Assembly (NCBI RefSeq): GCF_900302455.1
Contig: NZ_ONZG01000006.1
Coordinates: 186,001-250,000, forward strand
DNA length: 64,000 bases
Direction: 5' to 3'
From: Falsiruegeria mediterranea M17
Lineage (GTDB): Bacteria > Pseudomonadota > Alphaproteobacteria > Rhodobacterales > Rhodobacteraceae
Shown here: positions 1 to 64,000 of the stretch, in pieces
Position numbering within the stretch: position 1 is the stretch's first letter
Layout: every line of letters starts with the position of its first letter
Made by a program: the position numbers and the translations under genes
The notes under the pieces: model-generated
Told to the model about the DNA's origin: nothing
The model's input: only the letters and a program-made list of their open reading frames with translations
Database searches by the model: none

Positions 1-480
1 AATCATCGAATGCTGCTGCTCAATGCTGTGCACCATCAATGAAATTAACACCGAAGATACAAACCCACCAAAAAGCAGCAATCTCCAAGCGCTTGAATGC
101 ATCATGTCTTCTCGACGATTGCAAAGAGTTGTCCAATCCAAAACACAGAACACCAATGATGCTGCACAGACGTTAACAGCCAAAATTGCGAAGAATTCTA
201 TGCCAGACACCGAGACGTCAAAGTAGGTCAATTGACTGATCAGTGCACCGGGCAAAATGAACAACGGTGCCTGTTTGCCTTCGAAAAAACTAATGATTAC
301 AATGATTCCTAATGGCAAGAACACAACGTTCGTATCTGTGAGAGGGTCAAACAGGAACATATGTTTCAAAGGAGTGATCAGTTCTGCCTTAAAGCTCGTC
401 GCAAAGAACACGATCGAACTGTAGACTAGGGTCTTTGTGGCTAGTTCAGAGCGTTTTATGCTCAGTAGGCCACCACTCAT
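1..480 (-). CDS. Partial polytopic membrane protein (N-terminal 160 residues)
   Basis: An open frame runs from an ATG at 480 to the left edge with no stop, so the protein is cut by the window. The 160 visible residues contain about five hydrophobic segments: roughly residues 15-30, 48-64, 68-85, 92-112 and 125-142. The stretch with FLPLGIIVIISFFEG followed by PLFILPGALISQL resembles the repeated Pro/Gly pattern of MASE1-type sensory membrane domains, but this is only a resemblance. No soluble output domain is visible; it could lie off the edge. It is the last of three minus-strand genes with about 120-base gaps, beside a winged-helix and a receiver-like protein, so a regulatory or sensory role is an inference. 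Confidence 0.7.
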   Translation of the reverse strand, partial: MSGGLLSIKRSELATKTLVYSSIVFFATSFKAELITPLKHMFLFDPLTDTNVVFLPLGIIVIISFFEGKQAPLFILPGALISQLTYFDVSVSGIEFFAILAVNVCAASLVFCVLDWTTLCNRREDMMHSSAWRLLLFGGFVSSVLISLMVHSIEQQHSMI

Positions 481-603
481 TGGTTTCGTCCGAGGTCGCG
501 ACTGCCTCTATAGGAAAACTCTGTGTGAACTGAGAGTGTTGAATGTGTCGATTGTTCTGCGGCATGTGCGGTTTTGGATGTATCCGGAAGAGTGCGCCAT
601 TCC

Positions 604-909
604 CTAACCCTTGGGGAGAGCATACAGGCCCGCCCCCAGCGAGCGATCCTGCAAAACCAGGCCTTTTTCCACCAACTTTTTGAGCGTTCTATGGAATGTA
701 GGCTGAGAAATCCGCTGAACAGTCGGATGTTCTCGCACAACATCTGTTGTGCAGACGGGGCGGTCGTCGCCATCACACCAAGCATTGGCATAGAAGGCAA
801 GCAGCACATCCCTCTCATTGGGGGAAAGCTTGTCAATCCCAAGGTCTCGCTCCATCGTGTTAAGCAAATCTCGCAGTTGTGCGATTTGGGCAAAAATGCC
901 TGCGCTCAT
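604..909 (-). CDS. Small winged-helix DNA-binding protein
   Basis: Encodes about 101 residues. After a short N-terminal helix, the segment SPNERDVLLAFYANAW begins a winged-helix fold; ISQPTFHRTLKKLVEKGLV looks like the recognition helix, and DRSLGAGLYAL would be the wing. This is typical of MarR/PadR-like or Lrp-like transcription regulators. The ATG at 909 was chosen because GGGA lies 7 bases upstream. An in-frame TTG at 948 would add 13 residues but has no ribosome binding site. The DNA target is unknown. It sits between a receiver-like protein and a membrane protein on the same strand. Confidence 0.7.
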   Translation of the reverse strand: MSAGIFAQIAQLRDLLNTMERDLGIDKLSPNERDVLLAFYANAWCDGDDRPVCTTDVVREHPTVQRISQPTFHRTLKKLVEKGLVLQDRSLGAGLYALPKG

Positions 910-1035
910 AACCAAATCCCATGCTTTGTACCGACGTAGTAAGTGCAAAGACGGTATTTTAGATTGGAAGTCCAGTCAACTTGATTGTCTTTGGTGTGCG
1001 GACTTGACGTGGTTCTAACTAGTGCTTAACAGTTG

Positions 1036-1674
1036 TCAAGTCAACTGATTTGTATCCATATGAGACGCGTTCGTGAAGTCTTCGAACGTTGTGTATTGAC
1101 GCGCGCGGGCGTTGCTTCGAGCAGCGCCAATTGAAAGGCCAAGTGTCATAGTTGTCGTGGGTAGCTTCAACGAGCAATCCGCAATTGCCTGGCGCACTAT
1201 GGAGAAGTCATTGCGCGCAAATGTTCTAGACAATATGACTATACTGAGGCTAGGTTTTTTCTGTCTCAAGGACAGCAGTTTTTCAACAACATTGACTGTT
1301 TCCTCGAATGTATCAATGTCAATAAAAAACACAGTCATTTCTTCTTCCAGTTGATCAACGCGCATCCACGCTTGAGCTGGATCCATGCAGTAACTTATCG
1401 ATCGAGCGTAGGGGTGTAAGGTGGTCGCCTGTGCTCGGAAGTCAAAGTTCTCAGAAGTCATTATGACTAGGTCCAGATTTCGGCAATCGGGTGAAATTGG
1501 ATGTCGAGCCTCGGTGGCCTTTTCGTCAAAAGTCTGCATAAGCCTTTTGGTCAGGGAACCGTTCGTCGGGCGGTCACAAGCTTCAGTTTCCGACTTTGAG
1601 AAGCGGGCAAACAAACTCGCGTAAAGCAGGGTCAACAGCGATGTGGACTTCTCATAAGATCTGCTCAAGTTCAT
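1036..1674 (-). CDS. Degenerate receiver-like protein, function unknown
   Basis: Encodes 212 residues with a GGGGAG ribosome binding site just before ATG 1674. Residues from about 67 to 175 alternate strands and helices as in CheY-like or flavodoxin-like folds: LDLVIMTSEN (first strand), VFFIDID (residues 115-121, where a phospho-accepting Asp would lie) and LSIVILSRT (fourth strand). The usual acidic pair at the end of the first strand is not preserved, so phosphorylation is doubtful. The first 65 residues are not recognised. It is the first of three minus-strand genes and may act with the winged-helix protein downstream. The fold call is by eye. Confidence 0.6.
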   Translation of the reverse strand: MNLSRSYEKSTSLLTLLYASLFARFSKSETEACDRPTNGSLTKRLMQTFDEKATEARHPISPDCRNLDLVIMTSENFDFRAQATTLHPYARSISYCMDPAQAWMRVDQLEEEMTVFFIDIDTFEETVNVVEKLLSLRQKKPSLSIVILSRTFARNDFSIVRQAIADCSLKLPTTTMTLGLSIGAARSNARARQYTTFEDFTNASHMDTNQLT

Positions 1675-1704
1675 TTTGCTCCCCTCAAAATTTACACGCT
1701 ACAA

Positions 1705-1717
1705 CATAATCATTATG
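1705..1717. promoter_or_regulatory. 13-bp palindrome upstream of the receiver-like gene
   Basis: CATAATCATTATG is a perfect inverted repeat around one central base, 31 bases before ATG 1674 on the minus strand. The position suits an operator overlapping a promoter. No factor can be named. Confidence 0.4.
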
Positions 1718-1784
1718 ACTAAACAAAATGAATATCAAGAAAAATTGCCATTTCAATTAGAAGGGGCCGTGCCCGTTGCAAAAT

Positions 1785-1843
1785 TAGGACATGTCCTAGC
1801 GAAGCCCCTTGAAGCCCCTTAAGGTGGCCTGAACTTCAGGGGC
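1785..1843. promoter_or_regulatory. Palindrome and hairpin in the rpsA upstream region
   Basis: The 420 bases between the receiver-like gene and rpsA hold two symmetric elements. TAGGACATGTCCTA (1785-1798) is a perfect 14-bp palindrome. It is followed by a hairpin with arms 1804-1814 and 1834-1843 (GCCCCT..GAAG with CTTC..AGGGGC); the 10-mer GAAGCCCCTT occurs twice in tandem at 1801-1820. No T-run follows, so it is not a normal terminator. It may be an operator or part of a long leader for rpsA. No gene was seen here. Confidence 0.4.
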
Positions 1844-2095
1844 GTTGCTTTGCTATGTGAGCAAGACCGTTGCTTTCTCTTGCGTACGTGGGGGAATCTG
1901 TCTATATCGCGCGGTGTCTGTACATGGGCGGTCAACGTCCGGATGACATGTCTGAGCAGGGCTGGGGTACACCTCGGCCCTTTGTGTTTGTTTGATCAGA
2001 TGTGTTCCGGTCCACGTTCTGGGCAGGATTAACCAAGACCGGCGGAGACAACCGCACGGCCAGAAAAAAACCGTTGTAAAGGACACACACGCCAC

Positions 2096-3772
2096 ATGGC
2101 TGATACATCCATGGAGGAATTCGAAGCCCTCCTGCAAGAAAGCTTCGAAATGGACACCCCCGAAGAGGGTTCGGTTGTCAAAGGTAAGGTCATCGCTATC
2201 GAAGCAGGCCAAGCCATCATCGACGTAGGCTACAAAATGGAAGGCCGCGTCGAGCTGAAAGAATTCGCAAACCCAGGCGAAGCCCCTGAAATCGCTGTCG
2301 GCGACGAAGTTGAGGTTTACCTGCGCGCGGCTGAAAACGCCCGCGGCGAAGCTGTTATCTCGCGCGAGATGGCCCGCCGTGAAGAAGCATGGGACCGCCT
2401 GGAAAAAGCATATGCCGACGACCAGCGCGTCGAAGGTGCGATCTTTGGTCGTGTCAAAGGTGGCTTCACCGTCGATCTGGGTGGCGCAGTTGCGTTCCTG
2501 CCCGGCTCGCAGGTTGACGTGCGCCCCGTGCGCGATGCTGGCCCTCTGATGGGTCTCAAGCAGCCCTTCCAGATCCTGAAAATGGACCGCCGCCGTGGCA
2601 ACATCGTTGTCTCGCGTCGCGCTATCCTGGAAGAATCGCGTGCCGAACAGCGCGCCGAAGTCATCGGTAACCTGTCCGAAGGTCAGGCAGTCGACGGCGT
2701 GGTCAAGAACATTACCGAATACGGTGCGTTTGTTGACCTGGGTGGCGTAGACGGCCTGCTGCACGTCACTGACATGGCATGGCGTCGTGTGAACCACCCG
2801 TCCGAGATCCTGTCGATCGGCGAAACCGTCAAGGTTCAGGTCATCAAGATCAACAAAGAGACCCACCGCATCTCCTTGGGTATGAAGCAGCTGCAAGAAG
2901 ATCCGTGGGATCTGGTTGCTGCCAAGTACCCGCTGGAATCGGTACACAAGGGCCGCGTCACCAACATCACCGACTACGGTGCGTTTGTTGAGCTGGAGCC
3001 GGGCGTCGAAGGTCTGGTTCACGTGTCCGAGATGTCCTGGACCAAGAAAAACGTCCACCCCGGCAAGATCGTTTCGACCAGCCAGGAAGTCGACGTCATG
3101 GTTCTGGAAATCGACGGCGCCAAGCGTCGCGTTTCCCTGGGCCTCAAGCAGACCATGCGCAACCCGTGGGAAGTGTTTGCAGAAACACACCCCGAGGGCA
3201 CTCAGGTCGAAGGCGAAGTCAAGAACATCACCGAGTTTGGTCTGTTCATCGGCCTCGACGGCGACATCGACGGCATGGTTCACCTGTCCGACCTGTCGTG
3301 GGACGAGCGTGGCGAAGATGCGATCCAGAACTACCGCAAAGGCGACATGGTTTCGGCTGTTGTCTCCGAGGTTGACGTCGACAAAGAGCGTATCTCGCTG
3401 TCGATCAAAAACCTGGGTGGTGACAAGTTCGCCGAAGCCGTTGGCGGCGTGAAGCGCGGCTCGATCGTGACTGTCGAAGTGACCGCAATCGAAGATGGCG
3501 GCATCGAGGTGGAATACGAAGGCATGAAATCCTTCATCCGCCGTTCGGACCTGTCGCGTGACCGTGCCGAGCAGCGCCCCGAGCGCTTCAACACCGGCGA
3601 CAAGGTCGACGTCCGCGTCACCAACGTCGACAGCAAGACCCGCCGTCTGGGCTTGTCGATCAAGGCACGCGAGATCGCGGAAGAGAAAGAAGCAGTGGAA
3701 CAGTATGGCTCCTCGGATTCCGGCGCATCGCTGGGCGACATCCTGGGCGCAGCTCTGAAATCGGGCGACTGA
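2096..3772 (+). CDS. rpsA: 30S ribosomal protein S1
   Basis: Encodes 558 residues, the normal length for alphaproteobacterial S1. It holds six successive S1 (OB-fold) RNA-binding domains; repeats such as VVKNITEYGAFVDLGGVDGL, VTNITDYGAFVELEPGVEGL and VKNITEFGLFIGLDGDIDGM are plain. The protein holds mRNA on the 30S subunit and helps initiation on weakly or poorly spaced leaders. AAAGGA about 15 bases upstream supports ATG 2096. The gene has its own terminator. In many relatives cmk lies just upstream and ihfB just downstream; here cmk is absent upstream and a DUF1254 gene and a GFA gene separate rpsA from ihfB. Confidence 0.98.
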   Translation: MADTSMEEFEALLQESFEMDTPEEGSVVKGKVIAIEAGQAIIDVGYKMEGRVELKEFANPGEAPEIAVGDEVEVYLRAAENARGEAVISREMARREEAWDRLEKAYADDQRVEGAIFGRVKGGFTVDLGGAVAFLPGSQVDVRPVRDAGPLMGLKQPFQILKMDRRRGNIVVSRRAILEESRAEQRAEVIGNLSEGQAVDGVVKNITEYGAFVDLGGVDGLLHVTDMAWRRVNHPSEILSIGETVKVQVIKINKETHRISLGMKQLQEDPWDLVAAKYPLESVHKGRVTNITDYGAFVELEPGVEGLVHVSEMSWTKKNVHPGKIVSTSQEVDVMVLEIDGAKRRVSLGLKQTMRNPWEVFAETHPEGTQVEGEVKNITEFGLFIGLDGDIDGMVHLSDLSWDERGEDAIQNYRKGDMVSAVVSEVDVDKERISLSIKNLGGDKFAEAVGGVKRGSIVTVEVTAIEDGGIEVEYEGMKSFIRRSDLSRDRAEQRPERFNTGDKVDVRVTNVDSKTRRLGLSIKAREIAEEKEAVEQYGSSDSGASLGDILGAALKSGD

Positions 3773-3792
3773 TCCATCCGCTTGCAAAATTT

Positions 3793-3827
3793 GGGGCCTC
3801 GCAACGCAAGTTGCGGGGCCCTTTTTT
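3793..3827 (+). terminator. Rho-independent terminator of rpsA
   Basis: A GC-rich hairpin (GGGGCCTCGCAAC, loop GCAA, GTTGCGGGGCCC) is followed by six T, about 20 bases after the rpsA stop. The T-run touches the 3' end of the convergent DUF1214 gene. Confidence 0.9.
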
Positions 3828-3828
3828 G

Positions 3829-5355
3829 TCAGCGTTTCGAGATGTTTTCGACGTCGCCCAACACCCAGTTCTTGAACCAGTCTTTGGTTTCAGGGCGGTA
3901 GAGGCGGAACAGGAAGAACCAGTCGTTGGCATTTGTTGCGCTCTGGGTGGTCACCCAATTTGCCTCATATCCTTCTGGTACCTGATCCAGGTTGGGCGCA
4001 TAGTATACGTCGACCGAGCCGTCGTCGTTCTTGACCATGTCGTCCAGGTCTTTGGTCGACGCGCCCACACGATCGACGCCGCGATTAAAGTTCTTGGTTT
4101 CCATGTTGTAGACGATGGCCGACCAGAAGTCCTTGGCCGGGACATCGGCAGGCACGTTGAGCTTGTAGGTGTCCGTGCCGTTCAGCATGTTGCCATCTGA
4201 ATCGCGCAGACCGGTCAGATAGAACGTCGCACCACCCAATTTGTTCGGCAGGAAGGTGACGTAGAAATAGGTCGCGGCGCGTTTGTCGATCAGGATCTCG
4301 TCCCCATCTTCGAAGGGGAATCCCATCTGCGCTTGGGGGCCGAAATTCCAGAACGACCATTCGGACAGCTTCTCGCCATCCTTGACCCAAAGCGGGGCAA
4401 CGGTCTCACCTTCGGTGATGAACTTGTTCTGCATGTAGGCGTAAGCGAGTTCCAGGCCCTCTAGCGCGGCTTTCTTCTGGATGTCGGTCGGCTCAAACGC
4501 TTCACCCTTCTGGATGCCGATGCTTTGCAGCATTGAATAGATGGCACGGTCTTTCTCACGCACCGGGTTGTTTTGCACCACATCATTGATGTCTTCGATG
4601 AAGGTCATGTTGTAGTAAGGCAGACAGTCGTATGGCAGGTCAGTGGCGTCCAGATAGTGCGTCGGTTCGATGTCGCCATTGACGTCCTCCTCCAAGGTAT
4701 AGACCTTGATGCCCTTGGCGTGTTAGCCAGCCTCGACATGGGTGGCCCCGTTCAGAAGGGTCGGGCGGAACGAGTAAGACACATCATGCGTGTCTAGGCC
4801 TGGAACGATAATGTACCCTTGTGCCTCCAAGTCGGCTGCCGTGCCAAAGGCGTTGTCATAGCCGGGTGGCAAGAACAGGTATTTGCCGCCCTTGCCCTGG
4901 TCTGCGCCTTTGGAGCCAACATCCACCATGGGCACATGCCAGGCCGAGATGAAGGATCCGAAATAGTCCACCTTGTCACTCATCGGGGGAACTTGGACCA
5001 CCATCGGGCCGTTCTTGGTCGAGATGGAACCCCATGCGTAGGCGGTCGTATCGTTGGCAGTCAGGAACCCTTTTTCTGACCCAAACGGTTTGGTCACGAA
5101 ATTCACGGTATCGTAATCGCCGCCTACACGCTTTGTGGCCTTGATGAAGTCAACCTGGGCAACGGCAGGCATGTAGTAGATCGCGGCCTGGGTCGCGCGC
5201 TGCACCATAATGTCATAGTCGATGTCGGTGTGCTGCGCAGAACGCGCGAGGATGTCGCCGGTATCGTTGAAATCCGAGCCGGTGGGCGAGACAGCCAAAG
5301 CAGCGCCAGCCACAAGAGAGAAAGCGAGAGCAGTTGAGCCAAGTAGATTTTTCAT
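3829..5355 (-). pseudogene. DUF1254/DUF1214 secreted protein interrupted by one in-frame stop
   Basis: Read from ATG 5355 the gene encodes a signal peptide (MKNLLGSTALAFSLVAGAALA) and a DUF1254 domain (210 residues), then hits TAA at 4723-4725. The same frame continues at once with HAKGIKVYTLEED and runs another 298 codons through a DUF1214 domain (TFYLTGLRDSDGNML, DFWSAIVYNMETKNF) to a stop at 3829. Without the TAA the product would be about 508 residues, the usual size of two-domain DUF1254-DUF1214 envelope proteins. Both halves are otherwise intact, so this is a single nonsense codon, not a decayed gene. It may be a recent inactivation, a read-through stop or a sequence error. The downstream half could restart at a TTG at 4695, but no good ribosome binding site precedes it. 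Function of the family is not established. Confidence 0.85.
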
Positions 5356-5585
5356 ATGTTTGTCCCAATAGTTTCAAGCAGATGTTCAATTCAACGTCAT
5401 GATCAAGACAAGCGTCTCAATGGCTATTGAATAGCCTTGATCGCAAAAGGGCAATGATGTGGCATGGCGCATGACATGCAGCACTGGGACGAGGGCGACC
5501 CTCCGCTGCGCTGAGAGACACAGGGATTTCGATCTGGCGACATAAGCGGAACAGGACAAATGACGAGGCCCTCATCCACGAAGCC

Positions 5586-5660
5586 CTCCCGCCCGTCGTC
5601 AATTTTTCTGGCGAAAAACCTCCTCCCGTTGGGCCGGGCGCCGGGCTGCGCCCGGCGCGG
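5586..5660 (+). repeat. Structured intergenic repeat, copy A
   Basis: Core block CTCCCGCCCGTCGTCAAT, a small hairpin (TTTTTC, loop TGGC, GAAAAA; 5603-5618), the motif CCTCCTCCC (5619-5627), then GTTGGGCC and a GC hairpin with 9-bp arms (5638-5646 and 5650-5658). Copies B (35590) and C (40999) have the same architecture and orientation. It lies between the divergent DUF1254 and GFA genes. No T-run follows the large hairpin. The strand given is that of the CCTCCTCCC reading; which strand is transcribed, if any, is unknown. Confidence 0.8.
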
Positions 5661-5783
5661 CACTGCTTGACGCAGTATTTTGCCCGCGGCATCGGGGCGG
5701 GGAAACATTTCGCCAGGGCGGAACCTTTGTGGTTGGGAATGTGCTATTTACGAGAGCGGGGCCTGCGCGGGAGGAGGCAGCAT

Positions 5784-6173
5784 ATGACCGAGGTTATGGG
5801 CGGATGCCTGTGCGGTGAGGTTCGATTTGCGGCCCAAGGCGAGCCCCTCCGCGTGGGGATCTGCCATTGCATGGAGTGCCGCAAGCACCACGGTGCGCCA
5901 TTTCATGCCTCGGCGATCTACCCCCAGAACGCGGTCACCGTGACCGGTCAGACGCAGCATTATGAGGGACGGCATTTTTGTCCACGCTGTGGCTCGTCGG
6001 TGTTTTCCTGTTCCGAGGAGGAGATCGAACTGCACCTGGGCGCCTTGGACGGCCCCAATCAGTTTAACCCAACCTACGAGCTTTGGACCATACGGCGCGA
6101 GAATTGGCTGCCTCGGATTGTGGGCGCTACACTTTACCAGGGGAACCGCGAGGAGCACGACGACGAACCGTGA
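5784..6173 (+). CDS. GFA (CENP-V/GFA domain) zinc protein
   Basis: Encodes 129 residues. Cysteine motifs typical of the glutathione-dependent formaldehyde-activating enzyme fold are present: CLCGEV near residue 8, CHCMEC near residue 30 and CPRCGS near residue 67, for two zinc sites. Members bind glutathione or similar thiols, but most are uncharacterised and true Gfa activity is not shown for this type. ATG 5784 is preceded by GGGAGGAGG. An in-frame extension upstream would overlap the intergenic repeat region and is unlikely. It stands alone between rpsA and ihfB. Confidence 0.9.
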   Translation: MTEVMGGCLCGEVRFAAQGEPLRVGICHCMECRKHHGAPFHASAIYPQNAVTVTGQTQHYEGRHFCPRCGSSVFSCSEEEIELHLGALDGPNQFNPTYELWTIRRENWLPRIVGATLYQGNREEHDDEP

Positions 6174-6870
6174 GCCATGCTCATGTTGATCCGAACAAGA
6201 TCTGGCCAACGTCCCTCCTGTTGCCATCTTGGTCTGCAAGCACATAGGCGTCCTTTATCATCGACTAGTGGGATGGTCTGATCCCCCGCGACGAGGCAAC
6301 GACGACAGATCTCGGCGGTGTCGACATCAGCATATGGGCAACGTTGATTTGCGGTGATTGGCAGCATGGCTGCGATACGGTTGAGCTTGGGGTTGTGGCG
6401 AAGTGTTGCCCTCAGGGCGACGTGCTGGATTTTCGACGTGGCGCGCGGGGGGCGGAGCAGTCTGTGCCGAGCTCCAGACTTGCGGGTCACGTGAAAGACA
6501 GATGCCTGCGAAGCCGCTACAAGGGACAGGCAATTTTTCAAGCGGCAGCGCGTTCAAGGTCGTGCGCGGCAGATGGGCCGCGACAGGTGGATCTGCATCA
6601 GGCACGGGGCAGTCGAGGCGCCCCGTTACGGTCTGTCATGTGACGTTGCGGCACCGAATCATCTGTCGCCGCCCCCGCAGCGTGAGCCAATTGCGGCGAT
6701 GCAGCACGGCTGCCAGTTGAAATTCTTTCAAAAGGGGGCGCAAAATTTGGGCGTCAATCCCGAATTTTCCCGTTAACGCTTTGACTTAACGTTCCCCATG
6801 CCTCTAGTTTTCCTGTACGATCACAAAAATAGCTACGCGCCACCATGTTGCCTTGGGAGGGGAACTGACC
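6174..6870. other. Long gap before ihfB; no convincing gene
   Basis: About 700 bases. Short open frames exist on both strands (for example minus strand 6541-6134) but none has a recognisable product or a good ribosome binding site, and they overlap one another. It may be remnant DNA. The last 100 bases hold the ihfB leader: TTGACT near 6780 could be a -35 element, and GGGAGGGG lies just before ATG 6871. Confidence 0.5.
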
Positions 6871-7152
6871 ATGATCCGTTCGGAACTGATCCAGAAAATC
6901 GCCGATGAGAACCCACATTTGTATCAGCGGGACGTGGAGCGGATCGTCAACACGGTGTTCGAAGAGGTCACAGGCGCCATGGCGCGGGGCGACCGGGTTG
7001 AGCTGCGCGGCTTTGGCGCCTTTTCGGTGAAAAAGCGCGACGCGCGGATTGGTCGCAATCCAAGAACCGGCGAAACAGTGCATGTCGAAGAAAAGCACGT
7101 GCCGTTCTTCAAGACCGGCAAGCTGCTGCGGGATCGATTGAACGGAAAGTAA
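6871..7152 (+). CDS. ihfB: Integration host factor subunit beta
   Basis: Encodes 93 residues, the normal size of Ihf[12 protein letters not shown] begins the HU/IHF fold; [10 protein letters not shown] and the beta-arm with GRNPRTGE, whose Pro intercalates at DNA kinks, are present. With IhfA it bends DNA at promoters, recombination sites and the origin. ATG 6871 was chosen because GGGAGGGG lies 9 bases upstream and the family begins there; an in-frame TTG at 6853 would place the ribosome binding site inside the gene. The LapA-domain gene follows after 4 bases, so they are co-transcribed. Confidence 0.97.
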
Positions 7153-7156
7153 CAAC

Positions 7157-7507
7157 ATGCGCTACATTCGCTACGCGTTTCTGGGGACCCTTGGCATTCT
7201 TCTGGTGTCCGTGTCGCTGGCAAACCGCAACTTTGTGACCCTCAAACTTGTGCCCGAGGATCTGGCCGGTGTGCTGGGCTTCAACCTGACCATTTCACTG
7301 CCGCTCTTTGTGGTGGTTCTGGGCGGTATTGCAGCAGGGATCATCATCGGATTTGTCTGGGAATGGCTGCGCGAGCACAAACACCGCAAAGAGGCCTCGG
7401 TCAAGCACCGCGAGGTCCGCAAGCTGGAACGCGAAGTGACCAAGCTCAAGGACAAGAGCAACGAAGGCAAGGACGAGGTACTGGCGATCCTCGACGAGGC
7501 CAGCTGA
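7157..7507 (+). CDS. LapA-domain (DUF1049) membrane protein
   Basis: Encodes 116 residues. Two transmembrane segments (about residues 6-24 and 42-68, the second LPLFVVVLGGIAAGIIIGFVW) are followed by a charged cytoplasmic coiled coil rich in Lys and Glu. This is the LapA/YciS arrangement; in E. coli LapA works with LapB on LPS assembly and LpxC control, but alphaproteobacterial members are not proven to do the same. It lies 4 bases after ihfB and 8 before trpF, an order common in Rhodobacteraceae. Confidence 0.85.
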   Translation: MRYIRYAFLGTLGILLVSVSLANRNFVTLKLVPEDLAGVLGFNLTISLPLFVVVLGGIAAGIIIGFVWEWLREHKHRKEASVKHREVRKLEREVTKLKDKSNEGKDEVLAILDEAS

Positions 7508-7515
7508 TTTAGACC

Positions 7516-8172
7516 ATGTCTCAGACTCTCAGTGCAAAGATTTGCGGGGTTAAGTCGCCCGCGGATGTTGTGGCCGCGGCCCAGGCGGGTGCGCGCTATG
7601 TGGGTTTTGTGTTCTTCGCGAAATCACCACGGTGTCTGATGGTCAAGGAGGCTGCGGCGTTGGCCGCCGAAGTGCCCCTTGGTGTCGCCAAGGTTGCGTT
7701 GACGGTGAATGCCACGGACGACGAGTTGGATCAGATCACGAGCGTGGTGCCGCTCGACATGTTGCAACTGCATGGCAAGGAAAGCCCCGAGCGCGTGGCC
7801 GAAGTCAAGGCGCGCTATGGCCTGCCGGTGATGAAGGCAATCGGCATCGCCGATGCCGAGGATCTGACGCAGATCGATTTGTATTCGGATGCGGCCGACC
7901 AACTGCTGATCGATGCCAAACCGCCCAAGAACGCGGACCTGCCTGGTGGCAACGGGTTGGCGTTCGACTGGCGTCTGCTGGCGGGTCGCAAATACTGGCA
8001 GACGCCGTGGATGCTGGCCGGTGGCCTGACGCCCGAAAACGTGGCCGAAGCAATCCGGATGACCGGCGCGCGCCAGGTGGATGTATCGTCCGGCGTCGAA
8101 AGCGCCCCAGGTGTCAAGGATGCGGACAAGATCCGCGCATTTCTGGCGGCAACCGAAGTTCGGGATGCCTGA
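7516..8172 (+). CDS. trpF: Phosphoribosylanthranilate isomerase
   Basis: Encodes 218 residues. It catalyses the Amadori rearrangement of phosphoribosylanthranilate to CdRP, step 3 of tryptophan synthesis. KICGVKS near the N terminus carries the catalytic Cys and LLIDAK the catalytic Asp; the phosphate-binding end [12 protein letters not shown] and VDVSSGVE are intact. The gene is in one transcription unit with ihfB and lapA-like upstream. Its stop overlaps the ATG of the next small gene (ATGCCTGA), which suggests coupled translation. Confidence 0.97.
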
Positions 8173-8550
8173 TCCTTACGATCTGTTGCTGGGCGAGCGG
8201 GACGACGTCACGCCGGAGACATCGACTTTTTCGCAGTAGATCCCGGCCGGTTGGAGCTGATCAAAGCGCGCGAGGGCGGGCGCGACAAACGCCTGATCGC
8301 CTTGCTGGTCTGCGCCGTCGGGCTGATCATCCTGTCCAAGATCATCGTTGCGCGATACCCTGATGAGATCGAGCAATTGATCAGCGACGTCTTTGTGGAT
8401 CTCTTCTTCGAATTGGGGGCTGCCCTGATCGGTGCGGCGGTCACTGTTTTGCTGATCAACCGCTCGTCCGTGCGCCAGACGCAAAAGAACCTGGAACTGA
8501 GGCGCGAGATCGAACGGCGGATCTCCGAAAAACAAGTCAGCAACAACTGA
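8165..8550 (+). CDS. Small membrane protein gene, apparently frameshifted near 8227
   Basis: An ATG at 8165 overlaps the trpF stop and reads [15 protein letters not shown]... for 24 codons to TAG 8237-8239. In another frame an open stretch reads [19 protein letters not shown] and continues to a stop at 8548-8550, with a membrane segment ([19 protein letters not shown]), a second ([18 protein letters not shown]) and a charged C-terminal coil. The frames join smoothly at the T5 run 8227-8231 if one extra T is added or a -1 slip occurs, giving a protein of about 128 residues. Alone, the second part can start only at TTG 8251. Not recognised as a named family. The gene is either frameshifted, mis-sequenced or uses slippage. 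Confidence 0.6.
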
Positions 8551-8598
8551 TCCGACCCGCGCGCTCTGGCGTATCCCCTTTGACAGGAGGGCAGGGCG

Positions 8599-8934
8599 AT
8601 GATGGGAGCGATCGGTGGTGTAAGGTTGAAAAGCTGGCTGACAGCACCTGAGTTCTTCTGGCGTGCGCGGCAGGCTTTGCAACAGGCCAAGGACAGCCCC
8701 GGATGCCACCACGCCATCGTTTTTCCCCGCGATGACATCTATTTTTCACTTAGCGTCTGGAACACTCCCAAAGACATGATGGCCTACGCGCACAGCGGTC
8801 CGCATGCACGTCTGCTCAAGGTCACGCCGCGCCTTGCGCATGTGCTCTACTTCCACCACTTCCCCTGCACTGACATCCCAGCCCCCGACGTCGCGTGGCA
8901 GCTGTGGCGGCAACAGGGGCAATCCGCAGCCTGA
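8599..8934 (+). CDS. Small ferredoxin-fold monooxygenase-like protein
   Basis: Encodes 111 residues, preceded by AGGAGGG 8 bases before ATG 8599. The layout (a strand, FFWRARQALQQAKDSPG helix, HHAIVFPRDDIYFSLSVW strand, then a helix with MMAYAHSGPHARLL) is like the dimeric alpha/beta-barrel fold of antibiotic-biosynthesis monooxygenases, DUF3291 or the CrtA family. Conserved-looking Trp and His residues are present, but no cofactor or substrate can be read from the sequence. It sits between the trpF operon and trpB and is often an orphan in relatives. Confidence 0.65.
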   Translation: MMGAIGGVRLKSWLTAPEFFWRARQALQQAKDSPGCHHAIVFPRDDIYFSLSVWNTPKDMMAYAHSGPHARLLKVTPRLAHVLYFHHFPCTDIPAPDVAWQLWRQQGQSAA

Positions 8935-9002
8935 TGCCTTTTTTGCATGGCAAATCTGGCGCGCACCTCCTATGAACATCTGGCACGACGACGGAGACTC
9001 TC

Positions 9003-10250
9003 ATGGCCAACGACCTTTTTAACTCCTTCATGTCCGGCCCCGACGAAAGCGGGCGCTTCGGTATCTTTGGCGGGCGGTTCGTCAGCGAAACCCTGATGCC
9101 GCTGATCCTGTCGCTGGAAGAGGAATATGAAAAGGCCAAGGATGACCCGACATTCTGGGCCGAGATGGACGATCTGTGGGCCAATTACGTAGGCCGCCCC
9201 AGCCCGCTCTATTACGCCGAGCGTCTGACCGAGCACTTGGGCGGGGCCAAGATCTATCTCAAGCGAGATGAACTGAACCACACCGGCGCGCACAAGATCA
9301 ACAACGTGCTGGGGCAGATCATCCTGGCCCGCCGCATGGGCAAGACCCGCATCATCGCCGAAACCGGCGCGGGTCAGCACGGTGTGGCCACCGCCACCGT
9401 CTGCGCCAAGTTCGGCCTGAAATGCGTCGTCTACATGGGCGCGCACGACGTGCAGCGCCAGGCCCCTAACGTCTTCCGCATGCGCCTTCTGGGTGCCGAG
9501 GTCATCCCGGTTACCTCTGGTCGTGGCACGCTCAAGGATGCCATGAACGATGCGCTGCGCGACTGGGTGACCAACGTGCGCGACACCTTCTACTGCATCG
9601 GCACCGTGGCCGGTCCGCACCCGTACCCGGCGATGGTCCGTGACTTTCAGTCGATCATCGGCAAAGAAGCCAAAGAGCAGATGCAAAAGGCCGAGGGCCG
9701 TCTGCCCGACACGCTGATCGCTGCCATCGGCGGGGGGTCGAACGCCATGGGCCTGTTCTACCCCTTCCTTGACGACAAAGACGTCAACATCATCGGGGTC
9801 GAAGCAGGCGGCAAAGGCGTCAACGAAAAGATGGAGCACTGTGCCTCGCTCACCGGCGGCCGCCCCGGCGTGCTGCACGGTAACCGGACTTACCTGCTGC
9901 AGGATGACGACGGCCAGATCCTCGAAGGCTATTCGATCTCGGCCGGTCTCGATTATCCCGGCATCGGCCCTGAACACGCTTGGCTGAATGACATTGGCCG
10001 CGCGCAATATGTCTCGATCACCGATATGGAGGCGCTCGAGGCGTTCCAGCTGTGCTGCTCGACCGAGGGCATCATCCCCGCACTTGAGCCGTCCCACGCG
10101 CTGGCCCATGTGATGAAGATCGCGCCTGAGCTGCCCGCCGACCACCTGATCTGCATGAACATGTGTGGCCGTGGCGACAAGGACGTGCAGACGGTTGCAA
10201 ATTACCTTGGTTTCGACATGTCCGATACCGAAGGTCGTACAGCAGGCTAA
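9003..10250 (+). CDS. trpB: Tryptophan synthase beta chain
   Basis: Encodes 415 residues. It condenses indole with serine using [12 protein letters not shown] carries the PLP lysine, GGGSNAMG binds the PLP phosphate, and [13 protein letters not shown] is the serine-binding loop with the catalytic Glu nearby. The N-terminal COMM region for the alpha subunit is complete. GGAG before ATG 9003 supports the start, and a strong terminator follows. trpA, its partner, lies 32 kb away at 42.5 kb on the other strand, which is usual for this family of bacteria. Confidence 0.98.
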
Positions 10251-10281
10251 TCGCAGGCCAAATTGACAGGATGAACCCAAT

Positions 10282-10311
10282 CCCGGCAGACAGTGATCTG
10301 CCGGGTTTTTT
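10282..10311 (+). terminator. Rho-independent terminator of trpB
   Basis: Perfect 9-bp stem CCCGGCAGA / TCTGCCGGG with a 6-base loop, followed by T6, 32 bases after the trpB stop. Confidence 0.93.
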
Positions 10312-10390
10312 GTTTCAGGTCCGCCAGAATGGGCATCCGAGTGGATACCATCGGTTGATCCGCTGGCTCGGGTTGGCGCCTTTCCGGCGC

Positions 10391-10711
10391 TCACGCCTCG
10401 TGCAAAACCGTCTCGAACCCTTCGAACTGCGGATGGCCGAGGATCGGGCTTTCGCCCTCGCGCTTGCCTGCGTTCTTGTGCGCATCGCGAAACTGCTGGG
10501 ATTTGGTCCAGGCCTCGAAATCGGCGCGGCTGTCCCAGATCACGTGGCTGGAATAGAGCGTGTGCTCGCCGCTCGACGGCCCCTTGAGCAGGCGGAATTC
10601 GCGAAAACCCTTGAGTTCCTTCAAGCGGCTTTCCCGCGATGCCCAGATGGTTTCAAACTCCGCCTCTGACCCCGGACGGATCTTGAAACGGTTCATGGCA
10701 ATAAAGCTCAT
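10391..10711 (-). CDS. ABM-domain protein of the heme-degrading monooxygenase type
   Basis: Encodes 106 residues of the antibiotic-biosynthesis-monooxygenase (ABM) fold. The Asn-Trp-His set used by IsdG-like heme oxygenases seems present: Asn in MNRFKIRPG near residue 7, Trp in FEAWTKSQQF and His in RDAHKNAG. HmoA/HmoB-like proteins have this pattern and open heme to release iron, but many ABM proteins do other work, so heme activity is an inference. It is a single gene convergent with trpB. Confidence 0.8.
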   Translation of the reverse strand: MSFIAMNRFKIRPGSEAEFETIWASRESRLKELKGFREFRLLKGPSSGEHTLYSSHVIWDSRADFEAWTKSQQFRDAHKNAGKREGESPILGHPQFEGFETVLHEA

Positions 10712-11448
10712 CGGCTGTGCTTTCTTCTAAGATTGCAAGAGGATGGCGCACGGCGGGCCTCTGCCCCTCACCGCTGGCTGCGGCACATTAGAGCGAAAGT
10801 TGTGCGCAGGTGCAAGCGGGCAGGTCGGCTTGCAGCCCATTGAGGACATTTGTTCCCAAAGCAGCGAACGCTTGCTTGGAGCCCAGAGTGTCAAATGCTG
10901 CACCAGTTGCGAAGTTCAGCTATGCGCAGATAGCGACCTTTGCAAAGTTTCGCTGACGGCCCAGAGCCGACGTTCGAATATTCTTCTGGACACGGCAGCC
11001 ACAGCCCACATTGCAGACATTCGTAAATCTTGCAGCATTCTCAGAGTGAGGGTGGCCAGGTTGTTGACAAAAAGCACCTTTGCAGCCGCAATTATTGCAA
11101 TGGGATATCTCTTCGAAGGTGCGTCAAAATACGTTGCATTCTAGCAGCCGGTCTCACCCAACCCGCTATTTAACGCGCCCGAAGACCTCAAATCAAAAAC
11201 ACACTTTCGCGGCATCTTGCCCATACATTTTCTGGCGTCGCATCACCTGAAAAATTCAAATCTTGCACTTTGCTCGTTTCGCTTTCATACGAGTCGCTTC
11301 GGTCAGCAGAATATGTCGCATTCAACAACTCCTCCAATCTAGCAGATTTAGAAATTACAGCTAAAGCTTGATTGAAAACCCCTAAATAGACGGCACAGAC
11401 TCCAACAACACTTGCCGTTGATAGGAGCCGAATAATTGTGTTTCGATT
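10712..11448. other. Gap of about 740 bases without a convincing gene
   Basis: No recognisable product on either strand; a plus-strand open frame at 10743-11144 has no homology that I recognise and no ribosome binding site. The stretch 10952-10979 (GCTGACGGCCCAGAGCCGAC...) resembles, in reverse complement, the sequence near 13975-14005 on the other side of the RTX gene (about 21 of 28 bases). The composition is more AT-rich near 11150-11448. Confidence 0.45.
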
Positions 11449-13461
11449 TTACAGGATGAAATCCCCGTCCGTGAATTGCAGCACCTCGGCATGGCCGATT
11501 ACATCAAACCCGTCGCTGCCATTGTTGAGATGCGTTACCTCGGTGCGAAATCCATTGGAAGCGATGTTATACTCCGCGCGTGCGCCGGAAAATAAAATGG
11601 TATCCGTTCCAACCCCAGCAAGGATGTAGTCATCCCCGAAACCGCCCGCGATCAAGTCATCGCCCGCCCCGCCTTCCAGCGTGTCGTTGCCGCGGCTGCC
11701 GTCGAGGGTGTCGTTGAAGTCAGACCCGCGCAGCCATTCGAAATTGTCGAACCGGTCGCCTGCAGTCTCACCTTCCCAGACGCGCCCCCGCAGGAGTGAG
11801 GCATAGACCCCTTCATTTGCTTCTGCGAAACTGAGAATATCCTTTCCTGATCCGCCATCATAAACACCGCTGCCGTCGCCGCCCAGCACGCTAAGGATAT
11901 CATGGCCGGCCCTCAGATAGACAAACCCTCCCTCCATAATGGCGAAGCTGTCCCAAGATTGGGGGTCTCGGGAGTTGCGACCGATGGTAAAGACGGTGTC
12001 GGCAAATCGCAGCACCTCGACACTTTGCAGAAGGTTGGTCCCCTCATCGCCGTCACGAACGTTGATATCATTAACGGTGATGGGTGAATCGAAGTTAGAG
12101 CCGAAATCAATGTCATAGGACGACGCCCTTTCAAAGAAGATCGCCGTATCAAAGCCATTCCCAGCATAGATGATGTCATCGCCCGCAGCCCGTACAAAGG
12201 TATCGTCACCTTGCAATCCCTCCAGAAAGTTGTCGCCATCATCGCCCCAAAGCCGGTCATCAAAATTCGTACCGGAAAGGTTTTCGATGTCAGTGTAGCT
12301 GTCGCCCTGCGCGTCCCCCTCCCAGCCGAGGCCGCGGAACAGCGAGGCGACGATTCCGGAGGAGGAAGAGTTGTATTCGACAAAGTCGCGCCCTGCGCCC
12401 CCGTCATAATCGCCTATGCCCACGCCACTGGCACGAAAGCTGTCCGGGCCGCCAAGACCGCGGAAGCTGCCCTCGGCGGCCTTGAAAACATCTCTCTGCG
12501 AGGTGCCTGTGACCCGTTCGATGTCGATCAGCGTGCTCCTCTGCGACTGATGCGAGACCAAAAAACCGGCATCCGTCTCGAACAAGCGGATCATCCCCGC
12601 GAGCCCGGCGTAGGACACCATGTCATTGCCATCACCGCCATCAACCGTGTCGCCGCCGCCGCCGGGCACGATCCAGTCATCGCCTGCCAGCGCAATGATC
12701 GCCTCGTCCGTATCCGTGCCGATGAGCGTCTCGGCACGGTCCGTGCCGGTGATCTGCGGGGAGGCCAGCGCGGACAGTTCAGCAAAGGTATAGATTACGC
12801 GACCCGGAGAGGTAGGATCGTTCGCTTCCAAGAACTCCACATCGTCATCGACGATGAAGACCTCGCCCTGCGCCGTGGTGATCTGGATCGCGTCGTCCAG
12901 CGACGTGGCGGTGAACCGGCCCCGCAAAACGCCCCCCGACTCGCCCAGTGATATTTGTGCAGTATCCGTTCCGACCCCGCCGATGAACCGGACGGGCCCG
13001 GTCTTGATGTCTTTGTCAACCTGCAGGAGGTCGTCCCCGGCACCGCCGTTCAACGTGACATTACCTTCAGAGGCGTGGAGCGTGTCGTCGCCGCGCCCCC
13101 CCTCCAAAAGGCCCTTTCCGAACGTGCCTTGGAAGTGGTTGTTGTTGGAATCGCCCCGAAGGATCGTGACCCCGTCTAAATTGACGATGTGAAATTGTTC
13201 GATATCGACGAAATTGTACTGGCTCAGGCTTGGGTCGCCGGGTTCCCAAGTTGCGGGATCAGCGGACAGGTCAAGCCGCGCGCCGGAATCGAAGTTCAGA
13301 TCGATGACGATATGTGCGTCCCGGACCTCCGAAAAAAACCGATCGAACCCGCGTTCGCCTTGCAGGTTGTCGCTGCCGCCGGCCTGCACCTCAGTGAATA
13401 AGTCGCGGCCGTTGGTGCCAACGAAGAGGTCGCTCCCGGTGGTCAGTCTAAATTCGGCCAT
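11449..13461 (-). CDS. RTX calcium-binding secreted protein
   Basis: Encodes 670 residues without a classical signal peptide. Many nonapeptide-like RTX motifs GGxGxDxxx occur, for example LEGGRGDDTLHA, LNGGAGDDLLQV, VDGGDGNDMVSY, LEGGAGDDLIAG, and form calcium-binding parallel beta-rolls. Blocks such as FRGLGWEGDAQGDSYTDIENL and LRGRVWEGETAGDRFDNFEWL repeat a longer unit, as do the endings VLRFADTVFTI and VLQFTDGDFIL. The C terminus rich in hydrophobic and hydroxylated residues fits type I secretion (ABC exporter). No exporter genes are near. There is no recognisable catalytic domain, so an adhesin or surface-layer role is possible. It lies alone between two gene-poor stretches. Confidence 0.9.
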   Translation of the reverse strand: MAEFRLTTGSDLFVGTNGRDLFTEVQAGGSDNLQGERGFDRFFSEVRDAHIVIDLNFDSGARLDLSADPATWEPGDPSLSQYNFVDIEQFHIVNLDGVTILRGDSNNNHFQGTFGKGLLEGGRGDDTLHASEGNVTLNGGAGDDLLQVDKDIKTGPVRFIGGVGTDTAQISLGESGGVLRGRFTATSLDDAIQITTAQGEVFIVDDDVEFLEANDPTSPGRVIYTFAELSALASPQITGTDRAETLIGTDTDEAIIALAGDDWIVPGGGGDTVDGGDGNDMVSYAGLAGMIRLFETDAGFLVSHQSQRSTLIDIERVTGTSQRDVFKAAEGSFRGLGGPDSFRASGVGIGDYDGGAGRDFVEYNSSSSGIVASLFRGLGWEGDAQGDSYTDIENLSGTNFDDRLWGDDGDNFLEGLQGDDTFVRAAGDDIIYAGNGFDTAIFFERASSYDIDFGSNFDSPITVNDINVRDGDEGTNLLQSVEVLRFADTVFTIGRNSRDPQSWDSFAIMEGGFVYLRAGHDILSVLGGDGSGVYDGGSGKDILSFAEANEGVYASLLRGRVWEGETAGDRFDNFEWLRGSDFNDTLDGSRGNDTLEGGAGDDLIAGGFGDDYILAGVGTDTILFSGARAEYNIASNGFRTEVTHLNNGSDGFDVIGHAEVLQFTDGDFIL

Positions 13462-14435
13462 GTTGAAAATCCTTTGTGGAATATGCGCTTAGTAGTTGCA
13501 ATCAAAGGGTTCAATGGCTCCCCCCAAGTTGTCAAGTTTTATCGTGGAGGTGCTTTTATTCTTTGTCGGAGATGGCCTTTCTCCTAGGCTCAGAACCCAT
13601 TGATTTCCGCCTTGTCACGCGATTCATGGTTGGAAAACGAACGGTGACCATGTCTGATCTTTTCTGGTTTTCTGAGGCGCAGATGGCCGCCTAAAGCCCT
13701 GCGTCCCGGGACGCTAATCACGTAAGAAAGCCCTAGAGCACTCCTCTCGTGACACTGTTGCGAAATGCACTGACACGTAAAGATCGAAAGGGTGTTCGAC
13801 AGGCTGAAAGGCTGGTGCCGTGTCGCAATCTGATACGAGGAACCCCCAACCGCCTTCCTTTCTGAAATCGAACTGAATGGCCGCTTTCCATCCCAGGTGT
13901 AGCCTTGTTTGCAAAGGCGGCGAAAGCTGGCTTCCCGCCCTTTCCAGCATGATGGGCTTTCAAAGCTCCTGAGGATTCCTATGTCCGCTTTGGGCTGACA
14001 GCAGCCACCCAGGCATGACGTAGCGAACGACTGTTTCGAGCCCAAATCTACCGATGCTGCGCGTCAAACGAATGGCTTCATTCGGCATGCTCCGGACATA
14101 GTTTCAGGCCGTCCGCCGCAAACTCATTCGCCGAAGACGGCTATAAGGCCGTGTTATTGCCACGAGAGAATTTGGCGTAGGCGATCGAATTGACCGTGTT
14201 TCGCCGATTGGTCAAACTCTACAAGAAATTGTTGAGACGAATACACGTTGGCGCTCGATGCAGGATCGCCTTCGTTGCGGACAGGATGCGCGGAACGCGC
14301 TCTGAAATTGAACCGGGGCAGCGCCTGGCATTCTCCCAGGCCGCCGAATGCGAAGAGAACCCGCGACCAACAAGGCAATATCAATTGGTTCGGTCGTGAC
14401 CGAATTCGAACAGCACGAGGCTAAAGGATCATTCA
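13462..14435. other. Gap of about 970 bases without a convincing gene
   Basis: Short open frames on the minus strand (for example 14045-13590) show no recognisable product and look random. The piece near 13979-14000 (ATGTCCGCTTTGGGCTGACAG) is of a kind shared with 10.95 kb. This may be decayed DNA at the left border of the catabolic island. The promoter of the epimerase gene at 14436 must be in its last part. Confidence 0.45.
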
Positions 14436-15404
14436 ATGAAGTACTATATGACAGGCGCGACCGGTTTTTTGTCTGCCTATATCATTCGCGATCTGGTGAA
14501 AGATGGGCATGAGGTGGTCGTGACCGATCTTGCTCCGCACCCGGAATTCGTGGCGGACATGGTCGGTGACGAAAGCCTTATGAAGCAGGTCACCATCGAG
14601 CGTTTGGACGTGACCGATCTGGGCGCAATGATCCTGTCAATGAAACAACACAAGCCCCAGCGGGTCATCCATATGGCAACCCTCCTGGGTGCGGCCAGCG
14701 ATGCCAATCCGGGCTTGGCCATTCGCGTGATCCAAGGCGGCACCAACAACATCATGACCGCCTGCGTTGCACTCGATGTCGAGAAGCTCGTCTATGCCAG
14801 CTCTGCCAACGTAACCGGATTGCCACATCTCTTCGAAGGGAATGAAGTGCCAAACGACGCGTTTCTGACGTCGGCTGACTTCTACGGGGTCCAGAAGATC
14901 GGCACCGAGCATCTGTCGCGTCTGTTCAAGGAAAAATATGGGCTGGATTCAACGGGGCTGCGCTACATGTCGATCTATGGCTACGGAAAAGCCTTCAATG
15001 CGGCCCGCGGCAGCCTTTCGCCATTCCATACCGAGCTGATCGACAACCCTGCTTTGGGCAAGCCTGGCAAGGCACCGTACGGCGATGCGCTCTTGGACTG
15101 GCTCTATGTTGAGGACGGTGCCCGCGCCACTGTTCTGGCCGCAAATACACCGAATACACCTTCGCGTGGATTGAACGTCTGCGGCCAGCGCGCCACCGTA
15201 AACGAGGTCGCGGAAACGGTGCGAAAGTTCATCCCCGATGCTCAGCTTGACGTGGCACCGGGCGATTGGAAGTTCCCTCCGTATCTTTATGATGCCAAAA
15301 CGACAGCGGATGAGATTGGCTACACGCCAGAGTACTCTCTGGACGAAGGCTTGCGTAAGAATATCGACATGCTTCGTACTCGCGCCGGTCTGCCGACAGT
15401 CTGA
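14436..15404 (+). CDS. NAD-dependent epimerase/dehydratase (extended SDR)
   Basis: Encodes 322 residues. TGATGFLSAYI is the Rossmann NAD(P)-binding loop, VIHMATLLG the following strand, and YGVQK the catalytic Tyr-Lys pair. The C-terminal part contains LDWLYVEDGARATVLA, typical of the UDP-sugar epimerase-like extended SDRs. Such enzymes act on sugar nucleotides or on small hydroxy acids, for example threonine dehydrogenase-like or uronate dehydrogenase-like members. Its substrate is not clear. It is at the left end of the hyu island, convergent with the aroM-like gene, and may take part in the same pathway. Confidence 0.88.
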   Translation: MKYYMTGATGFLSAYIIRDLVKDGHEVVVTDLAPHPEFVADMVGDESLMKQVTIERLDVTDLGAMILSMKQHKPQRVIHMATLLGAASDANPGLAIRVIQGGTNNIMTACVALDVEKLVYASSANVTGLPHLFEGNEVPNDAFLTSADFYGVQKIGTEHLSRLFKEKYGLDSTGLRYMSIYGYGKAFNAARGSLSPFHTELIDNPALGKPGKAPYGDALLDWLYVEDGARATVLAANTPNTPSRGLNVCGQRATVNEVAETVRKFIPDAQLDVAPGDWKFPPYLYDAKTTADEIGYTPEYSLDEGLRKNIDMLRTRAGLPTV

Positions 15405-15482
15405 GCTCAAGCCCAGTCCGGAATTGGCGGCTTCTCTGAGTTCCGGTACGCCGCCATTTGCCGTTTCAGATGTTCGAATGAA

Positions 15483-16166
15483 TTAAGAAGAGTAGGCTGC
15501 TCGCACGCCGTTGGCGAGGGCAGTCAAGGGCAAGTAGGCGGGAATTCCAAGTCGCTCTTGTATCTGGTCCCGAAGCTCCAAGCTAAACCCAAAGCAATCG
15601 AGAACCGCGTATTCGTAGCCTGCTTTTTCGAGTTCTTGCATGATCGCTTCGTGCTCCGCATCACTGCGACCGTCGGCGAGGTAGACAAAATCCTGATCTT
15701 CAACATCAGCCCAGCGGTCGATCGTGGCCTGTTTCTGACCTTCGACATGGTAGAAGACCGCTCCCTTGCCCTTGTAGCCCATGCCGGTGACCAAGTCGTG
15801 CATCACCGAAAACACTTCGATCCACTGGCCGTCGAACGTGTAGCTGACCGGCCATTTCTCAGAGCAACAGACCGCAACAATATCCGCGCCCTCGGCGGCA
15901 ACCTTGTCGAGGTTTTCCTGCATGCGGTCGAGAACATGCCGCTTGGCAAAGGTCACCCTCTTGCCGCCAGCGGCAGGTAACGCGGTGGCGAGCATATGAT
16001 CGTCTGCCCGCTGATCCAGAGCGAGGATGTCCTCGTAACTTAGGCCATCAAGGCAACCATGTTGGACCACTTCAACTGAGTCACCGACGAGCCTTTGAAT
16101 TGGGTCCAGCCAGTCGTTTCGTGGGGTCTGGCCGAGCGGCATGATGCAGAGCGTGGGTTTTGTCAT
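15483..16166 (-). CDS. AroM-family protein (Asp/Glu racemase-like fold)
   Basis: Encodes 227 residues. The start TKPTLCIMPLGQTPRND and the end with AVLDCFGFSLELRDQIQERL then GIPAYLPLTALANG match the AroM family; VAVCCSEKWP carries a cysteine at the usual first catalytic position and VLDCFG a second. The fold is shared with aspartate/glutamate racemase, hydantoin racemase and maleate isomerase. AroM itself has no proven reaction. It is the last gene of hyuA-hyuB-SDR-aroM, so a racemase or isomerase acting on the HyuAB substrate or product is an inference from context. Confidence 0.8.
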   Translation of the reverse strand: MTKPTLCIMPLGQTPRNDWLDPIQRLVGDSVEVVQHGCLDGLSYEDILALDQRADDHMLATALPAAGGKRVTFAKRHVLDRMQENLDKVAAEGADIVAVCCSEKWPVSYTFDGQWIEVFSVMHDLVTGMGYKGKGAVFYHVEGQKQATIDRWADVEDQDFVYLADGRSDAEHEAIMQELEKAGYEYAVLDCFGFSLELRDQIQERLGIPAYLPLTALANGVRAAYSS

Positions 16167-16235
16167 CGGTTGTGCTTTCTGTCCAAGGTCTCATTGTCTA
16201 ACTGATTTGGGAGGTTTGAATTTGGCCAGCGGCCA

Positions 16236-17051
16236 TCACAGGCCACCTTGTTCACCGCCATCCATCTGAATTGTTGTTCCGGTTACAAAGCTGGACATGT
16301 CGCTGGCAAGAAACGCGACGACCTCGCCGTATTCATGCGGCTCTCCAACGCGTTTTAAGGCGAGTGGTTCGGCCAGCGTCGCGCGCGCCTCGTCTTCGGT
16401 GATACCGTAGAGTTCGGACTCGCGTTTGACGCGGCGATCCTGCATGTCGGTTCTGATTGGTCCGGCCGCGATGGCGTTGCAACGGATATTGTCTGGCCCA
16501 TGTTCAATCGCGATTACTTTGCTGGCGTTGGTGATGGCCAGTTTAGTAGCACCATATATTGCCGCGCCCTCATGTGCGTTGAGTGCCCAGATTGAAGAGT
16601 TGTTGATGATCGATCCACCGCCACGTTGACGCATTGACGGAATCACAGCTTTAGCAAGCAAAACCGGGCCGGTGACATGGACCGCAAACTGTAGATCCCA
16701 AAACCGCTTCTCCGTTTCAAGGATTGGACCGTAGCCGACTGTGACACCCGCGTTGTTGAACAGGATGTCTACGCCACCAAATGTTTCGATAGCGAAGGCC
16801 GCGCAATCGGCGATGTCGTCTTCGTCTGTCACATCCAGATTGCACCAAGCGGACTTGACACCGATCGCTCGAAGCTCTTGGGCACGCTTTTCCAATTCCG
16901 GCGTGTCGCCTTCGACTAGGTCATCTTGCGTCAGGTCAGCCAGAACAATCGTCGCGCCATAGCCGGCAAGCACCTTCGCTGCATTGAAACCGATACCGCG
17001 CGCGGCTGCGGCACCCGTGACGATAGCGACTTTGTCTTTTAAGTTTGGCAT
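16236..17051 (-). CDS. Short-chain dehydrogenase/reductase, island copy 1
   Basis: Encodes 271 residues. The NAD(P) loop is TGAAAARGIG, followed by DILFNNAGV, the Ser in GGSIINNSSIWAL and the catalytic YGATK. IRCNAIAAGPIRTDM and TIQMDGGEQGG are standard C-terminal SDR parts. It starts 2 bases after the hyuB stop, so the two are coupled. The SDR at 28752 has the same SIINNSSxWAL block and is probably a paralog. It likely oxidises or reduces a hydroxyl group of the island's substrate; the substrate is unknown. Confidence 0.9.
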   Translation of the reverse strand: MPNLKDKVAIVTGAAAARGIGFNAAKVLAGYGATIVLADLTQDDLVEGDTPELEKRAQELRAIGVKSAWCNLDVTDEDDIADCAAFAIETFGGVDILFNNAGVTVGYGPILETEKRFWDLQFAVHVTGPVLLAKAVIPSMRQRGGGSIINNSSIWALNAHEGAAIYGATKLAITNASKVIAIEHGPDNIRCNAIAAGPIRTDMQDRRVKRESELYGITEDEARATLAEPLALKRVGEPHEYGEVVAFLASDMSSFVTGTTIQMDGGEQGGL

Positions 17052-17053
17052 GA

Positions 17054-18847
17054 TCAGCGCTTTCCGTCTTCACCGAAGTCGTAAAGCCAATTAACGGCAC
17101 CACGCTCAGCCTTGATTTTTGTTCGTAGAGATTGAGTTGCAGCGTCATCGAAATCGAACCCGTTGGCACTCAAAACCACACCATAGTCTGCGCGTGCCGA
17201 GCTTTCGGAGATCTTCCGGTCCAACACGTCATCAACGACCATCCGCGCATCGCGTTCAAGCGGATCGCCATAGCCTCCGCCGCCGCCAGTTTCACGCACA
17301 AATATGTCACCAGTCTGTAGCTCAATGACCTCCTTCGAGTGAAGATGCTCGACCGATCCATCCACGCGTTCAATGTACGAGCGCCAGCGTTCGCCCGGCT
17401 TGCCTCCGTAGATGCCCCAAGAACTGGACAGTGAACGGTCGTGGCGGTGGCAACTCCGCACTGGCCCCTTGAGAACCTCGAAAGAACGCCGAATGCCAAG
17501 CCCGCCACGGAATTTGCCGGGCCCGCCTGAATCCATGCGCAACTCATGGTCCCGCACCCGGATCGGATATCGGGTCTCCCAGGCTTCTGAGGGCGTCGTC
17601 TGAACGTTCGTGAAGCCATGCTCCATGTGGTCGAGACCGTCGCTATCGGACCGCGCACCCGTGCCGCCGGTCGTCAGATCCGATGATCCGTAGATATCGC
17701 CCGCGTCATCTAACCCGCTAAAGGAAGTCACCATATTACCGCTAGACGGGCTGGACACGGCGTCCTCTGGCTCAATTGCCTGAATAAGCGCACCTTGCAC
17801 GACATCATAGGCGCGTTGCGCGATCTGGCCGCGGAGCGCCACCGGCGCCGGGCGTAACGGATTAAAAAGGCTGCCTTCCGGCGCAGTCACAGAAATTGGT
17901 TTAACCGCGCCCTCGTTCAATGGCAGGTTTGGATCGGTCATGCCCTTGATCGTCGTGTGCGCGCCGGACTCTGCGCCCGCAAGGTTTACATTTACAGGAG
18001 CGGGCTGCTGAAGCGCTGTTCCGGCAAAGTCGACATTGATCGAACTGCCTTTGACCTCGACTTTGCATTTGATTGGTAGGCGTGGGAGGTCGCGCGATTT
18101 ATTGTCCACCCAATCCTCGAATTCGTAGACGCCATCTTTGAGCTTGGAAAGCTCGGCGCGCATCCGCGTTTCGGCCTGGTCGAACAGGATATCGATGGAT
18201 GCATCGACAACATCGAACTTCATGTTTTCGATCATTTCTTGGAAGCCACGCACACCAACCATACAGGCGGCAAGTTGTGCTTCGAGATCACCGAGGACGG
18301 TTTTCGGGATACGAACGTTGTAGCGGATGAAGTCTACGCTGGTCTTAACCAGCTTGCCTTCCTTCATCCAGGGAACCGGAGGAATGATCAAACCCTCTTG
18401 GAACAACTCGGTTGTGTTGGCAGACATGGACCCTGGTTCCTGGCCACCAACATCTTCATGGTGTGAAAGAGCACCGGCAAAGGCGACAGGCAAATCCTGA
18501 CCTTCGATAAAGATTGGTGCGGCCATCAAGATATCGGGCAGGTGACCACCGCCTTGATAAGGATCGTTCAGGATGAACGTGTCACCCGGTCTCATATCTT
18601 CGAGTGGAAACTCTTTGGTGATGACCCCGATGCCTGGCCGCATCGTCGTCAGATGGATGGGACAAGCACGGGCTTGCGTGATGGTCTCGCCATTTGGTTT
18701 GAATATCCCGCAGGAACAATCCTCACCCTCTTTGACGATGACGGCAACAGCCGATCTGAGCAATGTATACTGCATCGCGTTCGCAATGGATTCTAGGCGG
18801 TTGCGAACAACTTCGATCGTAATCGGGTCGACATTTCGTTTGAGCAT
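17054..18847 (-). CDS. hyuB: Hydantoinase B / oxoprolinase-type subunit
   Basis: Encodes 597 residues, the normal length of HyuB. The start PITIEVVRNRLESIANAM and the blocks GDTFILNDPYQGGGHLPDI, SSGNMVTSFSG and RGGLGIRRSFEVL followed by the Gly-rich GGGGGYGDP end are typical. With HyuA it forms the ATP-dependent enzymes that open N-methylhydantoin, 5-oxoproline or caprolactam, or carboxylate acetone or acetophenone. Which reaction occurs here cannot be read. It follows hyuA by 18 bases and precedes the SDR by 2. Confidence 0.93.
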   Translation of the reverse strand: MLKRNVDPITIEVVRNRLESIANAMQYTLLRSAVAVIVKEGEDCSCGIFKPNGETITQARACPIHLTTMRPGIGVITKEFPLEDMRPGDTFILNDPYQGGGHLPDILMAAPIFIEGQDLPVAFAGALSHHEDVGGQEPGSMSANTTELFQEGLIIPPVPWMKEGKLVKTSVDFIRYNVRIPKTVLGDLEAQLAACMVGVRGFQEMIENMKFDVVDASIDILFDQAETRMRAELSKLKDGVYEFEDWVDNKSRDLPRLPIKCKVEVKGSSINVDFAGTALQQPAPVNVNLAGAESGAHTTIKGMTDPNLPLNEGAVKPISVTAPEGSLFNPLRPAPVALRGQIAQRAYDVVQGALIQAIEPEDAVSSPSSGNMVTSFSGLDDAGDIYGSSDLTTGGTGARSDSDGLDHMEHGFTNVQTTPSEAWETRYPIRVRDHELRMDSGGPGKFRGGLGIRRSFEVLKGPVRSCHRHDRSLSSSWGIYGGKPGERWRSYIERVDGSVEHLHSKEVIELQTGDIFVRETGGGGGYGDPLERDARMVVDDVLDRKISESSARADYGVVLSANGFDFDDAATQSLRTKIKAERGAVNWLYDFGEDGKR

Positions 18848-18865
18848 ATCGTTCGCCTTTCAACC

Positions 18866-20923
18866 TTAGGTCCGGATGATCATATTGCCGACAGCGTCAA
18901 TGGTCGCGACCTGACCATTTGTGATCACCACAGTTGTGTCTGGCTGATCAAAGATCGCAGGGCCTTCGATCCGACATCCGACCGGAAGATCCATCCGCCG
19001 ATATCTCGGCGTGTCGACTTCGCCCAATTCTGGGAAAGAGGCCTTGCACACGCCTGCGGACTTCACTTCGGAAGTTGCATTTGTGAGAGTGCCGGAAACG
19101 GCGTCGTTCGGAAGCGCACCCGCTGGCTGGTAGCTGACCAGGCGCAAATTCACCAATTCAACAGTCCGGTCTAGATTGAAGTGACCGAAGACATCGTTGT
19201 GAACCCGGTGAAACGCATCAATTGCTTCCGTTCTGCCCTGTTCGTCGAACTTGGCTCCAAGAGGCACTTCCAATTCATAGCCCTGACCCTCATAGCGCAT
19301 TTCTGCGGTCCGTCGGTGCAGGACCTTTTCACCCTTCAGGCCTTCCTCCGCGAGCGTAGCTTCGCCCTGCGCTTCCAGCTTCTGGATTTCCTGCTCCACA
19401 GCATCGCAATCCGCAACCGCGGTATCGCGGATGAAAAACGTCCTGACACCATCTGTTTCAAAATCCGCCACGAGCATGCCGAATGCGGAAAGCGTTCCAG
19501 GAGAACGTGGAACAAGGACCTCCTTGATCCCTATTTCTTTAGCCACTGCAGGCGCAAAGGCACCACCCCCACCGCCAAAGGAAACCATCGTCAATTCCCT
19601 TGGGTCGATGCCCCGCTTGATCGTGACGAGCTTGATGGCCTCGGCCATTTGACTGACAAGAATACGATAGACGCCCAATGCGGCCTCAGTGCTTGTCATG
19701 CCCAGCTTGTCACCAAGTTTGGCCAAGGCACTTTCGGCCAGATCAGGGCGCAGATTGAACGTTCCATCCGCGAAGTAGTCCGGATTGAGATACCCAAGAA
19801 CCATGGTCGCGTCGGAAGACGTGGGTTTTTCACCGCCCCTGTTGTAGCAGGCGGGGCCAGGATATGAGCCCGCGCTTTCCGGTCCTACATGCAGGCCGCC
19901 TGCTTCGTCGATCCAGGCGATAGAGCCGCCGCCGGAACCAACGGTATCCATGTCTACCATCGGAACGCGAAGGGGATAGTTTCCAATCCGGCCTTCTCGC
20001 GTGATCTGGGCTTTGCCACCACGAATAAGACAAACATCCGTCGAGGTGCCTCCGACGTCGAAACCTACAAGGTCTCCACGCCCAGACATCTCACCCACGT
20101 AGCGGGTTGCAATCACACCAGCTGCCGGACCGGACAAGAACATTGAAACCGGTTTGGCCACCGTCATATCAGCAGAGGCGATCCCCCCACCGGATTGCAT
20201 CAAGTGGAGCCTTGCGCCCTCACCTTCATGCGCCAAACCACCCTCAAGCTGTTTGACGTAATGCTCGACTTTGGGACGTACATAAGCGTCGAATGCGGTC
20301 GCACAGACGCGCTCGTACTCTCGGAAGGTCGGATTTACCCGCGAAGAAAGTGAGACCATAAGGTCCGGAAAAGCCTCCGCCAGAATCTCGGCCACCCGCT
20401 CTTCGTGCTGATTGTTGATGTAAGAGTTTAGAAAGCAAACAGCCAGGGCTTCGATCTGAAAGTCCTCCACCAGCCTGCGGACTTCCTCAACCATCTGAGC
20501 TTCGTCCAACGGCGTGATGACATTTCCTTTGCCGTCAATCCGTTCCCGAATGCCAACACGGAAACGTCCTCGCGCCAAGAAACCGGGAGTTTCCGGACCA
20601 GCGCGCATATCATAGAGATTGCTGCGTTTCATGCGGCCCATCTCCAGCGCATCACGATGACCTTCGGTCGCCAATAGCCCCAGACGAGCGCCTTTGCGTT
20701 CCAGCAATGCGTTCGTCGCGATGGTGGTACCGTGAATGTGTACGATTTCGACATTGTCGCGTTGTGGGTCGACACCTGTCTTTTCCAGCATCATTTTTAC
20801 GCCACCCACAACACCTTCCACCACGTCAGGTGAAGACGGTGCTTTCGCATAGTACGTCTTGCCGTTGATGTACCCGGCGATATCGGTGAACGTTCCGCCG
20901 ATGTCGATGCCGATTTTGTGCAT
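18866..20923 (-). CDS. hyuA: Hydantoinase A / oxoprolinase-type subunit
   Basis: Encodes 685 residues. KIGIDIGGTFTDIAG at the start is the ATP-binding loop of the ASKHA-like HyuA fold; FDVGGTSTDVCLI is the second phosphate loop and SFGGGGGAFAP the C-terminal glycine motif. This subunit activates the amide or keto group with ATP. The ATG at 20923 was chosen over one 51 bases upstream because GAGGATAAC precedes it and the family begins at this point. It is the first gene of the minus-strand operon hyuA-hyuB-SDR-aroM-like, with its promoter in the 300 bases before it. Confidence 0.93.
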   Translation of the reverse strand: MHKIGIDIGGTFTDIAGYINGKTYYAKAPSSPDVVEGVVGGVKMMLEKTGVDPQRDNVEIVHIHGTTIATNALLERKGARLGLLATEGHRDALEMGRMKRSNLYDMRAGPETPGFLARGRFRVGIRERIDGKGNVITPLDEAQMVEEVRRLVEDFQIEALAVCFLNSYINNQHEERVAEILAEAFPDLMVSLSSRVNPTFREYERVCATAFDAYVRPKVEHYVKQLEGGLAHEGEGARLHLMQSGGGIASADMTVAKPVSMFLSGPAAGVIATRYVGEMSGRGDLVGFDVGGTSTDVCLIRGGKAQITREGRIGNYPLRVPMVDMDTVGSGGGSIAWIDEAGGLHVGPESAGSYPGPACYNRGGEKPTSSDATMVLGYLNPDYFADGTFNLRPDLAESALAKLGDKLGMTSTEAALGVYRILVSQMAEAIKLVTIKRGIDPRELTMVSFGGGGGAFAPAVAKEIGIKEVLVPRSPGTLSAFGMLVADFETDGVRTFFIRDTAVADCDAVEQEIQKLEAQGEATLAEEGLKGEKVLHRRTAEMRYEGQGYELEVPLGAKFDEQGRTEAIDAFHRVHNDVFGHFNLDRTVELVNLRLVSYQPAGALPNDAVSGTLTNATSEVKSAGVCKASFPELGEVDTPRYRRMDLPVGCRIEGPAIFDQPDTTVVITNGQVATIDAVGNMIIRT

Positions 20924-21227
20924 GTTATCCTCTCGAAATATCCATCGTTTCGCCACGTGGCGGCGGCCAAACAATTTGACGTGAAACGTCGCGGTATAGG
21001 TTCAGCAATCTTTGCCGAGCCAGAACAAGAGGTCGAATTCTGAATTGGGAAGAGGCTAAAAGTTGAACTGATACACTAAATCAAATCATTGAAATATATG
21101 CGAATTTTTTGCCGTCTTAATCAAGGTGAGCCTAAACTCACATCTGAAAGAGCCGACCGGGGCCCAACATGGCGCAAATCCAAATCTGCCGACCAGGGGA
21201 AGCGCCCAATCCAGGCTTGCGGAAACT
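20924..21227. other. Gap between lysR and hyuA; probable hyuA promoter
   Basis: About 300 bases with no gene. AT-rich near 21060-21120. A short inverted pair TGAG...CTCA lies at 21126-21141. The hyuA promoter and any LysR binding site for the operon should be here, but no clear -35/-10 pair was seen. Confidence 0.4.
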
Positions 21228-22160
21228 TCAGCCGGACCCTGATGGCAAAATTACACGCGCTTCCTCGTGATCAAGAATGCTACTGCATGTGTCGTGCAAG
21301 TCCTCTAGGAAAAGCTGTGCAACGGCACTGAGAGGACGGCTCTTCAAATGGATGGCCTCGGTGCTTGTCACGATTTGAGGATGGAACGCGCGAAAGGCCA
21401 GCTCAGGATATCGGTGGGCAGACAGAAGCAGGTAGGACTCGACCAATGCAAGACCTTGGTTGAGAGAAACTAGGTCGCGCGCCGTGTAGTGATAACGGAC
21501 CTCTATGGCCAGTTCGAGATCGATGTTGGACTGCTTGAACGCATTTCTGATGACCGCTCCGATTGGGTCGTTAGAACTTACTGAGATGAAGGGGCTGTCC
21601 CTAAGATCCTGCGGCTCAATAATCGCTTTGTCCGCCAAGGCATGATCTTTCGGCATCACACAAACCATGCTGACATCGCCTAATTTCACTCTTTGAAATA
21701 AGGGGTGTTCGTCGGGATAATAGTGTACTCCAATGTCCGCGCGGCCGGTTTCAACACTGTTTTGAACATAGTCCAATGAGCCAAGCTCGAGACTGACTTT
21801 TACTTCGGGGCGTGCCTCTCTAAATCGTGCAATCGCCACTGGCAGCACCGCGTTTCCGAGAGCTGGCGTTGACACAACTCTGAGCTCTCCAATCAGATTA
21901 CCCTTAATTTGGTCCACGACAAAGTTTGTCGACTCGAATGCCTCGAATACCCGCTGTGCCTTTTCGTAAAGGATCTGTGCTTCTTGCGTTGGAACCAGGC
22001 GTCCACGATGCCGATGAAACAGCTTGAATTTCAACTGATCTTCCATGTGGAGGATCATTTGACTCACAGCAGGTTGCGAAACATTCAACATGTTCGCTGC
22101 GCCGACAGTTGTCCCGGTCGACATGACTGCGCCGAAAATCTCAAGCTGTCGTAGGTTCAC
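21228..22160 (-). CDS. LysR-family transcription regulator
   Basis: Encodes 310 residues. The N-terminal helix-turn-helix is VNLRQLEIFGAVMSTGTTVG then AANMLNVSQPAVSQMI; a periplasmic-binding-protein-like effector domain follows from about residue 90. The GTG at 22160 was chosen because GGAGGT lies 6 bases upstream; a longer frame from 22220 has no ribosome binding site. It is divergent from dctP and lies upstream of hyuA on the same strand, the usual place for the local regulator of a catabolic island. It probably controls the TRAP and hyu genes in response to the imported compound. Confidence 0.93.
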   Translation of the reverse strand: MNLRQLEIFGAVMSTGTTVGAANMLNVSQPAVSQMILHMEDQLKFKLFHRHRGRLVPTQEAQILYEKAQRVFEAFESTNFVVDQIKGNLIGELRVVSTPALGNAVLPVAIARFREARPEVKVSLELGSLDYVQNSVETGRADIGVHYYPDEHPLFQRVKLGDVSMVCVMPKDHALADKAIIEPQDLRDSPFISVSSNDPIGAVIRNAFKQSNIDLELAIEVRYHYTARDLVSLNQGLALVESYLLLSAHRYPELAFRAFHPQIVTSTEAIHLKSRPLSAVAQLFLEDLHDTCSSILDHEEARVILPSGSG

Positions 22161-22202
22161 TAAGCCACCTCCGTTTTTCTGGTGCTCGAAAAATAAGCAC
22201 CC

Positions 22203-22218
22203 GATCCTGTGTAGGATC
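22203..22218. promoter_or_regulatory. Inverted repeat between lysR and dctP
   Basis: GATCCT-GTGT-AGGATC is a perfect 6-bp inverted repeat with a 4-base spacer, 43 bases before the lysR start. The position and symmetry suit a LysR binding site for autoregulation and for the divergent dctP promoter. Confidence 0.5.
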
Positions 22219-22512
22219 ACATACTATGCCCATCCGCTTTCTTACACGCAGACACCACAGCAATACAAACCACCTATGTCAATGAAAAAGAACAATAAAA
22301 TAGTGATGTATAAGTTCAGATAAGAGGTTGAATACCGTTTTTGAAGCTTTTTGCGATCGGAGCTCATAGGCTTCGAAGCATTGTTGCACGTTGTCGACCA
22401 CCTGAGCGATGATCAGCAAGAATGAAAAAACGTGCTGCTTTCGGCTGACTCGAAGCGGATATCACAAGGATCGCACAAATCAACGCGGCGGTCCCACAAC
22501 AGGAGGAAGATC

Positions 22513-23553
22513 ATGAAACTCAAAGCTTTACAGCTCACGAGACGGTCGTCGCTGGGGGCAATCGTCAGCGTCGCATTGGCTACATTCGGTGCATCTGCAC
22601 CCGCATGGGCGCAAGAATTCAGCCTGCGCATGCAGGCAAACACCGGTCCCGGCCTGACACCTTACATCGCGCTTGAAGAATTCACAGAGAACGTGAAGGC
22701 GATGTCTGGTGGTCGGGTCGAAGTGCAGTTGTTCCCAGTTAGCGCTCTCTTCCCACCGAATGAGGGCTTGGAAGCAGTCGCAACTGGCATCGTAGAACTC
22801 GGCCTGACAACGGGCGGCTACTTCGCTGGTCAAATGGGGCCGATCGCGACGATGGAGTCCGGGCTGCCCGGCGCCGAGGCAAATCCGTGGGAACGCAATG
22901 CTTTCTTCTACGAGAAGGGATTCATCAATATCGTGCGCGATGCCTATGCTGAGCATGGTGTGCATTATCTTGCACCGAACCTCGGCTCGCCCTGGGAACT
23001 CGTGTCGAAAGTTCCGCTGAATTCGGCAGCAGATTTCGAAGGTAAAAAGATTCGTGGTTTCGGAATCGAGGCCGAATGGTGGAGTTCGCTTGGTGCCGAG
23101 CCGGTGAATGTCGGTGGCGCGGAAATCTATACCGCGTTGGCGACTGGCGTTGTTGACGCGGTGCGGTGGGGTGACGAATCTCAGAACCTTGCGCAGGGGC
23201 TTCAAGAGATCGCAAAGTACTATATCAAACCGGCCCCCATGCCTGCCCCGAATAACCACATACTGGTGAATCAGGCGACTTGGGATTCGATGCCGGCTGA
23301 TCTGCAGGCGATCATGGAAGGGGCAGCCAAGCTTGCTTCAATGAAGTACCTTACTTTGACTGCATTGTCGCGCGGACCGGCTCGCGCCGAGCTTGAGGCC
23401 GCAGGCATGGAGTTTACAACAATTCCTGCTGATGAATGGCTTGCCATGCAGCAAAAGGTTCGTGCCATCTGGGCCAAATATGGCGAAGAGGACGAACGGG
23501 CCGCAGAGGCTGTGGCGCTTCTGCAAGAGTTCCTAAAAGAACTCGGGCGCTGA
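22513..23553 (+). CDS. dctP: TRAP transporter solute-binding protein
   Basis: Encodes 347 residues. A signal peptide with an ARG pair (TRRSSLGAIVSVALATFG, ending AWAQ) is followed by the DctP fold. AEIYTALATGVVDAVRWGDE is the characteristic hinge helix region with the residues near the substrate carboxylate. The KYYIKPAPMPAPNN part resembles the TRAP subgroup annotated as mannitol/chloroaromatic, whose true ligands vary. It binds an organic acid in the periplasm and hands it to DctQM. AGGAGGA before ATG 22513 supports the start. A terminator-like hairpin separates it from dctQ. Confidence 0.93.
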   Translation: MKLKALQLTRRSSLGAIVSVALATFGASAPAWAQEFSLRMQANTGPGLTPYIALEEFTENVKAMSGGRVEVQLFPVSALFPPNEGLEAVATGIVELGLTTGGYFAGQMGPIATMESGLPGAEANPWERNAFFYEKGFINIVRDAYAEHGVHYLAPNLGSPWELVSKVPLNSAADFEGKKIRGFGIEAEWWSSLGAEPVNVGGAEIYTALATGVVDAVRWGDESQNLAQGLQEIAKYYIKPAPMPAPNNHILVNQATWDSMPADLQAIMEGAAKLASMKYLTLTALSRGPARAELEAAGMEFTTIPADEWLAMQQKVRAIWAKYGEEDERAAEAVALLQEFLKELGR

Positions 23554-23566
23554 CACACGCCCCTAG

Positions 23567-23596
23567 GCTCCGGCGGCGTGATCGCCGGAGCTTTTT
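23567..23596 (+). terminator. Hairpin with T5 after dctP
   Basis: 9-bp stem GCTCCGGCG / CGCCGGAGC, 7-base loop, then T5, 14 bases after the dctP stop. As dctQ and dctM follow in the same direction, it probably acts as a partial terminator or 3' stabiliser so that more DctP than DctQM is made. Confidence 0.85.
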
Positions 23597-23699
23597 GGAC
23601 TTGGGACCATCGATGGACCGGTTAGTCCCCCGTAAATTCGCAAGAAGCGCGTTTTTGTGAGAAGCTCAGAAAAATACGGAATAATTGAGAGCAGGGCCA

Positions 23700-24236
23700 A
23701 TGTTGAAGCTGGCATCCATCATTGACGCGATCAACGCCAAGATCGGCACCGTCGCTGCTTATCTGGTTTACGTGATTATGGCCATCATCGGATACGAAGT
23801 GGTGATGCGCACGTTTTTCAACAAGCCAACGGCCTGGGTGCACGACGTAAGCGGGTGGCTTCTTGTCTTTTACGTCTTTCTAGGGGGGGCCTGGGCCCTT
23901 CAAAAAGGATACTTCGTACGGGTCGATGTCGCCTACATGCACTTTCCTGCGCGTATTCAGGCCGCGATTGAATTGTTTGTAGGAACTGCGCTCATGGCGC
24001 TCTTTGCGTGGGTCATGATCACTAGGGGATTCGAGTTTGGAATGAGGTCGTTCAACGTAGGTGAAACGGCGGCGAATGGGGCATGGGAAGGAAGGGTATG
24101 GCCGGCGAAGTTGATCATGCCTGTCGGGATGATCCTATTATCACTCGCCTGGGCGTCTCGTGCCATTCGCGCGGCTGTCCGATTAATTGATCCAATGGCG
24201 ATCGAAGACGAAGAAGATGCCGGAGCTGTGGGCTAA
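23700..24236 (+). CDS. dctQ: TRAP transporter small permease
   Basis: Encodes 178 residues with four hydrophobic segments (about 15-38, 50-68, 88-108 and 135-155), the DctQ topology. Motifs YEVVMRTFFNKPTAWVHDVS and FLGGAWALQKGYFVRVDV fit the family. It forms the integral complex with DctM. ATG 23700 is preceded by AGCAGGG; a TTG at 23685 is possible. The stop overlaps the dctM start by one base (TAATG), so the two are translationally coupled. Confidence 0.92.
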   Translation: MLKLASIIDAINAKIGTVAAYLVYVIMAIIGYEVVMRTFFNKPTAWVHDVSGWLLVFYVFLGGAWALQKGYFVRVDVAYMHFPARIQAAIELFVGTALMALFAWVMITRGFEFGMRSFNVGETAANGAWEGRVWPAKLIMPVGMILLSLAWASRAIRAAVRLIDPMAIEDEEDAGAVG

Positions 24237-25549
24237 TGGGCGCGATCGAATTCTCACTCATATTCTTTGGCTCCATGTTTTTTTTCCTTGGGATCGGTGT
24301 CCCGATCGCCGTAGCTCTCGGCGGGCTCAGTGTTGCTTTGGTCTGGCTATTTTGGGGAACGAACCCTCTGAATATGCTGGTCCTAAGGTCTTACGGGATG
24401 GCTTCGGCCTTTGAACTACTGGCCGTTCCGCTTTTTGTGTTCATGGCAAATATGCTTGAGCGGTCAAAGATCGCGGACGACCTTTACCAGACCATGAGCA
24501 AGTTTGCCGGTTCGCGACCGGGAGGTCTGGCAGCAGGCACAGTACTGATCTGCATGATCTTTGCCGCTATGGCCGGTATTTCAGGCGCTGCGACTGTATC
24601 CATGGGCATTCTGGCACTGCCGGCGATGCTATCGCGCGGTTACAACACCAAACTGGCTCTGGGGTCCATCGCCGCGGGCGGTTCCCTTGGTATCTTAATC
24701 CCACCGTCTGTCACGATGATTATTTATGGTGTCATCGCGCAGGTTTCCGTCGGCAGGCTTTATGCTGGCGGCGTCGGTCCGGGACTGCTGTTGGTGGTTT
24801 TGTTCCTGATTTACATCATCGTGCGGGCGCGGCTGAATCCCGAGATTGCGCCCGGGCTGCCCGAAGAAGAACTGGTTTCTTGGCCTGAAAAACTTCGCTC
24901 GCTCACGGGCCTGATATTGCCCATCGGATTGGTGGTTGCCGTTCTCGGCTCTATCCTTACCGGCGCCGCCAGTGTGTCGGAGGCGGCCGCTGTCGGTGCC
25001 ATCGGATCAATGCTAGCGGCGTTATTAAAACGCGGTTTGAACTTTCGAATGTTCCACGAAGCTGCGGTTAACACACTGATGGTCTCGTCGTTGATATTCT
25101 GGATCGTTATTGGTGCGGCCGCGTTTGCCACACTCTACACGGCAATGGGTGCCGCGAACTTGATCCAGGGCATGGTGCTTGGCCTTGAGGTCAACCGCTA
25201 TGTGATCCTGGCGGTTATGATGGCCATCCTTCTCGTCATGGGGATGGTAATTGAGACTACTGGCATCATAATGATTGCGGTGCCGGTCATGGTTCCAATT
25301 GCCACCGCACTGGGCTTTGACCCTATCTGGTTCGGCGTGCTCTTCATCATCAATATGGAAATCGGATTCCTAACCCCGCCCTTCGGTTACAACCTTTTCT
25401 ACCTGAAAGGGGTCGCGCCGAAGAGTGTGAAACTCACCGAGATCTACACATCGGTTATCCCGTTCGTCTTGTTGATGATCCTTGGACTGGCGATCTGCAT
25501 CGCGTTCCCGGGCATCATCACGTGGTTACCAGACAAAGTCTTTGGCTAG
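24236..25549 (+). CDS. dctM: TRAP transporter large permease
   Basis: Encodes 437 residues with about twelve membrane segments, the DctM subunit. Motifs such as PLFVFMANMLERSKIADDL, AGISGAATVSMGI and GSLGILIPPSVTMIIYG are typical. It drives secondary, ion-coupled uptake of the ligand delivered by DctP. It directly overlaps dctQ. Confidence 0.95.
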   Translation: MGAIEFSLIFFGSMFFFLGIGVPIAVALGGLSVALVWLFWGTNPLNMLVLRSYGMASAFELLAVPLFVFMANMLERSKIADDLYQTMSKFAGSRPGGLAAGTVLICMIFAAMAGISGAATVSMGILALPAMLSRGYNTKLALGSIAAGGSLGILIPPSVTMIIYGVIAQVSVGRLYAGGVGPGLLLVVLFLIYIIVRARLNPEIAPGLPEEELVSWPEKLRSLTGLILPIGLVVAVLGSILTGAASVSEAAAVGAIGSMLAALLKRGLNFRMFHEAAVNTLMVSSLIFWIVIGAAAFATLYTAMGAANLIQGMVLGLEVNRYVILAVMMAILLVMGMVIETTGIIMIAVPVMVPIATALGFDPIWFGVLFIINMEIGFLTPPFGYNLFYLKGVAPKSVKLTEIYTSVIPFVLLMILGLAICIAFPGIITWLPDKVFG

Positions 25550-25569
25550 CGAGGAGGCCTTGAGCCGAC

Positions 25570-25866
25570 ATGTTCATCCGCAAGATCACTTATCAGTTCA
25601 AGCCTGAATTCGACACCGAGAAAGACCACAAGGAAATGCGTGAAGCTTTGTCCCGGGCCTTTAAAGATACTGAAGGCATGCGCTCGGTCAGTCCGGTTAT
25701 GCCCAAAGTCGATGGGAAGTATGAGGTGATTACTGTCTATGACGACGAGGCGAGTGCGCGGGCTGCGACCGAGAAAGTGCAGCAGGAATGGAACAAGTTC
25801 TCCCACATGCTGGTCGAAGTCCCTCAGATTGCGCACTACGGCGCGACATTGAGAGAGTATTTGTAG
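25570..25866 (+). CDS. Small Dabb/ABM-like protein
   Basis: Encodes 98 residues, with AGGAGG 13 bases before ATG 25570 and only 20 bases after dctM. The order strand-helix-strand (IRKITYQFKPEF, EMREALSRAFKDTEGM, KYEVITVYDDEASARAATEK) suggests a dimeric alpha/beta barrel like ABM or stress-responsive Dabb proteins. No catalytic residue can be identified. As part of the TRAP operon it may act on the imported compound; this is an inference. Confidence 0.7.
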   Translation: MFIRKITYQFKPEFDTEKDHKEMREALSRAFKDTEGMRSVSPVMPKVDGKYEVITVYDDEASARAATEKVQQEWNKFSHMLVEVPQIAHYGATLREYL

Positions 25867-25894
25867 CAAGTGCCCAATCTAGGGGGCGCTTTTG

Positions 25895-26845
25895 ATGATC
25901 GGCGGTAGTGGAGCCCGCCGCGGGCATAGCCCCGATTGGCCGTCGGCCACCCCGTATCTGCTGCTGATAATACCGCCCTTGCTCTGGGGAGGAAACGCCG
26001 TGCTCGGACGGCACGTCGTCACAGAAATCCCGCCTCTGCAGCTGTCATTTCTTAGATGGCTGTTGTCTTTAGCAGTGCTGTTGCCATTCACATTCCGGCC
26101 ATTGCTTCGGTCCGGACCGGACGTGCGGGCAAGGTGGCGCAGCATAGCTTTGCTGTCGACCCTGGGCGTGATCTGCTTCGGAACGCTTTTCTATGTCGGG
26201 CTGCAGACAACGACGGCAATCAATGCGGGGCTATGGCAAACTCTGGTTCCGGTACTGATCTTGGTCCTGTCTCGGGCATTTTTGGGGCTCAGACTAAGGC
26301 CCATTCAGATAGTAGCCGTCTGTCTTTCTGCTCTTGGCGTATTGCTGGTACTTTCCCAGGGTCACATGGAGACTCTGCTGGAAGTGGACCTGTTGCCTGG
26401 TGACTTATTTGTGCTGACCGGAGTCCTGTGCTGGGCTTTATTCTCAACCTTGCTGATGAAAGACCCCCTTCCGCTTAGCCCGATGGTCTCCCTGTCGATG
26501 CAAATCCTATTTGCACTGCCGGTGCTGTTTTTTCTTGCGTTTCTCGAGGCCCAATTTACTGGCCCGGCACAGCTTAGTTGGAAGCATTTGGGTTACTTGA
26601 TCTTTCTGGGGCCAGTTGTCGGCGCGTTTGCCGTCTCTTTGTGGATGCTTTGCGTCCGCGCTGCGGGTCCGCCGGTTGCGGGCCTCTATCTAAATCTTAT
26701 TCCCATCTTCGCTGCGATCCTCGGAGGCGTATTCTTGGACGAAGCCGTGCGATGGTTCCATGTCGTGGCAATGCTCGCAATTGGAACTGGCATCTTGCTT
26801 GCCACCGCGCCGCATAGGCCGCCGGGATCCCGACACAGTTCCTAA
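25895..26845 (+). CDS. EamA-family (DMT) permease
   Basis: Encodes 316 residues with ten hydrophobic segments in two EamA repeats (for example LLLIIPPLLWGGNAVLGR, and LGPVVGAFAVSLWMLCVRAA). These proteins usually export small metabolites or amino acids. The ATG at 25895 has AGGGGGC upstream; TTG 25892 is an alternative. It is in line with the dctPQM operon and converges with another EamA permease, the two stops overlapping by 4 bases. Confidence 0.9.
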   Translation: MIGGSGARRGHSPDWPSATPYLLLIIPPLLWGGNAVLGRHVVTEIPPLQLSFLRWLLSLAVLLPFTFRPLLRSGPDVRARWRSIALLSTLGVICFGTLFYVGLQTTTAINAGLWQTLVPVLILVLSRAFLGLRLRPIQIVAVCLSALGVLLVLSQGHMETLLEVDLLPGDLFVLTGVLCWALFSTLLMKDPLPLSPMVSLSMQILFALPVLFFLAFLEAQFTGPAQLSWKHLGYLIFLGPVVGAFAVSLWMLCVRAAGPPVAGLYLNLIPIFAAILGGVFLDEAVRWFHVVAMLAIGTGILLATAPHRPPGSRHSS

Positions 26846-27753
26846 CCAATTCGCCTTTGCTCCCGACGGAGTGCAAATTGAAAGACAATCACGCCGCCCA
26901 ACATCAGTGTGGCGGCGAGCAACAATCCAGGCGGTGCCGCTTCATTCAAGAAGAGGAAGGCACCAAAAGCGCCAAAAACGCCGATCAACGGTCCGCTCAG
27001 ACTCAGGAAAACAGGACCAGACAGGTACTGGACCCCAAGAAAGGCCGGGTATTGCAATGCGAACAGGACAGTCACGGCCACAAGTACTTTCAGGTTTGGA
27101 GTGGAAACGAGACCAGAGGCATCACCGTCCGCGAGTGCGGCCACAGGCACGCAAAGGATTCCCCCAAGAAACAGCATCAGCGCGGATGCGAGCAGCGGTC
27201 CCATTCCGACCGGCCAAAACCGCGTGCGGTAGATGTTATTGATGGCCATAAGAATTGGATTGCAGATTGCCAGAACGACCCAAGCGGCATCGGCCCCGGA
27301 CACCGCGCCAAGTTTGGCCAAGGCCAAGATGGCACCGCCAGCAACGCCGCAAGCCACGGCAAACACTTTTGCGAAGTCCAGCCGGTCCATGCGCAACACA
27401 ACAGCAAATGTATAGGTCAGCAAAGTCGGCAATATGAATGCGAGCGATACGAAAGACGCCCCGACATGTGCAACGCTCAGGAAATTGATCGCATTGTAAG
27501 CCACCATCAGAGCACCTGACACTGCGCCGTAGATCAAAACATCCTTCCGTAGGATTACATTTGCTTTTCCCAAGATGTGGGAAATGCCGACAAGCACAGC
27601 ACCGGAACCCGTCATCGCAGCTGCTGTGAACCAGAGCATTGGGGCGTTTGCCGTGCCGGCGATCTTGGTCAGCCCGGTCACACATGCGAACATCGCACTA
27701 GCGACAAACATCAGGGTGATGGACAGCACAGCGAGTTTTGCGTCTTGGGTCAT
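26842..27753 (-). CDS. EamA-family (DMT) permease
   Basis: Encodes 303 residues with ten hydrophobic segments, for example LAVLSITLMFVASAMFACV at the start and GLLLAATLMLGGVIVFQFAL at the end. The two EamA halves are present. Start M at 27753; an in-frame TTG 12 bases upstream is less likely. Its sequence differs from the permease it converges with, so this is not a tandem duplication. Substrate unknown; export of a metabolite of the island is plausible. Confidence 0.9.
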   Translation of the reverse strand: MTQDAKLAVLSITLMFVASAMFACVTGLTKIAGTANAPMLWFTAAAMTGSGAVLVGISHILGKANVILRKDVLIYGAVSGALMVAYNAINFLSVAHVGASFVSLAFILPTLLTYTFAVVLRMDRLDFAKVFAVACGVAGGAILALAKLGAVSGADAAWVVLAICNPILMAINNIYRTRFWPVGMGPLLASALMLFLGGILCVPVAALADGDASGLVSTPNLKVLVAVTVLFALQYPAFLGVQYLSGPVFLSLSGPLIGVFGAFGAFLFLNEAAPPGLLLAATLMLGGVIVFQFALRREQRRIG

Positions 27754-27859
27754 CGCAACGCTCAACCCAGCCAGGGGTTTTCAGGATTTAGGATGGAGCA
27801 TCTAGGCACGCCTTTGGCGCGCAGCCTTATAGGGGCTGTACGATTGGTGCTGTGACACG

Positions 27860-28057
27860 TCAAAGCTCTTCGCTCTTTTTCGTCGGGTTCAAGGGCTCTT
27901 TGATTGCAATGGCAAATCCACCTTCCGCGACTACAACGACCCGATAGTCTTCTTCCGTTTCGCGGGCAGATTTGTCTGTATCAGGAACAGTCTTGTCTTC
28001 CGGAATGACTCCACTTTCTGTCCACCATCTCCGCAAAGCTTTGATAAGCGTTTTCAT
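27860..28057 (-). CDS. Small hypothetical protein
   Basis: Encodes 65 residues: a basic N-terminal helix (MKTLIKALRRWWTESG), an acidic linker, then a strand-like VVVVAEGGFAIAI. Its ATG lies 9 bases after the GST stop and a GAGG motif precedes it, so it is probably translated with the GST gene. No family recognised. Confidence 0.55.
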   Translation of the reverse strand: MKTLIKALRRWWTESGVIPEDKTVPDTDKSARETEEDYRVVVVAEGGFAIAIKEPLNPTKKSEEL

Positions 28058-28066
28058 AAATGTGCC

Positions 28067-28684
28067 TCAAGGCTGATAGTGCTCGGTTTCACGCATCGAT
28101 GAACGCTTGCAGAAGGCTGCACACCATCCAGCCAGAGAATCTCGCCCGGCGCGCCAGTCGAGCGTCTCGGAATAGCGGAAATCCAAATAGCCCAATGCGC
28201 AGGCAACCGCGACGGTGCCGATATTGGCCTCGTGTCCAAGTTCGTCCGCCTCCATCTCTAAGACGTCCAGGGCTTGCGTCACCTTTTTGATCTGGCCCTC
28301 AAGAAACTCGGGCCAATGATACTGTTTGGGTCCGGCACCAGTGTAAAAACGGGTAAATACGGCGGCATCCATGATTCCATCACCGATGGCTTGAAGCCGC
28401 AGTGCGTTCCACCGGGCGGGACCGGTCTCAGGAAACAACTTTTTCGTTTTGCTCTGAGTGTCGAGAAACTCGACGATGACACGGCTATCGAACAACGCCA
28501 CACCGTCATTCCGCAGCAGGACGGGAACTTTGTCCAACGGGTTTTGCTGTGTCACTGTTTCATTGGGAGAGACCGGTGTCAGGCCGAGAAAACTGATCTT
28601 CACGTCGTCAGCTTGTCCTGTTTCATGGGCGACAACACGGCACTTTCGAACATATGGCGAGGTGGGCGAGCCAAGTAGTTCCAT
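28067..28684 (-). CDS. Glutathione S-transferase
   Basis: Encodes 205 residues. The N-terminal thioredoxin-like domain has the SPTSPYVRKCR motif with the likely catalytic Ser at residue 6-9, NPLDKVPVL with the cis-Pro, and DSRVIVEFLD binding glutathione. The C-terminal helical domain follows from about residue 90. Bacterial GSTs of this kind take part in dehalogenation, isomerisation or ether cleavage. It lies in the SDR group of the island with the small gene after it, so a redox or thiol step in the same route is possible. The exact reaction is not known. Confidence 0.9.
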   Translation of the reverse strand: MELLGSPTSPYVRKCRVVAHETGQADDVKISFLGLTPVSPNETVTQQNPLDKVPVLLRNDGVALFDSRVIVEFLDTQSKTKKLFPETGPARWNALRLQAIGDGIMDAAVFTRFYTGAGPKQYHWPEFLEGQIKKVTQALDVLEMEADELGHEANIGTVAVACALGYLDFRYSETLDWRAGRDSLAGWCAAFCKRSSMRETEHYQP

Positions 28685-28751
28685 TGGTCAAAATCCTTTC
28701 AAGTCCATGGGAGGCAAAAATGGTCTGGACGCCAGCCAATCTGCGCAAACC

Positions 28752-29606
28752 TCAGAGCCCATTGGTCAAGCCACCATCGACCTTGATAACGGCTCCAGTG
28801 ATGTAATTCGCGCCCGGACCGGCCAGGAACGCGACAGTGGACCCCATTTCCTCGCCTTTCCCAAGACGTTTCAAAGAGGTGGGTGCCGCCATTTTTGCTC
28901 GCACGTCTTCTAGGGATGCCTGTTGACGATCCATCTCCATTGATGCGCGGCTATCGTGCATCTCGGTCATGTAGGTGCCGGGAAGCATGCAGTTCACTCG
29001 GATCTGGTCCGGTCCAAACTCCTGCGCCAGCGATTTTGTCAGCGCAATCATTCCTGCCTTCGCTGCAACATATGGCGATGCACCCGGAAGCGGCTTCAAA
29101 GCCCACATCGAGGAGTTGTTGATGATCGAGCCGCCACCGCGTTCCTGCATGATTGGAATGACGGCCTGGCAAAACCAAGCCATGGCACGGACGCAAATGT
29201 TCCACTGGATTTCCCAGGCATCATCCTGAACTTCGAGGAACGGCCCACCTCCAGTCGGAACGCCGGCATTGTTGAACAGGATATCGACACCACCGAATTT
29301 TTCCTTCGCGACTTCAACAGCGCGTAGAATGTCTTTCTTCTTGGTAACGTCGCAGGGTACGCCGACTGCATCGACGCCAAACTCCTTGATCTCCGCAACT
29401 CGATCATCCAACCGCGAAGCCGACCCACCCACCTTGTGATGCGACTTGCCGGTCAGGTCAGGACGGGACTCTGTCAAACCGCAGGTGACGATGTTTGCGC
29501 CAAGTGCCGCCATGGCAAGAGCCGCCTGATGGCCCATTCCCGACTGCCGCGTGCCCCCGGTAACAATTGCGACTTTGCCCTCGAGGCTGCGTTCAAGCTG
29601 GATCAT
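28752..29606 (-). CDS. Short-chain dehydrogenase/reductase, island copy 2
   Basis: Encodes 284 residues. The cofactor loop is TGGTRQSGMG, then DILFNNAGV, SIINNSSMWAL with the catalytic Ser, and YVAAK with Tyr and Lys. An insertion at about residues 45-65 is longer than in most SDRs. It shares the SIINNSSxWAL block and general sequence with the SDR at 16236, so the two are likely paralogs acting on related compounds. It is the middle gene of an SDR-SDR-GST group, 26 bases after the next SDR. Confidence 0.9.
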   Translation of the reverse strand: MIQLERSLEGKVAIVTGGTRQSGMGHQAALAMAALGANIVTCGLTESRPDLTGKSHHKVGGSASRLDDRVAEIKEFGVDAVGVPCDVTKKKDILRAVEVAKEKFGGVDILFNNAGVPTGGGPFLEVQDDAWEIQWNICVRAMAWFCQAVIPIMQERGGGSIINNSSMWALKPLPGASPYVAAKAGMIALTKSLAQEFGPDQIRVNCMLPGTYMTEMHDSRASMEMDRQQASLEDVRAKMAAPTSLKRLGKGEEMGSTVAFLAGPGANYITGAVIKVDGGLTNGL

Positions 29607-29632
29607 TTCATATTTTCCTTTGGATTTGTTCT

Positions 29633-30379
29633 TTATGCGGACTCGTTGACGATCTGTGCGACCGCGGGCATCACGCCGGATGTCATGCCGCCATCAGCAA
29701 TCAAGGTCTGGCCATTGACCCATGACGCGTCATCAGAGGCGAGGAAGTGAACGATTGCAGCCATTTCTTCGGGTTCTGCAATCCGATTCATCGGAGCGGA
29801 CAGTTCTGGAAACTTCCCCGGATAACCCATCGGTGTACGTGTCGTTGAAGGGCTTATTGCATTGACGCGTATCCCTTTGGATCCAAGTTCCAGAGCGCCC
29901 GAACGCGTGAGTGCCACGGTGGCGGCCTTGACCGCGGCATAACTTGCCACGCCTGCCGTCGATCGATGCGCAGCAAGCGAGGCGAAGTTAATAATCGATC
30001 CCCGCTCAACCATCCTCTTGGCCGCTTCCCTCATCCCAAATACCTGGCTCATAAAATTGACATTGAATTGTTTGGCGTAAGCGTCTGCAGTTGCGTCTTC
30101 GATAGTTTCTATTGACGGGGGAATGCCCGCGATGTTTGCCAAGATGTTCAATTGCGCGAAATCGTCTATGGCCCTCTGCATGAGTGCTGTGACGGAGTCT
30201 TCTTTCGAAACATCGCATTGTTGGAAGGTGGCACCAAGTTCTTCCGCCTTGTCTGCAGCATCGGCGAGGTCGCTCATCACAACTTTTGCACCCGCCGCAA
30301 GCAGCCTCTTCGCTGTTGCATACCCTATGCCGCTCGCGGCACCGGTCACCACAGCGACCTTACCTTCAAGTGAAAACAT
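29633..30379 (-). CDS. Short-chain dehydrogenase/reductase, island copy 3
   Basis: Encodes 248 residues, a classical SDR: TGAASGIGYATAK cofactor loop, NILANIAGI, Ser in IINFASLAAH and YAAVK. The FabG-like end DASWVNGQTLIADGG is present. It is the first gene of the minus-strand group SDR-SDR-GST-small protein, divergent from the aldehyde dehydrogenase. It may use the same promoter region. The substrate is unknown. Confidence 0.9.
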   Translation of the reverse strand: MFSLEGKVAVVTGAASGIGYATAKRLLAAGAKVVMSDLADAADKAEELGATFQQCDVSKEDSVTALMQRAIDDFAQLNILANIAGIPPSIETIEDATADAYAKQFNVNFMSQVFGMREAAKRMVERGSIINFASLAAHRSTAGVASYAAVKAATVALTRSGALELGSKGIRVNAISPSTTRTPMGYPGKFPELSAPMNRIAEPEEMAAIVHFLASDDASWVNGQTLIADGGMTSGVMPAVAQIVNESA

Positions 30380-30722
30380 CTGTTGGTATCCTTTCTTGCG
30401 GCTCGGCCCAAAGCGACGGGGCGCGTTCCGCTAGGATGAAAACCTATCCTCCTCCGGTCAATTCAAGCAGCTAGTCGATTATCGCGTTGGCCTATAAGCA
30501 AGCGTTATTCGGCGGCCGCGGATTTGAACTTTATTCTGCGATTTCTGGGCGATGCATGAAGATATAATGGCTAGTTATTCGAGGCCCACCATTTCTCATA
30601 GTTGCATTGATTGACCAATAGCCTGACGGCCAACAGACTGTGAACAAGCTCGGGGGTCACGGCGTTCACGTGTCGCGTCGCTCTTTCATCCCCACAACTG
30701 ACGCTTCCGACGGGAGAAAAAA
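30380..30722. other. Divergent promoter region between SDR and ALDH
   Basis: About 340 bases with no gene; AT-rich around 30480-30620. It must hold the promoters of both the minus SDR-GST group and the plus ALDH-PLP genes. GGGAGAAAAAA precedes the ALDH start. No clear operator palindrome was seen. Confidence 0.45.
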
Positions 30723-32210
30723 ATGAACAAGCCTACGAACTTCCATACCGCCGCTTCTCAGCTCGAATTCGAAACACGCGCCTTTATCGGGGGCAATTAT
30801 GTCGATGCCGCATCCGGCAAAACCTTCGACTCGATCAACCCAGCCACCGGCAAAGTTATCACATCCATCGCGGCCTGCGATAACGAAGACATCGACAGAG
30901 CCGTCGCCACGGCTCGGACAGCATTCGATGCCGGATCCTGGGCCCACATGTCACCGGCGGATCGCAAGAGCGTGTTGCTGAAGTGGGCCGATCTTATGCA
31001 GCAAAATTCCGAAGAACTGGCACTGCTCGAAGTGCTGGAGTCGGGCAAGCCGATTAGCGACGCGCGCGCCGAAGATATCCCGGGGATGATTGATACTTTG
31101 CGTTGGCACGCGGAAGCGACGGATAAGATCTACGACCAGATTACGCCTGCCCCACACGACGTCGTATCAATGTATGTGCGCGAACCCATCGGTGTGGTCG
31201 GAGCTGTCATCCCTTGGAACTTCCCGCTGTTCGTTGCCATGTGGAAACTCGGGCCAGCGCTTGCTGGCGGCAATTCCGTAATCATGAAACCTGACGAACA
31301 CACCTCTTTGTCAATGATCCGCATCGCCGAAATGGCCGCTGAGGCTGGTCTGCCCGAAGGTGTTCTGAACGTCGTTCCGGGCCTCGGCCACGAGGCTGGA
31401 AAAGCCATCGGCCTGCATAATGACATCGACTGTGTCAGCTTCACCGGTTCGGGTGAAGTTGGACGGTATTTTCTTGAGTACGCTTCAAAGTCGAACATGA
31501 AGCGGATCGTGCTTGAATGCGGCGGAAAGAGTCCAGCGGTCTTCATGGAAGACGCTGACGTTTCAAAAGCTGTCGAAAACATCGCCGCCGGTATCCTGTT
31601 TTGCCAAGGCGAAAACTGCTCGGCCGGGTCTCGTCTGATCGTCCACGAAAGCCGCAAAGATGAATTGCTCGAGGCTTTGAAGCCCGAGTTTGAGAGTTGG
31701 ACAGTGGGCGATCCGCTCAACGAGGACACACGCATTGGCGCGATGATCAGCGAACGTCACCTGGGCAAAGTGACCGGGCTGATTGAGAAGGGTCAGTCAG
31801 AAGGTGCCAACGTTCTCATGGGTGGCAATCAAATCCACAAAGACAGCGGCGGATACTATGTGGAGGCGACGATCTTTGACGGCGTCACAAACGATATGAC
31901 CATCGCCCGCGAAGAAATCTTTGGTCCTGTCTTGTCCGTCATCACCTTCCAGGACGAGCAAGAAGCCGTGCAGATCGCCAACGACACCAATTTTGGCTTG
32001 GCGGCATCGCTCTATACCGAGAACTTGAGCACAGCTCACCGTGTGGCCAAGGCGATCCGTGCTGGCACCGTATCGGTGAATTGCTATGGCGAGGGCGACT
32101 TCGGTGTTCCGTTCGGTGGCTACAAGGAATCTGGGTTCGGAGGCAAAGACAACGGTCTGGCGGCACACGACCAGTACACCGAACAAAAGGCGATCTGGAT
32201 TCAACTCTGA
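30723..32210 (+). CDS. NAD-dependent aldehyde dehydrogenase
   Basis: Encodes 495 residues, a full-length ALDH. PWNFPLFVAMWKLGPALA, the general-base Glu in LECGGKSPA and the nucleophilic Cys in QGENCSAGSR are all present; the end PFGGYKESGFG is typical. It is closest in style to PuuC/AldH-type aminoaldehyde or betaine-aldehyde dehydrogenases. It turns an aldehyde into an acid. It is followed after 150 bases by the PLP lyase/decarboxylase, whose reaction can yield an aldehyde, so the two probably act in sequence. Confidence 0.93.
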   Translation: MNKPTNFHTAASQLEFETRAFIGGNYVDAASGKTFDSINPATGKVITSIAACDNEDIDRAVATARTAFDAGSWAHMSPADRKSVLLKWADLMQQNSEELALLEVLESGKPISDARAEDIPGMIDTLRWHAEATDKIYDQITPAPHDVVSMYVREPIGVVGAVIPWNFPLFVAMWKLGPALAGGNSVIMKPDEHTSLSMIRIAEMAAEAGLPEGVLNVVPGLGHEAGKAIGLHNDIDCVSFTGSGEVGRYFLEYASKSNMKRIVLECGGKSPAVFMEDADVSKAVENIAAGILFCQGENCSAGSRLIVHESRKDELLEALKPEFESWTVGDPLNEDTRIGAMISERHLGKVTGLIEKGQSEGANVLMGGNQIHKDSGGYYVEATIFDGVTNDMTIAREEIFGPVLSVITFQDEQEAVQIANDTNFGLAASLYTENLSTAHRVAKAIRAGTVSVNCYGEGDFGVPFGGYKESGFGGKDNGLAAHDQYTEQKAIWIQL

Positions 32211-32278
32211 TGCGCGCATTAACGCTCACCAACCAAACTTGAGTTGGAACTGTCGCCTATCAGATCAACTAACACCCG

Positions 32279-32306
32279 GCCCACTGTCCAGAATTGGACG
32301 GTGGGC
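32279..32306 (+). other. Hairpin between ALDH and PLP enzyme genes
   Basis: GCCCAC-T-GTCC / GGAC-G-GTGGGC with loop AGAATT forms a strong hairpin 70 bases after the ALDH stop. No T-run follows, so it is not a typical terminator; it may be an RNA-stability or processing element. Confidence 0.5.
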
Positions 32307-32360
32307 GCGTGACACTGCAAAATGACCGACTAATGACCAATACCCCAGGGGACGATTGAG

Positions 32361-33635
32361 ATGAAAGACGCAACCAACATGAATACATTTCCGCAGCAAG
32401 GCACCCCTTGGGAACAGATCCAAAAAGAACTGCACGAGCTTAAGAAGCTTGATGTTGACTGGTTGAACCACCCGCTGCCCGGTTACCTCTATTACTTCGG
32501 CGAAGAAATTCTGGAAAATCAGCTTGAGGCCCACAACCTCTACTCCCTCGAAAATGGGCTGGGCGCTGGCGTAACGTTTTTTAGCCTCGAGAAGATGCTG
32601 AAAGACATCTACGATTGGGCTCAGGACCTCTATCACGGCCCTGAGACGATGGGCATGACCTTCACATCCGGAGGAACCGAAAGCTTGTTCGAGGCGATCC
32701 GGACAGCCAGGAACCGTGCGCGCGCTCGCGGCATGGAAGGTCGTCTCAATTTGATCATCCCATACACGGCACATCCAGCGATCGACAAAGCTGCACAGAT
32801 TATGGAAATCGATATAATCCGTGTGCCAGTCGACGCAGAATACCGCGCCGACGTGCCAGCCATGGCCGCCGCGATAAACGATAAGACCTTTTTCATTCTG
32901 GGATCAGCCGTCTGCTATCCTTACGGCATTTACGATCCCATCGAAGAACTCGGTGCGCTCGCGCTTGAGCATGACATCTGGCTGCATGTGGACGGTTGTT
33001 GGGGCGGCTTTATCAATCCGTTTGCCAAACAACTTGGCTATGCCGTTCCCAAATGGGACCTCGAAGTTCCCGGTGTCATGTCGATGTCCACCGACCTGCA
33101 CAAATTCGCCTTCTCCACAAAGGGTGCGTCTTTGATGCTGCAGCGCTATCAGGAGAACAAAGACACGTACGAGACTTTCTCAATCAATGACTGGCCTTGT
33201 GGCACGTATGAAACGCCGTCATTTCAAGGCTCGTCCGGCGCGGGGTCGATTGCCTCGGCCTGGGCGATGATCAAGTTCCTCGGAAACGAGGGCTATCTCA
33301 AGACCGCAAAGGCGGCGATGGACGCGACCGTCCAACTGACGGATGGTGTGAATGCTATTGAAGGACTGCGCGATGTCCGCGACGGTGCGCCCGTTGAAGG
33401 CAACTCTATGGCGGTCATGTCCATCGACCCCGAGGTCGACATTATGGCCGTCGCCGATCTTCTCGACGCGGGTGGATGGCACTGCAGCCGCATGCGCGAG
33501 CCGTTGTCAATCAAGCACTCGGTGACGCCGCATCATCTGTCGGGCGTCGAGAAGTTTCTGAAAGACATCGCTGCGGCGGTGGAGAAGGTCCGGCGAGAGG
33601 GATTGAAGGGCGAATACGACGAGCGGACTTACTGA
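32361..33635 (+). CDS. PLP-dependent decarboxylase / sphingosine-1-phosphate lyase-like enzyme
   Basis: Encodes 424 residues of the group II decarboxylase fold (type I PLP). FTSGGTESLFEA binds the PLP phosphate; LHVDGCWGGF carries the Asp that pairs with the PLP nitrogen; STDLHKFAFSTKG carries the Schiff-base Lys. The HVDxCxGGF form and spacing are closer to sphingosine-1-phosphate lyases than to glutamate decarboxylase. S1P lyase cleaves a phospho-amino alcohol into an aldehyde and phosphoethanolamine; other members decarboxylate amino acids. Which of the two is done here is unknown. The upstream ALDH fits with an aldehyde product. Confidence 0.88.
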   Translation: MKDATNMNTFPQQGTPWEQIQKELHELKKLDVDWLNHPLPGYLYYFGEEILENQLEAHNLYSLENGLGAGVTFFSLEKMLKDIYDWAQDLYHGPETMGMTFTSGGTESLFEAIRTARNRARARGMEGRLNLIIPYTAHPAIDKAAQIMEIDIIRVPVDAEYRADVPAMAAAINDKTFFILGSAVCYPYGIYDPIEELGALALEHDIWLHVDGCWGGFINPFAKQLGYAVPKWDLEVPGVMSMSTDLHKFAFSTKGASLMLQRYQENKDTYETFSINDWPCGTYETPSFQGSSGAGSIASAWAMIKFLGNEGYLKTAKAAMDATVQLTDGVNAIEGLRDVRDGAPVEGNSMAVMSIDPEVDIMAVADLLDAGGWHCSRMREPLSIKHSVTPHHLSGVEKFLKDIAAAVEKVRREGLKGEYDERTY

Positions 33636-33942
33636 CATGTTGGTGTATTTGCGAGTGAGCTCAATCTTTTAAGCCATTGATCGGTGGCTTTTTCAGTCTT
33701 GTCCGCCCATGCCGTGATGTGTAACGCCGTGCCAATTGCCGGTGCCCACGTCTCGCCATCCGAACAAGAGCAAATAGTGCGATGCGCAGGAATCCGCCAT
33801 TGGAACGGTCGCAGCGAATTCACCCTTTGTCCGCCAAGCTGACATACTAAACTAGACTTTGAAAAGCCCACTTTCTGCGCTCGGCAGACATGTGAAGTAA
33901 AATTTATTCTACTTGAAATACTCGAACCAGAAATACTCAAGA
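33636..33942. other. Gap of about 300 bases, no convincing gene
   Basis: A minus-strand open frame (33946-33629) exists, but it has no ribosome binding site and no recognised product. The region is AT-rich near 33890-33940 and marks the right border of the catabolic island before DUF2237. Confidence 0.45.
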
Positions 33943-34311
33943 TCACTCCGCACAGTCCCGCAAAACCTCTAACGGCACGATCTCCAACGCGTGCTGATGG
34001 GTGGCCTCCAGCGACACCTTGGGCGCGCAGCCCTCGTCATGGGCCTGCATGAAACGCGCCGCACACAGGCACCAGTGGTCGCCGGGCTTCAACCCGGCAA
34101 AGTTGAACTCAGGGCGCGGGGTGCTCAGGTCGTTGCCGACGTATTTGGAATAGGCCAGGAACTCGGCCGTCATGATGGCACAGACCGTATGGCTGCCCTG
34201 ATCGGCGGCGCAGGTGTTGCAGTGCCCATCGCGAAAGAACCCGGTCACCGGGTCCATCGAGCAGGGCTCCAGCGCCCCGCCCAGTACGTTCACACTCTCG
34301 TCGCGTTCCAT
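33943..34311 (-). CDS. DUF2237 family protein
   Basis: Encodes 122 residues. The whole length matches the DUF2237 pattern: NVLGGALEPCSMDPVTGFFR, GHCNTCAADQGSHTVCA, GNDLSTPRPEFNF, GDHWCLCAARFMQAHD, and a C-terminal THQHALEIVPLEVL. Five or more conserved cysteines suggest metal binding or disulphides. Function is unknown. It follows the serine hydrolase gene on the same strand by 9 bases. Confidence 0.92.
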   Translation of the reverse strand: MERDESVNVLGGALEPCSMDPVTGFFRDGHCNTCAADQGSHTVCAIMTAEFLAYSKYVGNDLSTPRPEFNFAGLKPGDHWCLCAARFMQAHDEGCAPKVSLEATHQHALEIVPLEVLRDCAE

Positions 34312-34320
34312 GGGGTCAGC

Positions 34321-35484
34321 TTACAGGCTTTGCGCGATCTTGCGGAACATTTCTATGTTCTGGGCGCTTACGCCCTTGTCGCGGAATTTGCGGTCTGCGC
34401 CCGTGGTCGTGATCAGCACGCCGCGTGATTGATCGAAGTACAGGTACTGACCATAGACGCCACGGCCCATGAACTCGCCCTCATGCGCGCCGACCGGGAT
34501 CCACCACTGATAGCCATAGCCGATCTTGCCCGACGCCGTGGGGGCCGAGGTAGCGGTGGATTCTGCAATCCAATCTGCGGGCACCACCTGCTGGCCACCG
34601 TATTCACCATCCTGGAGGATCATCTGGCCAAAGCGCGCAAAGTCCCGCGTGGTGAAGTTGAGCCCGCCCAGAACAAAGGCCACGCCCGCCCCATCGGTAA
34701 TGTAATACCCATCCCGTTCCAGCCCCAGCGGCGCCAGGATCTTCTCGGTCAAGAGCTCGGAGACAGAACGTCCGGTGGCTCCGCGGATCACCATGCCGAT
34801 CACATGGGTGTCGATCGAAACATACTGCCAGGTGTCGCCGGGAGGGGCAAAGCTGTTCTTGAGCGAGGCCGCGAAGTCATCCAGCTCGCCGCCCAGGGCG
34901 ACGACCCGGCCCATGCGGTTGATGTCTGAGTTGTAGTCCAGATAGTCCTCGTCGAAGACCACGCCGCTGGCCATGTTCAACACGTTGCGGATGGTCGCAT
35001 GCTCATAGGCGCTGCCCTCGAGTTGGGGCGCGTATTTGGTGACCTTGTCGTCTAGCGAGGCAATCTCTCCTTCCGCGATCAACACCCCAAAGAGCGCCGA
35101 CAGATAGCTCTTGGCGATCGACCACGAAATGCGGCGGTCATCGGCGCCGGTGCCCAGGAAATACTGCTCGTAACGGATCTGGCCGTTTTGCATGATCAGC
35201 AGGGAGGTCACGGCGCGGTCTTCGATCCACTGATCCGCTCCGTCAGGCAAGTCGTATTCCGCCCCATACCCCAGCTCCGATGTGGGGCCTTCCCCGCGCG
35301 GTAGGGTGGTGGTCAGAAAGGCGGCGTTCATGTTCGAGAAATTGTTCACGATCTTCTCTTCGGAAAACAGCGAGTTGACGGCCAGAAGGCGTGTGATCTC
35401 TTCTCGTTTCCAGACGCCTACGACAACTGCCGCAAGGATCAACGCCAGCAGAACCCGGCCAAGCCATTTCCCGAAAGTGCGCAT
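34321..35484 (-). CDS. Serine hydrolase, beta-lactamase class C-like fold
   Basis: Encodes 387 residues. An N-terminal membrane anchor (VLLALILAAVVVGVW) places it in the periplasm. ISWSIAKSYLSAL holds the SxxK nucleophile; YVSIDTHVIG holds the Tyr of the YxS/N motif; the third motif HxG seems replaced by GVYGQ near the end. Such proteins act as esterases, D-amino peptidases or penicillin-binding-like enzymes, not usually as true beta-lactamases. It precedes the DUF2237 gene. The substrate is not known. Confidence 0.9.
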   Translation of the reverse strand: MRTFGKWLGRVLLALILAAVVVGVWKREEITRLLAVNSLFSEEKIVNNFSNMNAAFLTTTLPRGEGPTSELGYGAEYDLPDGADQWIEDRAVTSLLIMQNGQIRYEQYFLGTGADDRRISWSIAKSYLSALFGVLIAEGEIASLDDKVTKYAPQLEGSAYEHATIRNVLNMASGVVFDEDYLDYNSDINRMGRVVALGGELDDFAASLKNSFAPPGDTWQYVSIDTHVIGMVIRGATGRSVSELLTEKILAPLGLERDGYYITDGAGVAFVLGGLNFTTRDFARFGQMILQDGEYGGQQVVPADWIAESTATSAPTASGKIGYGYQWWIPVGAHEGEFMGRGVYGQYLYFDQSRGVLITTTGADRKFRDKGVSAQNIEMFRKIAQSL

Positions 35485-35589
35485 GTTAAAAACCTCCTCG
35501 ATTTGAGGACATCCTGAGGGCGCGCGTGCCTGGGTGCAACGGGAACGTCACGGAAGCGCGGGCCTGTAAGAGTGATCGGACTCGAAGCG

Positions 35590-35675
35590 CTCCCGCCCGT
35601 CGTCAATGCCCCTTGCGGGACATCTCCTCCCGTTGGGCCAGGCTCAGGCGGGCTTTGCCCGCCTGAGCCTGGCCC
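35590..35675 (+). repeat. Structured intergenic repeat, copy B
   Basis: Same plan as copies A and C. The 5' block CTCCCGCCCGTCGTCAAT is identical to copy A over 17 bases or more. The small hairpin is TGCCCC, loop TTGC, GGGACA (35607-35622): different bases, but still paired except one mismatch. TCTCCTCCC follows (35623-35631). The large hairpin has perfect 19-bp arms, 35635-35653 and 35657-35675, with a TTT loop. It lies between pth and the serine hydrolase. Confidence 0.8.
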
Positions 35676-35749
35676 CCCTCTTCGTGCCGTCCGCAGGACG
35701 CAAGGCCGACAGGCCGCGCAGGTGCCCCTCGTTCGGGTGTACGACTTGA

Positions 35750-36439
35750 TTAGTTGAAACGATCCATGAGCTTCTGCAGGGGCGATCGATTGTCGTCAGT
35801 GGTTTGAGTTTCGGCGTCTTTTGGCTTTGCCGCCGTCTCGGCCTTGGCGGCGGTTGACTTGGACGACCGCGGCGGCGCCGTTCGCAAGGCCACAGCGTTC
35901 ATGAACTTGCCACCGTCGCCCTGCGCCAGGTGCGCCGCTCCGTCGGACACGCCGCGCAACACATTGTCCAGCCAGGTTTCGTCCGCCTTGGCAAAATCGT
36001 GCAGCACATAGCCCGAAACCAGCTCCTTGCGGCCCGGATGCCCAATGCCCAGACGGACCCGGTCATATGTCGCTCCGATGTGATCATGGATCGATCGCAG
36101 TCCGTTGTGTCCCGCGTGACCGCCCCCTGCCTTCACACGGACCTTGCCCGGCGCAAGGTCGAGCTCATCGTGCAGCACGGTGACGTCGGTGCTGACCAGC
36201 TTGTAGAACCGCATCGCCTCACCCACAGACTGGCCTGATCGGTTCATGAAGGTCTCAGGCTTGAGAAGCAGCACTTTTTCACTGCCCAACCGACCCTCGG
36301 AGATCTGACCCTGAAACTTGGCCTTCCACGGTCCGAACCCATGGTCGCGGGCAATTTCGTCCAGCGCCATAAAGCCGATGTTGTGTCGGTTGCGGGCATA
36401 TTTGCCACCGGGATTTCCCAACCCGACAAAAAGTTTCAT
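35750..36439 (-). CDS. pth: Peptidyl-tRNA hydrolase
   Basis: Encodes 229 residues. It frees tRNA from peptidyl-tRNA that drops off the ribosome. [20 protein letters not shown] contains Asn10 and the catalytic His20; [16 protein letters not shown] with the key Asp, and [11 protein letters not shown] are intact. The start at 36439 was chosen because the family starts with [10 protein letters not shown]; the frame is open 58 codons further upstream, but that part is not conserved. The C-terminal tail of about 40 residues, rich in Ala, Lys and Thr, is common in Rhodobacteraceae. rplY, its usual operon partner, lies 2.5 kb upstream with another gene between. Confidence 0.96.
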
Positions 36440-36854
36440 GGCGCGCCTCTCGGGTTTGTCACAGGTTCGGCGCCTAGATGCACCGAAATGCGTGAAAAAT
36501 CCAGCAGCAGCAGGTTGGAAAAATTGTCGAGACGGTGCCGTTGTCTGATCGGATGCATCGAAAGGGTGAAAACTGTGGTCAGGACATGGAGCGCTGGACA
36601 GTGCCCTGGCCAAATGGCTGCGTGCGGAAACCGATCATTCGGTTTCACTTGTTGCCAAGTGGGAATAGGCCCTCTCAGGGATCATCTGAGCGACTATGAG
36701 ACATTTCGGAGTGTTTGGGGCAAAGGCCGGGATCCTGTCACAGCTTTGCGCCCCGCAAGTCTATGAGCTGTCTGACCAGCCTGGGAAAAGATGCTGCCGA
36801 ACATCGAGCAAAAGCGGCATCTACGGGACAACGCACGCCCCCGAGGTGCCAAGT
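36440..36854. other. Gap of about 415 bases between pth and DUF3604
   Basis: Several open frames on both strands, none recognisable. It must include the pth promoter because the DUF3604 gene has been placed between rplY and pth. Nothing else seen. Confidence 0.4.
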
Positions 36855-38771
36855 TTATTCCTTCGGCGTGTACCAGATGGGGGATGTATATGCGCGTTCG
36901 GTGGTGATCATCGGCACGGTTTCGTCCATCGTGACGCCGAACCGTTTCGCCTCATACGCCGTCCAGCGCGGGGTGGGGATCTCGATCACGCGGACATAGT
37001 AGAATGCGCGCACATCCGGGTCGAAGTCCGGATCCTGCCAGTAGGTGATCAGCTCAGGCGCGCCGATGGTGTTGGTCCAGGTCGCATTGGCCACGTCCAC
37101 CGTATTGCCGACCGGTGGCAACTTGCCATCCGCTTCGGGTGCGCGATCGCCACTCCAGGCGACATCGAAGACTTTTTCTCCGCGGCTGCCGTCCGCATTC
37201 AGCCAGCCCTTAATCACCTGCACCCGGTCCAGATTGCCGCTGAACGGGTCCTTGAGTGCGGCAACAAGGAAATTCGGCGCCCCGTCACCATTCCGCGCGG
37301 GCAGATCAGCGCCCATCGGCACCCCTTTGGCATAACCCAGGTCAGCGGGCAGGCGCGACAAGGCATCCTCTGCGCCAAAGTTCCAGCCGCCAAAGAACCG
37401 AACCATGATCCGCGAACCGGTGGTGCCATACACCTCGCGCCGCTCCAGGGCGTCAAATATGGCGGCACGGGTGTTTTCGGTCGCCCAAACGGCTGCATAG
37501 CCACCAGATGCCTGCTGCCATCCGTAGATCGAGAACAACGGGTCCGGCGCCTCGATCACCAGATGCTCCCAGCGGTTGGGTTCGGGTTCAACGCCCGAAT
37601 GCTTGCCAAAGAAGTTGTCCTCTTCCACTGCGGCCATGCCAGTGTGCGCATCTGTCGAGCCGATTTGGCCGACTTTGTATGGGTTGATGCCCAGCTGCTC
37701 TTCCAGCAGCAGCCCGGTTTTATAGGCCTCCCGCGAATACTCATACTGAAGCATTTCCTCGGTCTTGGCCTCGGTGCCATTCAGGTTCGACGCGTCCCAG
37801 GTGTCGAAATCGGCGAACTCGTCATCGGGGCTCAGGAAAGGATGCGCCTCACTGTCGCCTTTGATCTGGGTGGTCTCGATCACCGGCTCGAACCGGGCGC
37901 GCAACCGCGCGTTTTCCTCGGTCAGCGGGGTCTCGTCAAAGTTCGACACCGAAAACAGCCGTCCGTTGGAAAGGTTGCCATTGTGTGGAATGGCGAGCAC
38001 GTCACCACCGGTGCGCTCTTCAAAGTCGGCCAGATGGCGCCACAGATCCTCGGGGTTCTTGCTGTCGAACTGCGAAAACGGCACCACTGCGTTGGCCATA
38101 GATGCATCGTCGCGGAAAATCACGTTGCGGTGGATGTTGTCGCCGCCCTCAGACGTCCACTCATAGCCGATGAGGGCACTGAAGCGGCCTGGATCATTAT
38201 ATTGGTCCGCCAAGGCTGTGTAGTTCCGCCAGGCGTTCTTTGTGGCCTTGGGGTTGTCAATTGGCGGTGTGTCTGTTGACAGCGAGGCGACAATTTCCAT
38301 CGCGGTGGCAAAAACCCGGTCGGTGTCGCCTGATGTCAACTCGTCGTACCAGGCTTTGCCTTGCGGCGTTGACAACACTTCGGGATCGCCGCCCAGAAGT
38401 TGTGGCATCAAACCGTACATTTCGGCGTGATCGGATACCACGAGCCAGTCCAGCGGCCGACCGAGTTTGGCCTGCAGGCCATGGGTGGTGGTAATCTCTT
38501 CTCCTCTGGCAAAACGGAAAGCATCTTCCTGACTGACAGTGGTCATAGTGCCTGCATCTACGGACACTTCGGTGTGAAGATGGGTGTCGCCCCAAAGGAG
38601 TTTGGTTGGGAAAGTGCGCCCGGCATGAGGCGAGAAATGGTCGGTTACGAACTTCTGTGACACGTCATCCTTGTCCGGGAGCATGTCCTGTACTTGCCCT
38701 AAGACCGGTGTGCCAAATGCTATCAATGCAACAACAGAAGTGGCGCAGGTGCGCTTCAAAGTGCTTTTCAT
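36855..38771 (-). CDS. DUF3604 family secreted metal-dependent protein
   Basis: Encodes 638 residues. The signal peptide is MKSTLKRTCATSVVALIAFG then TPVLGQ. A PHP-like metal site is visible: LWGDTHLHTEVSVDAG (His-x-His), VVSDHAEMYG, AIPHNGNLSNG and IGSTDAHTGMAAVEE. DUF3604 proteins are large periplasmic proteins of unknown reaction; a phosphoesterase or hydrolase role is suggested by the fold. ATG 38771 with GGGAGAGA upstream is chosen; the frame is open 40 codons further but has no ribosome binding site and would overlap the rplY terminator. It lies between rplY and pth, which are adjacent in many relatives. Confidence 0.9.
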   Translation of the reverse strand: MKSTLKRTCATSVVALIAFGTPVLGQVQDMLPDKDDVSQKFVTDHFSPHAGRTFPTKLLWGDTHLHTEVSVDAGTMTTVSQEDAFRFARGEEITTTHGLQAKLGRPLDWLVVSDHAEMYGLMPQLLGGDPEVLSTPQGKAWYDELTSGDTDRVFATAMEIVASLSTDTPPIDNPKATKNAWRNYTALADQYNDPGRFSALIGYEWTSEGGDNIHRNVIFRDDASMANAVVPFSQFDSKNPEDLWRHLADFEERTGGDVLAIPHNGNLSNGRLFSVSNFDETPLTEENARLRARFEPVIETTQIKGDSEAHPFLSPDDEFADFDTWDASNLNGTEAKTEEMLQYEYSREAYKTGLLLEEQLGINPYKVGQIGSTDAHTGMAAVEEDNFFGKHSGVEPEPNRWEHLVIEAPDPLFSIYGWQQASGGYAAVWATENTRAAIFDALERREVYGTTGSRIMVRFFGGWNFGAEDALSRLPADLGYAKGVPMGADLPARNGDGAPNFLVAALKDPFSGNLDRVQVIKGWLNADGSRGEKVFDVAWSGDRAPEADGKLPPVGNTVDVANATWTNTIGAPELITYWQDPDFDPDVRAFYYVRVIEIPTPRWTAYEAKRFGVTMDETVPMITTERAYTSPIWYTPKE

Positions 38772-38874
38772 TATGTCTCTCCCAATCGGCGAAAAGGGCC
38801 GCAGTTCGATTCTGGAAAGTATTCGAATCAATGAAAGTGTAGCAGCAGCTTGCGTAAAATCGAAAAAGATGGCG

Positions 38875-38915
38875 AAAACAAAAAAGAACACCCCCCGACC
38901 AACGGTCGAGGGGTG
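38875..38915 (-). terminator. Rho-independent terminator of rplY
   Basis: On the minus strand CACCCCTCGACC-GTT-GGTCGGGGGGTG is followed by TTCTTTTTTGTTTT, about 45 bases after the rplY stop. It shows that rplY and the DUF3604 gene are separate units. Confidence 0.85.
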
Positions 38916-38957
38916 CGTAATTCAGTCTTGTCCCGAAAGGGACAATTGGCGCAGATA

Positions 38958-39602
38958 TTACTCTTCTGCTGCCGCTTCGGTTTCGGCTTCTTCGCCTTCA
39001 CCTTCGCCATCTTCGTCATCCGAGGAAGCCAAGCCAGTCGGGGCCGAGATGTTGGCGATCACGAAATCACGGTCGATGATCGGCTTGGAGCCGCTGGGCA
39101 GGTCGACGCTCGAAATGGTGACAACGTCGCCGATGGCCAGACCGGCCAGATCAACGGTGATCTTCTCGGGGATCTCGCCTGCGGTGACCATCAGTTCAAC
39201 TTCGGGACGCACAACGGTCAGAACACCGCCGCGCTTGATGCCGGGGGCCTCTTCTTCGCCCACAAACTCAACCGGAACAAACAGGTTGATGCGGGTGGTG
39301 CGGCGCAGGCGCATCAGGTCGAAGTGTGTCGGCAGGTCCTTGACCACGTCACGCTGAACGTCACGGCAGATGACGCGGACGTCTTCCTGGCCTTCGACTT
39401 TCAGGTTGAACAGGGTCGACTTGAACCGGCCTGCTTTCAGTTTCTTCAACAGAACGTTGAACGGGATCTGGATTGCCAGCGGATCTACGTCACCGCCAAA
39501 AACAACACCCGGAACCATGCCAGCGCGACGCGCTGCGCGAGCGGCGCCCTTGCCTGTCCCCGCACGTTCCTGGCACTCAAGATCAGGAATCTGACCAGCC
39601 AT
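38958..39602 (-). CDS. rplY: 50S ribosomal protein L25/general stress protein Ctc
   Basis: Encodes 214 residues: the 5S rRNA-binding L25 domain with [20 protein letters not shown] and GMVPGVVFG, then the TL5-type beta domain ([24 protein letters not shown]) and an acidic tail. Length fits the Ctc/TL5 type. ATG 39602 has GGAGAA upstream; the frame is open a little further but without support. It has its own terminator. Confidence 0.96.
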
Positions 39603-39734
39603 ATGAATTCTCCATAAGTTAGGGCGGGAATCCTCCAAGGCTGTATCCCCGCGTGAAGCCGCGCTCTTAGACCAATTTTTGCGGGTTGGAAAGGGCTGAA
39701 TCAGAGGCCGTTAATCCTGAGAGCCATCACCTGG

Positions 39735-40886
39735 TCACAATATCATATCTGCCACGGCTTTAGGATGATCGGTGATCTGCTCATAGCCGTCTTCGGTGAT
39801 GATGAAACTGTCTCCCACCTGCGCCCGGAACGTTTCGGTCGTGGCAGAGCCATCGACGGCAAAGACCATGCCAGGCTGCAACACCGTGGTATCGCCGGTG
39901 ACCAGCTGTGGCTGCTCCAGATAGCTAAAGCCCGTGGCACGTCCGCAGCGGAACGGATACTCGAAACCGGCGCCCTGGATCACCTCGGCATATTCCGCAT
40001 GCACGCTTTCCGCCGTCACTCCAGGCCGCAAGGCCCGCAGTGCCGCCGCCTGGCTCTCGACCGCGATCTCATAGATGTGTTGCTGCGTCAGGTCGCCGAT
40101 CTCTCCGATCCAGAAGGTGCGATCGAACCCCAACTTGAAGCGGTGGAAGTTGGTCATGCCGCAAAAACACAAAAACACCGGTTCGCCCTGCCGCATGACC
40201 CGGGTAGAGGCGCGGTGATGGGTCTTTGTGATTTCACGCCCTGAGGCCATGATCTGCAGGAAATGCGTGTTGGGTGACATGTCGGCGTCATCGTAATGCG
40301 CGGCCAGCAGCTCGGCCGCCTTGCGGGTTCCGGCCTGCGAAGTGGCAATCGCCACCTCGAACTCGGGCACCCCATCGCCAATGGCTGCACGCCCCGCGGC
40401 CATCATCGCACCCGCAACCTGTCCCGCGTGGCGGGCCAGTTGTAGCTCTTGCGCCGATTTGATCATGCGCATGTCTGCCAGGATCGGAGAGACCGAGCGG
40501 ATCCGCTCTGCGGGCACCAGATCGCTGACATAGGCCCGCACCAGGGGCGGCATATGATCGGGCTCGATCCCGATTTGCGCGCTGTTCTTGAGCGCTGCGT
40601 GCAGCTCAGCCCTCCATTCCTCCCCAATACCGTCGTTCCAGGCCGCAATCCGATCCACGCGGGCCGCAGCCAAGGCGGTATTGAGGTCGATGGTTGGCGT
40701 GATCAACAGGCTGTCGCCATCGCGAGGGACGACCAGAATGGTGGGGCGTCCAAACTCCATGTGCAGATAGTCGTAGTAACCGGTCAGGTAATAGACATTG
40801 TCGTCATCGGTGATGAGCCCCACGTCGATCCCGGCGTCAGTCAGTTTTTGGCGAAACCGGGTCATCCGGTCGGCAAACTGGCTCAT
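39735..40886 (-). CDS. M24-fold (creatinase/Xaa-Pro peptidase-like) protein with degraded metal site
   Basis: Encodes 383 residues. An N-terminal creatinase-like domain (FADRMTRFRQKLTDAGIDVG) is followed by the pita-bread domain from about residue 165. The usual five metal ligands (Asp, Asp, His, Glu, Glu) are mostly changed: GEPVFLCFCGMTNFHRFKLG keeps no first Asp, the GHGxG region reads GRATGFSYLEQP, and the last Glu region reads RAQVGDSFI. This is the state of creatinase, which works without metal, so a C-N hydrolase acting on a small guanidino, amide or ectoine-like compound is more likely than a peptidase. GGGAGAGAC precedes ATG 40886. Confidence 0.85.
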   Translation of the reverse strand: MSQFADRMTRFRQKLTDAGIDVGLITDDDNVYYLTGYYDYLHMEFGRPTILVVPRDGDSLLITPTIDLNTALAAARVDRIAAWNDGIGEEWRAELHAALKNSAQIGIEPDHMPPLVRAYVSDLVPAERIRSVSPILADMRMIKSAQELQLARHAGQVAGAMMAAGRAAIGDGVPEFEVAIATSQAGTRKAAELLAAHYDDADMSPNTHFLQIMASGREITKTHHRASTRVMRQGEPVFLCFCGMTNFHRFKLGFDRTFWIGEIGDLTQQHIYEIAVESQAAALRALRPGVTAESVHAEYAEVIQGAGFEYPFRCGRATGFSYLEQPQLVTGDTTVLQPGMVFAVDGSATTETFRAQVGDSFIITEDGYEQITDHPKAVADMIL

Positions 40887-40998
40887 GTCTCTCTCCCTGT
40901 TCTGGTCTTGGTTCGGACCAGAGTACGAAGAAAGAATGGTGACGATTGCCTGTTTGCGACCTAGGGAGACACCGATCTTGTGCGCGAGATCTGGGGGG

Positions 40999-41074
40999 CT
41001 CCCGTCCGTCGTCAATTTTTCTGACGAAAAACCTCCTCCCGTTGGGCCGGGCGCCGCGCTGACGCGCGGCGCGG
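40999..41074 (+). repeat. Structured intergenic repeat, copy C
   Basis: CTCCCGTCCGTCGTCAAT (one change from A and B), small hairpin TTTTTC, loop TGAC, GAAAAA (41016-41031), CCTCCTCCC (41032-41040), GTTGGGCCGG, then a hairpin with 9-bp arms GCGCCGCGC / GCGCGGCGC (41051-41059 and 41064-41072). The arms differ from copy A by paired changes. It lies between lldD and the M24 gene. Confidence 0.8.
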
Positions 41075-41188
41075 TACCGTTAGGCGCCGGCGCTGCGATT
41101 TGGTCTCTGGGGTTTCAGGCTGCTGCCAGCCAATTTAGCCTAAGGAAACAGTGCGGGCCCTGGTTCGGGCGTGTCACAAGTATTCAGA

Positions 41189-42352
41189 TCACGCCCAATG
41201 CCCGCCGAACCCCTCGGGCACCAGCAGGTTGTCGCGGTTCAACCCGTCAATCGACCGTTCGCCGCACAGAGCCATGGTGGTGTCCAGCTCTTTGTGGATC
41301 ACCTCAAGCGCCGAGGTGACCCCGGCCTGTCCCATTGCCCCCAGGCCATAAACAAAGGCGCGTCCGATGTAGGTGCCCTTGGCCCCCATCGCCATCGCCT
41401 TGAGCACGTCCTGACCCGAGCGGATGCCGCTGTCGAGATGCACTTCGACCCGATCGCCGACCGCATCCAGGATTTCGGGCAGCATACGGATCGAGCTCAG
41501 CGCGCCATCAAGTTGCCGCCCACCATGGTTCGACACCACAATGGCATCGGCCCCCAGCTTGGCTGCCATCTTGGCGTCTTCGGCGTCAAGAATACCCTTG
41601 AGGATCACCTTGCCGCCCCATTCGTTCATCAGCTTTTCGATTTTGCCCCAATCGAGGCTTGGATCGAACTGTTCTGCCGTCCAGGCCCCCAACGACGAGG
41701 CGTCCGAGATTCCCTCGACGTGGCCCACGATGTTGCCGAACTCACGCCGATGGGCACGGGCCATACCGGCCAGCCAGCCCCATTTCGTGGCCAGGTTCAA
41801 CAGAGTAGAGGGCGTCAGCTTTGGCGGCGCAGACAAGCCGTTCTTCAGGTCTTTGTGTCGCTGGCCCAGAATCTGCAAATCCAGCGTGATCACCAGAGCC
41901 GAGCATTTCGCGTCCTTGGCCCGCTGGATCAATCGGCTGACGTAATCAGTGTCTTTCATTGTGTAGAGCTGGAACCAGAACGGCTTGGTTGTGGCACTCG
42001 CCACATCTTCGATCGAGTTGATCGACATGGTTGAGAGCGTGAAGGACACACCAAAGTCTTCGGCGGCTTTGGCTGCTTTCATCTCGCCATCTGCATGTTG
42101 CATGCCGGTCAGACCAACAGGGGCGAGCGCCACGGGCATGGCGACGTCTTCGCCGATCATCTGGGTCGCTGTGCTGCGCCCGGTCATGTCCACGGCCACG
42201 CGCTGACGCAGGCGGATCTGGTCGAAATCGGATGTGTTCTCGCGGAACGTCTGCTCGGTCCAGCTGCCGCTTTCGGCATAGTCATAAAACATCCGCGGGA
42301 CACGCCGCTGATAGAGGCGCTTGAGGTCGTTGATGTTGGTAATGACGGGCAT
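41189..42352 (-). CDS. lldD: FMN-dependent L-lactate dehydrogenase / alpha-hydroxy acid dehydrogenase
   Basis: Encodes 387 residues of the FMN alpha-hydroxy acid dehydrogenase family. It oxidises L-lactate (or glycolate-like acids) to the keto acid and passes electrons to the membrane chain. The catalytic His lies in IVVSNHGGRQLDGALSS, with the substrate Arg in the same block; LAPVGLTGMQHADGE and LDSGIRSGQDVLKAMAMGA bind FMN. Length and motifs fit LldD. It stands alone between trpA and the M24 gene, with no lactate permease near. Confidence 0.9.
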   Translation of the reverse strand: MPVITNINDLKRLYQRRVPRMFYDYAESGSWTEQTFRENTSDFDQIRLRQRVAVDMTGRSTATQMIGEDVAMPVALAPVGLTGMQHADGEMKAAKAAEDFGVSFTLSTMSINSIEDVASATTKPFWFQLYTMKDTDYVSRLIQRAKDAKCSALVITLDLQILGQRHKDLKNGLSAPPKLTPSTLLNLATKWGWLAGMARAHRREFGNIVGHVEGISDASSLGAWTAEQFDPSLDWGKIEKLMNEWGGKVILKGILDAEDAKMAAKLGADAIVVSNHGGRQLDGALSSIRMLPEILDAVGDRVEVHLDSGIRSGQDVLKAMAMGAKGTYIGRAFVYGLGAMGQAGVTSALEVIHKELDTTMALCGERSIDGLNRDNLLVPEGFGGHWA

Positions 42353-42440
42353 TGCAGACTCCGATCCAAAATTGGTTAGAAGTTTTTACCAATTCTTGTT
42401 TTGTTGCGCAAGTGGCCTAAATTTTCGGATCCAGAACGCG

Positions 42441-42472
42441 ACAAGGCGCCGGAGTGGCCTCCCGCGCCTTGT
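42441..42472 (-). terminator. Hairpin after trpA
   Basis: A perfect 9-bp stem ACAAGGCGC / GCGCCTTGT with a 14-base loop, between the 3' end of trpA and the lldD start. It has no clear T-run on the minus strand, so termination strength is doubtful. Confidence 0.5.
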
Positions 42473-42497
42473 GTGATACTGACATGATAACAGTAAG

Positions 42498-43289
42498 TTA
42501 GGCTGCGTGCGCCCCGTCGGACAGCGACTTCACGAACTCCAGCACTTCGCCCACTGGTTTGCCTGCGCCGATCTGGCTGACGATGGCCGAGCCCACCACA
42601 GCTCCATCCGCGACGCTGGCGATGGCTTGCGATTTTGCGGGTGTGTTGATGCCAAAGCCCACGATGACCGGCAGATCGGTGGCCGCTTTGATGCGCGCCA
42701 CTTCGGGGCCCACATCGGTGGCTTCGGCCTCGGCCGCGCCGGTGATGCCGGTGATCGAGACATAGTAAACGAAACCGGATGTGTTCTGCAGAACGCGGGG
42801 CAGGCGATTATCGTCGGTGGTCGGCGTTGCAAGGCGAATGAAGTTCAAACCGGCTTGTTGCGCCGGAATACACAGCTCATCATCCTCTTCTGGCGGCAGG
42901 TCCACCACAATCAGCCCGTCGATGCCCGCGGCCTTGGCCTGGCTCAGGAACGTCTCGACCCCGCGGCTGTAGATCGGGTTGTAATATCCCATCAGCACGA
43001 TTGGGGTGGTGTTGTCTTCCTTGCGGAACTCGGTCGCCAGTTCCAGCGTGCGGTCCAGCGTCATGCCAGCCTCAAGCGCACGTTGACCGGCGAGCTGAAT
43101 GGTGGGGCCATCGGCCATCGGATCAGTAAAGGGCAGGCCCAGTTCGATCACATCCACACCAGCACCTGGCAGGCCTTTGACCAGCTCCAACGAGGTGTCG
43201 AAATCGGGGTCGCCCGCCATGACATAAGACACAAAAGCCTTTTTACCTTGGGCGTTCAACTCGGCGAATTTGGCGTCGATACGGGTCAT
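42498..43289 (-). CDS. trpA: Tryptophan synthase alpha chain
   Basis: Encodes 263 residues. It cleaves indole-glycerol phosphate to indole and G3[17 protein letters not shown] holds the catalytic Glu and Asp; [11 protein letters not shown] and [10 protein letters not shown] bind the phosphate. ATG 43289 has AAGGACG upstream; 32 more open codons upstream are not conserved. It is unlinked to trpB (9.0-10.3 kb) and precedes lldD on the same strand. Confidence 0.97.
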
Positions 43290-43381
43290 CGGGCGTCCTT
43301 GAAACTGTGGGTTACGCCCGATGTGCAGAAACTTGGGCGGAAAATCAATCCCGCTTGGTGCGCTTGGGTCAGAATGGGTCG

Positions 43382-43870
43382 TCAAAACGCAACGTGATAA
43401 CGCAGCAGCACCGCGTTGACGCCGGGGTTGAAGCTTGACACCGAGGCGTTGGATTTATGGGTGATCGCCAGCGACAGCGCGTCGCCCCGATCGAACCGAT
43501 AGCCCAGCCCCAACAGGCTGCGCACTTCGAACTTGCTGCCCAGATCGTTGTTGCTGTCGGCCTCGATGAACACGCCGGGCAAAACGCTGGCCTCGACAAA
43601 CCAATGCTGGTTCAGCTTGTATTCCGCCGCGATCCCGACGCCCAGGTGCACATCGCCGTTAAAGTGGACAGAGGCCGCACCCGCCAAAGCCGCGCTGAAC
43701 CGCTCGCGTTCGTGAAAGGGGGTATGTTGGTATTCGAGTGAGACCAGTGCCTGATCGGATGAGCCTGCGAATTCAAAATCCGCAAATCCCACGCCCAGGA
43801 TCAAGGATTGCGCGTGCAAGGGGGCGGCCGCTGTCAGGGCCAGAGAGAGTGCAACTGCGAGGTGTTTCAT
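43382..43870 (-). CDS. pagL: PagL-like lipid A 3-O-deacylase
   Basis: Encodes 162 residues with a signal peptide ([18 protein letters not shown]) and an eight-strand beta-barrel pattern of alternating residues ending in the outer-membrane signature [17 protein letters not shown] has the His-x-Ser-Asn motif that carries the catalytic His and Ser of PagL. It would remove the 3-O acyl chain of lipid A in the outer membrane. No PhoP-type regulator is near. It overlaps slightly with the untranslated region before trpA. Confidence 0.88.
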
Positions 43871-44051
43871 GGCGGTCTTCCAGTAATCTTGTGGTGTTGA
43901 TCTAAGTGTTTACCGATCGGTACACTTGCAATGATCCGCCGTTCACAAAGCCGTTGCAGGATTGTGATCTGACTGCCAGGAAACCGGGGCGGCTTGCCAA
44001 TTTGGACCCACGCCAATAGAAGGCCCACTGGAATGACAGCAGGAGTCGGTC

Positions 44052-45149
44052 ATGGGCTTTAAAATGGGTATCGTGGGTCTGCCGAACGTGGGCAAATCGA
44101 CCCTGTTCAACGCGCTGACCAAAACAGCAGCAGCGCAGGCAGCGAACTTTCCGTTCTGCACCATCGAGCCCAACGTGGGTGAGGTGGGTGTACCTGACGC
44201 GCGTCTGGACAAGCTGGCCGCAATCGCAAGCTCCAAGCAGATCATTCCGACCCGCATGACATTCGTGGACATCGCAGGTCTGGTCAAAGGTGCCTCCAAG
44301 GGCGAAGGCCTGGGCAACCAGTTCCTGGCCAACATCCGTGAAACCGACGCGATCGCCCATGTGCTGCGTTGTTTTGAGGACGGCGATGTGACCCATGTGG
44401 ACGGTCGTGTTGATCCGGTGGCCGACGCCGAAACCATCGAGACAGAGCTGATGCTTGCCGATCTGGAAAGCATTGAAAAGCGCCGCGCCAACCTGGTGCG
44501 CAAGCTCAAGGGCAACGACAAAGAAGCACAGCAGCAGGATCGTCTGCTGGCCGAGGCTCAGGCGATGCTCGAAGACGGCAAGCCGGCGCGTCTTGTCGAG
44601 GTGGATGCCGAAGACGTCAAGGCCTGGAAGATGCTGCAACTGCTCAGCACCAAGCCCGTGCTCTATGTCTGCAACGTCGGCGAGTCCGAGGCGGCAGAGG
44701 GCAACGAACACTCCGCCAAAGTGGCCGAGATGGCCGCGGCCCAAGGCAATAGCCACGTCATCATCTCGGCCCAGATCGAAGAAGAGATCAGCCAGTTGGA
44801 AGACGACGAGGCCGAGATGTTCCTGTCCGAAATGGGGCTCGAAGAGGCTGGTCTGGATCGTCTGATCAAAGCGGGCTACGAGCTGCTGCATCTGGAGACC
44901 TATTTCACCGTCGGCCCGAAAGAGGCGCGCGCCTGGACCATCCGCCAAGGCACTGCCGCACCGCAGGCGGCCGGCGTTATCCACGGCGATTTCGAAAAAG
45001 GCTTCATCCGTGCCGAAACCATCGCTTACGACGACTACATCGCCTGTAACGGCGAAAGCGGCGCCAAGGATGCGGGCAAGATGCGGGCCGAGGGCAAGGG
45101 CTACGTCGTCAAGGACGGCGATGTGATGCACTTCTTGTTCAACACCTGA
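44052..45149 (+). CDS. ychF: Redox-regulated ATPase YchF/OLA1
   Basis: Encodes 365 residues. The G1 loop [15 protein letters not shown] and the specificity motif NVGE (in [11 protein letters not shown]) in place of NKxD mark it as the ATP-binding Obg-like subfamily. A coiled coil lies near residues 130-175, and a TGS domain at the C-terminal end ([15 protein letters not shown] ... GDVMHFLFN). It binds the ribosome and plays a part in stress control. A sulfotransferase gene follows after 36 bases. Confidence 0.97.
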
Positions 45150-45185
45150 TACGACTGTTCCCGGACCCGGATAGGGCGAGGGGAC

Positions 45186-45962
45186 ATGACGAACGGCAGT
45201 TACATCATCTGCACCAACCCCCGGTCGGGCAGCACCCTGCTTTGTGGGCTGTTGGCGCAGACCGGTGTGGCAGGAAATCCGGATTCCTTCTTTCGCGGGC
45301 CTTCGCGGCAATGGTGGGCAGATCACCTTCAGGTGCCCGAGGCGGTCGATCTGACAGACCCCGCCTTTTGCGCGGCCTTTTTGTCCGCGGCTTTGGCCGA
45401 GGGGAAAGGCGGCGGCGATTTCTTTGGTTGTCGCCTGATGCACGAAAGCCTGCCTGATCTGATGGCGATGACCGCGTGCCTGCATCCCGATGCAAAGGAT
45501 GATTGCGCTCGGATCAAAGCGGTCTTTGGGCAGACTGTCTTTGTCCATCTGATCCGCGAGGACAAGGTCGATCAGGCAATCTCATATGTGCGGGCGGAAC
45601 AGACGGGCACGTGGCACGTCGGGCCCAACGGCGAAGCGGTCGAACAAAAAGGCCCACCACAACCGCCGCGCTATGACTTTGCCCGCATCCATCAAAAGGT
45701 GGTGGAGTTCGAAGCGCAGGACGCGGCCTGGGCCCGGTGGTTCGAGCAAACCGACGTGCACCCGCTCAAGGTTCGATATTCAGACCTTGCCGATAACCCC
45801 AAGCACGAATTGCGTCGCATCCTTGCTCATCTCAACCAGCCCGCCGAAGCCGCAGAGCGGGCGATCCCGGGTGTGCGCAAACTGGCAGATGAGTTGAACG
45901 AAAGATGGGCCGCGCAGTACCGGGGGGACCGGGAAAAGTACGCGACCCATTCTCTATCCTAG
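45186..45962 (+). CDS. Stf0-like sulfotransferase
   Basis: Encodes 258 residues. IICTNPRSGSTLLCGLLAQT is the PAPS 5'-phosphosulfate loop, and HLIREDKVDQAISYVRAEQT the 3'-phosphate loop of Stf0-like sulfotransferases. It would move a sulfo group from PAPS to a lipid, sugar or small molecule; Stf0 itself sulfates trehalose. The acceptor here is unknown. It closely follows ychF and converges with the next small gene. Confidence 0.88.
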   Translation: MTNGSYIICTNPRSGSTLLCGLLAQTGVAGNPDSFFRGPSRQWWADHLQVPEAVDLTDPAFCAAFLSAALAEGKGGGDFFGCRLMHESLPDLMAMTACLHPDAKDDCARIKAVFGQTVFVHLIREDKVDQAISYVRAEQTGTWHVGPNGEAVEQKGPPQPPRYDFARIHQKVVEFEAQDAAWARWFEQTDVHPLKVRYSDLADNPKHELRRILAHLNQPAEAAERAIPGVRKLADELNERWAAQYRGDREKYATHSLS

Positions 45963-45975
45963 GCGAGGCTGATCC

Positions 45976-46212
45976 TCAGCGTCGCCCGGATTCGAAATTC
46001 CTTTCAACAGGACCGCCGTATTCAATGCGCACTAGTTTCGAATAAGACCGCCCCGCCTGAGTTTCAGGCGCATGCGGCCAGTTCGACCAGCGCGGGTCAT
46101 CGTCCGGCACGCTCTTTTGCGTTTTGGTGTTCGTTTGTGCATCGCCCTTTGCCACGGCAACCGCGGGCAGCGTCAGGGCGGCAATCGCAAGGATTGTTGT
46201 CAGTCGTGTCAT
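45976..46212 (-). CDS. Small secreted hypothetical protein
   Basis: Encodes 78 residues. A signal peptide (MTRLTTILAIAALTLPAVAVA) is followed by a polar tail with PDDDPRWSNWPHAPE. No domain recognised. It is convergent with the sulfotransferase gene and divergent from the LLM gene. Confidence 0.65.
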   Translation of the reverse strand: MTRLTTILAIAALTLPAVAVAKGDAQTNTKTQKSVPDDDPRWSNWPHAPETQAGRSYSKLVRIEYGGPVERNFESGRR

Positions 46213-46423
46213 TTATTGAACCTCCGATACGGGCCGTTGGGCCGGTTTAATGCTGTTGGTCTTGATGAACGTCTGTGTCTTGAACCTGCGCCTGTGGGGC
46301 CATTTGGGCAAATCAACGACATTCACCGCTGCGTGAGGGGCGGGGTTTGATTCAGGTCAAATACGCGGGCCATATGCTGTGACATCAGTTTTAGTGAACG
46401 ATAACTAAATTTGGAGTGACCCA

Positions 46424-47560
46424 ATGAAAGTCCATGTGCTGGTACAGCCGTATATGCGCAGTAAGGGAGAGGATGTGGTTCTGCCGGGGTCGGACCCGGA
46501 TCGCTATGCCACTTTGCTGGACCGCACGACCGAACAAATGAAGTTCGCCGACGAAAACGGCTATGCCGGTTTTTGCATGACCGAGCACCATTTTCAGGTC
46601 GAAGGTATCGAAACCACGACCAACCCACTCTTGTGGAACATGCACATTGCCGCCAACACCAAGAACCTGATGGTGGGGCAGGTGGGCATGGCGCTCACCG
46701 CGCATCACCCCATGCGCCTGGCCGAAGACATGGCCATGATCGACCACATGTCCGGCGGGCGTTTTTTCTGCGGCTTTGTGCGCGGCAACACGCCCCGCTG
46801 GCTGAATACTCTGGCGCAGCACCTGGACATCACCACCACGCAATCGGATCGCTCCAAAGAAGACGCCCGCAACCGTCGCCTGATGGAGGAAAGCTGGGCC
46901 GTGGTCAAAAAAGCCTGGACCAACGAGACTTTTACTCACCACGGTGAATTCTGGAACATCCCCGCCGACAACATCACTTGGCCCTTCCCGCCAACGGCGG
47001 AATACGGTGGCAAAGGCGCGGTTGATGACAAGGGCACCCTGCGCAAGATGGGCATCGTGCCCCGCCCGCGCAAACGCACCGACGGGCGCGACTTCCCGCC
47101 CCTCTACGTGCCGTTTTCGTGGTCGATGGAAACCGCCAAGTTCTGGGCCAAAGAGGGCGCCAAGCTGGTGTCATTTGTCTCCAAGGACGAGTTCATGGAC
47201 ATGACCATGCCCATCTATCTTGAAGAGGCGCACCACCACGGCCACACCGATCTGAACGTTGGCAACACGCTGGTTCTGGGCGGTCACCTGACCATCGGCT
47301 CGACCGAGGTGCAGGCCGAGCAGCACTATCGCGATTTCGAAGAGCTGTTCAATTTCGCCTACAACGCACCGCCCTATCACGTGCCCATGGGTCGCGTCTG
47401 GAAGGGCACCGTCAATCAAGTCATCGATCAGGTCGGCGCGCTGAAAGAGAAATACGGGACCGAGGAATTCGTGGTCTGGCACCACGTTGGTTACTTCGAG
47501 CAGGAAGAAGAGCTTGAGATGCTCGAGAACTATTCGAAGGTCATCAAAGCCTTCTCCTAA
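46424..47560 (+). CDS. LLM-class flavin-dependent oxidoreductase
   Basis: Encodes 378 residues of the bacterial-luciferase-like fold. FADENGYAGFCMTEHHF and GQVGMALTAHHPMRLAEDMA MIDH regions are typical, with RFFCGFVRGNTPRW at the flavin site. These enzymes use FMNH2 and O2 to oxidise small molecules. The substrate is unknown. It stands as a single gene with a strong terminator, upstream of a siderophore-interacting protein. Confidence 0.9.
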   Translation: MKVHVLVQPYMRSKGEDVVLPGSDPDRYATLLDRTTEQMKFADENGYAGFCMTEHHFQVEGIETTTNPLLWNMHIAANTKNLMVGQVGMALTAHHPMRLAEDMAMIDHMSGGRFFCGFVRGNTPRWLNTLAQHLDITTTQSDRSKEDARNRRLMEESWAVVKKAWTNETFTHHGEFWNIPADNITWPFPPTAEYGGKGAVDDKGTLRKMGIVPRPRKRTDGRDFPPLYVPFSWSMETAKFWAKEGAKLVSFVSKDEFMDMTMPIYLEEAHHHGHTDLNVGNTLVLGGHLTIGSTEVQAEQHYRDFEELFNFAYNAPPYHVPMGRVWKGTVNQVIDQVGALKEKYGTEEFVVWHHVGYFEQEEELEMLENYSKVIKAFS

Positions 47561-47582
47561 GCCCGATCTGGTAGCCAATCTG

Positions 47583-47616
47583 CACCTGCGCACATCCCAC
47601 GTGCGCAGGTGTTTTT
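47583..47616 (+). terminator. Rho-independent terminator of the LLM gene
   Basis: Perfect 11-bp stem CACCTGCGCAC / GTGCGCAGGTG, 7-base loop, then T5, 23 bases after the stop. Confidence 0.95.
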
Positions 47617-47695
47617 CATGTTTTTCTTGCGCAAGTTATAAATATGACTAAATCACTCAGGTAATAATCATGGCGGTGGACGTAGGAGTGAGAGA

Positions 47696-48487
47696 ATGGC
47701 GGAAGCAGAAGGACGCAATTTGAAGGTTATTGAAGTGTGGAACCTGACACCAAACATGCGCCGCGTTGTACTGGGCGGGAACGAGCTGGAGGGCTTTCCC
47801 GAAGGCAGCGCAAGCGGCTATATCAAGCTGATTTTTCCTGACGCCCCGCGCCCGCGCCCTGACCGTCCGGCGATGCGAACGTTCACGGTGCGCGCCTTTG
47901 ATGCAGAGCAAAACCGCCTGACCGTCGACTTTGCGCTTCATGATGACACCGATGGAACCACAAGCGGGCCCGCCGCTGTCTGGGCCGGAAACGCCAAGGT
48001 GGGCGATGACATCCTGATCGCGGGTCCCGGCAAGATCAAATGGATCGACACCTCGTCCGACTGGCTACTGCTTGCCGGTGACATGACCGCGCTGCCCGCG
48101 CTTCTGTGCAACCTCGAGGCACTGCCCGCAGATGCAAAGGGCGAAGTGGTGATGGAGCTCACCAGCCCGGAGGACGCGCCAGCAGTCTCTCTGCCGGATG
48201 GCATGACCCTGCACCTGATCCTCAACCCGCACCCCGATGGCACCTCAACCGATTTTGTCGATCACATCCGGTCGCTCACCTGGCGCAACGGCAGCGTGTC
48301 GGTCTGGGCGGCGTGTGAGTTCAAATCCATGCAACAGTTGCGGACATATTTCCGCAACGAACGCGGGGTGGACCGGACCAAGATCTACCTCTCCAGCTAT
48401 TGGAAAGCGGGCGTTGCCGAGGACGAACACAAGAAGATCAAGGGAGAGGACGCAGCCCGCCAGAAAGCGTTGGAAGCGGCAAGCTAA
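47696..48487 (+). CDS. Siderophore-interacting protein (FAD/NAD(P)H ferric reductase-like)
   Basis: Encodes 263 residues. The FAD-binding RxYTxR motif is RTFTVR near residue 64, followed by the GPGKIKW loop and the DMTALPAL NAD(P) region; the C-terminal GVDRTKIYLSSYWKAG is typical. Such proteins reduce ferric siderophores in the cytoplasm. No siderophore transport genes are near. It follows the LLM gene after a terminator. Confidence 0.9.
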   Translation: MAEAEGRNLKVIEVWNLTPNMRRVVLGGNELEGFPEGSASGYIKLIFPDAPRPRPDRPAMRTFTVRAFDAEQNRLTVDFALHDDTDGTTSGPAAVWAGNAKVGDDILIAGPGKIKWIDTSSDWLLLAGDMTALPALLCNLEALPADAKGEVVMELTSPEDAPAVSLPDGMTLHLILNPHPDGTSTDFVDHIRSLTWRNGSVSVWAACEFKSMQQLRTYFRNERGVDRTKIYLSSYWKAGVAEDEHKKIKGEDAARQKALEAAS

Positions 48488-48678
48488 GCTATAGCAGCAA
48501 AGCTTACGCAAGACACATAGACCAGCCCCTGACCCTGGGTGGGGGTGAAGCCCCCTCCCGTGGGAAGGGCCGGGGACTGGTCGGCTTTGCCGACTTGTTC
48601 TCTGTTGCCAGCGGAATGATTCAAACACTCAGGCTCTGTTCCCAGGCCGTGCGCAACTGACACTGGATACAACAACAA

Positions 48679-48708
48679 AGCGCCGCCCCGAAGATACAGG
48701 GCGGCGCT
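48679..48708 (-). terminator. Terminator of the acyl-CoA operon
   Basis: AGCGCCGCCC / GGGCGGCGCT makes a perfect 10-bp stem; on the minus strand it is followed by TTTGTTGTTG. It lies about 25 bases after the stop of the thiolase-like gene. Confidence 0.85.
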
Positions 48709-48733
48709 GTGATAAGTCGACCTTCTTGCGCGC

Positions 48734-49882
48734 TTACAGCGCGGCTTCGCTGCCCAGAACGGCGGTGTACTCGTTCGAGAAGGTGCCGCCGTTGCCATGC
48801 GCGATGGCGATGTTGACGTCGTCGATCTGGCGCTTGCCGCCATCGCCCCGGATCTGCGTTGCGGCCTCGATCAGGCAGAACAGACCGTACATGCCCGGAT
48901 GCACACAGCTCAGACCGCCGCCATTGGTGTTGACCGGCAGCGAGCCACCGGGCGCGATGTTGCCATCAGCCACAAATGCACCGGCCTCACCCTTTTTCAC
49001 AAAGCCCATATCCTCAAGGAACAAGAGCGTGTTGATGGTGAAGGCGTCATACAGCTCGACCACATCCACATCCTTGGTGGTGATCCCGGCCATGTCGAAA
49101 GCGCGCTTGGAGCTTTCGGCTGCACAGGTGGTGGTCAGGGTCGCGGCCTGTGCAATCTCGCGGTGCGAGATGGCATTGCCACCGCCCAGGAAGTAGGCGG
49201 GCTTCTCCTGATAATCCTTGGCGCGGTCGGCGGATGTCACGATGATCGCTGCACCGCCATCCGACATCAGGCAGCAGTCCAGAACGGTCAGAGGGTCGGC
49301 CACACTAGGCGAGGCCAGGTATTCTTCCATCGTCAGGTCGGCCTGCATGGTCGCATCAGGGTTCAGCTGCGCCCATTTGCGCGCCGAGATGGCGACATGG
49401 CCAAAATGCTCTTTCGGCACGTTGAACTCGTGCATGTAGCGTTGTGCGGTAAAGGCATAACCCGGAACCGGCACCATCGGTTCGTATGCGCGCTCCCACT
49501 GGGGCGTCTCGATCAGACCGTTCAGGTCGCGCGCGGATTTCGCGTTCGAGCCGTAGCAGATCAGCACGTTCTTACACAGACCCGCCTGGATCGCCATGGT
49601 CGCCTCGACCAGATACGACATGAAGGACGAGCCGCCCACCATGTCCGAGTTTGCCCAGGTTGGTTTGACGCCCAGGTATTCAGCGATCGAAAGGGTGGGG
49701 AAGAAGTGATAGAAGGTGCCGCCACAGATACCGTCGATTTCCGACAGGTCCATGCCCGCGTCATCCAGAGCGTTCTTGGTCGCCTTGGCGATCAGTTCCA
49801 TGGGCGAGGTGTTGGGCGTTTTACCCAGACCCCAGTAACCCTTGCCAACAATTGCGGATTTGCCGCGTAGTGCGTGTGCCAT
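48734..49882 (-). CDS. Thiolase-like protein without the nucleophilic cysteine (SCP2-thiolase/lyase type)
   Basis: Encodes 382 residues of the thiolase fold. SCP2 thiolases have a Cys in a block like NNNCSTGS; here the aligned block at residues 78-87 reads NSDMVGGSSF, with Met in that place. The NGGGLSCVHPGMYG block and the end AIAHGNGGTFSNE are kept. Ltp2-type steroid side-chain aldolases also lack the Cys and pair with a DUF35 protein, as here, so a retro-aldol C-C lyase is possible. Ordinary thiolase activity is unlikely if the alignment is right. Last gene of the minus operon. Confidence 0.85.
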   Translation of the reverse strand: MAHALRGKSAIVGKGYWGLGKTPNTSPMELIAKATKNALDDAGMDLSEIDGICGGTFYHFFPTLSIAEYLGVKPTWANSDMVGGSSFMSYLVEATMAIQAGLCKNVLICYGSNAKSARDLNGLIETPQWERAYEPMVPVPGYAFTAQRYMHEFNVPKEHFGHVAISARKWAQLNPDATMQADLTMEEYLASPSVADPLTVLDCCLMSDGGAAIIVTSADRAKDYQEKPAYFLGGGNAISHREIAQAATLTTTCAAESSKRAFDMAGITTKDVDVVELYDAFTINTLLFLEDMGFVKKGEAGAFVADGNIAPGGSLPVNTNGGGLSCVHPGMYGLFCLIEAATQIRGDGGKRQIDDVNIAIAHGNGGTFSNEYTAVLGSEAAL

Positions 49883-49894
49883 GTGTCTAACTCC

Positions 49895-50305
49895 TTACGC
49901 GGGCTTGAAGAATACGGCGGGCTCGCCGGATTTGGCGTTGGGGCCGAAATCGGGGGTCATGACAACCGCCTGAACCTTCATGCCGATCTTGATGTCCTCG
50001 TTCTCGCAGCCGATGATACGGGTGAACAGGCGTGGGCCTTCGTCCAGATCAACCAACACGTTGTTGATGTCGCCGCCGAATTTGGCGGGTCGGCGGATGA
50101 TGGTGCTGGCGTAGACGGTGCCCTTGCCGGATGCCTCGACCCACTCCAGATCATCGGCGCCAGTGGTGGGTGACAGCGCGCGGGGGTAGAAGTTGTATGC
50201 GCCAGTTGTGGTCGACCGCTGGATCAGGAATTTGCCAGCATCCAGGCCCGCGCGGAACGCCGCGTCGGCCTGCGGGCTGGCTTCGGGGAGTGCAAAGTCA
50301 GTCAT
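49895..50305 (-). CDS. DUF35 OB-fold protein (thiolase/lyase partner)
   Basis: Encodes 136 residues. The N-terminal part should form a short helix; the rest fits the DUF35 OB fold (GTVYASTIIRRP, VLVDLDEGPRLFTRIIGC, GMKVQAVVM). The four Cys of the rubredoxin-like zinc ribbon are not seen in full, so zinc binding may be lost. Such proteins bind thiolase-like partners and are needed for their activity, as ChsH2 with Ltp2. It lies 12 bases before the thiolase-like gene. Confidence 0.87.
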   Translation of the reverse strand: MTDFALPEASPQADAAFRAGLDAGKFLIQRSTTTGAYNFYPRALSPTTGADDLEWVEASGKGTVYASTIIRRPAKFGGDINNVLVDLDEGPRLFTRIIGCENEDIKIGMKVQAVVMTPDFGPNAKSGEPAVFFKPA

Positions 50306-50319
50306 ATCGCTTCCTTGGG

Positions 50320-51960
50320 TTAAGCGGCAAAGAGTGCCGCGTCATGTGTGGGTTCGGGGTTCAGAATGCGCCGACGTAGCAATGCTGCCTCGGGCAACAG
50401 GCGGCTGCGCACATGGGCGGCAGCAGCCCGCAAAAGGGCAGGCTCGGGGGCCTGATCGGCGGCGGCTTCCATGTCGGCCCAGACCCGCCCGAAATACACC
50501 AGCCCGGTCAGGCGCATGTAGTCGTTGACCGATGGCCCGATGTCGCCGCGCGTCTGCATGGCGGCGGTGGCCTGACGCCAGTCCTCGATCGCATCGGCCA
50601 ACTCCATCGACGTCTCGCCGGTCGAGACCAGATCGGCAAACGCAGCCGCAGCCGCGCCATCCTTGGCCCGGATCGCCCGGCGGGCAACACCCGTGGCGAG
50701 AACGCCATTGGCGCCCTCGTAAATCGCCATGATCCGCGCATCGCGCATGATCTGCTCGACCCGGTATTCCTTGCAAAAGCCGTATCCGCCGTGGATCTGC
50801 ACCGCGAGGCTGCTGGTCGCATTCACCGCATCTGTGGCAAAGGCTTTGCAGGTTGGTGTCAAGATGTCCAAGAGGCCCTGATCGGCCCCCAGATCCATAT
50901 CCACAAAGGTCTTGTAGACCATTGCGCGGCAGCCCATGGCGTGGGCGTAGATGTCCAAAAGCATACGCTGCACATCGCCATGTTGGGTGATCAGCGCTGT
51001 GCCCTCGGACGTGGTGCCCTGACGGCGACCGGCGGCATGGGCGCGGGCGCGTTGGAATGCGACATCCATCTGCCCCACAGCCTGCAATGACACATCCAGA
51101 CGCTCGGCGTTCATCATGGTGAACATGGCGGCAAGGCCCTTGCCCTCTTCACCCAGCAACTCGCCACGCGCACCGTCAAAGGCCATCTGGCAGGTGGGCG
51201 AGCCATGCATGCCCATTTTCTCTTCAAGTCGTACGGTTTGCACCGTGTTGCGGGTGCCATCTGGCAGCACGGCAGGGCAGGCAAACAGGCTCAGCCCCCG
51301 CACACCCGGTGCCGCGTCGGGTGTCCGGGCCAGCACCAGATGGATAACATTGTCGGTGTAGTCATGATCGCCGCCAGAGATGAAAATCTTGGCTCCGCTG
51401 ATCGCATAGCCATCGCCATCCGGGGTTGCCCCTGTAACAGCCAAAGTCTTGATCCGCCCCAGATCCGAGCCTGCATCCGGCTCGGTCAGGCACATCGACG
51501 CCATCCATTCGCCCGACACCAGTTGCGGCAGCAACCGCGCTTTCTGATCGGTCGAGCCAGAGGCCTTGATCGTCCGGATACAACCCTGCGCCAGGCTCAG
51601 CACCATCTCATACGAGATACACGCGCCGGCCAGCATATCCGCCAGCACCGCACCAAAAACATGCGGCAGGTCCATGCCGCCGAACTCTTCCGGAGCGCAA
51701 AGCCCCGGCCACCCGGCCTCGGCATAGCGCTTATACGCGGTGACCATCTCGGGCGGCATCCGCACCCGGCCGTTTTCCAGCTTGGCGCCCACTTCGTCGC
51801 CAATCAGGTCCAGCGGCGCGATCTCGGCGTTGATGAACTTGGCCAGCGCCGGGATCACGTCCTCGGCGGTCTCATCGCTCCATTCATCCAGTCGCTCGGG
51901 TCGCCCGATGTGTTTCAGAACAAAGGCAATGTCAGCCTCGGACGCGGTATAGTCGATCAT
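50320..51960 (-). CDS. Acyl-CoA dehydrogenase
   Basis: Encodes 546 residues, the long type with a C-terminal extension, like FadE5 or DmdC. MCLTEPDAGSDLG, GAKIFISGGDHD and VQIHGGYGFCKEYRVEQ then the catalytic Glu in AIYEGANGV are all present. It puts a double bond next to the CoA thioester. The stop/start ATGA overlaps the preceding acyl-CoA ligase gene by 4 bases. Substrate may be an aromatic or branched acyl-CoA. Confidence 0.93.
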   Translation of the reverse strand: MIDYTASEADIAFVLKHIGRPERLDEWSDETAEDVIPALAKFINAEIAPLDLIGDEVGAKLENGRVRMPPEMVTAYKRYAEAGWPGLCAPEEFGGMDLPHVFGAVLADMLAGACISYEMVLSLAQGCIRTIKASGSTDQKARLLPQLVSGEWMASMCLTEPDAGSDLGRIKTLAVTGATPDGDGYAISGAKIFISGGDHDYTDNVIHLVLARTPDAAPGVRGLSLFACPAVLPDGTRNTVQTVRLEEKMGMHGSPTCQMAFDGARGELLGEEGKGLAAMFTMMNAERLDVSLQAVGQMDVAFQRARAHAAGRRQGTTSEGTALITQHGDVQRMLLDIYAHAMGCRAMVYKTFVDMDLGADQGLLDILTPTCKAFATDAVNATSSLAVQIHGGYGFCKEYRVEQIMRDARIMAIYEGANGVLATGVARRAIRAKDGAAAAAFADLVSTGETSMELADAIEDWRQATAAMQTRGDIGPSVNDYMRLTGLVYFGRVWADMEAAADQAPEPALLRAAAAHVRSRLLPEAALLRRRILNPEPTHDAALFAA

Positions 51961-53801
51961 GCGTGCACCTTGACCGAGGCGATGATGCGCTCGGACCCTT
52001 CGTAAAGTTCGCTCACCGCCCGCTCGCGCAATTCCAGCGCCAGACGCTGGTTGATATAGCCCTTGTCGGTGATCTCGTTTTTCTCGACCGACGGCGCGTC
52101 GGTCTGGACCAGAACCCGCTTCACTCGCGTGGCGCTGCCGGTCTGGCCCGCGTTGTAGGCGCTCAGCCGATCCTCAATGAACGCGCGCACCGCCGGATCG
52201 CTGGCATAGCCCGCCAGATCGTCGACGCGACCGGCCAACGATTTGCATTCATCCGCATTCAGAAACAGCAACGCACCGATGTCGTTGCGGTTGTGCCCGG
52301 TGATCACGGCATCCGACACGACGGGTTTCAACGCATCCAAGAGCGCAATCCGCAGGTTGCCCACGGCCACCCATGTCCCGGTCATCAGCTTGAAGTTCTC
52401 GGACGTGCGCCCGTCGAAATAGATGCCCTTGCTCAGGTCATCCTGATCCACCAAACGCCCCGCGTCCCCGGTCAGATAGAAACCATCTTCGTCAAAGGCC
52501 TCGGCTGTCTTTTCGGCGTTGTTCAGGTAGCCGGGCGTCACATGCGGCCCGCGCACGCGCATTTCCAACTTGCCGCCATTGGGCAGGAACTTCAGCTCAT
52601 AGCCCGGCGTCGGCAAGCCGATCACATCGGCGCTGGGCACGGGGAAATGCACGCAAGTGATCAACATCGCCTCGGTCGCGCCCCAGGCGCTGACGAACGG
52701 GACCTTCTCGCCCCGCTCGGCCACACCCAGCTCTTCCAGCCCTTCCCACAGGTGATCCGGCAGGCCAGCGCCCGAGAAAAAGATCAACTGCAACCGCTCG
52801 AAAAACGCTTTGCGCAAGGCAGCATCTTCGCGCATCACCGGCAGCATCATGTCGAACCCTTTGGGCACGTTGAAATAGAGCGTCGGTGACACATCGCGGA
52901 TATTGCGCATGGTCTTTTCGATCTCGCCCGGCAACGGCTTGCCGTCGTCGATGTAGAACGTGCCGCCGTTCCACAGGATCTGATTGAAGTTGAAGTTGCC
53001 GCCAAATGTGTGGTTCCACGGCAGCCAATCCACGATCACTGGCGGCTCGGCCTCCAGGAACGGCCAGATCTGCACCAGCGCCTGTTGGCTGGCCAGCATC
53101 ATCTCCTGGTTCACGACCACACCCTTGGGCATGCCGGTCGATCCCGAAGTGAACAGGATCTTGGCGACGGTTTTGTGGTCGACCTTGGCGGCCTCAACCA
53201 CCACATCACCGCTGATGGGGGTTTGTAGCGCCGCATCATAGGTCAGCGTGCCATCGCCGGACAGCAAAGTGATGCCTTCGCCGCCCAGGTAGTCAAACGC
53301 ATTGGCAAAAGCCCGCGAATCCGCGGCATAGGCCATTCCGGGGGACGTCACGGACACGATGTGGCGCAGTTTGGCCAGCGTCTGATCATGCAGGGAATAG
53401 GGCACCGAAACCGGCACCACCGGAATGCCCACATGCATCGCGGCGAGCATCAGCACGCCGTGGCGTACCGAATTGGCCGATAGGATCAACAGCGGCTTGT
53501 TCGGCCCCAACCCTTGCGCCAGCAGAAACGCCGCCAGCGACTGCACCTGCTCGTGCGCCTCGGCATAGGACACACCTTGCCAGGTATCGCCACCACCGCG
53601 CTCCATCAGATAGGGGCGATCCGGGGCTTCGGTCGCCCAACGGTCCAAAAGCTCTGACAGGTTCTGGACCTTGATCTCGAATGGCTGTGGGCTTCGCAGT
53701 GCAAAGGCGCCGTTACCCAAATCGTCGCGAACTACCTCGGCTGGGGCAAATTTGGTGGCTGGGTAGGCCGATGTCATCGTCTCGGGACCTTCCGTGGTCA
53801 T
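51957..53801 (-). CDS. AMP-dependent acyl-CoA synthetase (feruloyl-CoA synthase type)
   Basis: Encodes 614 residues. The P-loop-like ILFTSGSTGMPKGVVV and the DWLPWNHTFGGNFNFNQ block are of the feruloyl-CoA synthase group; GIYFDGRTSENFKLMTG is the A8 hinge region. It activates a carboxylic acid, perhaps ferulate or another phenylpropenoid, as CoA thioester. It is the first gene of the minus operon ligase-ACAD-DUF35-thiolase-like and is divergent from the SDR-crotonase pair. The exact acid is not proven by sequence. Confidence 0.88.
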   Translation of the reverse strand: MTTEGPETMTSAYPATKFAPAEVVRDDLGNGAFALRSPQPFEIKVQNLSELLDRWATEAPDRPYLMERGGGDTWQGVSYAEAHEQVQSLAAFLLAQGLGPNKPLLILSANSVRHGVLMLAAMHVGIPVVPVSVPYSLHDQTLAKLRHIVSVTSPGMAYAADSRAFANAFDYLGGEGITLLSGDGTLTYDAALQTPISGDVVVEAAKVDHKTVAKILFTSGSTGMPKGVVVNQEMMLASQQALVQIWPFLEAEPPVIVDWLPWNHTFGGNFNFNQILWNGGTFYIDDGKPLPGEIEKTMRNIRDVSPTLYFNVPKGFDMMLPVMREDAALRKAFFERLQLIFFSGAGLPDHLWEGLEELGVAERGEKVPFVSAWGATEAMLITCVHFPVPSADVIGLPTPGYELKFLPNGGKLEMRVRGPHVTPGYLNNAEKTAEAFDEDGFYLTGDAGRLVDQDDLSKGIYFDGRTSENFKLMTGTWVAVGNLRIALLDALKPVVSDAVITGHNRNDIGALLFLNADECKSLAGRVDDLAGYASDPAVRAFIEDRLSAYNAGQTGSATRVKRVLVQTDAPSVEKNEITDKGYINQRLALELRERAVSELYEGSERIIASVKVHA

Positions 53802-53901
53802 TTCGTCTCACTCCCTGGCGTCTTCTGCCGGAATCACGCCTGTGACGCCGGTTTTGTGAGAATTAGACTACCCAAGATATTGTTAGTATGCAAATGTATT
53901 A

Positions 53902-53917
53902 TTGAGCGTTCACTTAA
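53902..53917. promoter_or_regulatory. Operator-like site in the divergent acyl-CoA promoter
   Basis: TTGAGCGTTCACTTAA matches 13 of 16 bases of the core of the palindrome beside the TetR gene (56479-56494). It sits in the 210-base region between the ligase and SDR genes and overlaps a second small palindrome CACTTAAGTG. It may bind the same TetR protein. Confidence 0.5.
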
Positions 53918-54011
53918 GTGCGCAGTTCGAGATAATTCGCCCGAGGGTTTGACGCAAGCCGATGGCAGATGTGCCGTCGCGTACCCTGGGCCGGGATATG
54001 AGGAGTTCGAC

Positions 54012-54773
54012 ATGAAAATCGAAAACGCATCCGCGATCGTAACGGGTGGGGCTTCGGGGCTGGGTTTTGCCACCGCCAAGGCATTAACCGAAAAAGGGGC
54101 CAAAGTGGCTCTCTTTGACCTGACGGGTGACAAGCTCGAAGCCTCGGCCAAAGAGCTCGGTGCGGTTGCAGCACCCTGCGATGTCACCAGTGCCGAAGGG
54201 GTATCGGCTGCTCTGGAAACTGCGATCGCCGCCAACGGCTTGCCGCGCATCGCCGTCAACTGCGCCGGTGTCACCCATGGTGAACGCATTGTTGGGCGCA
54301 ATGGCGCGGCCTCGCTCGACGCCTTTGCACGCACCGTACAGATCAACCTGATCGGCACCTTCAATGTGATGCGTCTCGTGGCCGAGAAGATGGCCCACAA
54401 CGACGCACTCGACGACAACGAGCGCGGTGTGATCATCAACACCTCGTCCGTCGCGGCCTTCGAGGGACAGATCGGGCAGGCGGCTTATGCGGCTTCCAAA
54501 GGTGGCGTCGCCAGCCTCACGCTGCCGGCCGCGCGCGAGTTTGCCCGCTCGGGCATTCGCGTCTTGGCAATCGCGCCGGGTATCTTTTCGACCCCGATGA
54601 TGGATCTGCTGCCGCAGGACATTCAGGACAGCCTGGGGGCCAAGGTGCCTTTCCCCTCACGCCTTGGCAAACCCGCTGAATTCGCGCAGCTTGCAAGCCA
54701 CATGATCGAGAACACCATGCTCAACGGGGAATGCGTGCGCCTGGACGGTGCCATCCGTCTGGAGCCGAAATAA
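54012..54773 (+). CDS. SDR of the 3-hydroxyacyl-CoA dehydrogenase type
   Basis: Encodes 253 residues. IVTGGASGLGFATAK is the cofactor loop; the catalytic set is Ser in IINTSSVAAFEGQIGQAAYA and the Tyr-Lys of YAASK. The sequence resembles type II 3-hydroxyacyl-CoA dehydrogenase (HSD17B10) proteins. It would oxidise the 3-hydroxyacyl-CoA in the route. AGGAG precedes ATG 54012; the frame is open 52 codons further upstream but has no support. The crotonase gene follows 11 bases after its stop. Confidence 0.9.
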   Translation: MKIENASAIVTGGASGLGFATAKALTEKGAKVALFDLTGDKLEASAKELGAVAAPCDVTSAEGVSAALETAIAANGLPRIAVNCAGVTHGERIVGRNGAASLDAFARTVQINLIGTFNVMRLVAEKMAHNDALDDNERGVIINTSSVAAFEGQIGQAAYAASKGGVASLTLPAAREFARSGIRVLAIAPGIFSTPMMDLLPQDIQDSLGAKVPFPSRLGKPAEFAQLASHMIENTMLNGECVRLDGAIRLEPK

Positions 54774-54784
54774 GGACGCCCGCA

Positions 54785-55555
54785 ATGGACTATACCCACA
54801 TCACCAGCGAGACCGACGGCAAAATTGGTATCCTGACCCTTGACCGCCCGGCCAAATTCAACGCCATCAACCATGGTCTGCTGCACGAGATCGAGCACTA
54901 TTTCGACGCCCTGCCGGATGAGATCGGCGCGGTGGTGATCCGATCCTCGGGGCAGCATTTCTGTGCCGGCCTCGACTTGCTGGAACATTCCATGCGCGAT
55001 GCCGCCGGAGCCATGCACGAATGCCGCCTCTGGCACCGGATCTTCGACAAGATCGAATACGGCCGCGTGCCCGTTGTGGCCGCAATGAACGGCGGCGTTT
55101 TGGGGGGCGGGATGGAACTGGCCATGACCGCGCACGTCCGCGTCAGCCAAGAGGACACGTTCTATGAACTCCCCGAGGGTCGCCGCGCCATCTTTGTCGG
55201 CGGTGGGGCCACGGTGCGTGTGGGGCGGATCATCGGCGCCAGCCGCATGATGGAGATGATGCTGACCGGTCGCCGCTATCTGGCGCAGCAGGGCATGGAC
55301 CTTGGCCTCGCACACTATGTCGAACCCAACGGCACCGCCTTTGACAAGGCGATGGAACTGGCCCGACGCGTGACCGAAAACGCGCCGCTGTCGAACTACA
55401 TGATGATGCAGGCCATCACCCGCATCAACGACATGTCCGCCAGCGACGGTCTCTTCACCGAAAGCTTGGCGGCGGCCATCGCGCAATCCTCACCCGAGGC
55501 GCGCGCCGGGATGGAGGCATTCCTCGCCAAGACCGGCAAACGCGACAATCAGTAA
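54785..55555 (+). CDS. Enoyl-CoA hydratase/isomerase family protein
   Basis: Encodes 256 residues of the crotonase fold. The oxyanion hole is made by SSGQHFCAGLDL and AMNGGVLGGGMEL. In place of the usual catalytic Glu loop the sequence reads ELPEGRRAIFVGGGATVRV, so hydratase, lyase or isomerase activity cannot be told apart. It may hydrate the enoyl-CoA made by the dehydrogenase on the other strand. AAGGA lies 8 bases before ATG 54785. Confidence 0.9.
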   Translation: MDYTHITSETDGKIGILTLDRPAKFNAINHGLLHEIEHYFDALPDEIGAVVIRSSGQHFCAGLDLLEHSMRDAAGAMHECRLWHRIFDKIEYGRVPVVAAMNGGVLGGGMELAMTAHVRVSQEDTFYELPEGRRAIFVGGGATVRVGRIIGASRMMEMMLTGRRYLAQQGMDLGLAHYVEPNGTAFDKAMELARRVTENAPLSNYMMMQAITRINDMSASDGLFTESLAAAIAQSSPEARAGMEAFLAKTGKRDNQ

Positions 55556-55665
55556 CCGAGCAAAGGCCTGATACGGCCCGGGCTGACCCAACTTGGGCCT
55601 TAACCGATACCGTGAACGTTGAAAATCACCGGAATGTCGCAGATATGGTGAGCCTTTGCGAGTTG

Positions 55666-55691
55666 AACCCCTCGAAGATTTTCGAGGGGTT
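55666..55691 (+). terminator. Hairpin after the crotonase gene
   Basis: Perfect 11-bp stem AACCCCTCGAA / TTCGAGGGGTT with a 4-base loop, about 110 bases after the stop. It is followed by an AT-rich piece with no clean T-run, so it may be a bidirectional terminator between the crotonase gene and the convergent TetR gene. Confidence 0.6.
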
Positions 55692-55867
55692 ATTCATATT
55701 CCAAATGCAGACATTGACAGAGCCTCAGTGAACGTCCTCTAGGCGGACAAGGCTGCCGTCGGTCATCGTCACCAGACCAGCGCTTCACGGTCTGTTTCTG
55801 GCCTTCGCGCCCGCGTAAACCAACCCGGAAGCGTCTCTGGAACCTGACATTCGCGACGGTGATGCCA

Positions 55868-56440
55868 CTAAAGCCTGGAAATGCCGTCTGCGATCTCCTG
55901 GGCAATGGCTTGGGCGTTGATTCCGTCACGCTCTGCCGACACCCGCAACCCCAAAAGGTCCGACTGGTATTTACGGGCAAGGACCAGCGGGTCATGTGTT
56001 TTGTCAATTTCCCCAGCTGACTGAGCCTGCTGAAACAAGTCGGCAAACTGCTCTTCCATTTTCAGAAGATGAAGGCTGGCTTGCTCGGCCAAAGGATGAT
56101 TGTGCGCGTTCAGTTCCAGCAACGTCTTGGAGAGCATACAGGCTTTGGCCGGAGCATTGTCGCTTTCGATGGCCTTCGCAGGCCATTGCTTGAGGGCATT
56201 GATCGGACCACATTTGTCCGCCAGTTCCCGAAGGTGTTCTAACCCGTCATTGACATATTTCTGCATGGCTAGCCCGAACAGGGCATCCTTTGATCCGAAA
56301 GCCGCATAAAAGCTGCCAGGTTTCATCTGCAGCTCGGCTTCAAGGTCTTTCAGGGAAGTACCGGACCATCCGCGCTTCCAGAACAAATCCCGGGCGCGCT
56401 CAATCAAGTCATTGCGGTCGAAATTCGGTTTGCGAGGCAT
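55868..56440 (-). CDS. TetR-family transcription regulator
   Basis: Encodes 190 residues. The HTH is DLIERARDLFWKRGWSGTSL then KDLEAELQMKPGSFYAAFGS; the C-terminal part is an all-helical ligand domain. ATG 56440 begins the conserved MPRKPNFDR; the frame is open 18 codons further upstream but would run through the operator. It is divergent from the CMD-tautomerase pair with a perfect palindrome in between, and probably represses it. A near copy of that palindrome in the acyl-CoA promoter suggests wider control. Confidence 0.93.
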   Translation of the reverse strand: MPRKPNFDRNDLIERARDLFWKRGWSGTSLKDLEAELQMKPGSFYAAFGSKDALFGLAMQKYVNDGLEHLRELADKCGPINALKQWPAKAIESDNAPAKACMLSKTLLELNAHNHPLAEQASLHLLKMEEQFADLFQQAQSAGEIDKTHDPLVLARKYQSDLLGLRVSAERDGINAQAIAQEIADGISRL

Positions 56441-56477
56441 CAGAGGTTCCGTTCTTGAACGATTGCTCAATAATATA

Positions 56478-56495
56478 CTTGAGTGATCACTCAAG
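56478..56495. promoter_or_regulatory. Perfect 18-bp palindrome, probable TetR operator
   Basis: CTTGAGTGATCACTCAAG is its own reverse complement. It lies 37 bases before the TetR start and 46 before the CMD gene. This size and place are typical of TetR-family operators that control both divergent genes. Confidence 0.8.
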
Positions 56496-56541
56496 AAAGA
56501 CTAAATGACAAATACCCCGTTCAATATATGGAATCTGAAAC

Positions 56542-57108
56542 ATGAACTTCCCGTCCCACGACCTCGAAACTGCCCCCGAAGCCTCCAAGCCCCTGCTGGA
56601 AAACTCGCAAAAAGCCTTTGGCCGCCTTCCCGGATTGCACAAGGTTCTTGCGGAAAGCCCACAGGCCTACGAGGGCTACCAGCTGCTGCACAAACTGTTC
56701 ACCGAAACGGATTTCGACGCGGATGAACTGACCGTCGTCTGGCAATCGATCAACGTCGAGCACGCCTGCCATTACTGCGTTCCTGCGCATACTGGCATCG
56801 CAAAGATGATGAAGGTTTCGGACGAGATCACCCAAGCCCTGCGCAATGAAACACCGCTGCCCACGGCAAAACTCGAAGCCTTGCGCACCTTTACCGTTCA
56901 GATGGTGCGGGAACGTGGCAACGTGTCCAAAGCCCAGATGCAGGCGTTCTTTGACGCAGGTTATGGCCATCGCGCGGTTCTCGACGTTATCCTCGGCCTC
57001 GCCCAGAAGACGATGTCGAACTACGTCAATCATGTGGCCGAGACCCCCGTTGACGAGGTGTTCCACCCGCTGAAATGGCAGCGCGGCAATACCCCGCTCG
57101 AGGTTTGA
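56542..57108 (+). CDS. Carboxymuconolactone decarboxylase/AhpD-like protein
   Basis: Encodes 188 residues. The CMD fold holds VEHACHYCVPAHTG, with the CxxC pair of AhpD-type peroxidase-linked disulphide reductases and the following His. Such proteins reduce disulphides or act as alkylhydroperoxidases; CMD enzymes without the CxxC act on lactones, so a redox role is more likely. Controlled probably by the divergent TetR protein. The tautomerase follows after 115 bases. Confidence 0.9.
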   Translation: MNFPSHDLETAPEASKPLLENSQKAFGRLPGLHKVLAESPQAYEGYQLLHKLFTETDFDADELTVVWQSINVEHACHYCVPAHTGIAKMMKVSDEITQALRNETPLPTAKLEALRTFTVQMVRERGNVSKAQMQAFFDAGYGHRAVLDVILGLAQKTMSNYVNHVAETPVDEVFHPLKWQRGNTPLEV

Positions 57109-57223
57109 TCTCTTCGGGGTGCACGATGGCTTGCCTTGTGCACCCGCCCCGAAAAGGATCAGATGGCCGAAACCGCTGTCACACGATACGCTCGGAATTC
57201 AATCCCCCCAAAAGGAGAACGCC

Positions 57224-57586
57224 ATGCCCGTTATTCGCGTTGAAGTCCCTGAAGGCACGGACCACGACACCAAGACCCGCATCCGCGAAGGCGTAAAACA
57301 AGCTGTGCTGGACACGCTCGCTCCAAAGGAAATCAAATACGACTATGTCGCGGTGCGCGAGGCATTCGGCATCCTTGGCGATGGTCTGCCGCTTGTGACC
57401 GTCGACCTGCGCCCCGGCCGGGATGCCGGTCGCAAAAAAGCCCTGTCAGACGCCATCGCCGCAATCCTGCAGCAAGAGCTGAATTCAGACCCGATCGACC
57501 TTTATGTTCTCTTTCGTGAAAACCCTGCCGAGAACCATTATACCGGTGGAACACCTCTGCCTGATTGGGTTCCCGCAGATCAGTAA
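57224..57586 (+). CDS. 4-oxalocrotonate tautomerase-superfamily protein
   Basis: Encodes 120 residues in two tautomerase half-units. MPVIRVEVPEG has the Pro that becomes the N-terminal catalytic base when Met is removed. The second half (GLPLVTVDLRPGRDAGRK) repeats the fold. Such enzymes move keto-enol protons or dehalogenate. AAAGGAG just before ATG 57224 and the conserved Pro-1 fix the start. It is likely in one unit with the CMD gene. Confidence 0.88.
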   Translation: MPVIRVEVPEGTDHDTKTRIREGVKQAVLDTLAPKEIKYDYVAVREAFGILGDGLPLVTVDLRPGRDAGRKKALSDAIAAILQQELNSDPIDLYVLFRENPAENHYTGGTPLPDWVPADQ

Positions 57587-58091
57587 GTGGTGGCACCGCC
57601 GGAAGCGGCCCATTGCGAAACACGACGAAACTGCCAGCGCTGGCCGATCTTCCTCCAAGACTTCGACCCCCGCGTCCTGTCGTGCCCTTTCCGTCAACAC
57701 CTGCGGCATGGGGTGGGTCTCGGGCCGGGCTGTCTCGTGGTCGCATTCATGATCAGATCATTGCAACATCGCCCGCTCTGCTAACCTTTCATCGCGCGTA
57801 AAGTCTTGTGTAAGGCGGTGCACGGACGGTGCACGCTTGGTGCACGCATTGTGCTCCGGTAAAAAGCGCCAAACAGCAGAAGGTTAATCCCTGCCCGCGT
57901 TCGGGCAATTGCGCTGATTGGATTGAGGGGGAAAAGTGGGGAAAGCTTGGAGGAGAGTTTGCTTTCCCCTGAACGCGACCGGAGCAAAGGGAGAAGCCGG
58001 TCTGCATTCAATTTCGGAACACCGGAGCCTCGTGTGAGAGCGTGAGGGAAGGCCCCGGTGTTCGGATCAGGGGCCGAAGCCCTTGAACTTG
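57587..58091. other. Gap of about 500 bases with a GGTGCACG triple repeat
   Basis: Lies between the convergent tautomerase and fpr genes. No gene seen. GGTGCACG occurs three times with exact 11-base spacing (57817-57824, 57828-57835, 57839-57846). Each contains the palindrome GTGCAC. Confidence 0.5.
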
Positions 58092-58898
58092 TTAGTCAAC
58101 AAAGGCGCGCTCGACCACAAATGTGGCAGGCTTGTTGTTGGCGCCTTCTTCCAGGCCGAACCCTTCGAGCGCGGTCTTGGTGTCCTTGAGCATCTCCATT
58201 GAGCCACAGATCATGCCCCGGTCCGTTTCAGGTGAGATTTGCGGAACGCCCAGGTCCTCAAAGACTTTTCCGCTTGCCATCAAGTCCGTGATGCGCCCCT
58301 GGAACGGATAATCCTCGCGGGTGACGGTGCAGTAATGGCGCAGGTTCTGCGCCATCTCACCCACCAGCGGATCCTCTTTCAGCGCTTTTACCAGTTGCTT
58401 GCCGTACTCCAGCTCGCCCACCTCGCGGCAGGTGTGGGTCAGGATGACTTGGTCAAACTTTTCATAAGTTTCCGGGTCGCGAATGAGCGAGGCGAAGGGC
58501 GCGATGCCGGTGCCGGTCGAGAACATCCACAGGCGTTTGCCTGGCAGCAAAGCGTCGTTCACCAGCGTGCCAGTGGGCTTCTTTCGCATCAGCACAGTGT
58601 CGCCCACTTTGATCTTTTGCAGATGCTCCGTGAGGGGGCCATCCGGCACCTTGATCGAATAGAACTCCAGCTCTTCGTCCCAGCTGGGCGAGGCTACGGA
58701 ATAGGCACGGAACACCGGCTTTTCCGCATTCGGCAGACCGATCATGACAAACTCACCCGACCGGAACCGGAAGGTCGATGGGCGTGTAATACGAAACTTG
58801 AACAAACGGTCGGTATAGTGCTCGACCGAGGTGACCGTCTGCGCAAAAACGCCAGCGGGGATCGGGAATTCGGTCTTGGGGGCTTCATCAAGCGACAT
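58092..58898 (-). CDS. fpr: Ferredoxin-NADP+ reductase
   Basis: Encodes 268 residues. FRIRTPSTFRFRSGEFVMIG and the FAD-binding RAYSVASP are followed by the NADP region with FSTGTGIAPFASLIRDP; the C-terminal AFVD end is usual for bacterial type Fpr. It passes electrons between NADPH and ferredoxin. ATG 58898 has GGAGAGA upstream; the longer frame is not conserved. It follows fdxA by 17 bases, so the two form an operon and likely act together. Confidence 0.95.
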   Translation of the reverse strand: MSLDEAPKTEFPIPAGVFAQTVTSVEHYTDRLFKFRITRPSTFRFRSGEFVMIGLPNAEKPVFRAYSVASPSWDEELEFYSIKVPDGPLTEHLQKIKVGDTVLMRKKPTGTLVNDALLPGKRLWMFSTGTGIAPFASLIRDPETYEKFDQVILTHTCREVGELEYGKQLVKALKEDPLVGEMAQNLRHYCTVTREDYPFQGRITDLMASGKVFEDLGVPQISPETDRGMICGSMEMLKDTKTALEGFGLEEGANNKPATFVVERAFVD

Positions 58899-58915
58899 GG
58901 GTCTCTCCGTGGCGG

Positions 58916-59248
58916 TCAGGCGGCTGCAGGGGTTTCGGACAACAGATCCAGCTTGCCCTCTTTGCCATTCCAATCGTCGGCATTGGGCATTGGGTCTTTC
59001 TTTTCGGTGATCACCGGCCACTGCTCGGCATACCTGCGGTTCATCTCGACCCAAGGTTCGGCGCCGTCTTCGGTGTCTGGGCGGATGGCATCGGCGGGGC
59101 ATTCGGGTTCGCATACGCCGCAGTCAATGCATTCGTCAGGGTGGATGACCAGGGTGTTTTCACCCTCGTAAAAGCAATCCACCGGGCAGACTTCTACGCA
59201 GTCCGTGAATTTGCAGTTGATGCAGTTGTCAGTAACCACATAGGTCAT
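58916..59248 (-). CDS. fdxA: 7Fe ferredoxin FdxA
   Basis: Encodes 110 residues. The Cys pattern [20 protein letters not shown] followed by [12 protein letters not shown] carries one [3Fe-4S] and one [4Fe-4S] cluster, as in FdxA of alphaproteobacteria. MTYVVTDNC is the family start, so the ATG at 59248 was chosen over one two codons upstream. It is the first gene of an fdxA-fpr operon. Confidence 0.96.
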
Positions 59249-59367
59249 CGGCATTTGTCCTTTCGTTTGTATGCTAATGAATAATCGACTCAGAGATCGC
59301 CTGTCAATACGTTTGTGTACGTTCAATAATTCAAGTGAAGGGATGCTTGACTAAAATCGATATTATA

Positions 59368-59379
59368 TTAGTGTACTAA
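59368..59379. promoter_or_regulatory. MarR-type operator-like palindrome before the CoA-transferase
   Basis: TTAGT-GT-ACTAA has 5-bp arms around two bases. ATTAG also occurs before fdxA (reverse, near 59274) and just upstream of the MarR gene (near 61184). The place in the fdxA/caiB intergenic region fits a MarR binding site, but the arms are short. Confidence 0.45.
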
Positions 59380-59612
59380 CGAAACAAAGATACGCTGGAA
59401 GCTGGATAAATCAGAGGGCAAATGTTCGCGAAACGTGCTGACGACGTCGTCGTCATGGCCACAATCACCGGAGTTGCATCGTCTGTTTTCAGCGGTGCGT
59501 CGAGGTGAGAAAGTAATCTGAAACAACAGGTTGCTTTCCAGAACGGAATACTCCCAGAACTTCCCCTCGGATGGCGTTGGACACCGAGGGACTTTTTTGA
59601 AAGGCACATAAG

Positions 59613-60725
59613 ATGAGCGCACCGCTGCAAGGTCTGAAAGTTGTGGAACTTGCCCGAATTCTGGCCGGGCCGTGGATCGGGCAGACGTTGGCCGATCTTG
59701 GCGCTGACGTGCTCAAGATTGAAAGCCCAGATGGTGACGACACTCGCAAATGGGGGCCTCCGTTCATTGAGCGGGAGGGGGACAGAACAGCGGCCTATTT
59801 TCATGGTGCGAACCGAGGCAAAGACAGTATCGCACTGGATTTTGGCAATGCGGATGATCGGGCCAGGTTGCTGGATCTGATCCGTGACGCGGACGTGTTG
59901 ATCGAAAACTTCAAGGTCGGGGGGCTGAGGAAATTTGGCCTGGATTACGACAGTGTCAAAGAGGTCAATCCGCGCCTGATCTATGCCTCGGTCACTGGCT
60001 TTGGCCAGGATGGGCCGTATGCGCATCGTGCGGGCTATGACTTTTTGATCCAAGGCATGAGTGGGATCATGGATCTGACTGGTGACCCGAACGGTGAGCC
60101 ACAAAAGATCGGTGTCGCATTTGCCGATATTTTCACCGGGCTTTATGGGGTCATTGGTATCCAAGCAGCCCTGGCCGAGCGGGAACGGTCCGGTCTGGGT
60201 CAGCATGTAGATCTGAGCCTGTTGGACTGTATGACTGGCGTTTTGGCCAATCAAGCGATGAACTTTCTGGCATCCGGGGCTTGTCCGACGCGTTTGGGCA
60301 ACGCGCACCCTAACATCGTGCCCTATCAGGTGTTCCCGGTCGCTGACGGCCACATCATCATCGCCTGCGGCAACGACCGGCAATACGCCACCCTGTGCAC
60401 CATTCTGGATGTGCCAGATTTGATCGAAGATGCGCGGTTCGTGGCAAACTCTGATCGCGTTGCCAACCGAGAGGTGTTGACCGAACTGCTGACCGCAGCT
60501 TGCCTGAAGTGGGGCAAATGGGACTTGTTGGCAGCACTTGAAAAGGGCGGAGTTCCCGGCGGCCCGATCAACTCGGTTGCCGAAGCGTTGAGCGATCCGC
60601 AAGTCCAGCACCGCGAGATGCAGATCGCGCCCGAGGGCGTGCCTGGCCTGCGCACCCCGATCCGCTTTTCGCGGTCCGAGTTGAAGCTGGGCAAAGCCTC
60701 GCCCAAGCGGCCGGTCAGATCATGA
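59613..60725 (+). CDS. CaiB/BaiF-type CoA-transferase (class III)
   Basis: Encodes 370 residues. LARILAGPWIGQTLADLGAD is the N-terminal block with the key residues, followed by KIESPDGDDTRKWGPPF and NRGKDSIALDF; the catalytic Asp of the family is expected in LSLLDCMTG. It moves CoA between carboxylic acids, for example in carnitine, oxalate or mesaconate routes. Its acid is not known. It converges with the MarR gene, which likely regulates it. Confidence 0.92.
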   Translation: MSAPLQGLKVVELARILAGPWIGQTLADLGADVLKIESPDGDDTRKWGPPFIEREGDRTAAYFHGANRGKDSIALDFGNADDRARLLDLIRDADVLIENFKVGGLRKFGLDYDSVKEVNPRLIYASVTGFGQDGPYAHRAGYDFLIQGMSGIMDLTGDPNGEPQKIGVAFADIFTGLYGVIGIQAALAERERSGLGQHVDLSLLDCMTGVLANQAMNFLASGACPTRLGNAHPNIVPYQVFPVADGHIIIACGNDRQYATLCTILDVPDLIEDARFVANSDRVANREVLTELLTAACLKWGKWDLLAALEKGGVPGGPINSVAEALSDPQVQHREMQIAPEGVPGLRTPIRFSRSELKLGKASPKRPVRS

Positions 60726-61157
60726 GAGCTTGCGCAAGATCTTGATCAGGCTGCGTTGTTCGGCGGCTGTCAAAGGCTTCAACGATTCCGCCGTGATGTC
60801 GCGCCCGATCTCTTTCATCTGCGTGACCATCTCTTCGCCATCGGGCGAAAGTGAAATCATCGTGCGGCGTTTGTCGTTGGGATCAGGGGCCGTCACCGTC
60901 AGTCCCTTTTGACGCAGCCGGTCCACGACTCCCTTGATGGTGGCGACATCCATCGCTGCCAGACGCCCCAGATGGTTCTGCGAACAGGTGCCTTGCTCGG
61001 ATATCCGGATCAGGGCCGAGAACTGTGTCGGTGTCAGCCCATTGATGGTCTTTGATTGAAAGATCGTGGCGTGGCGTTGGCTGGCCAATCGTAAAAGATA
61101 CCCGACCTGATCATCCAACCGGTAGTCCGTATCTGCTTGGTCTGCCGTTTCGGTCAT
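60720..61157 (-). CDS. MarR-family transcription regulator
   Basis: Encodes 145 residues. The winged helix is seen in GLTPTQFSALIRISEQGTC, NHLGRLAAMDVATIKGVVDR (recognition helix) and DPNDKRRTMISLS (wing). ATG 61157 was chosen; a TTG at 61178 would add 7 residues. Its 3' end overlaps the CoA-transferase gene by 6 bases. It is probably the regulator of that gene and perhaps of fdxA; MarR proteins often respond to aromatic acids or their CoA esters. Confidence 0.9.
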   Translation of the reverse strand: MTETADQADTDYRLDDQVGYLLRLASQRHATIFQSKTINGLTPTQFSALIRISEQGTCSQNHLGRLAAMDVATIKGVVDRLRQKGLTVTAPDPNDKRRTMISLSPDGEEMVTQMKEIGRDITAESLKPLTAAEQRSLIKILRKLS

Positions 61158-61252
61158 CCACTCATCCGCCAATTGCAAAAAACATTAGCAGTATAACAAA
61201 AACGTGCATGCCCACAACGGTAAATCCGGGCGGCGCGCCGCCCGGACAGGCG

Positions 61253-61954
61253 TCAAACCGCCAAGTATTTGTTTGAGATTTCGGGGTTTTGGTCGAGATG
61301 TCCAAAGGTCCCGTCATAACAGACAGAACCTTTTTCGATGATATAGGCCCGGTCTGATACCAGGCGGGCAAAGTGCAGGTTCTGCTCGCTGATCAGAACC
61401 GATAGCCCCTCGCGCTTCAGCTCGGCTATGACATTAGCCATCTGCTCGACAATCACCGGCGCGATCCCTTCGGACGGTTCGTCCAGCAGCACCATCTTGG
61501 GGTTGCCCATCAGGGTCCGTGCGATTGTCAACATTTGTTGCTCACCGCCAGACAGTTGCTTACCCAGGTTCTTGCGCCGCTCGCTGAGGTTCGGGAACAG
61601 TTCGAACAGATGCTCCAAGGTCCATTCCGGTGCGTCGTCGCGTTTGTCGCGGCGACCTACTTCGAGGTTCTCCTCAACCGTCAGCTCGCCAAAAATGCGC
61701 CTTTCTTCGGGGACATAGCCAACCCCCGCGCGGCAGATGGCATGGCTGGGTTTGCCCAGGATGCTTTGCCCCTCATAGGTGATCTGCCCGGTTTTCTGAC
61801 GTACCATGCCCATGATGGATTTCATCGTGGTGGATTTGCCAGCGCCATTGCGACCGAGCACCGCGACCACCTCGTTCTGGCCCAGTGACAGCGACACACC
61901 ATTCAGGATCTGCGCCCGGCCATAGCGGGCATTCAGGTTTGCGACCTCAAGCAT
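61253..61954 (-). CDS. livF: Branched-chain amino acid-type ABC transporter ATPase LivF
   Basis: Encodes 233 residues. Walker A is LGRNGAGKSTTMK, the signature QLSGGEQQM, Walker B MVLLDEPSEG. The pattern YVPEERRIFGELTVEENL is typical of LivF. It powers uptake of branched amino acids or, in this family, aromatic or short-chain acids. It starts 8 bases before the end of livG, so it is coupled to it. No solute-binding protein is inside the window. Confidence 0.95.
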   Translation of the reverse strand: MLEVANLNARYGRAQILNGVSLSLGQNEVVAVLGRNGAGKSTTMKSIMGMVRQKTGQITYEGQSILGKPSHAICRAGVGYVPEERRIFGELTVEENLEVGRRDKRDDAPEWTLEHLFELFPNLSERRKNLGKQLSGGEQQMLTIARTLMGNPKMVLLDEPSEGIAPVIVEQMANVIAELKREGLSVLISEQNLHFARLVSDRAYIIEKGSVCYDGTFGHLDQNPEISNKYLAV

Positions 61955-62729
61955 TGGCGGCCTCCTTCTTGTCTTCGAACAGGGTGCCGCCGCCCAGATA
62001 GACCTCTTGCACGGTTGGGTTGGCGCGGATTTCGTCGCCGGTGCCTTCGGCGATCAGCTCGCCCCGGTTCAGCACCAGAATGCGATGCGAATGGGCAAAG
62101 ACCACGTCCATGTCATGTTCGGTAAAGACCACGCTGACGCCTTCGCGCTGGACGATGTCGGCGGTCAAGGCCATCAGCGCGATCCGTTCCGAGGGGGCCA
62201 TGCCAGCGGTGGGTTCATCCATCAAGAGGAGCGCCGGCTCATGCGCCAGCGCAATTGCAAGCTCCAGCCGTTTCAAGTCACCGTACGCCAGTTCCGAACA
62301 GGCGCGCTCGGCGTGCTCGGACATCGACACGAGATCAAGAAGGGCCATGGCCTCGTCGACATAGAGCCGCGTCGCGCGCGAGAACATGTCGAACACCCGA
62401 CGGTGGTGCGAAATCAGCGCCATCTGGATGTTTTCCAGCACCGTCATGGACAGGAACGTCTCGGTGATCTGGAATGTGCGGCCAACCCCCATGCGCCAGA
62501 TCTTGCGGGGCGGGGTGCCCAGCAATTCCTTGCCGTTCAGTTGAACTGAACCGCCGCTGTTGGGTTTCAGATAGCCGTTGAGCATGTTGAAGCAGGTGGT
62601 CTTGCCCGCGCCATTGGGACCGATCAAGGCCAGGAATTCACCCTTTGCCACGTCAAAGTTGACGTCTTGGACCGCCTTGATGCCCCCAAAGTTCTTGGAC
62701 AGGTTGCGGACGGAAAGAACCGGGCTCAT
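61947..62729 (-). CDS. livG: Branched-chain amino acid-type ABC transporter ATPase LivG
   Basis: Encodes 260 residues. Walker A is IGPNGAGKTTCFNML; the signature is ELAYGDLKRLELAIAL, and Walker B LLLMDEPTAGM. The 25-residue insert and VGRTFQITETFLSMTVLEN mark LivG. The stop/start overlaps the permease gene by 4 bases. Confidence 0.96.
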   Translation of the reverse strand: MSPVLSVRNLSKNFGGIKAVQDVNFDVAKGEFLALIGPNGAGKTTCFNMLNGYLKPNSGGSVQLNGKELLGTPPRKIWRMGVGRTFQITETFLSMTVLENIQMALISHHRRVFDMFSRATRLYVDEAMALLDLVSMSEHAERACSELAYGDLKRLELAIALAHEPALLLMDEPTAGMAPSERIALMALTADIVQREGVSVVFTEHDMDVVFAHSHRILVLNRGELIAEGTGDEIRANPTVQEVYLGGGTLFEDKKEAANA

Positions 62730-64000
62730 GCCGCGCCTCCTTTCTGGTTGGGCAGAATGGCCCGTATCAGTCGGTTGACGCCGCCGGCAATGCCGTCAGG
62801 TGCCAAAAGGACCACGACCAGAATGATGCCGCCAAAGATGAAGCGCCAGTAATCCAGACGGGTCACCCAATCCTCGATCATGACAAAAGCCACAGCGCCA
62901 AAGATCGGACCGGCAAGGGCATGGATTCCACCAAGCAAAACCATGATCAGCCCGTCGATGCTTTGCGCAATCCCAAGCGTGTCCGGAAAGACCGACCCCT
63001 TGGAGAAGGCAAAGACAACGCCTGCCAGCCCTGCCAGGCTGCCGGCCACCACAAAGCCCATCCACTGGTGGAACTTGGTGTCCACGCCGATGGCCTCGGC
63101 TCGGGTCTGGCTGTCGCGGATGCCGCGCAGGGTGTAGCCGAATGGGGAATGAGCGACGCGCCGCAGGAACCAGATGCCACCCAGGCACAGTACAAAGGCG
63201 ATGTAGAAATAGACCTTGTCCGAGCTGGCCCACTCAGCCGGCCAAACGCCCAGAATGCCGTCGTCGCCGCCGGTAAAGGCCTGCCATTGGAAGGTGACCC
63301 CCCACAGGATTTGCGCCGCCGCCATTGTGAGCATAGCCAGGTAGACGCCAGAGAGGCGCACGCAGAACCAGCCAAAGAACAACGCCGCGGCGGCCGCGAA
63401 GAACGGCGCAAGTAGCATGGCGGGCAACATGCCAAAGCCCAGGAACTTGACCATCATCGCAGCTGCATAAGCTCCGACACCGAAATAGGCGGCGTGGCCA
63501 AAGCTGACCATGCCACCGATGCCCATCATGAAATGCAGCGACACGGCAAAGAGGGTGGCGACCATCACATCCACAAGCAGGATCGAAGTAAAATCAGCCG
63601 TCACCGCCGGGCTGAAGGCCAAAACCATCACGGCGGCCAGCAAGACCATGGTCGATTTCTGGCTCATCAGTTTCAGGGGCTGTTCGGGCTCTTCGGTGCC
63701 CACATGTTCGCTGCCCGGTTTCCCGAACAGGCCATAGGGCCGCAGGATCAACACCACGGCCATCACAATGAACGGCAGCACGATCGAGATTTGCGGGAAG
63801 ATCAGGATGGCAAACGCGTTCAAGACCGAGATCAGAACAGCCGCCACAAAGGCCCCGCTCACGCTGCCCATGCCGCCGATAACGACTACCACAAAGGCCT
63901 CGCCAATGATCGACAGGTCCATCTGCAGGCTCACGGCCTCACGCGGGATTTGCAGCGCACCGCCCAGACCGGCCAGGAAAGCGCCCAGAACAAAGGCGGC
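62726..64000 (-). CDS. livHM: Fused LivH-LivM permease (partial, cut by right edge)
   Basis: The frame is open from the right edge (codon boundary at 64000) to the stop at 62726, 424 residues. The first part, to about residue 100, is the C-terminal end of LivH (FVVVVIGGMGSVSGAFVAAV, IVMAVVLILRPYGLFGKPG). Then, with no stop, the LivM part starts with a new membrane segment (STMVLLAAVMVLAFSP) and includes GIGGMVSFGHAAYFGVGAYA. So both permeases are in one chain. Such fusions are known in alphaproteobacterial liv-type systems. The start of LivH and the solute-binding protein are outside the window. A GTG at 63934 would be a false start. Confidence 0.92.
   Translation of the reverse strand, partial: AAFVLGAFLAGLGGALQIPREAVSLQMDLSIIGEAFVVVVIGGMGSVSGAFVAAVLISVLNAFAILIFPQISIVLPFIVMAVVLILRPYGLFGKPGSEHVGTEEPEQPLKLMSQKSTMVLLAAVMVLAFSPAVTADFTSILLVDVMVATLFAVSLHFMMGIGGMVSFGHAAYFGVGAYAAAMMVKFLGFGMLPAMLLAPFFAAAAALFFGWFCVRLSGVYLAMLTMAAAQILWGVTFQWQAFTGGDDGILGVWPAEWASSDKVYFYIAFVLCLGGIWFLRRVAHSPFGYTLRGIRDSQTRAEAIGVDTKFHQWMGFVVAGSLAGLAGVVFAFSKGSVFPDTLGIAQSIDGLIMVLLGGIHALAGPIFGAVAFVMIEDWVTRLDYWRFIFGGIILVVVLLAPDGIAGGVNRLIRAILPNQKGGAA

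Follow-up and report, generated by a model that had tools for sequence, protein, structure and literature searches.

What are the short, structured repeats that recur between genes in this Rhodobacteraceae genome, and do they serve their host or only themselves? The 64,000-nucleotide stretch analysed here (the window) contains three of them, which a sequence-only reading had taken for a three-copy family of either mobile miniature elements or RNAs related to the CcsR/‘cuckoo’ small RNAs. The description as a family of structured repeats has stood, as has covariation in their small hairpin; the kinship with CcsR/cuckoo RNAs has not.

Results

The copies in the window

The three copies begin exactly where they had been placed, at 5586, 35590 and 40999, all on the + strand, and share the plan ascribed to them: a small hairpin, GTTGGGCC and a terminal GC-rich hairpin (Table 1). 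The near-identical 18-base block at their start gives three matches in the window at up to three mismatches, against 0.21 expected from shuffling; one of 100 shuffles likewise reached three. YCTCCTCCC is found on the + strand at 5619, 35623 and 41032, and once on the - strand, at 5769. The start assigned to copy B was correct and its end was not, as the element runs on through two hairpins (35686-35721), its tail ending 28 nt from the stop codon of a peptidyl-tRNA hydrolase gene (35750-36613, -).

Table 1. Parts of the three window copies, with positions counted from the first base of the window.
Feature	Position	Strand	Basis
Copy A core	5586-5635	+	covariance model R1, 79.4 bits
Copy A head, CTCCCGCCCGTC	5586-5597	+	pattern match
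Copy A P2 hairpin, loop TGGC	5603-5618	+	core of copy A
Copy A CCTCCTCCC	5619-5627	+	motif scan
Copy A tail, CTCCCGTTGGGCC	5623-5635	+	core of copy A
Copy A terminal hairpin P3 (GCGCCGGGC-TGC-GCCCGGCGC); type II	5638-5658	+	read from sequence
Copy B core	35590-35639	+	R1, 77.7 bits
Copy B P2, loop TTGC; one C-A mismatch on + (G-U wobble on -)	35607-35622	+	
Copy B terminal hairpin P3, 19 bp, loop TTT	35635-35675	+	read from sequence
Copy B type III tail, two small hairpins (GTCC-GCA-GGAC, GGCC-GACA-GGCC)	35686-35721	+	tails of type III copies
Copy C core; P2 loop TGAC	40999-41048	+	R1, 76.5 bits
Copy C terminal hairpin P3 (GCGCCGCGC-TGAC-GCGCGGCGC); type II	41051-41072	+	read from sequence

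Family size and taxonomic spread

The three-copy family is real, and its size is not three. Across the whole 5.28 Mb host genome the 18-base block has 113 matches at up to three mismatches (reversed control, 10), and R1, a covariance model made from the 50-nt core of 24 copies, finds at least 134 members at E <=0.01 (among the best 150 of 2857 candidates scored). All counts of place given below are based on 130 of these, four being left out, and those of neighbour orientation on 129, one more copy having a neighbouring gene called on one side only.

Searching relatives with R1 yielded the additional copies that a genuine family should have: 10 of 61 genomes, the host’s own included, carry matches, all of them within Rhodobacteraceae. 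The host and its three congeners, which include Tropicibacter sp. R16_0 (G002) and Tropicibacter sp. Alg240-R139 (G001), contain at least 98 copies each, and six other genera contain 2 to 46. The exact core pattern (CTCCCGCCCGTC and CTCCCGTTGGGC, with a gap of 18-38 nt) is present in 30 of 295 Rhodobacteraceae genomes (29 of 294 genera), and its reversal in none of the 295; among 289 genomes sampled from the class the sole match is the host itself, so that none is found in the 285 outside the family. A scan of a collection of named sequences found the pattern in at least 109 stretches. Among the 80 titles listed, two stop short of the family, one giving Alphaproteobacteria and the other Rhodobacterales; the others name Rhodobacteraceae or genera placed there in the wide GTDB sense, among them Leisingera, Phaeobacter, Ruegeria, Tritonibacter, Tropicimonas and Gemmobacter.

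Carriage by phages was considered and rejected, the exact pattern having no match in a viral contig collection. A blastn search of plasmids with copy B and its tail likewise returned no match, which is weak evidence with so short and structured a query. No Rfam family was reached at threshold, and the open-access literature, searched by topic and by sequence string, yielded no description of the family.

Architecture and covariation

The core consists of a head (CTCCCGCCCGTC), a hairpin of free sequence (P2), a tail (CTCCCGTTGGGCC) and a GC-rich hairpin (P3). What stays constant across genera is CTCCCGCCCGTC, then a hairpin, then CTCCCGTTGGGC with a GC-rich hairpin behind it; CTCCCGTTGGGC is kept and CCTCCTCCC is not, one of the cross-genus sets having been fetched with a pattern that fixes CTCCCGTTGGGC and leaves the preceding bases free. 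A GTRG-type tetranucleotide at the hairpin foot is a hallmark of REP/RAYT systems; the GTTG that precedes P3 in nearly all copies differs from it.

Three types of copy can be distinguished. Type I (63 of 130) carries an inverted second arm, which ends in CGGGAG at 119-240 nt from the start of the head, type III (24 of 130) has a CCGTCCGCAGGACGC tail, and the remaining 43 are type II or unclassified; these figures follow the stricter of two rules, the looser one giving 69, 37 and 24 for types I, II and III, respectively. A second conserved module, GCCGTCCGCAGGACGCAAGGCCGAYAGGCCGCGCAG, is present in 24 of the 130 copies, for example at 35686-35721 in the window. The type I consensus folds as a four-helix junction, with both-sided changes in P2 and in P4.

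The expected covariation in the stems is found in P2, where 97% of alignment cells are paired, 32 cells are changed on both sides and the covariation score is 0.60, none of these values being reached in 500 shuffles; the number of pairs with a both-sided change and the number of pair types both lie within the shuffle range. The top five corrected mutual-information scores among 106 distinct aligned copies are all P2 pairs, in an alignment that was fitted to R1 and in which most rows are equal in length at P2. In named copies the P2 regions share little sequence, and at least five pairs form in 109 of 111 distinct ones; when folds were compared with shuffles, at least 48 of 50 were beaten by P2 in 63 of 111 copies and by P3 in 49 of 110. 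The hairpin between the blocks is thus held as a fold, not as a sequence. A further helix might form between GCCC in the head and GGGC in the tail; both of its sides are almost invariant, and one copy (C22:309140) has a compensating pair.

Two further observations concern single genomes. In G018, R1 matches are often facing pairs whose starts lie ~270-355 bp apart (C8:39947+/40302-, C7:64144+/64427-), and several are close to contig ends (within ~300 bases), which would fit assembly breaks at a longer, two-headed repeat. At position 1585 of locus L073 (G008 C1, shortly behind 557808) the terminal hairpin region is followed by a run of 47 C, which is either a real homopolymer or an assembly fault.

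Strand preference of the hairpins

Mismatches within the stems reveal which strand is favoured, although the copies share ancestry and the events behind these stem and loop counts are therefore not independent. With transition mismatches weighted equally, P2 holds 48 C-A vs 4 G-T mismatches in the host (71 distinct stems) and 45 vs 7 in named copies (97 stems), and P4 of type I holds 3 C-A vs 49 G-T (46 stems). Permuting the partners with composition kept reached the P2 share in none of 2000 trials and the P4 share in none of 1000, and so overturned the notion that the C-A mismatches of P2 are noise. The same control removed a bias that the raw counts of P3 had seemed to show; neither P3 nor P1 has a strand preference beyond composition (960 and 133 of 1000 permutations, respectively). 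Since C-A on one strand is G-U on the other, P2 appears to be maintained on the - strand and P4 on the + strand, with their G-U wobbles preserved there.

Four-base P2 loops in the host read TNNC on the + strand (GNNA on the - strand) in 70 of 77 cases, 38 of those 70 not being GNRA, and P4 loops read GNA on the + strand in 42 of 54. The P2 loops of named copies are mixed (26 of 46 for four-base loops), and their three-base loops lean the opposite way (26 of the form RNA on the + strand vs 12). Loops of the GNNA and GNA types closed by C-G are unusually stable in DNA. The P2 bias is retained where both neighbouring genes are on the + strand (C-A:G-T 12:2 in the host, 9:2 in named loci), places at which no called gene is transcribed on the - strand; a trend of P2 with context in the predicted direction is weak (p 0.08).

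Place relative to genes and gene ends

With genes called by our own codon-model caller, none of the 130 copies lies inside a gene, and the claim that the repeats occur only between genes therefore extends from the window to all copies examined. With the element read as +, the neighbours of 129 copies are +- (convergent) in 88 cases, -- in 20, ++ in 19 and -+ (divergent) in two; the corresponding numbers on contig C24, from 107 spaces that hold no element and measure 100 bp or more, are 16, 25, 30 and 36. Convergent places are thus in excess (88/129 vs 16/107, Fisher p 5e-17) and divergent ones in deficit (2/129 vs 36/107, p 3e-12). In named relatives with both neighbours known (n=95) the arrangements are +- 59, ++ 16, -- 12 and -+ 8, and 59 of 95 elements are convergent against ~36 of the 270 remaining spaces of these loci. 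None of the three window copies lies between convergent genes, and none is therefore typical: B and C have a tandem (--) context, and A stands between a divergent DUF1254 gene (-) and GFA gene (+), the latter missed by our caller and recovered with Pfam. The common reading direction noted for them holds for the window only and is incidental, because the family occupies both strands (70 + and 60 - among 130 copies).

Where the left gene points at the element, the median distance from stop codon to head is 27 nt in the host (107 copies) and 26 nt in named loci (75 copies); among convergent copies with a defined right end, only 34 of 56 have both flanks of 45 nt or less. Such tight spacing could alternatively arise from insertions filling short convergent gaps. 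Tandem contexts differ by type, with 3 ++ and 12 -- for type I and 16 and 8 for the others (p 0.008): one-arm copies more often turn the head to the stop codon, and two-arm copies the second arm.

The reported absence of a T-run after the last hairpin was borne out, no U-tract being present at most copies. Among gene ends next to an element, 13 of 100 on the head side and 12 of 97 on the far side (25 of 197) have a terminator-like site with a U-tract; among element-free ends on C24, 13 of 38 convergent and 17 of 92 tandem ones do. Such sites are rarer at element ends than at element-free convergent ends (p 0.003); the tandem rate is near that of element ends, and the contrast is therefore one with convergent ends only. 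The scan may itself give false positives at nearly the frequency seen at element ends. Rho-dependent terminators have a C-rich, G-poor stretch, free of structure, ahead of the end point. Over the 90 nt that follow the stop codon, pyrimidine-C dimers number 0.211 per nt on the side of the head arm, 0.175 on that of the inverted arm and 0.136 in the comparison set, an excess that is partly circular because the head itself is C-rich.

Constraint and turnover at orthologous sites

Contig C24 (321 kb) carries 11 copies, 10 of which have a counterpart at the corresponding place in G002 (~90% DNA identity). The eleventh is copy A, next to the GFA gene; G002 has this gene without the copy, and G001 has both. 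In G001, more distant than G002, both A and B are present and an unrelated gene-sized stretch occupies the place of copy C, so that two of the three window copies, A and C, are each absent from one of these two congeners.

Across the ten orthologous pairs the head has 4 substitutions in 120 positions and the tail none in 130 (4/250 jointly), vs 43 in 199 (~22%) in the 20-nt flanks (Fisher 1e-12). P2 has 42/243, the variable loop of P3 88/317, the P3 arms 15/171 and 17/257, P4 and the end 23/288, and the upstream, mostly coding DNA 558/5846; only the head and tail are therefore clearly below the coding rate. That they are nearly unchanged beside flanks so diverged argues against neutral relics. 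Gene conversion could add to this constancy, in which case P2 would be expected to be evened out too. At two of the ten sites (C24:144502, C24:161678 and their G002 partners) P2 is a wholly different hairpin between unchanged blocks, a pattern in the aligned sequences that suggests exchange or conversion between copies.

Presence varies between congeners at the three sites looked at, and no clean insertion with target duplication was found at the present/absent sites examined. Where G001 has a copy on its contig C1 (L174 16071-16120, -), the host and G002 carry unrelated intergenic DNA; turnover at this site is by whole-gap replacement, not clean insertion. Orientation is unrelated to contig GC skew (71 of 126, p 0.18; four copies on C14 were left out because the skew of that contig is mixed). 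Mobilisation by a RAYT was rejected, as the Y1 transposase domain PF01797 is found in neither the host genome nor its three congeners (G000-G003); 6 of 27 element-bearing genomes searched have a match.

Apart from the repeats, the window from ~10820 to 33974 has no blastn match (E 1e-5) in the corresponding regions of G002 and G001, both sides of it align, and a G002 match at 10391-10816 borders it. This stretch is possibly a genomic island or a replaced segment.

Comparison with CcsR and cuckoo RNAs

Kinship with the CcsR/cuckoo RNAs was rejected on three grounds: Rfam searches at gathering and permissive thresholds, the neighbourhood of DUF1127 genes, and conservation of the motif. No Rfam family matches the window at the gathering threshold, and copy B scores 18.7 bits with suhB (threshold 41) and 10.7 with ar14 (threshold 58.8). 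The supposed anti-Shine-Dalgarno motif, CCTCCTCCC, lies between P2 and P3, outside the hairpin loops, and varies across genera. In ar14 the motif is reported to occupy unpaired regions of three hairpins (PMC10746234), and CcsR RNAs are reported to be co-transcribed with a DUF1127 gene (PMC10253847). None of the six DUF1127 genes in the host genome is within 5 kb of any of the 134 copies.

Discussion

The reading that we prefer, and to which we give about an even chance, is that these are REP/BIME-like structured repeats of Rhodobacteraceae, put to use by their present hosts as gene 3'-end elements. Some host function at gene ends is probable. That this function is exercised at transcript ends, by termination or end protection without U-tracts, is a finely balanced proposition, and a part for Rho is put forward tentatively, Rho being the simplest choice for termination because no U-tract follows. 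Within the transcript of the adjoining gene, the pyrimidine-rich unpaired blocks would signal loading or pausing for termination, and the hairpins beyond them would shield the 3' end after trimming. Where a copy has two arms, each would serve the gene that it abuts, and the outer hairpin would be the last stable one met by the transcript from the far gene; the preferences of P2 for the - strand and P4 for the + strand would follow, because each is the last hairpin for a far-gene transcript. The P2 preference in ++ contexts argues against this distal-hairpin scheme or asks for antisense transcripts, and an origin in single-stranded DNA would explain it. The most specific version, a once-mobile dispersed family turned, in this genus, into a common bidirectional transcript-end cassette with a near-gene loading signal in each arm, outer hairpins for the far gene and selection on opposite strands, we consider doubtful.

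The main rival is a single-strand-DNA mobile repeat: selfish REP-like elements whose hairpins would act as single-stranded DNA for some transposase and whose place at gene ends is that of least harm. High copy number, mosaic 3' modules and BIME-like inverted two-arm copies are in keeping with it, but the host and congeners have no Y1 transposase and the viral contigs no exact match. It would suit the opposite strand preferences of P2 and P4 and the loops of type GNNA (P2, -) and GNA (P4, +), given the stability of such loops in DNA and the many that are not GNRA, although orientation shows no bias by GC skew. The differences in presence between congeners and the replaced P2 hairpins at orthologous sites could likewise reflect mobility; against this, all but one of the C24 copies keep their place in G002, no clean insertion was seen, and head and tail are nearly unchanged between diverged flanks. 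We regard the rival as possible without being probable. The earlier idea of a mobile miniature element accordingly keeps some standing as an account of origin, with the missing RAYT-type transposase and the stable places counting against it.

A DNA-level binding site between convergent genes, by analogy with the nucleoid-protein or gyrase binding proposed for some BIMEs, would fit the convergent place and the two nearly invariant blocks. A double-stranded site needs neither the conserved fold of free sequence in P2 nor a strand preference, and this alternative is unlikely for the element as a whole; for the two blocks alone it may hold. Ordinary intrinsic terminators would share the place and the GC-rich hairpins, but the conserved parts are unpaired blocks, not a hairpin with a U-tract, and the scarcity of terminator-like sites at element-flanked gene ends makes them very improbable. 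Trans-acting small RNAs akin to CcsR/cuckoo, with CCUCCUCCC as an anti-Shine-Dalgarno sequence, are least credible of all: CCTCCTCCC (TCTCCTCCC in copy B) does lie between two hairpins, but it is outside their loops and not kept in other genera, Rfam and DUF1127 genes offer no link, and more than 100 copies lie at gene ends.

If the preferred reading, as elements of gene 3' ends, is true, a large group of marine bacteria has many of its gene ends served by repeats that stay below every Rfam threshold, and an error that is easily made, that of taking CCTCCTCCC strings for anti-Shine-Dalgarno RNAs, is corrected. The strand-preference test also provides a way to tell the working strand of repeat hairpins, a question that arises for other REP-like families too.

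Among known systems, CcsR, cuckoo and ar14 RNAs share with the family the CCUCCUCCC string of its genus-level consensus; ar14 differs in carrying the motif in unpaired parts of hairpins, and CcsR in its DUF1127 neighbour. The RIME repeats of rhizobia and ERIC are alike by description, as intergenic mosaic palindromes of Gram-negative bacteria, whereas in the sampled genomes the exact pattern of the present family does not occur outside Rhodobacteraceae. In phage lambda, tR1 is a Rho-dependent terminator of the form rutA-boxB-rutB; by analogy, both it and the repeats would have a hairpin framed by two C-rich unpaired stretches where a transcript ends, but the repeats have many copies and nearly invariant blocks, and their Rho dependence is only putative. 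Closest are the REP/BIME elements of enterobacteria, extragenic imperfect palindromes at gene 3' ends and between convergent genes, with inverted pairs and a mosaic structure, all of which the present family, with its more than 100 copies, reproduces. It differs from them in apparently lacking the GTRG foot and, in this genus, in having no RAYT/Y1 transposase, in framing a hairpin of free sequence with two nearly invariant pyrimidine-rich blocks, and in keeping its outer hairpins on opposite strands.
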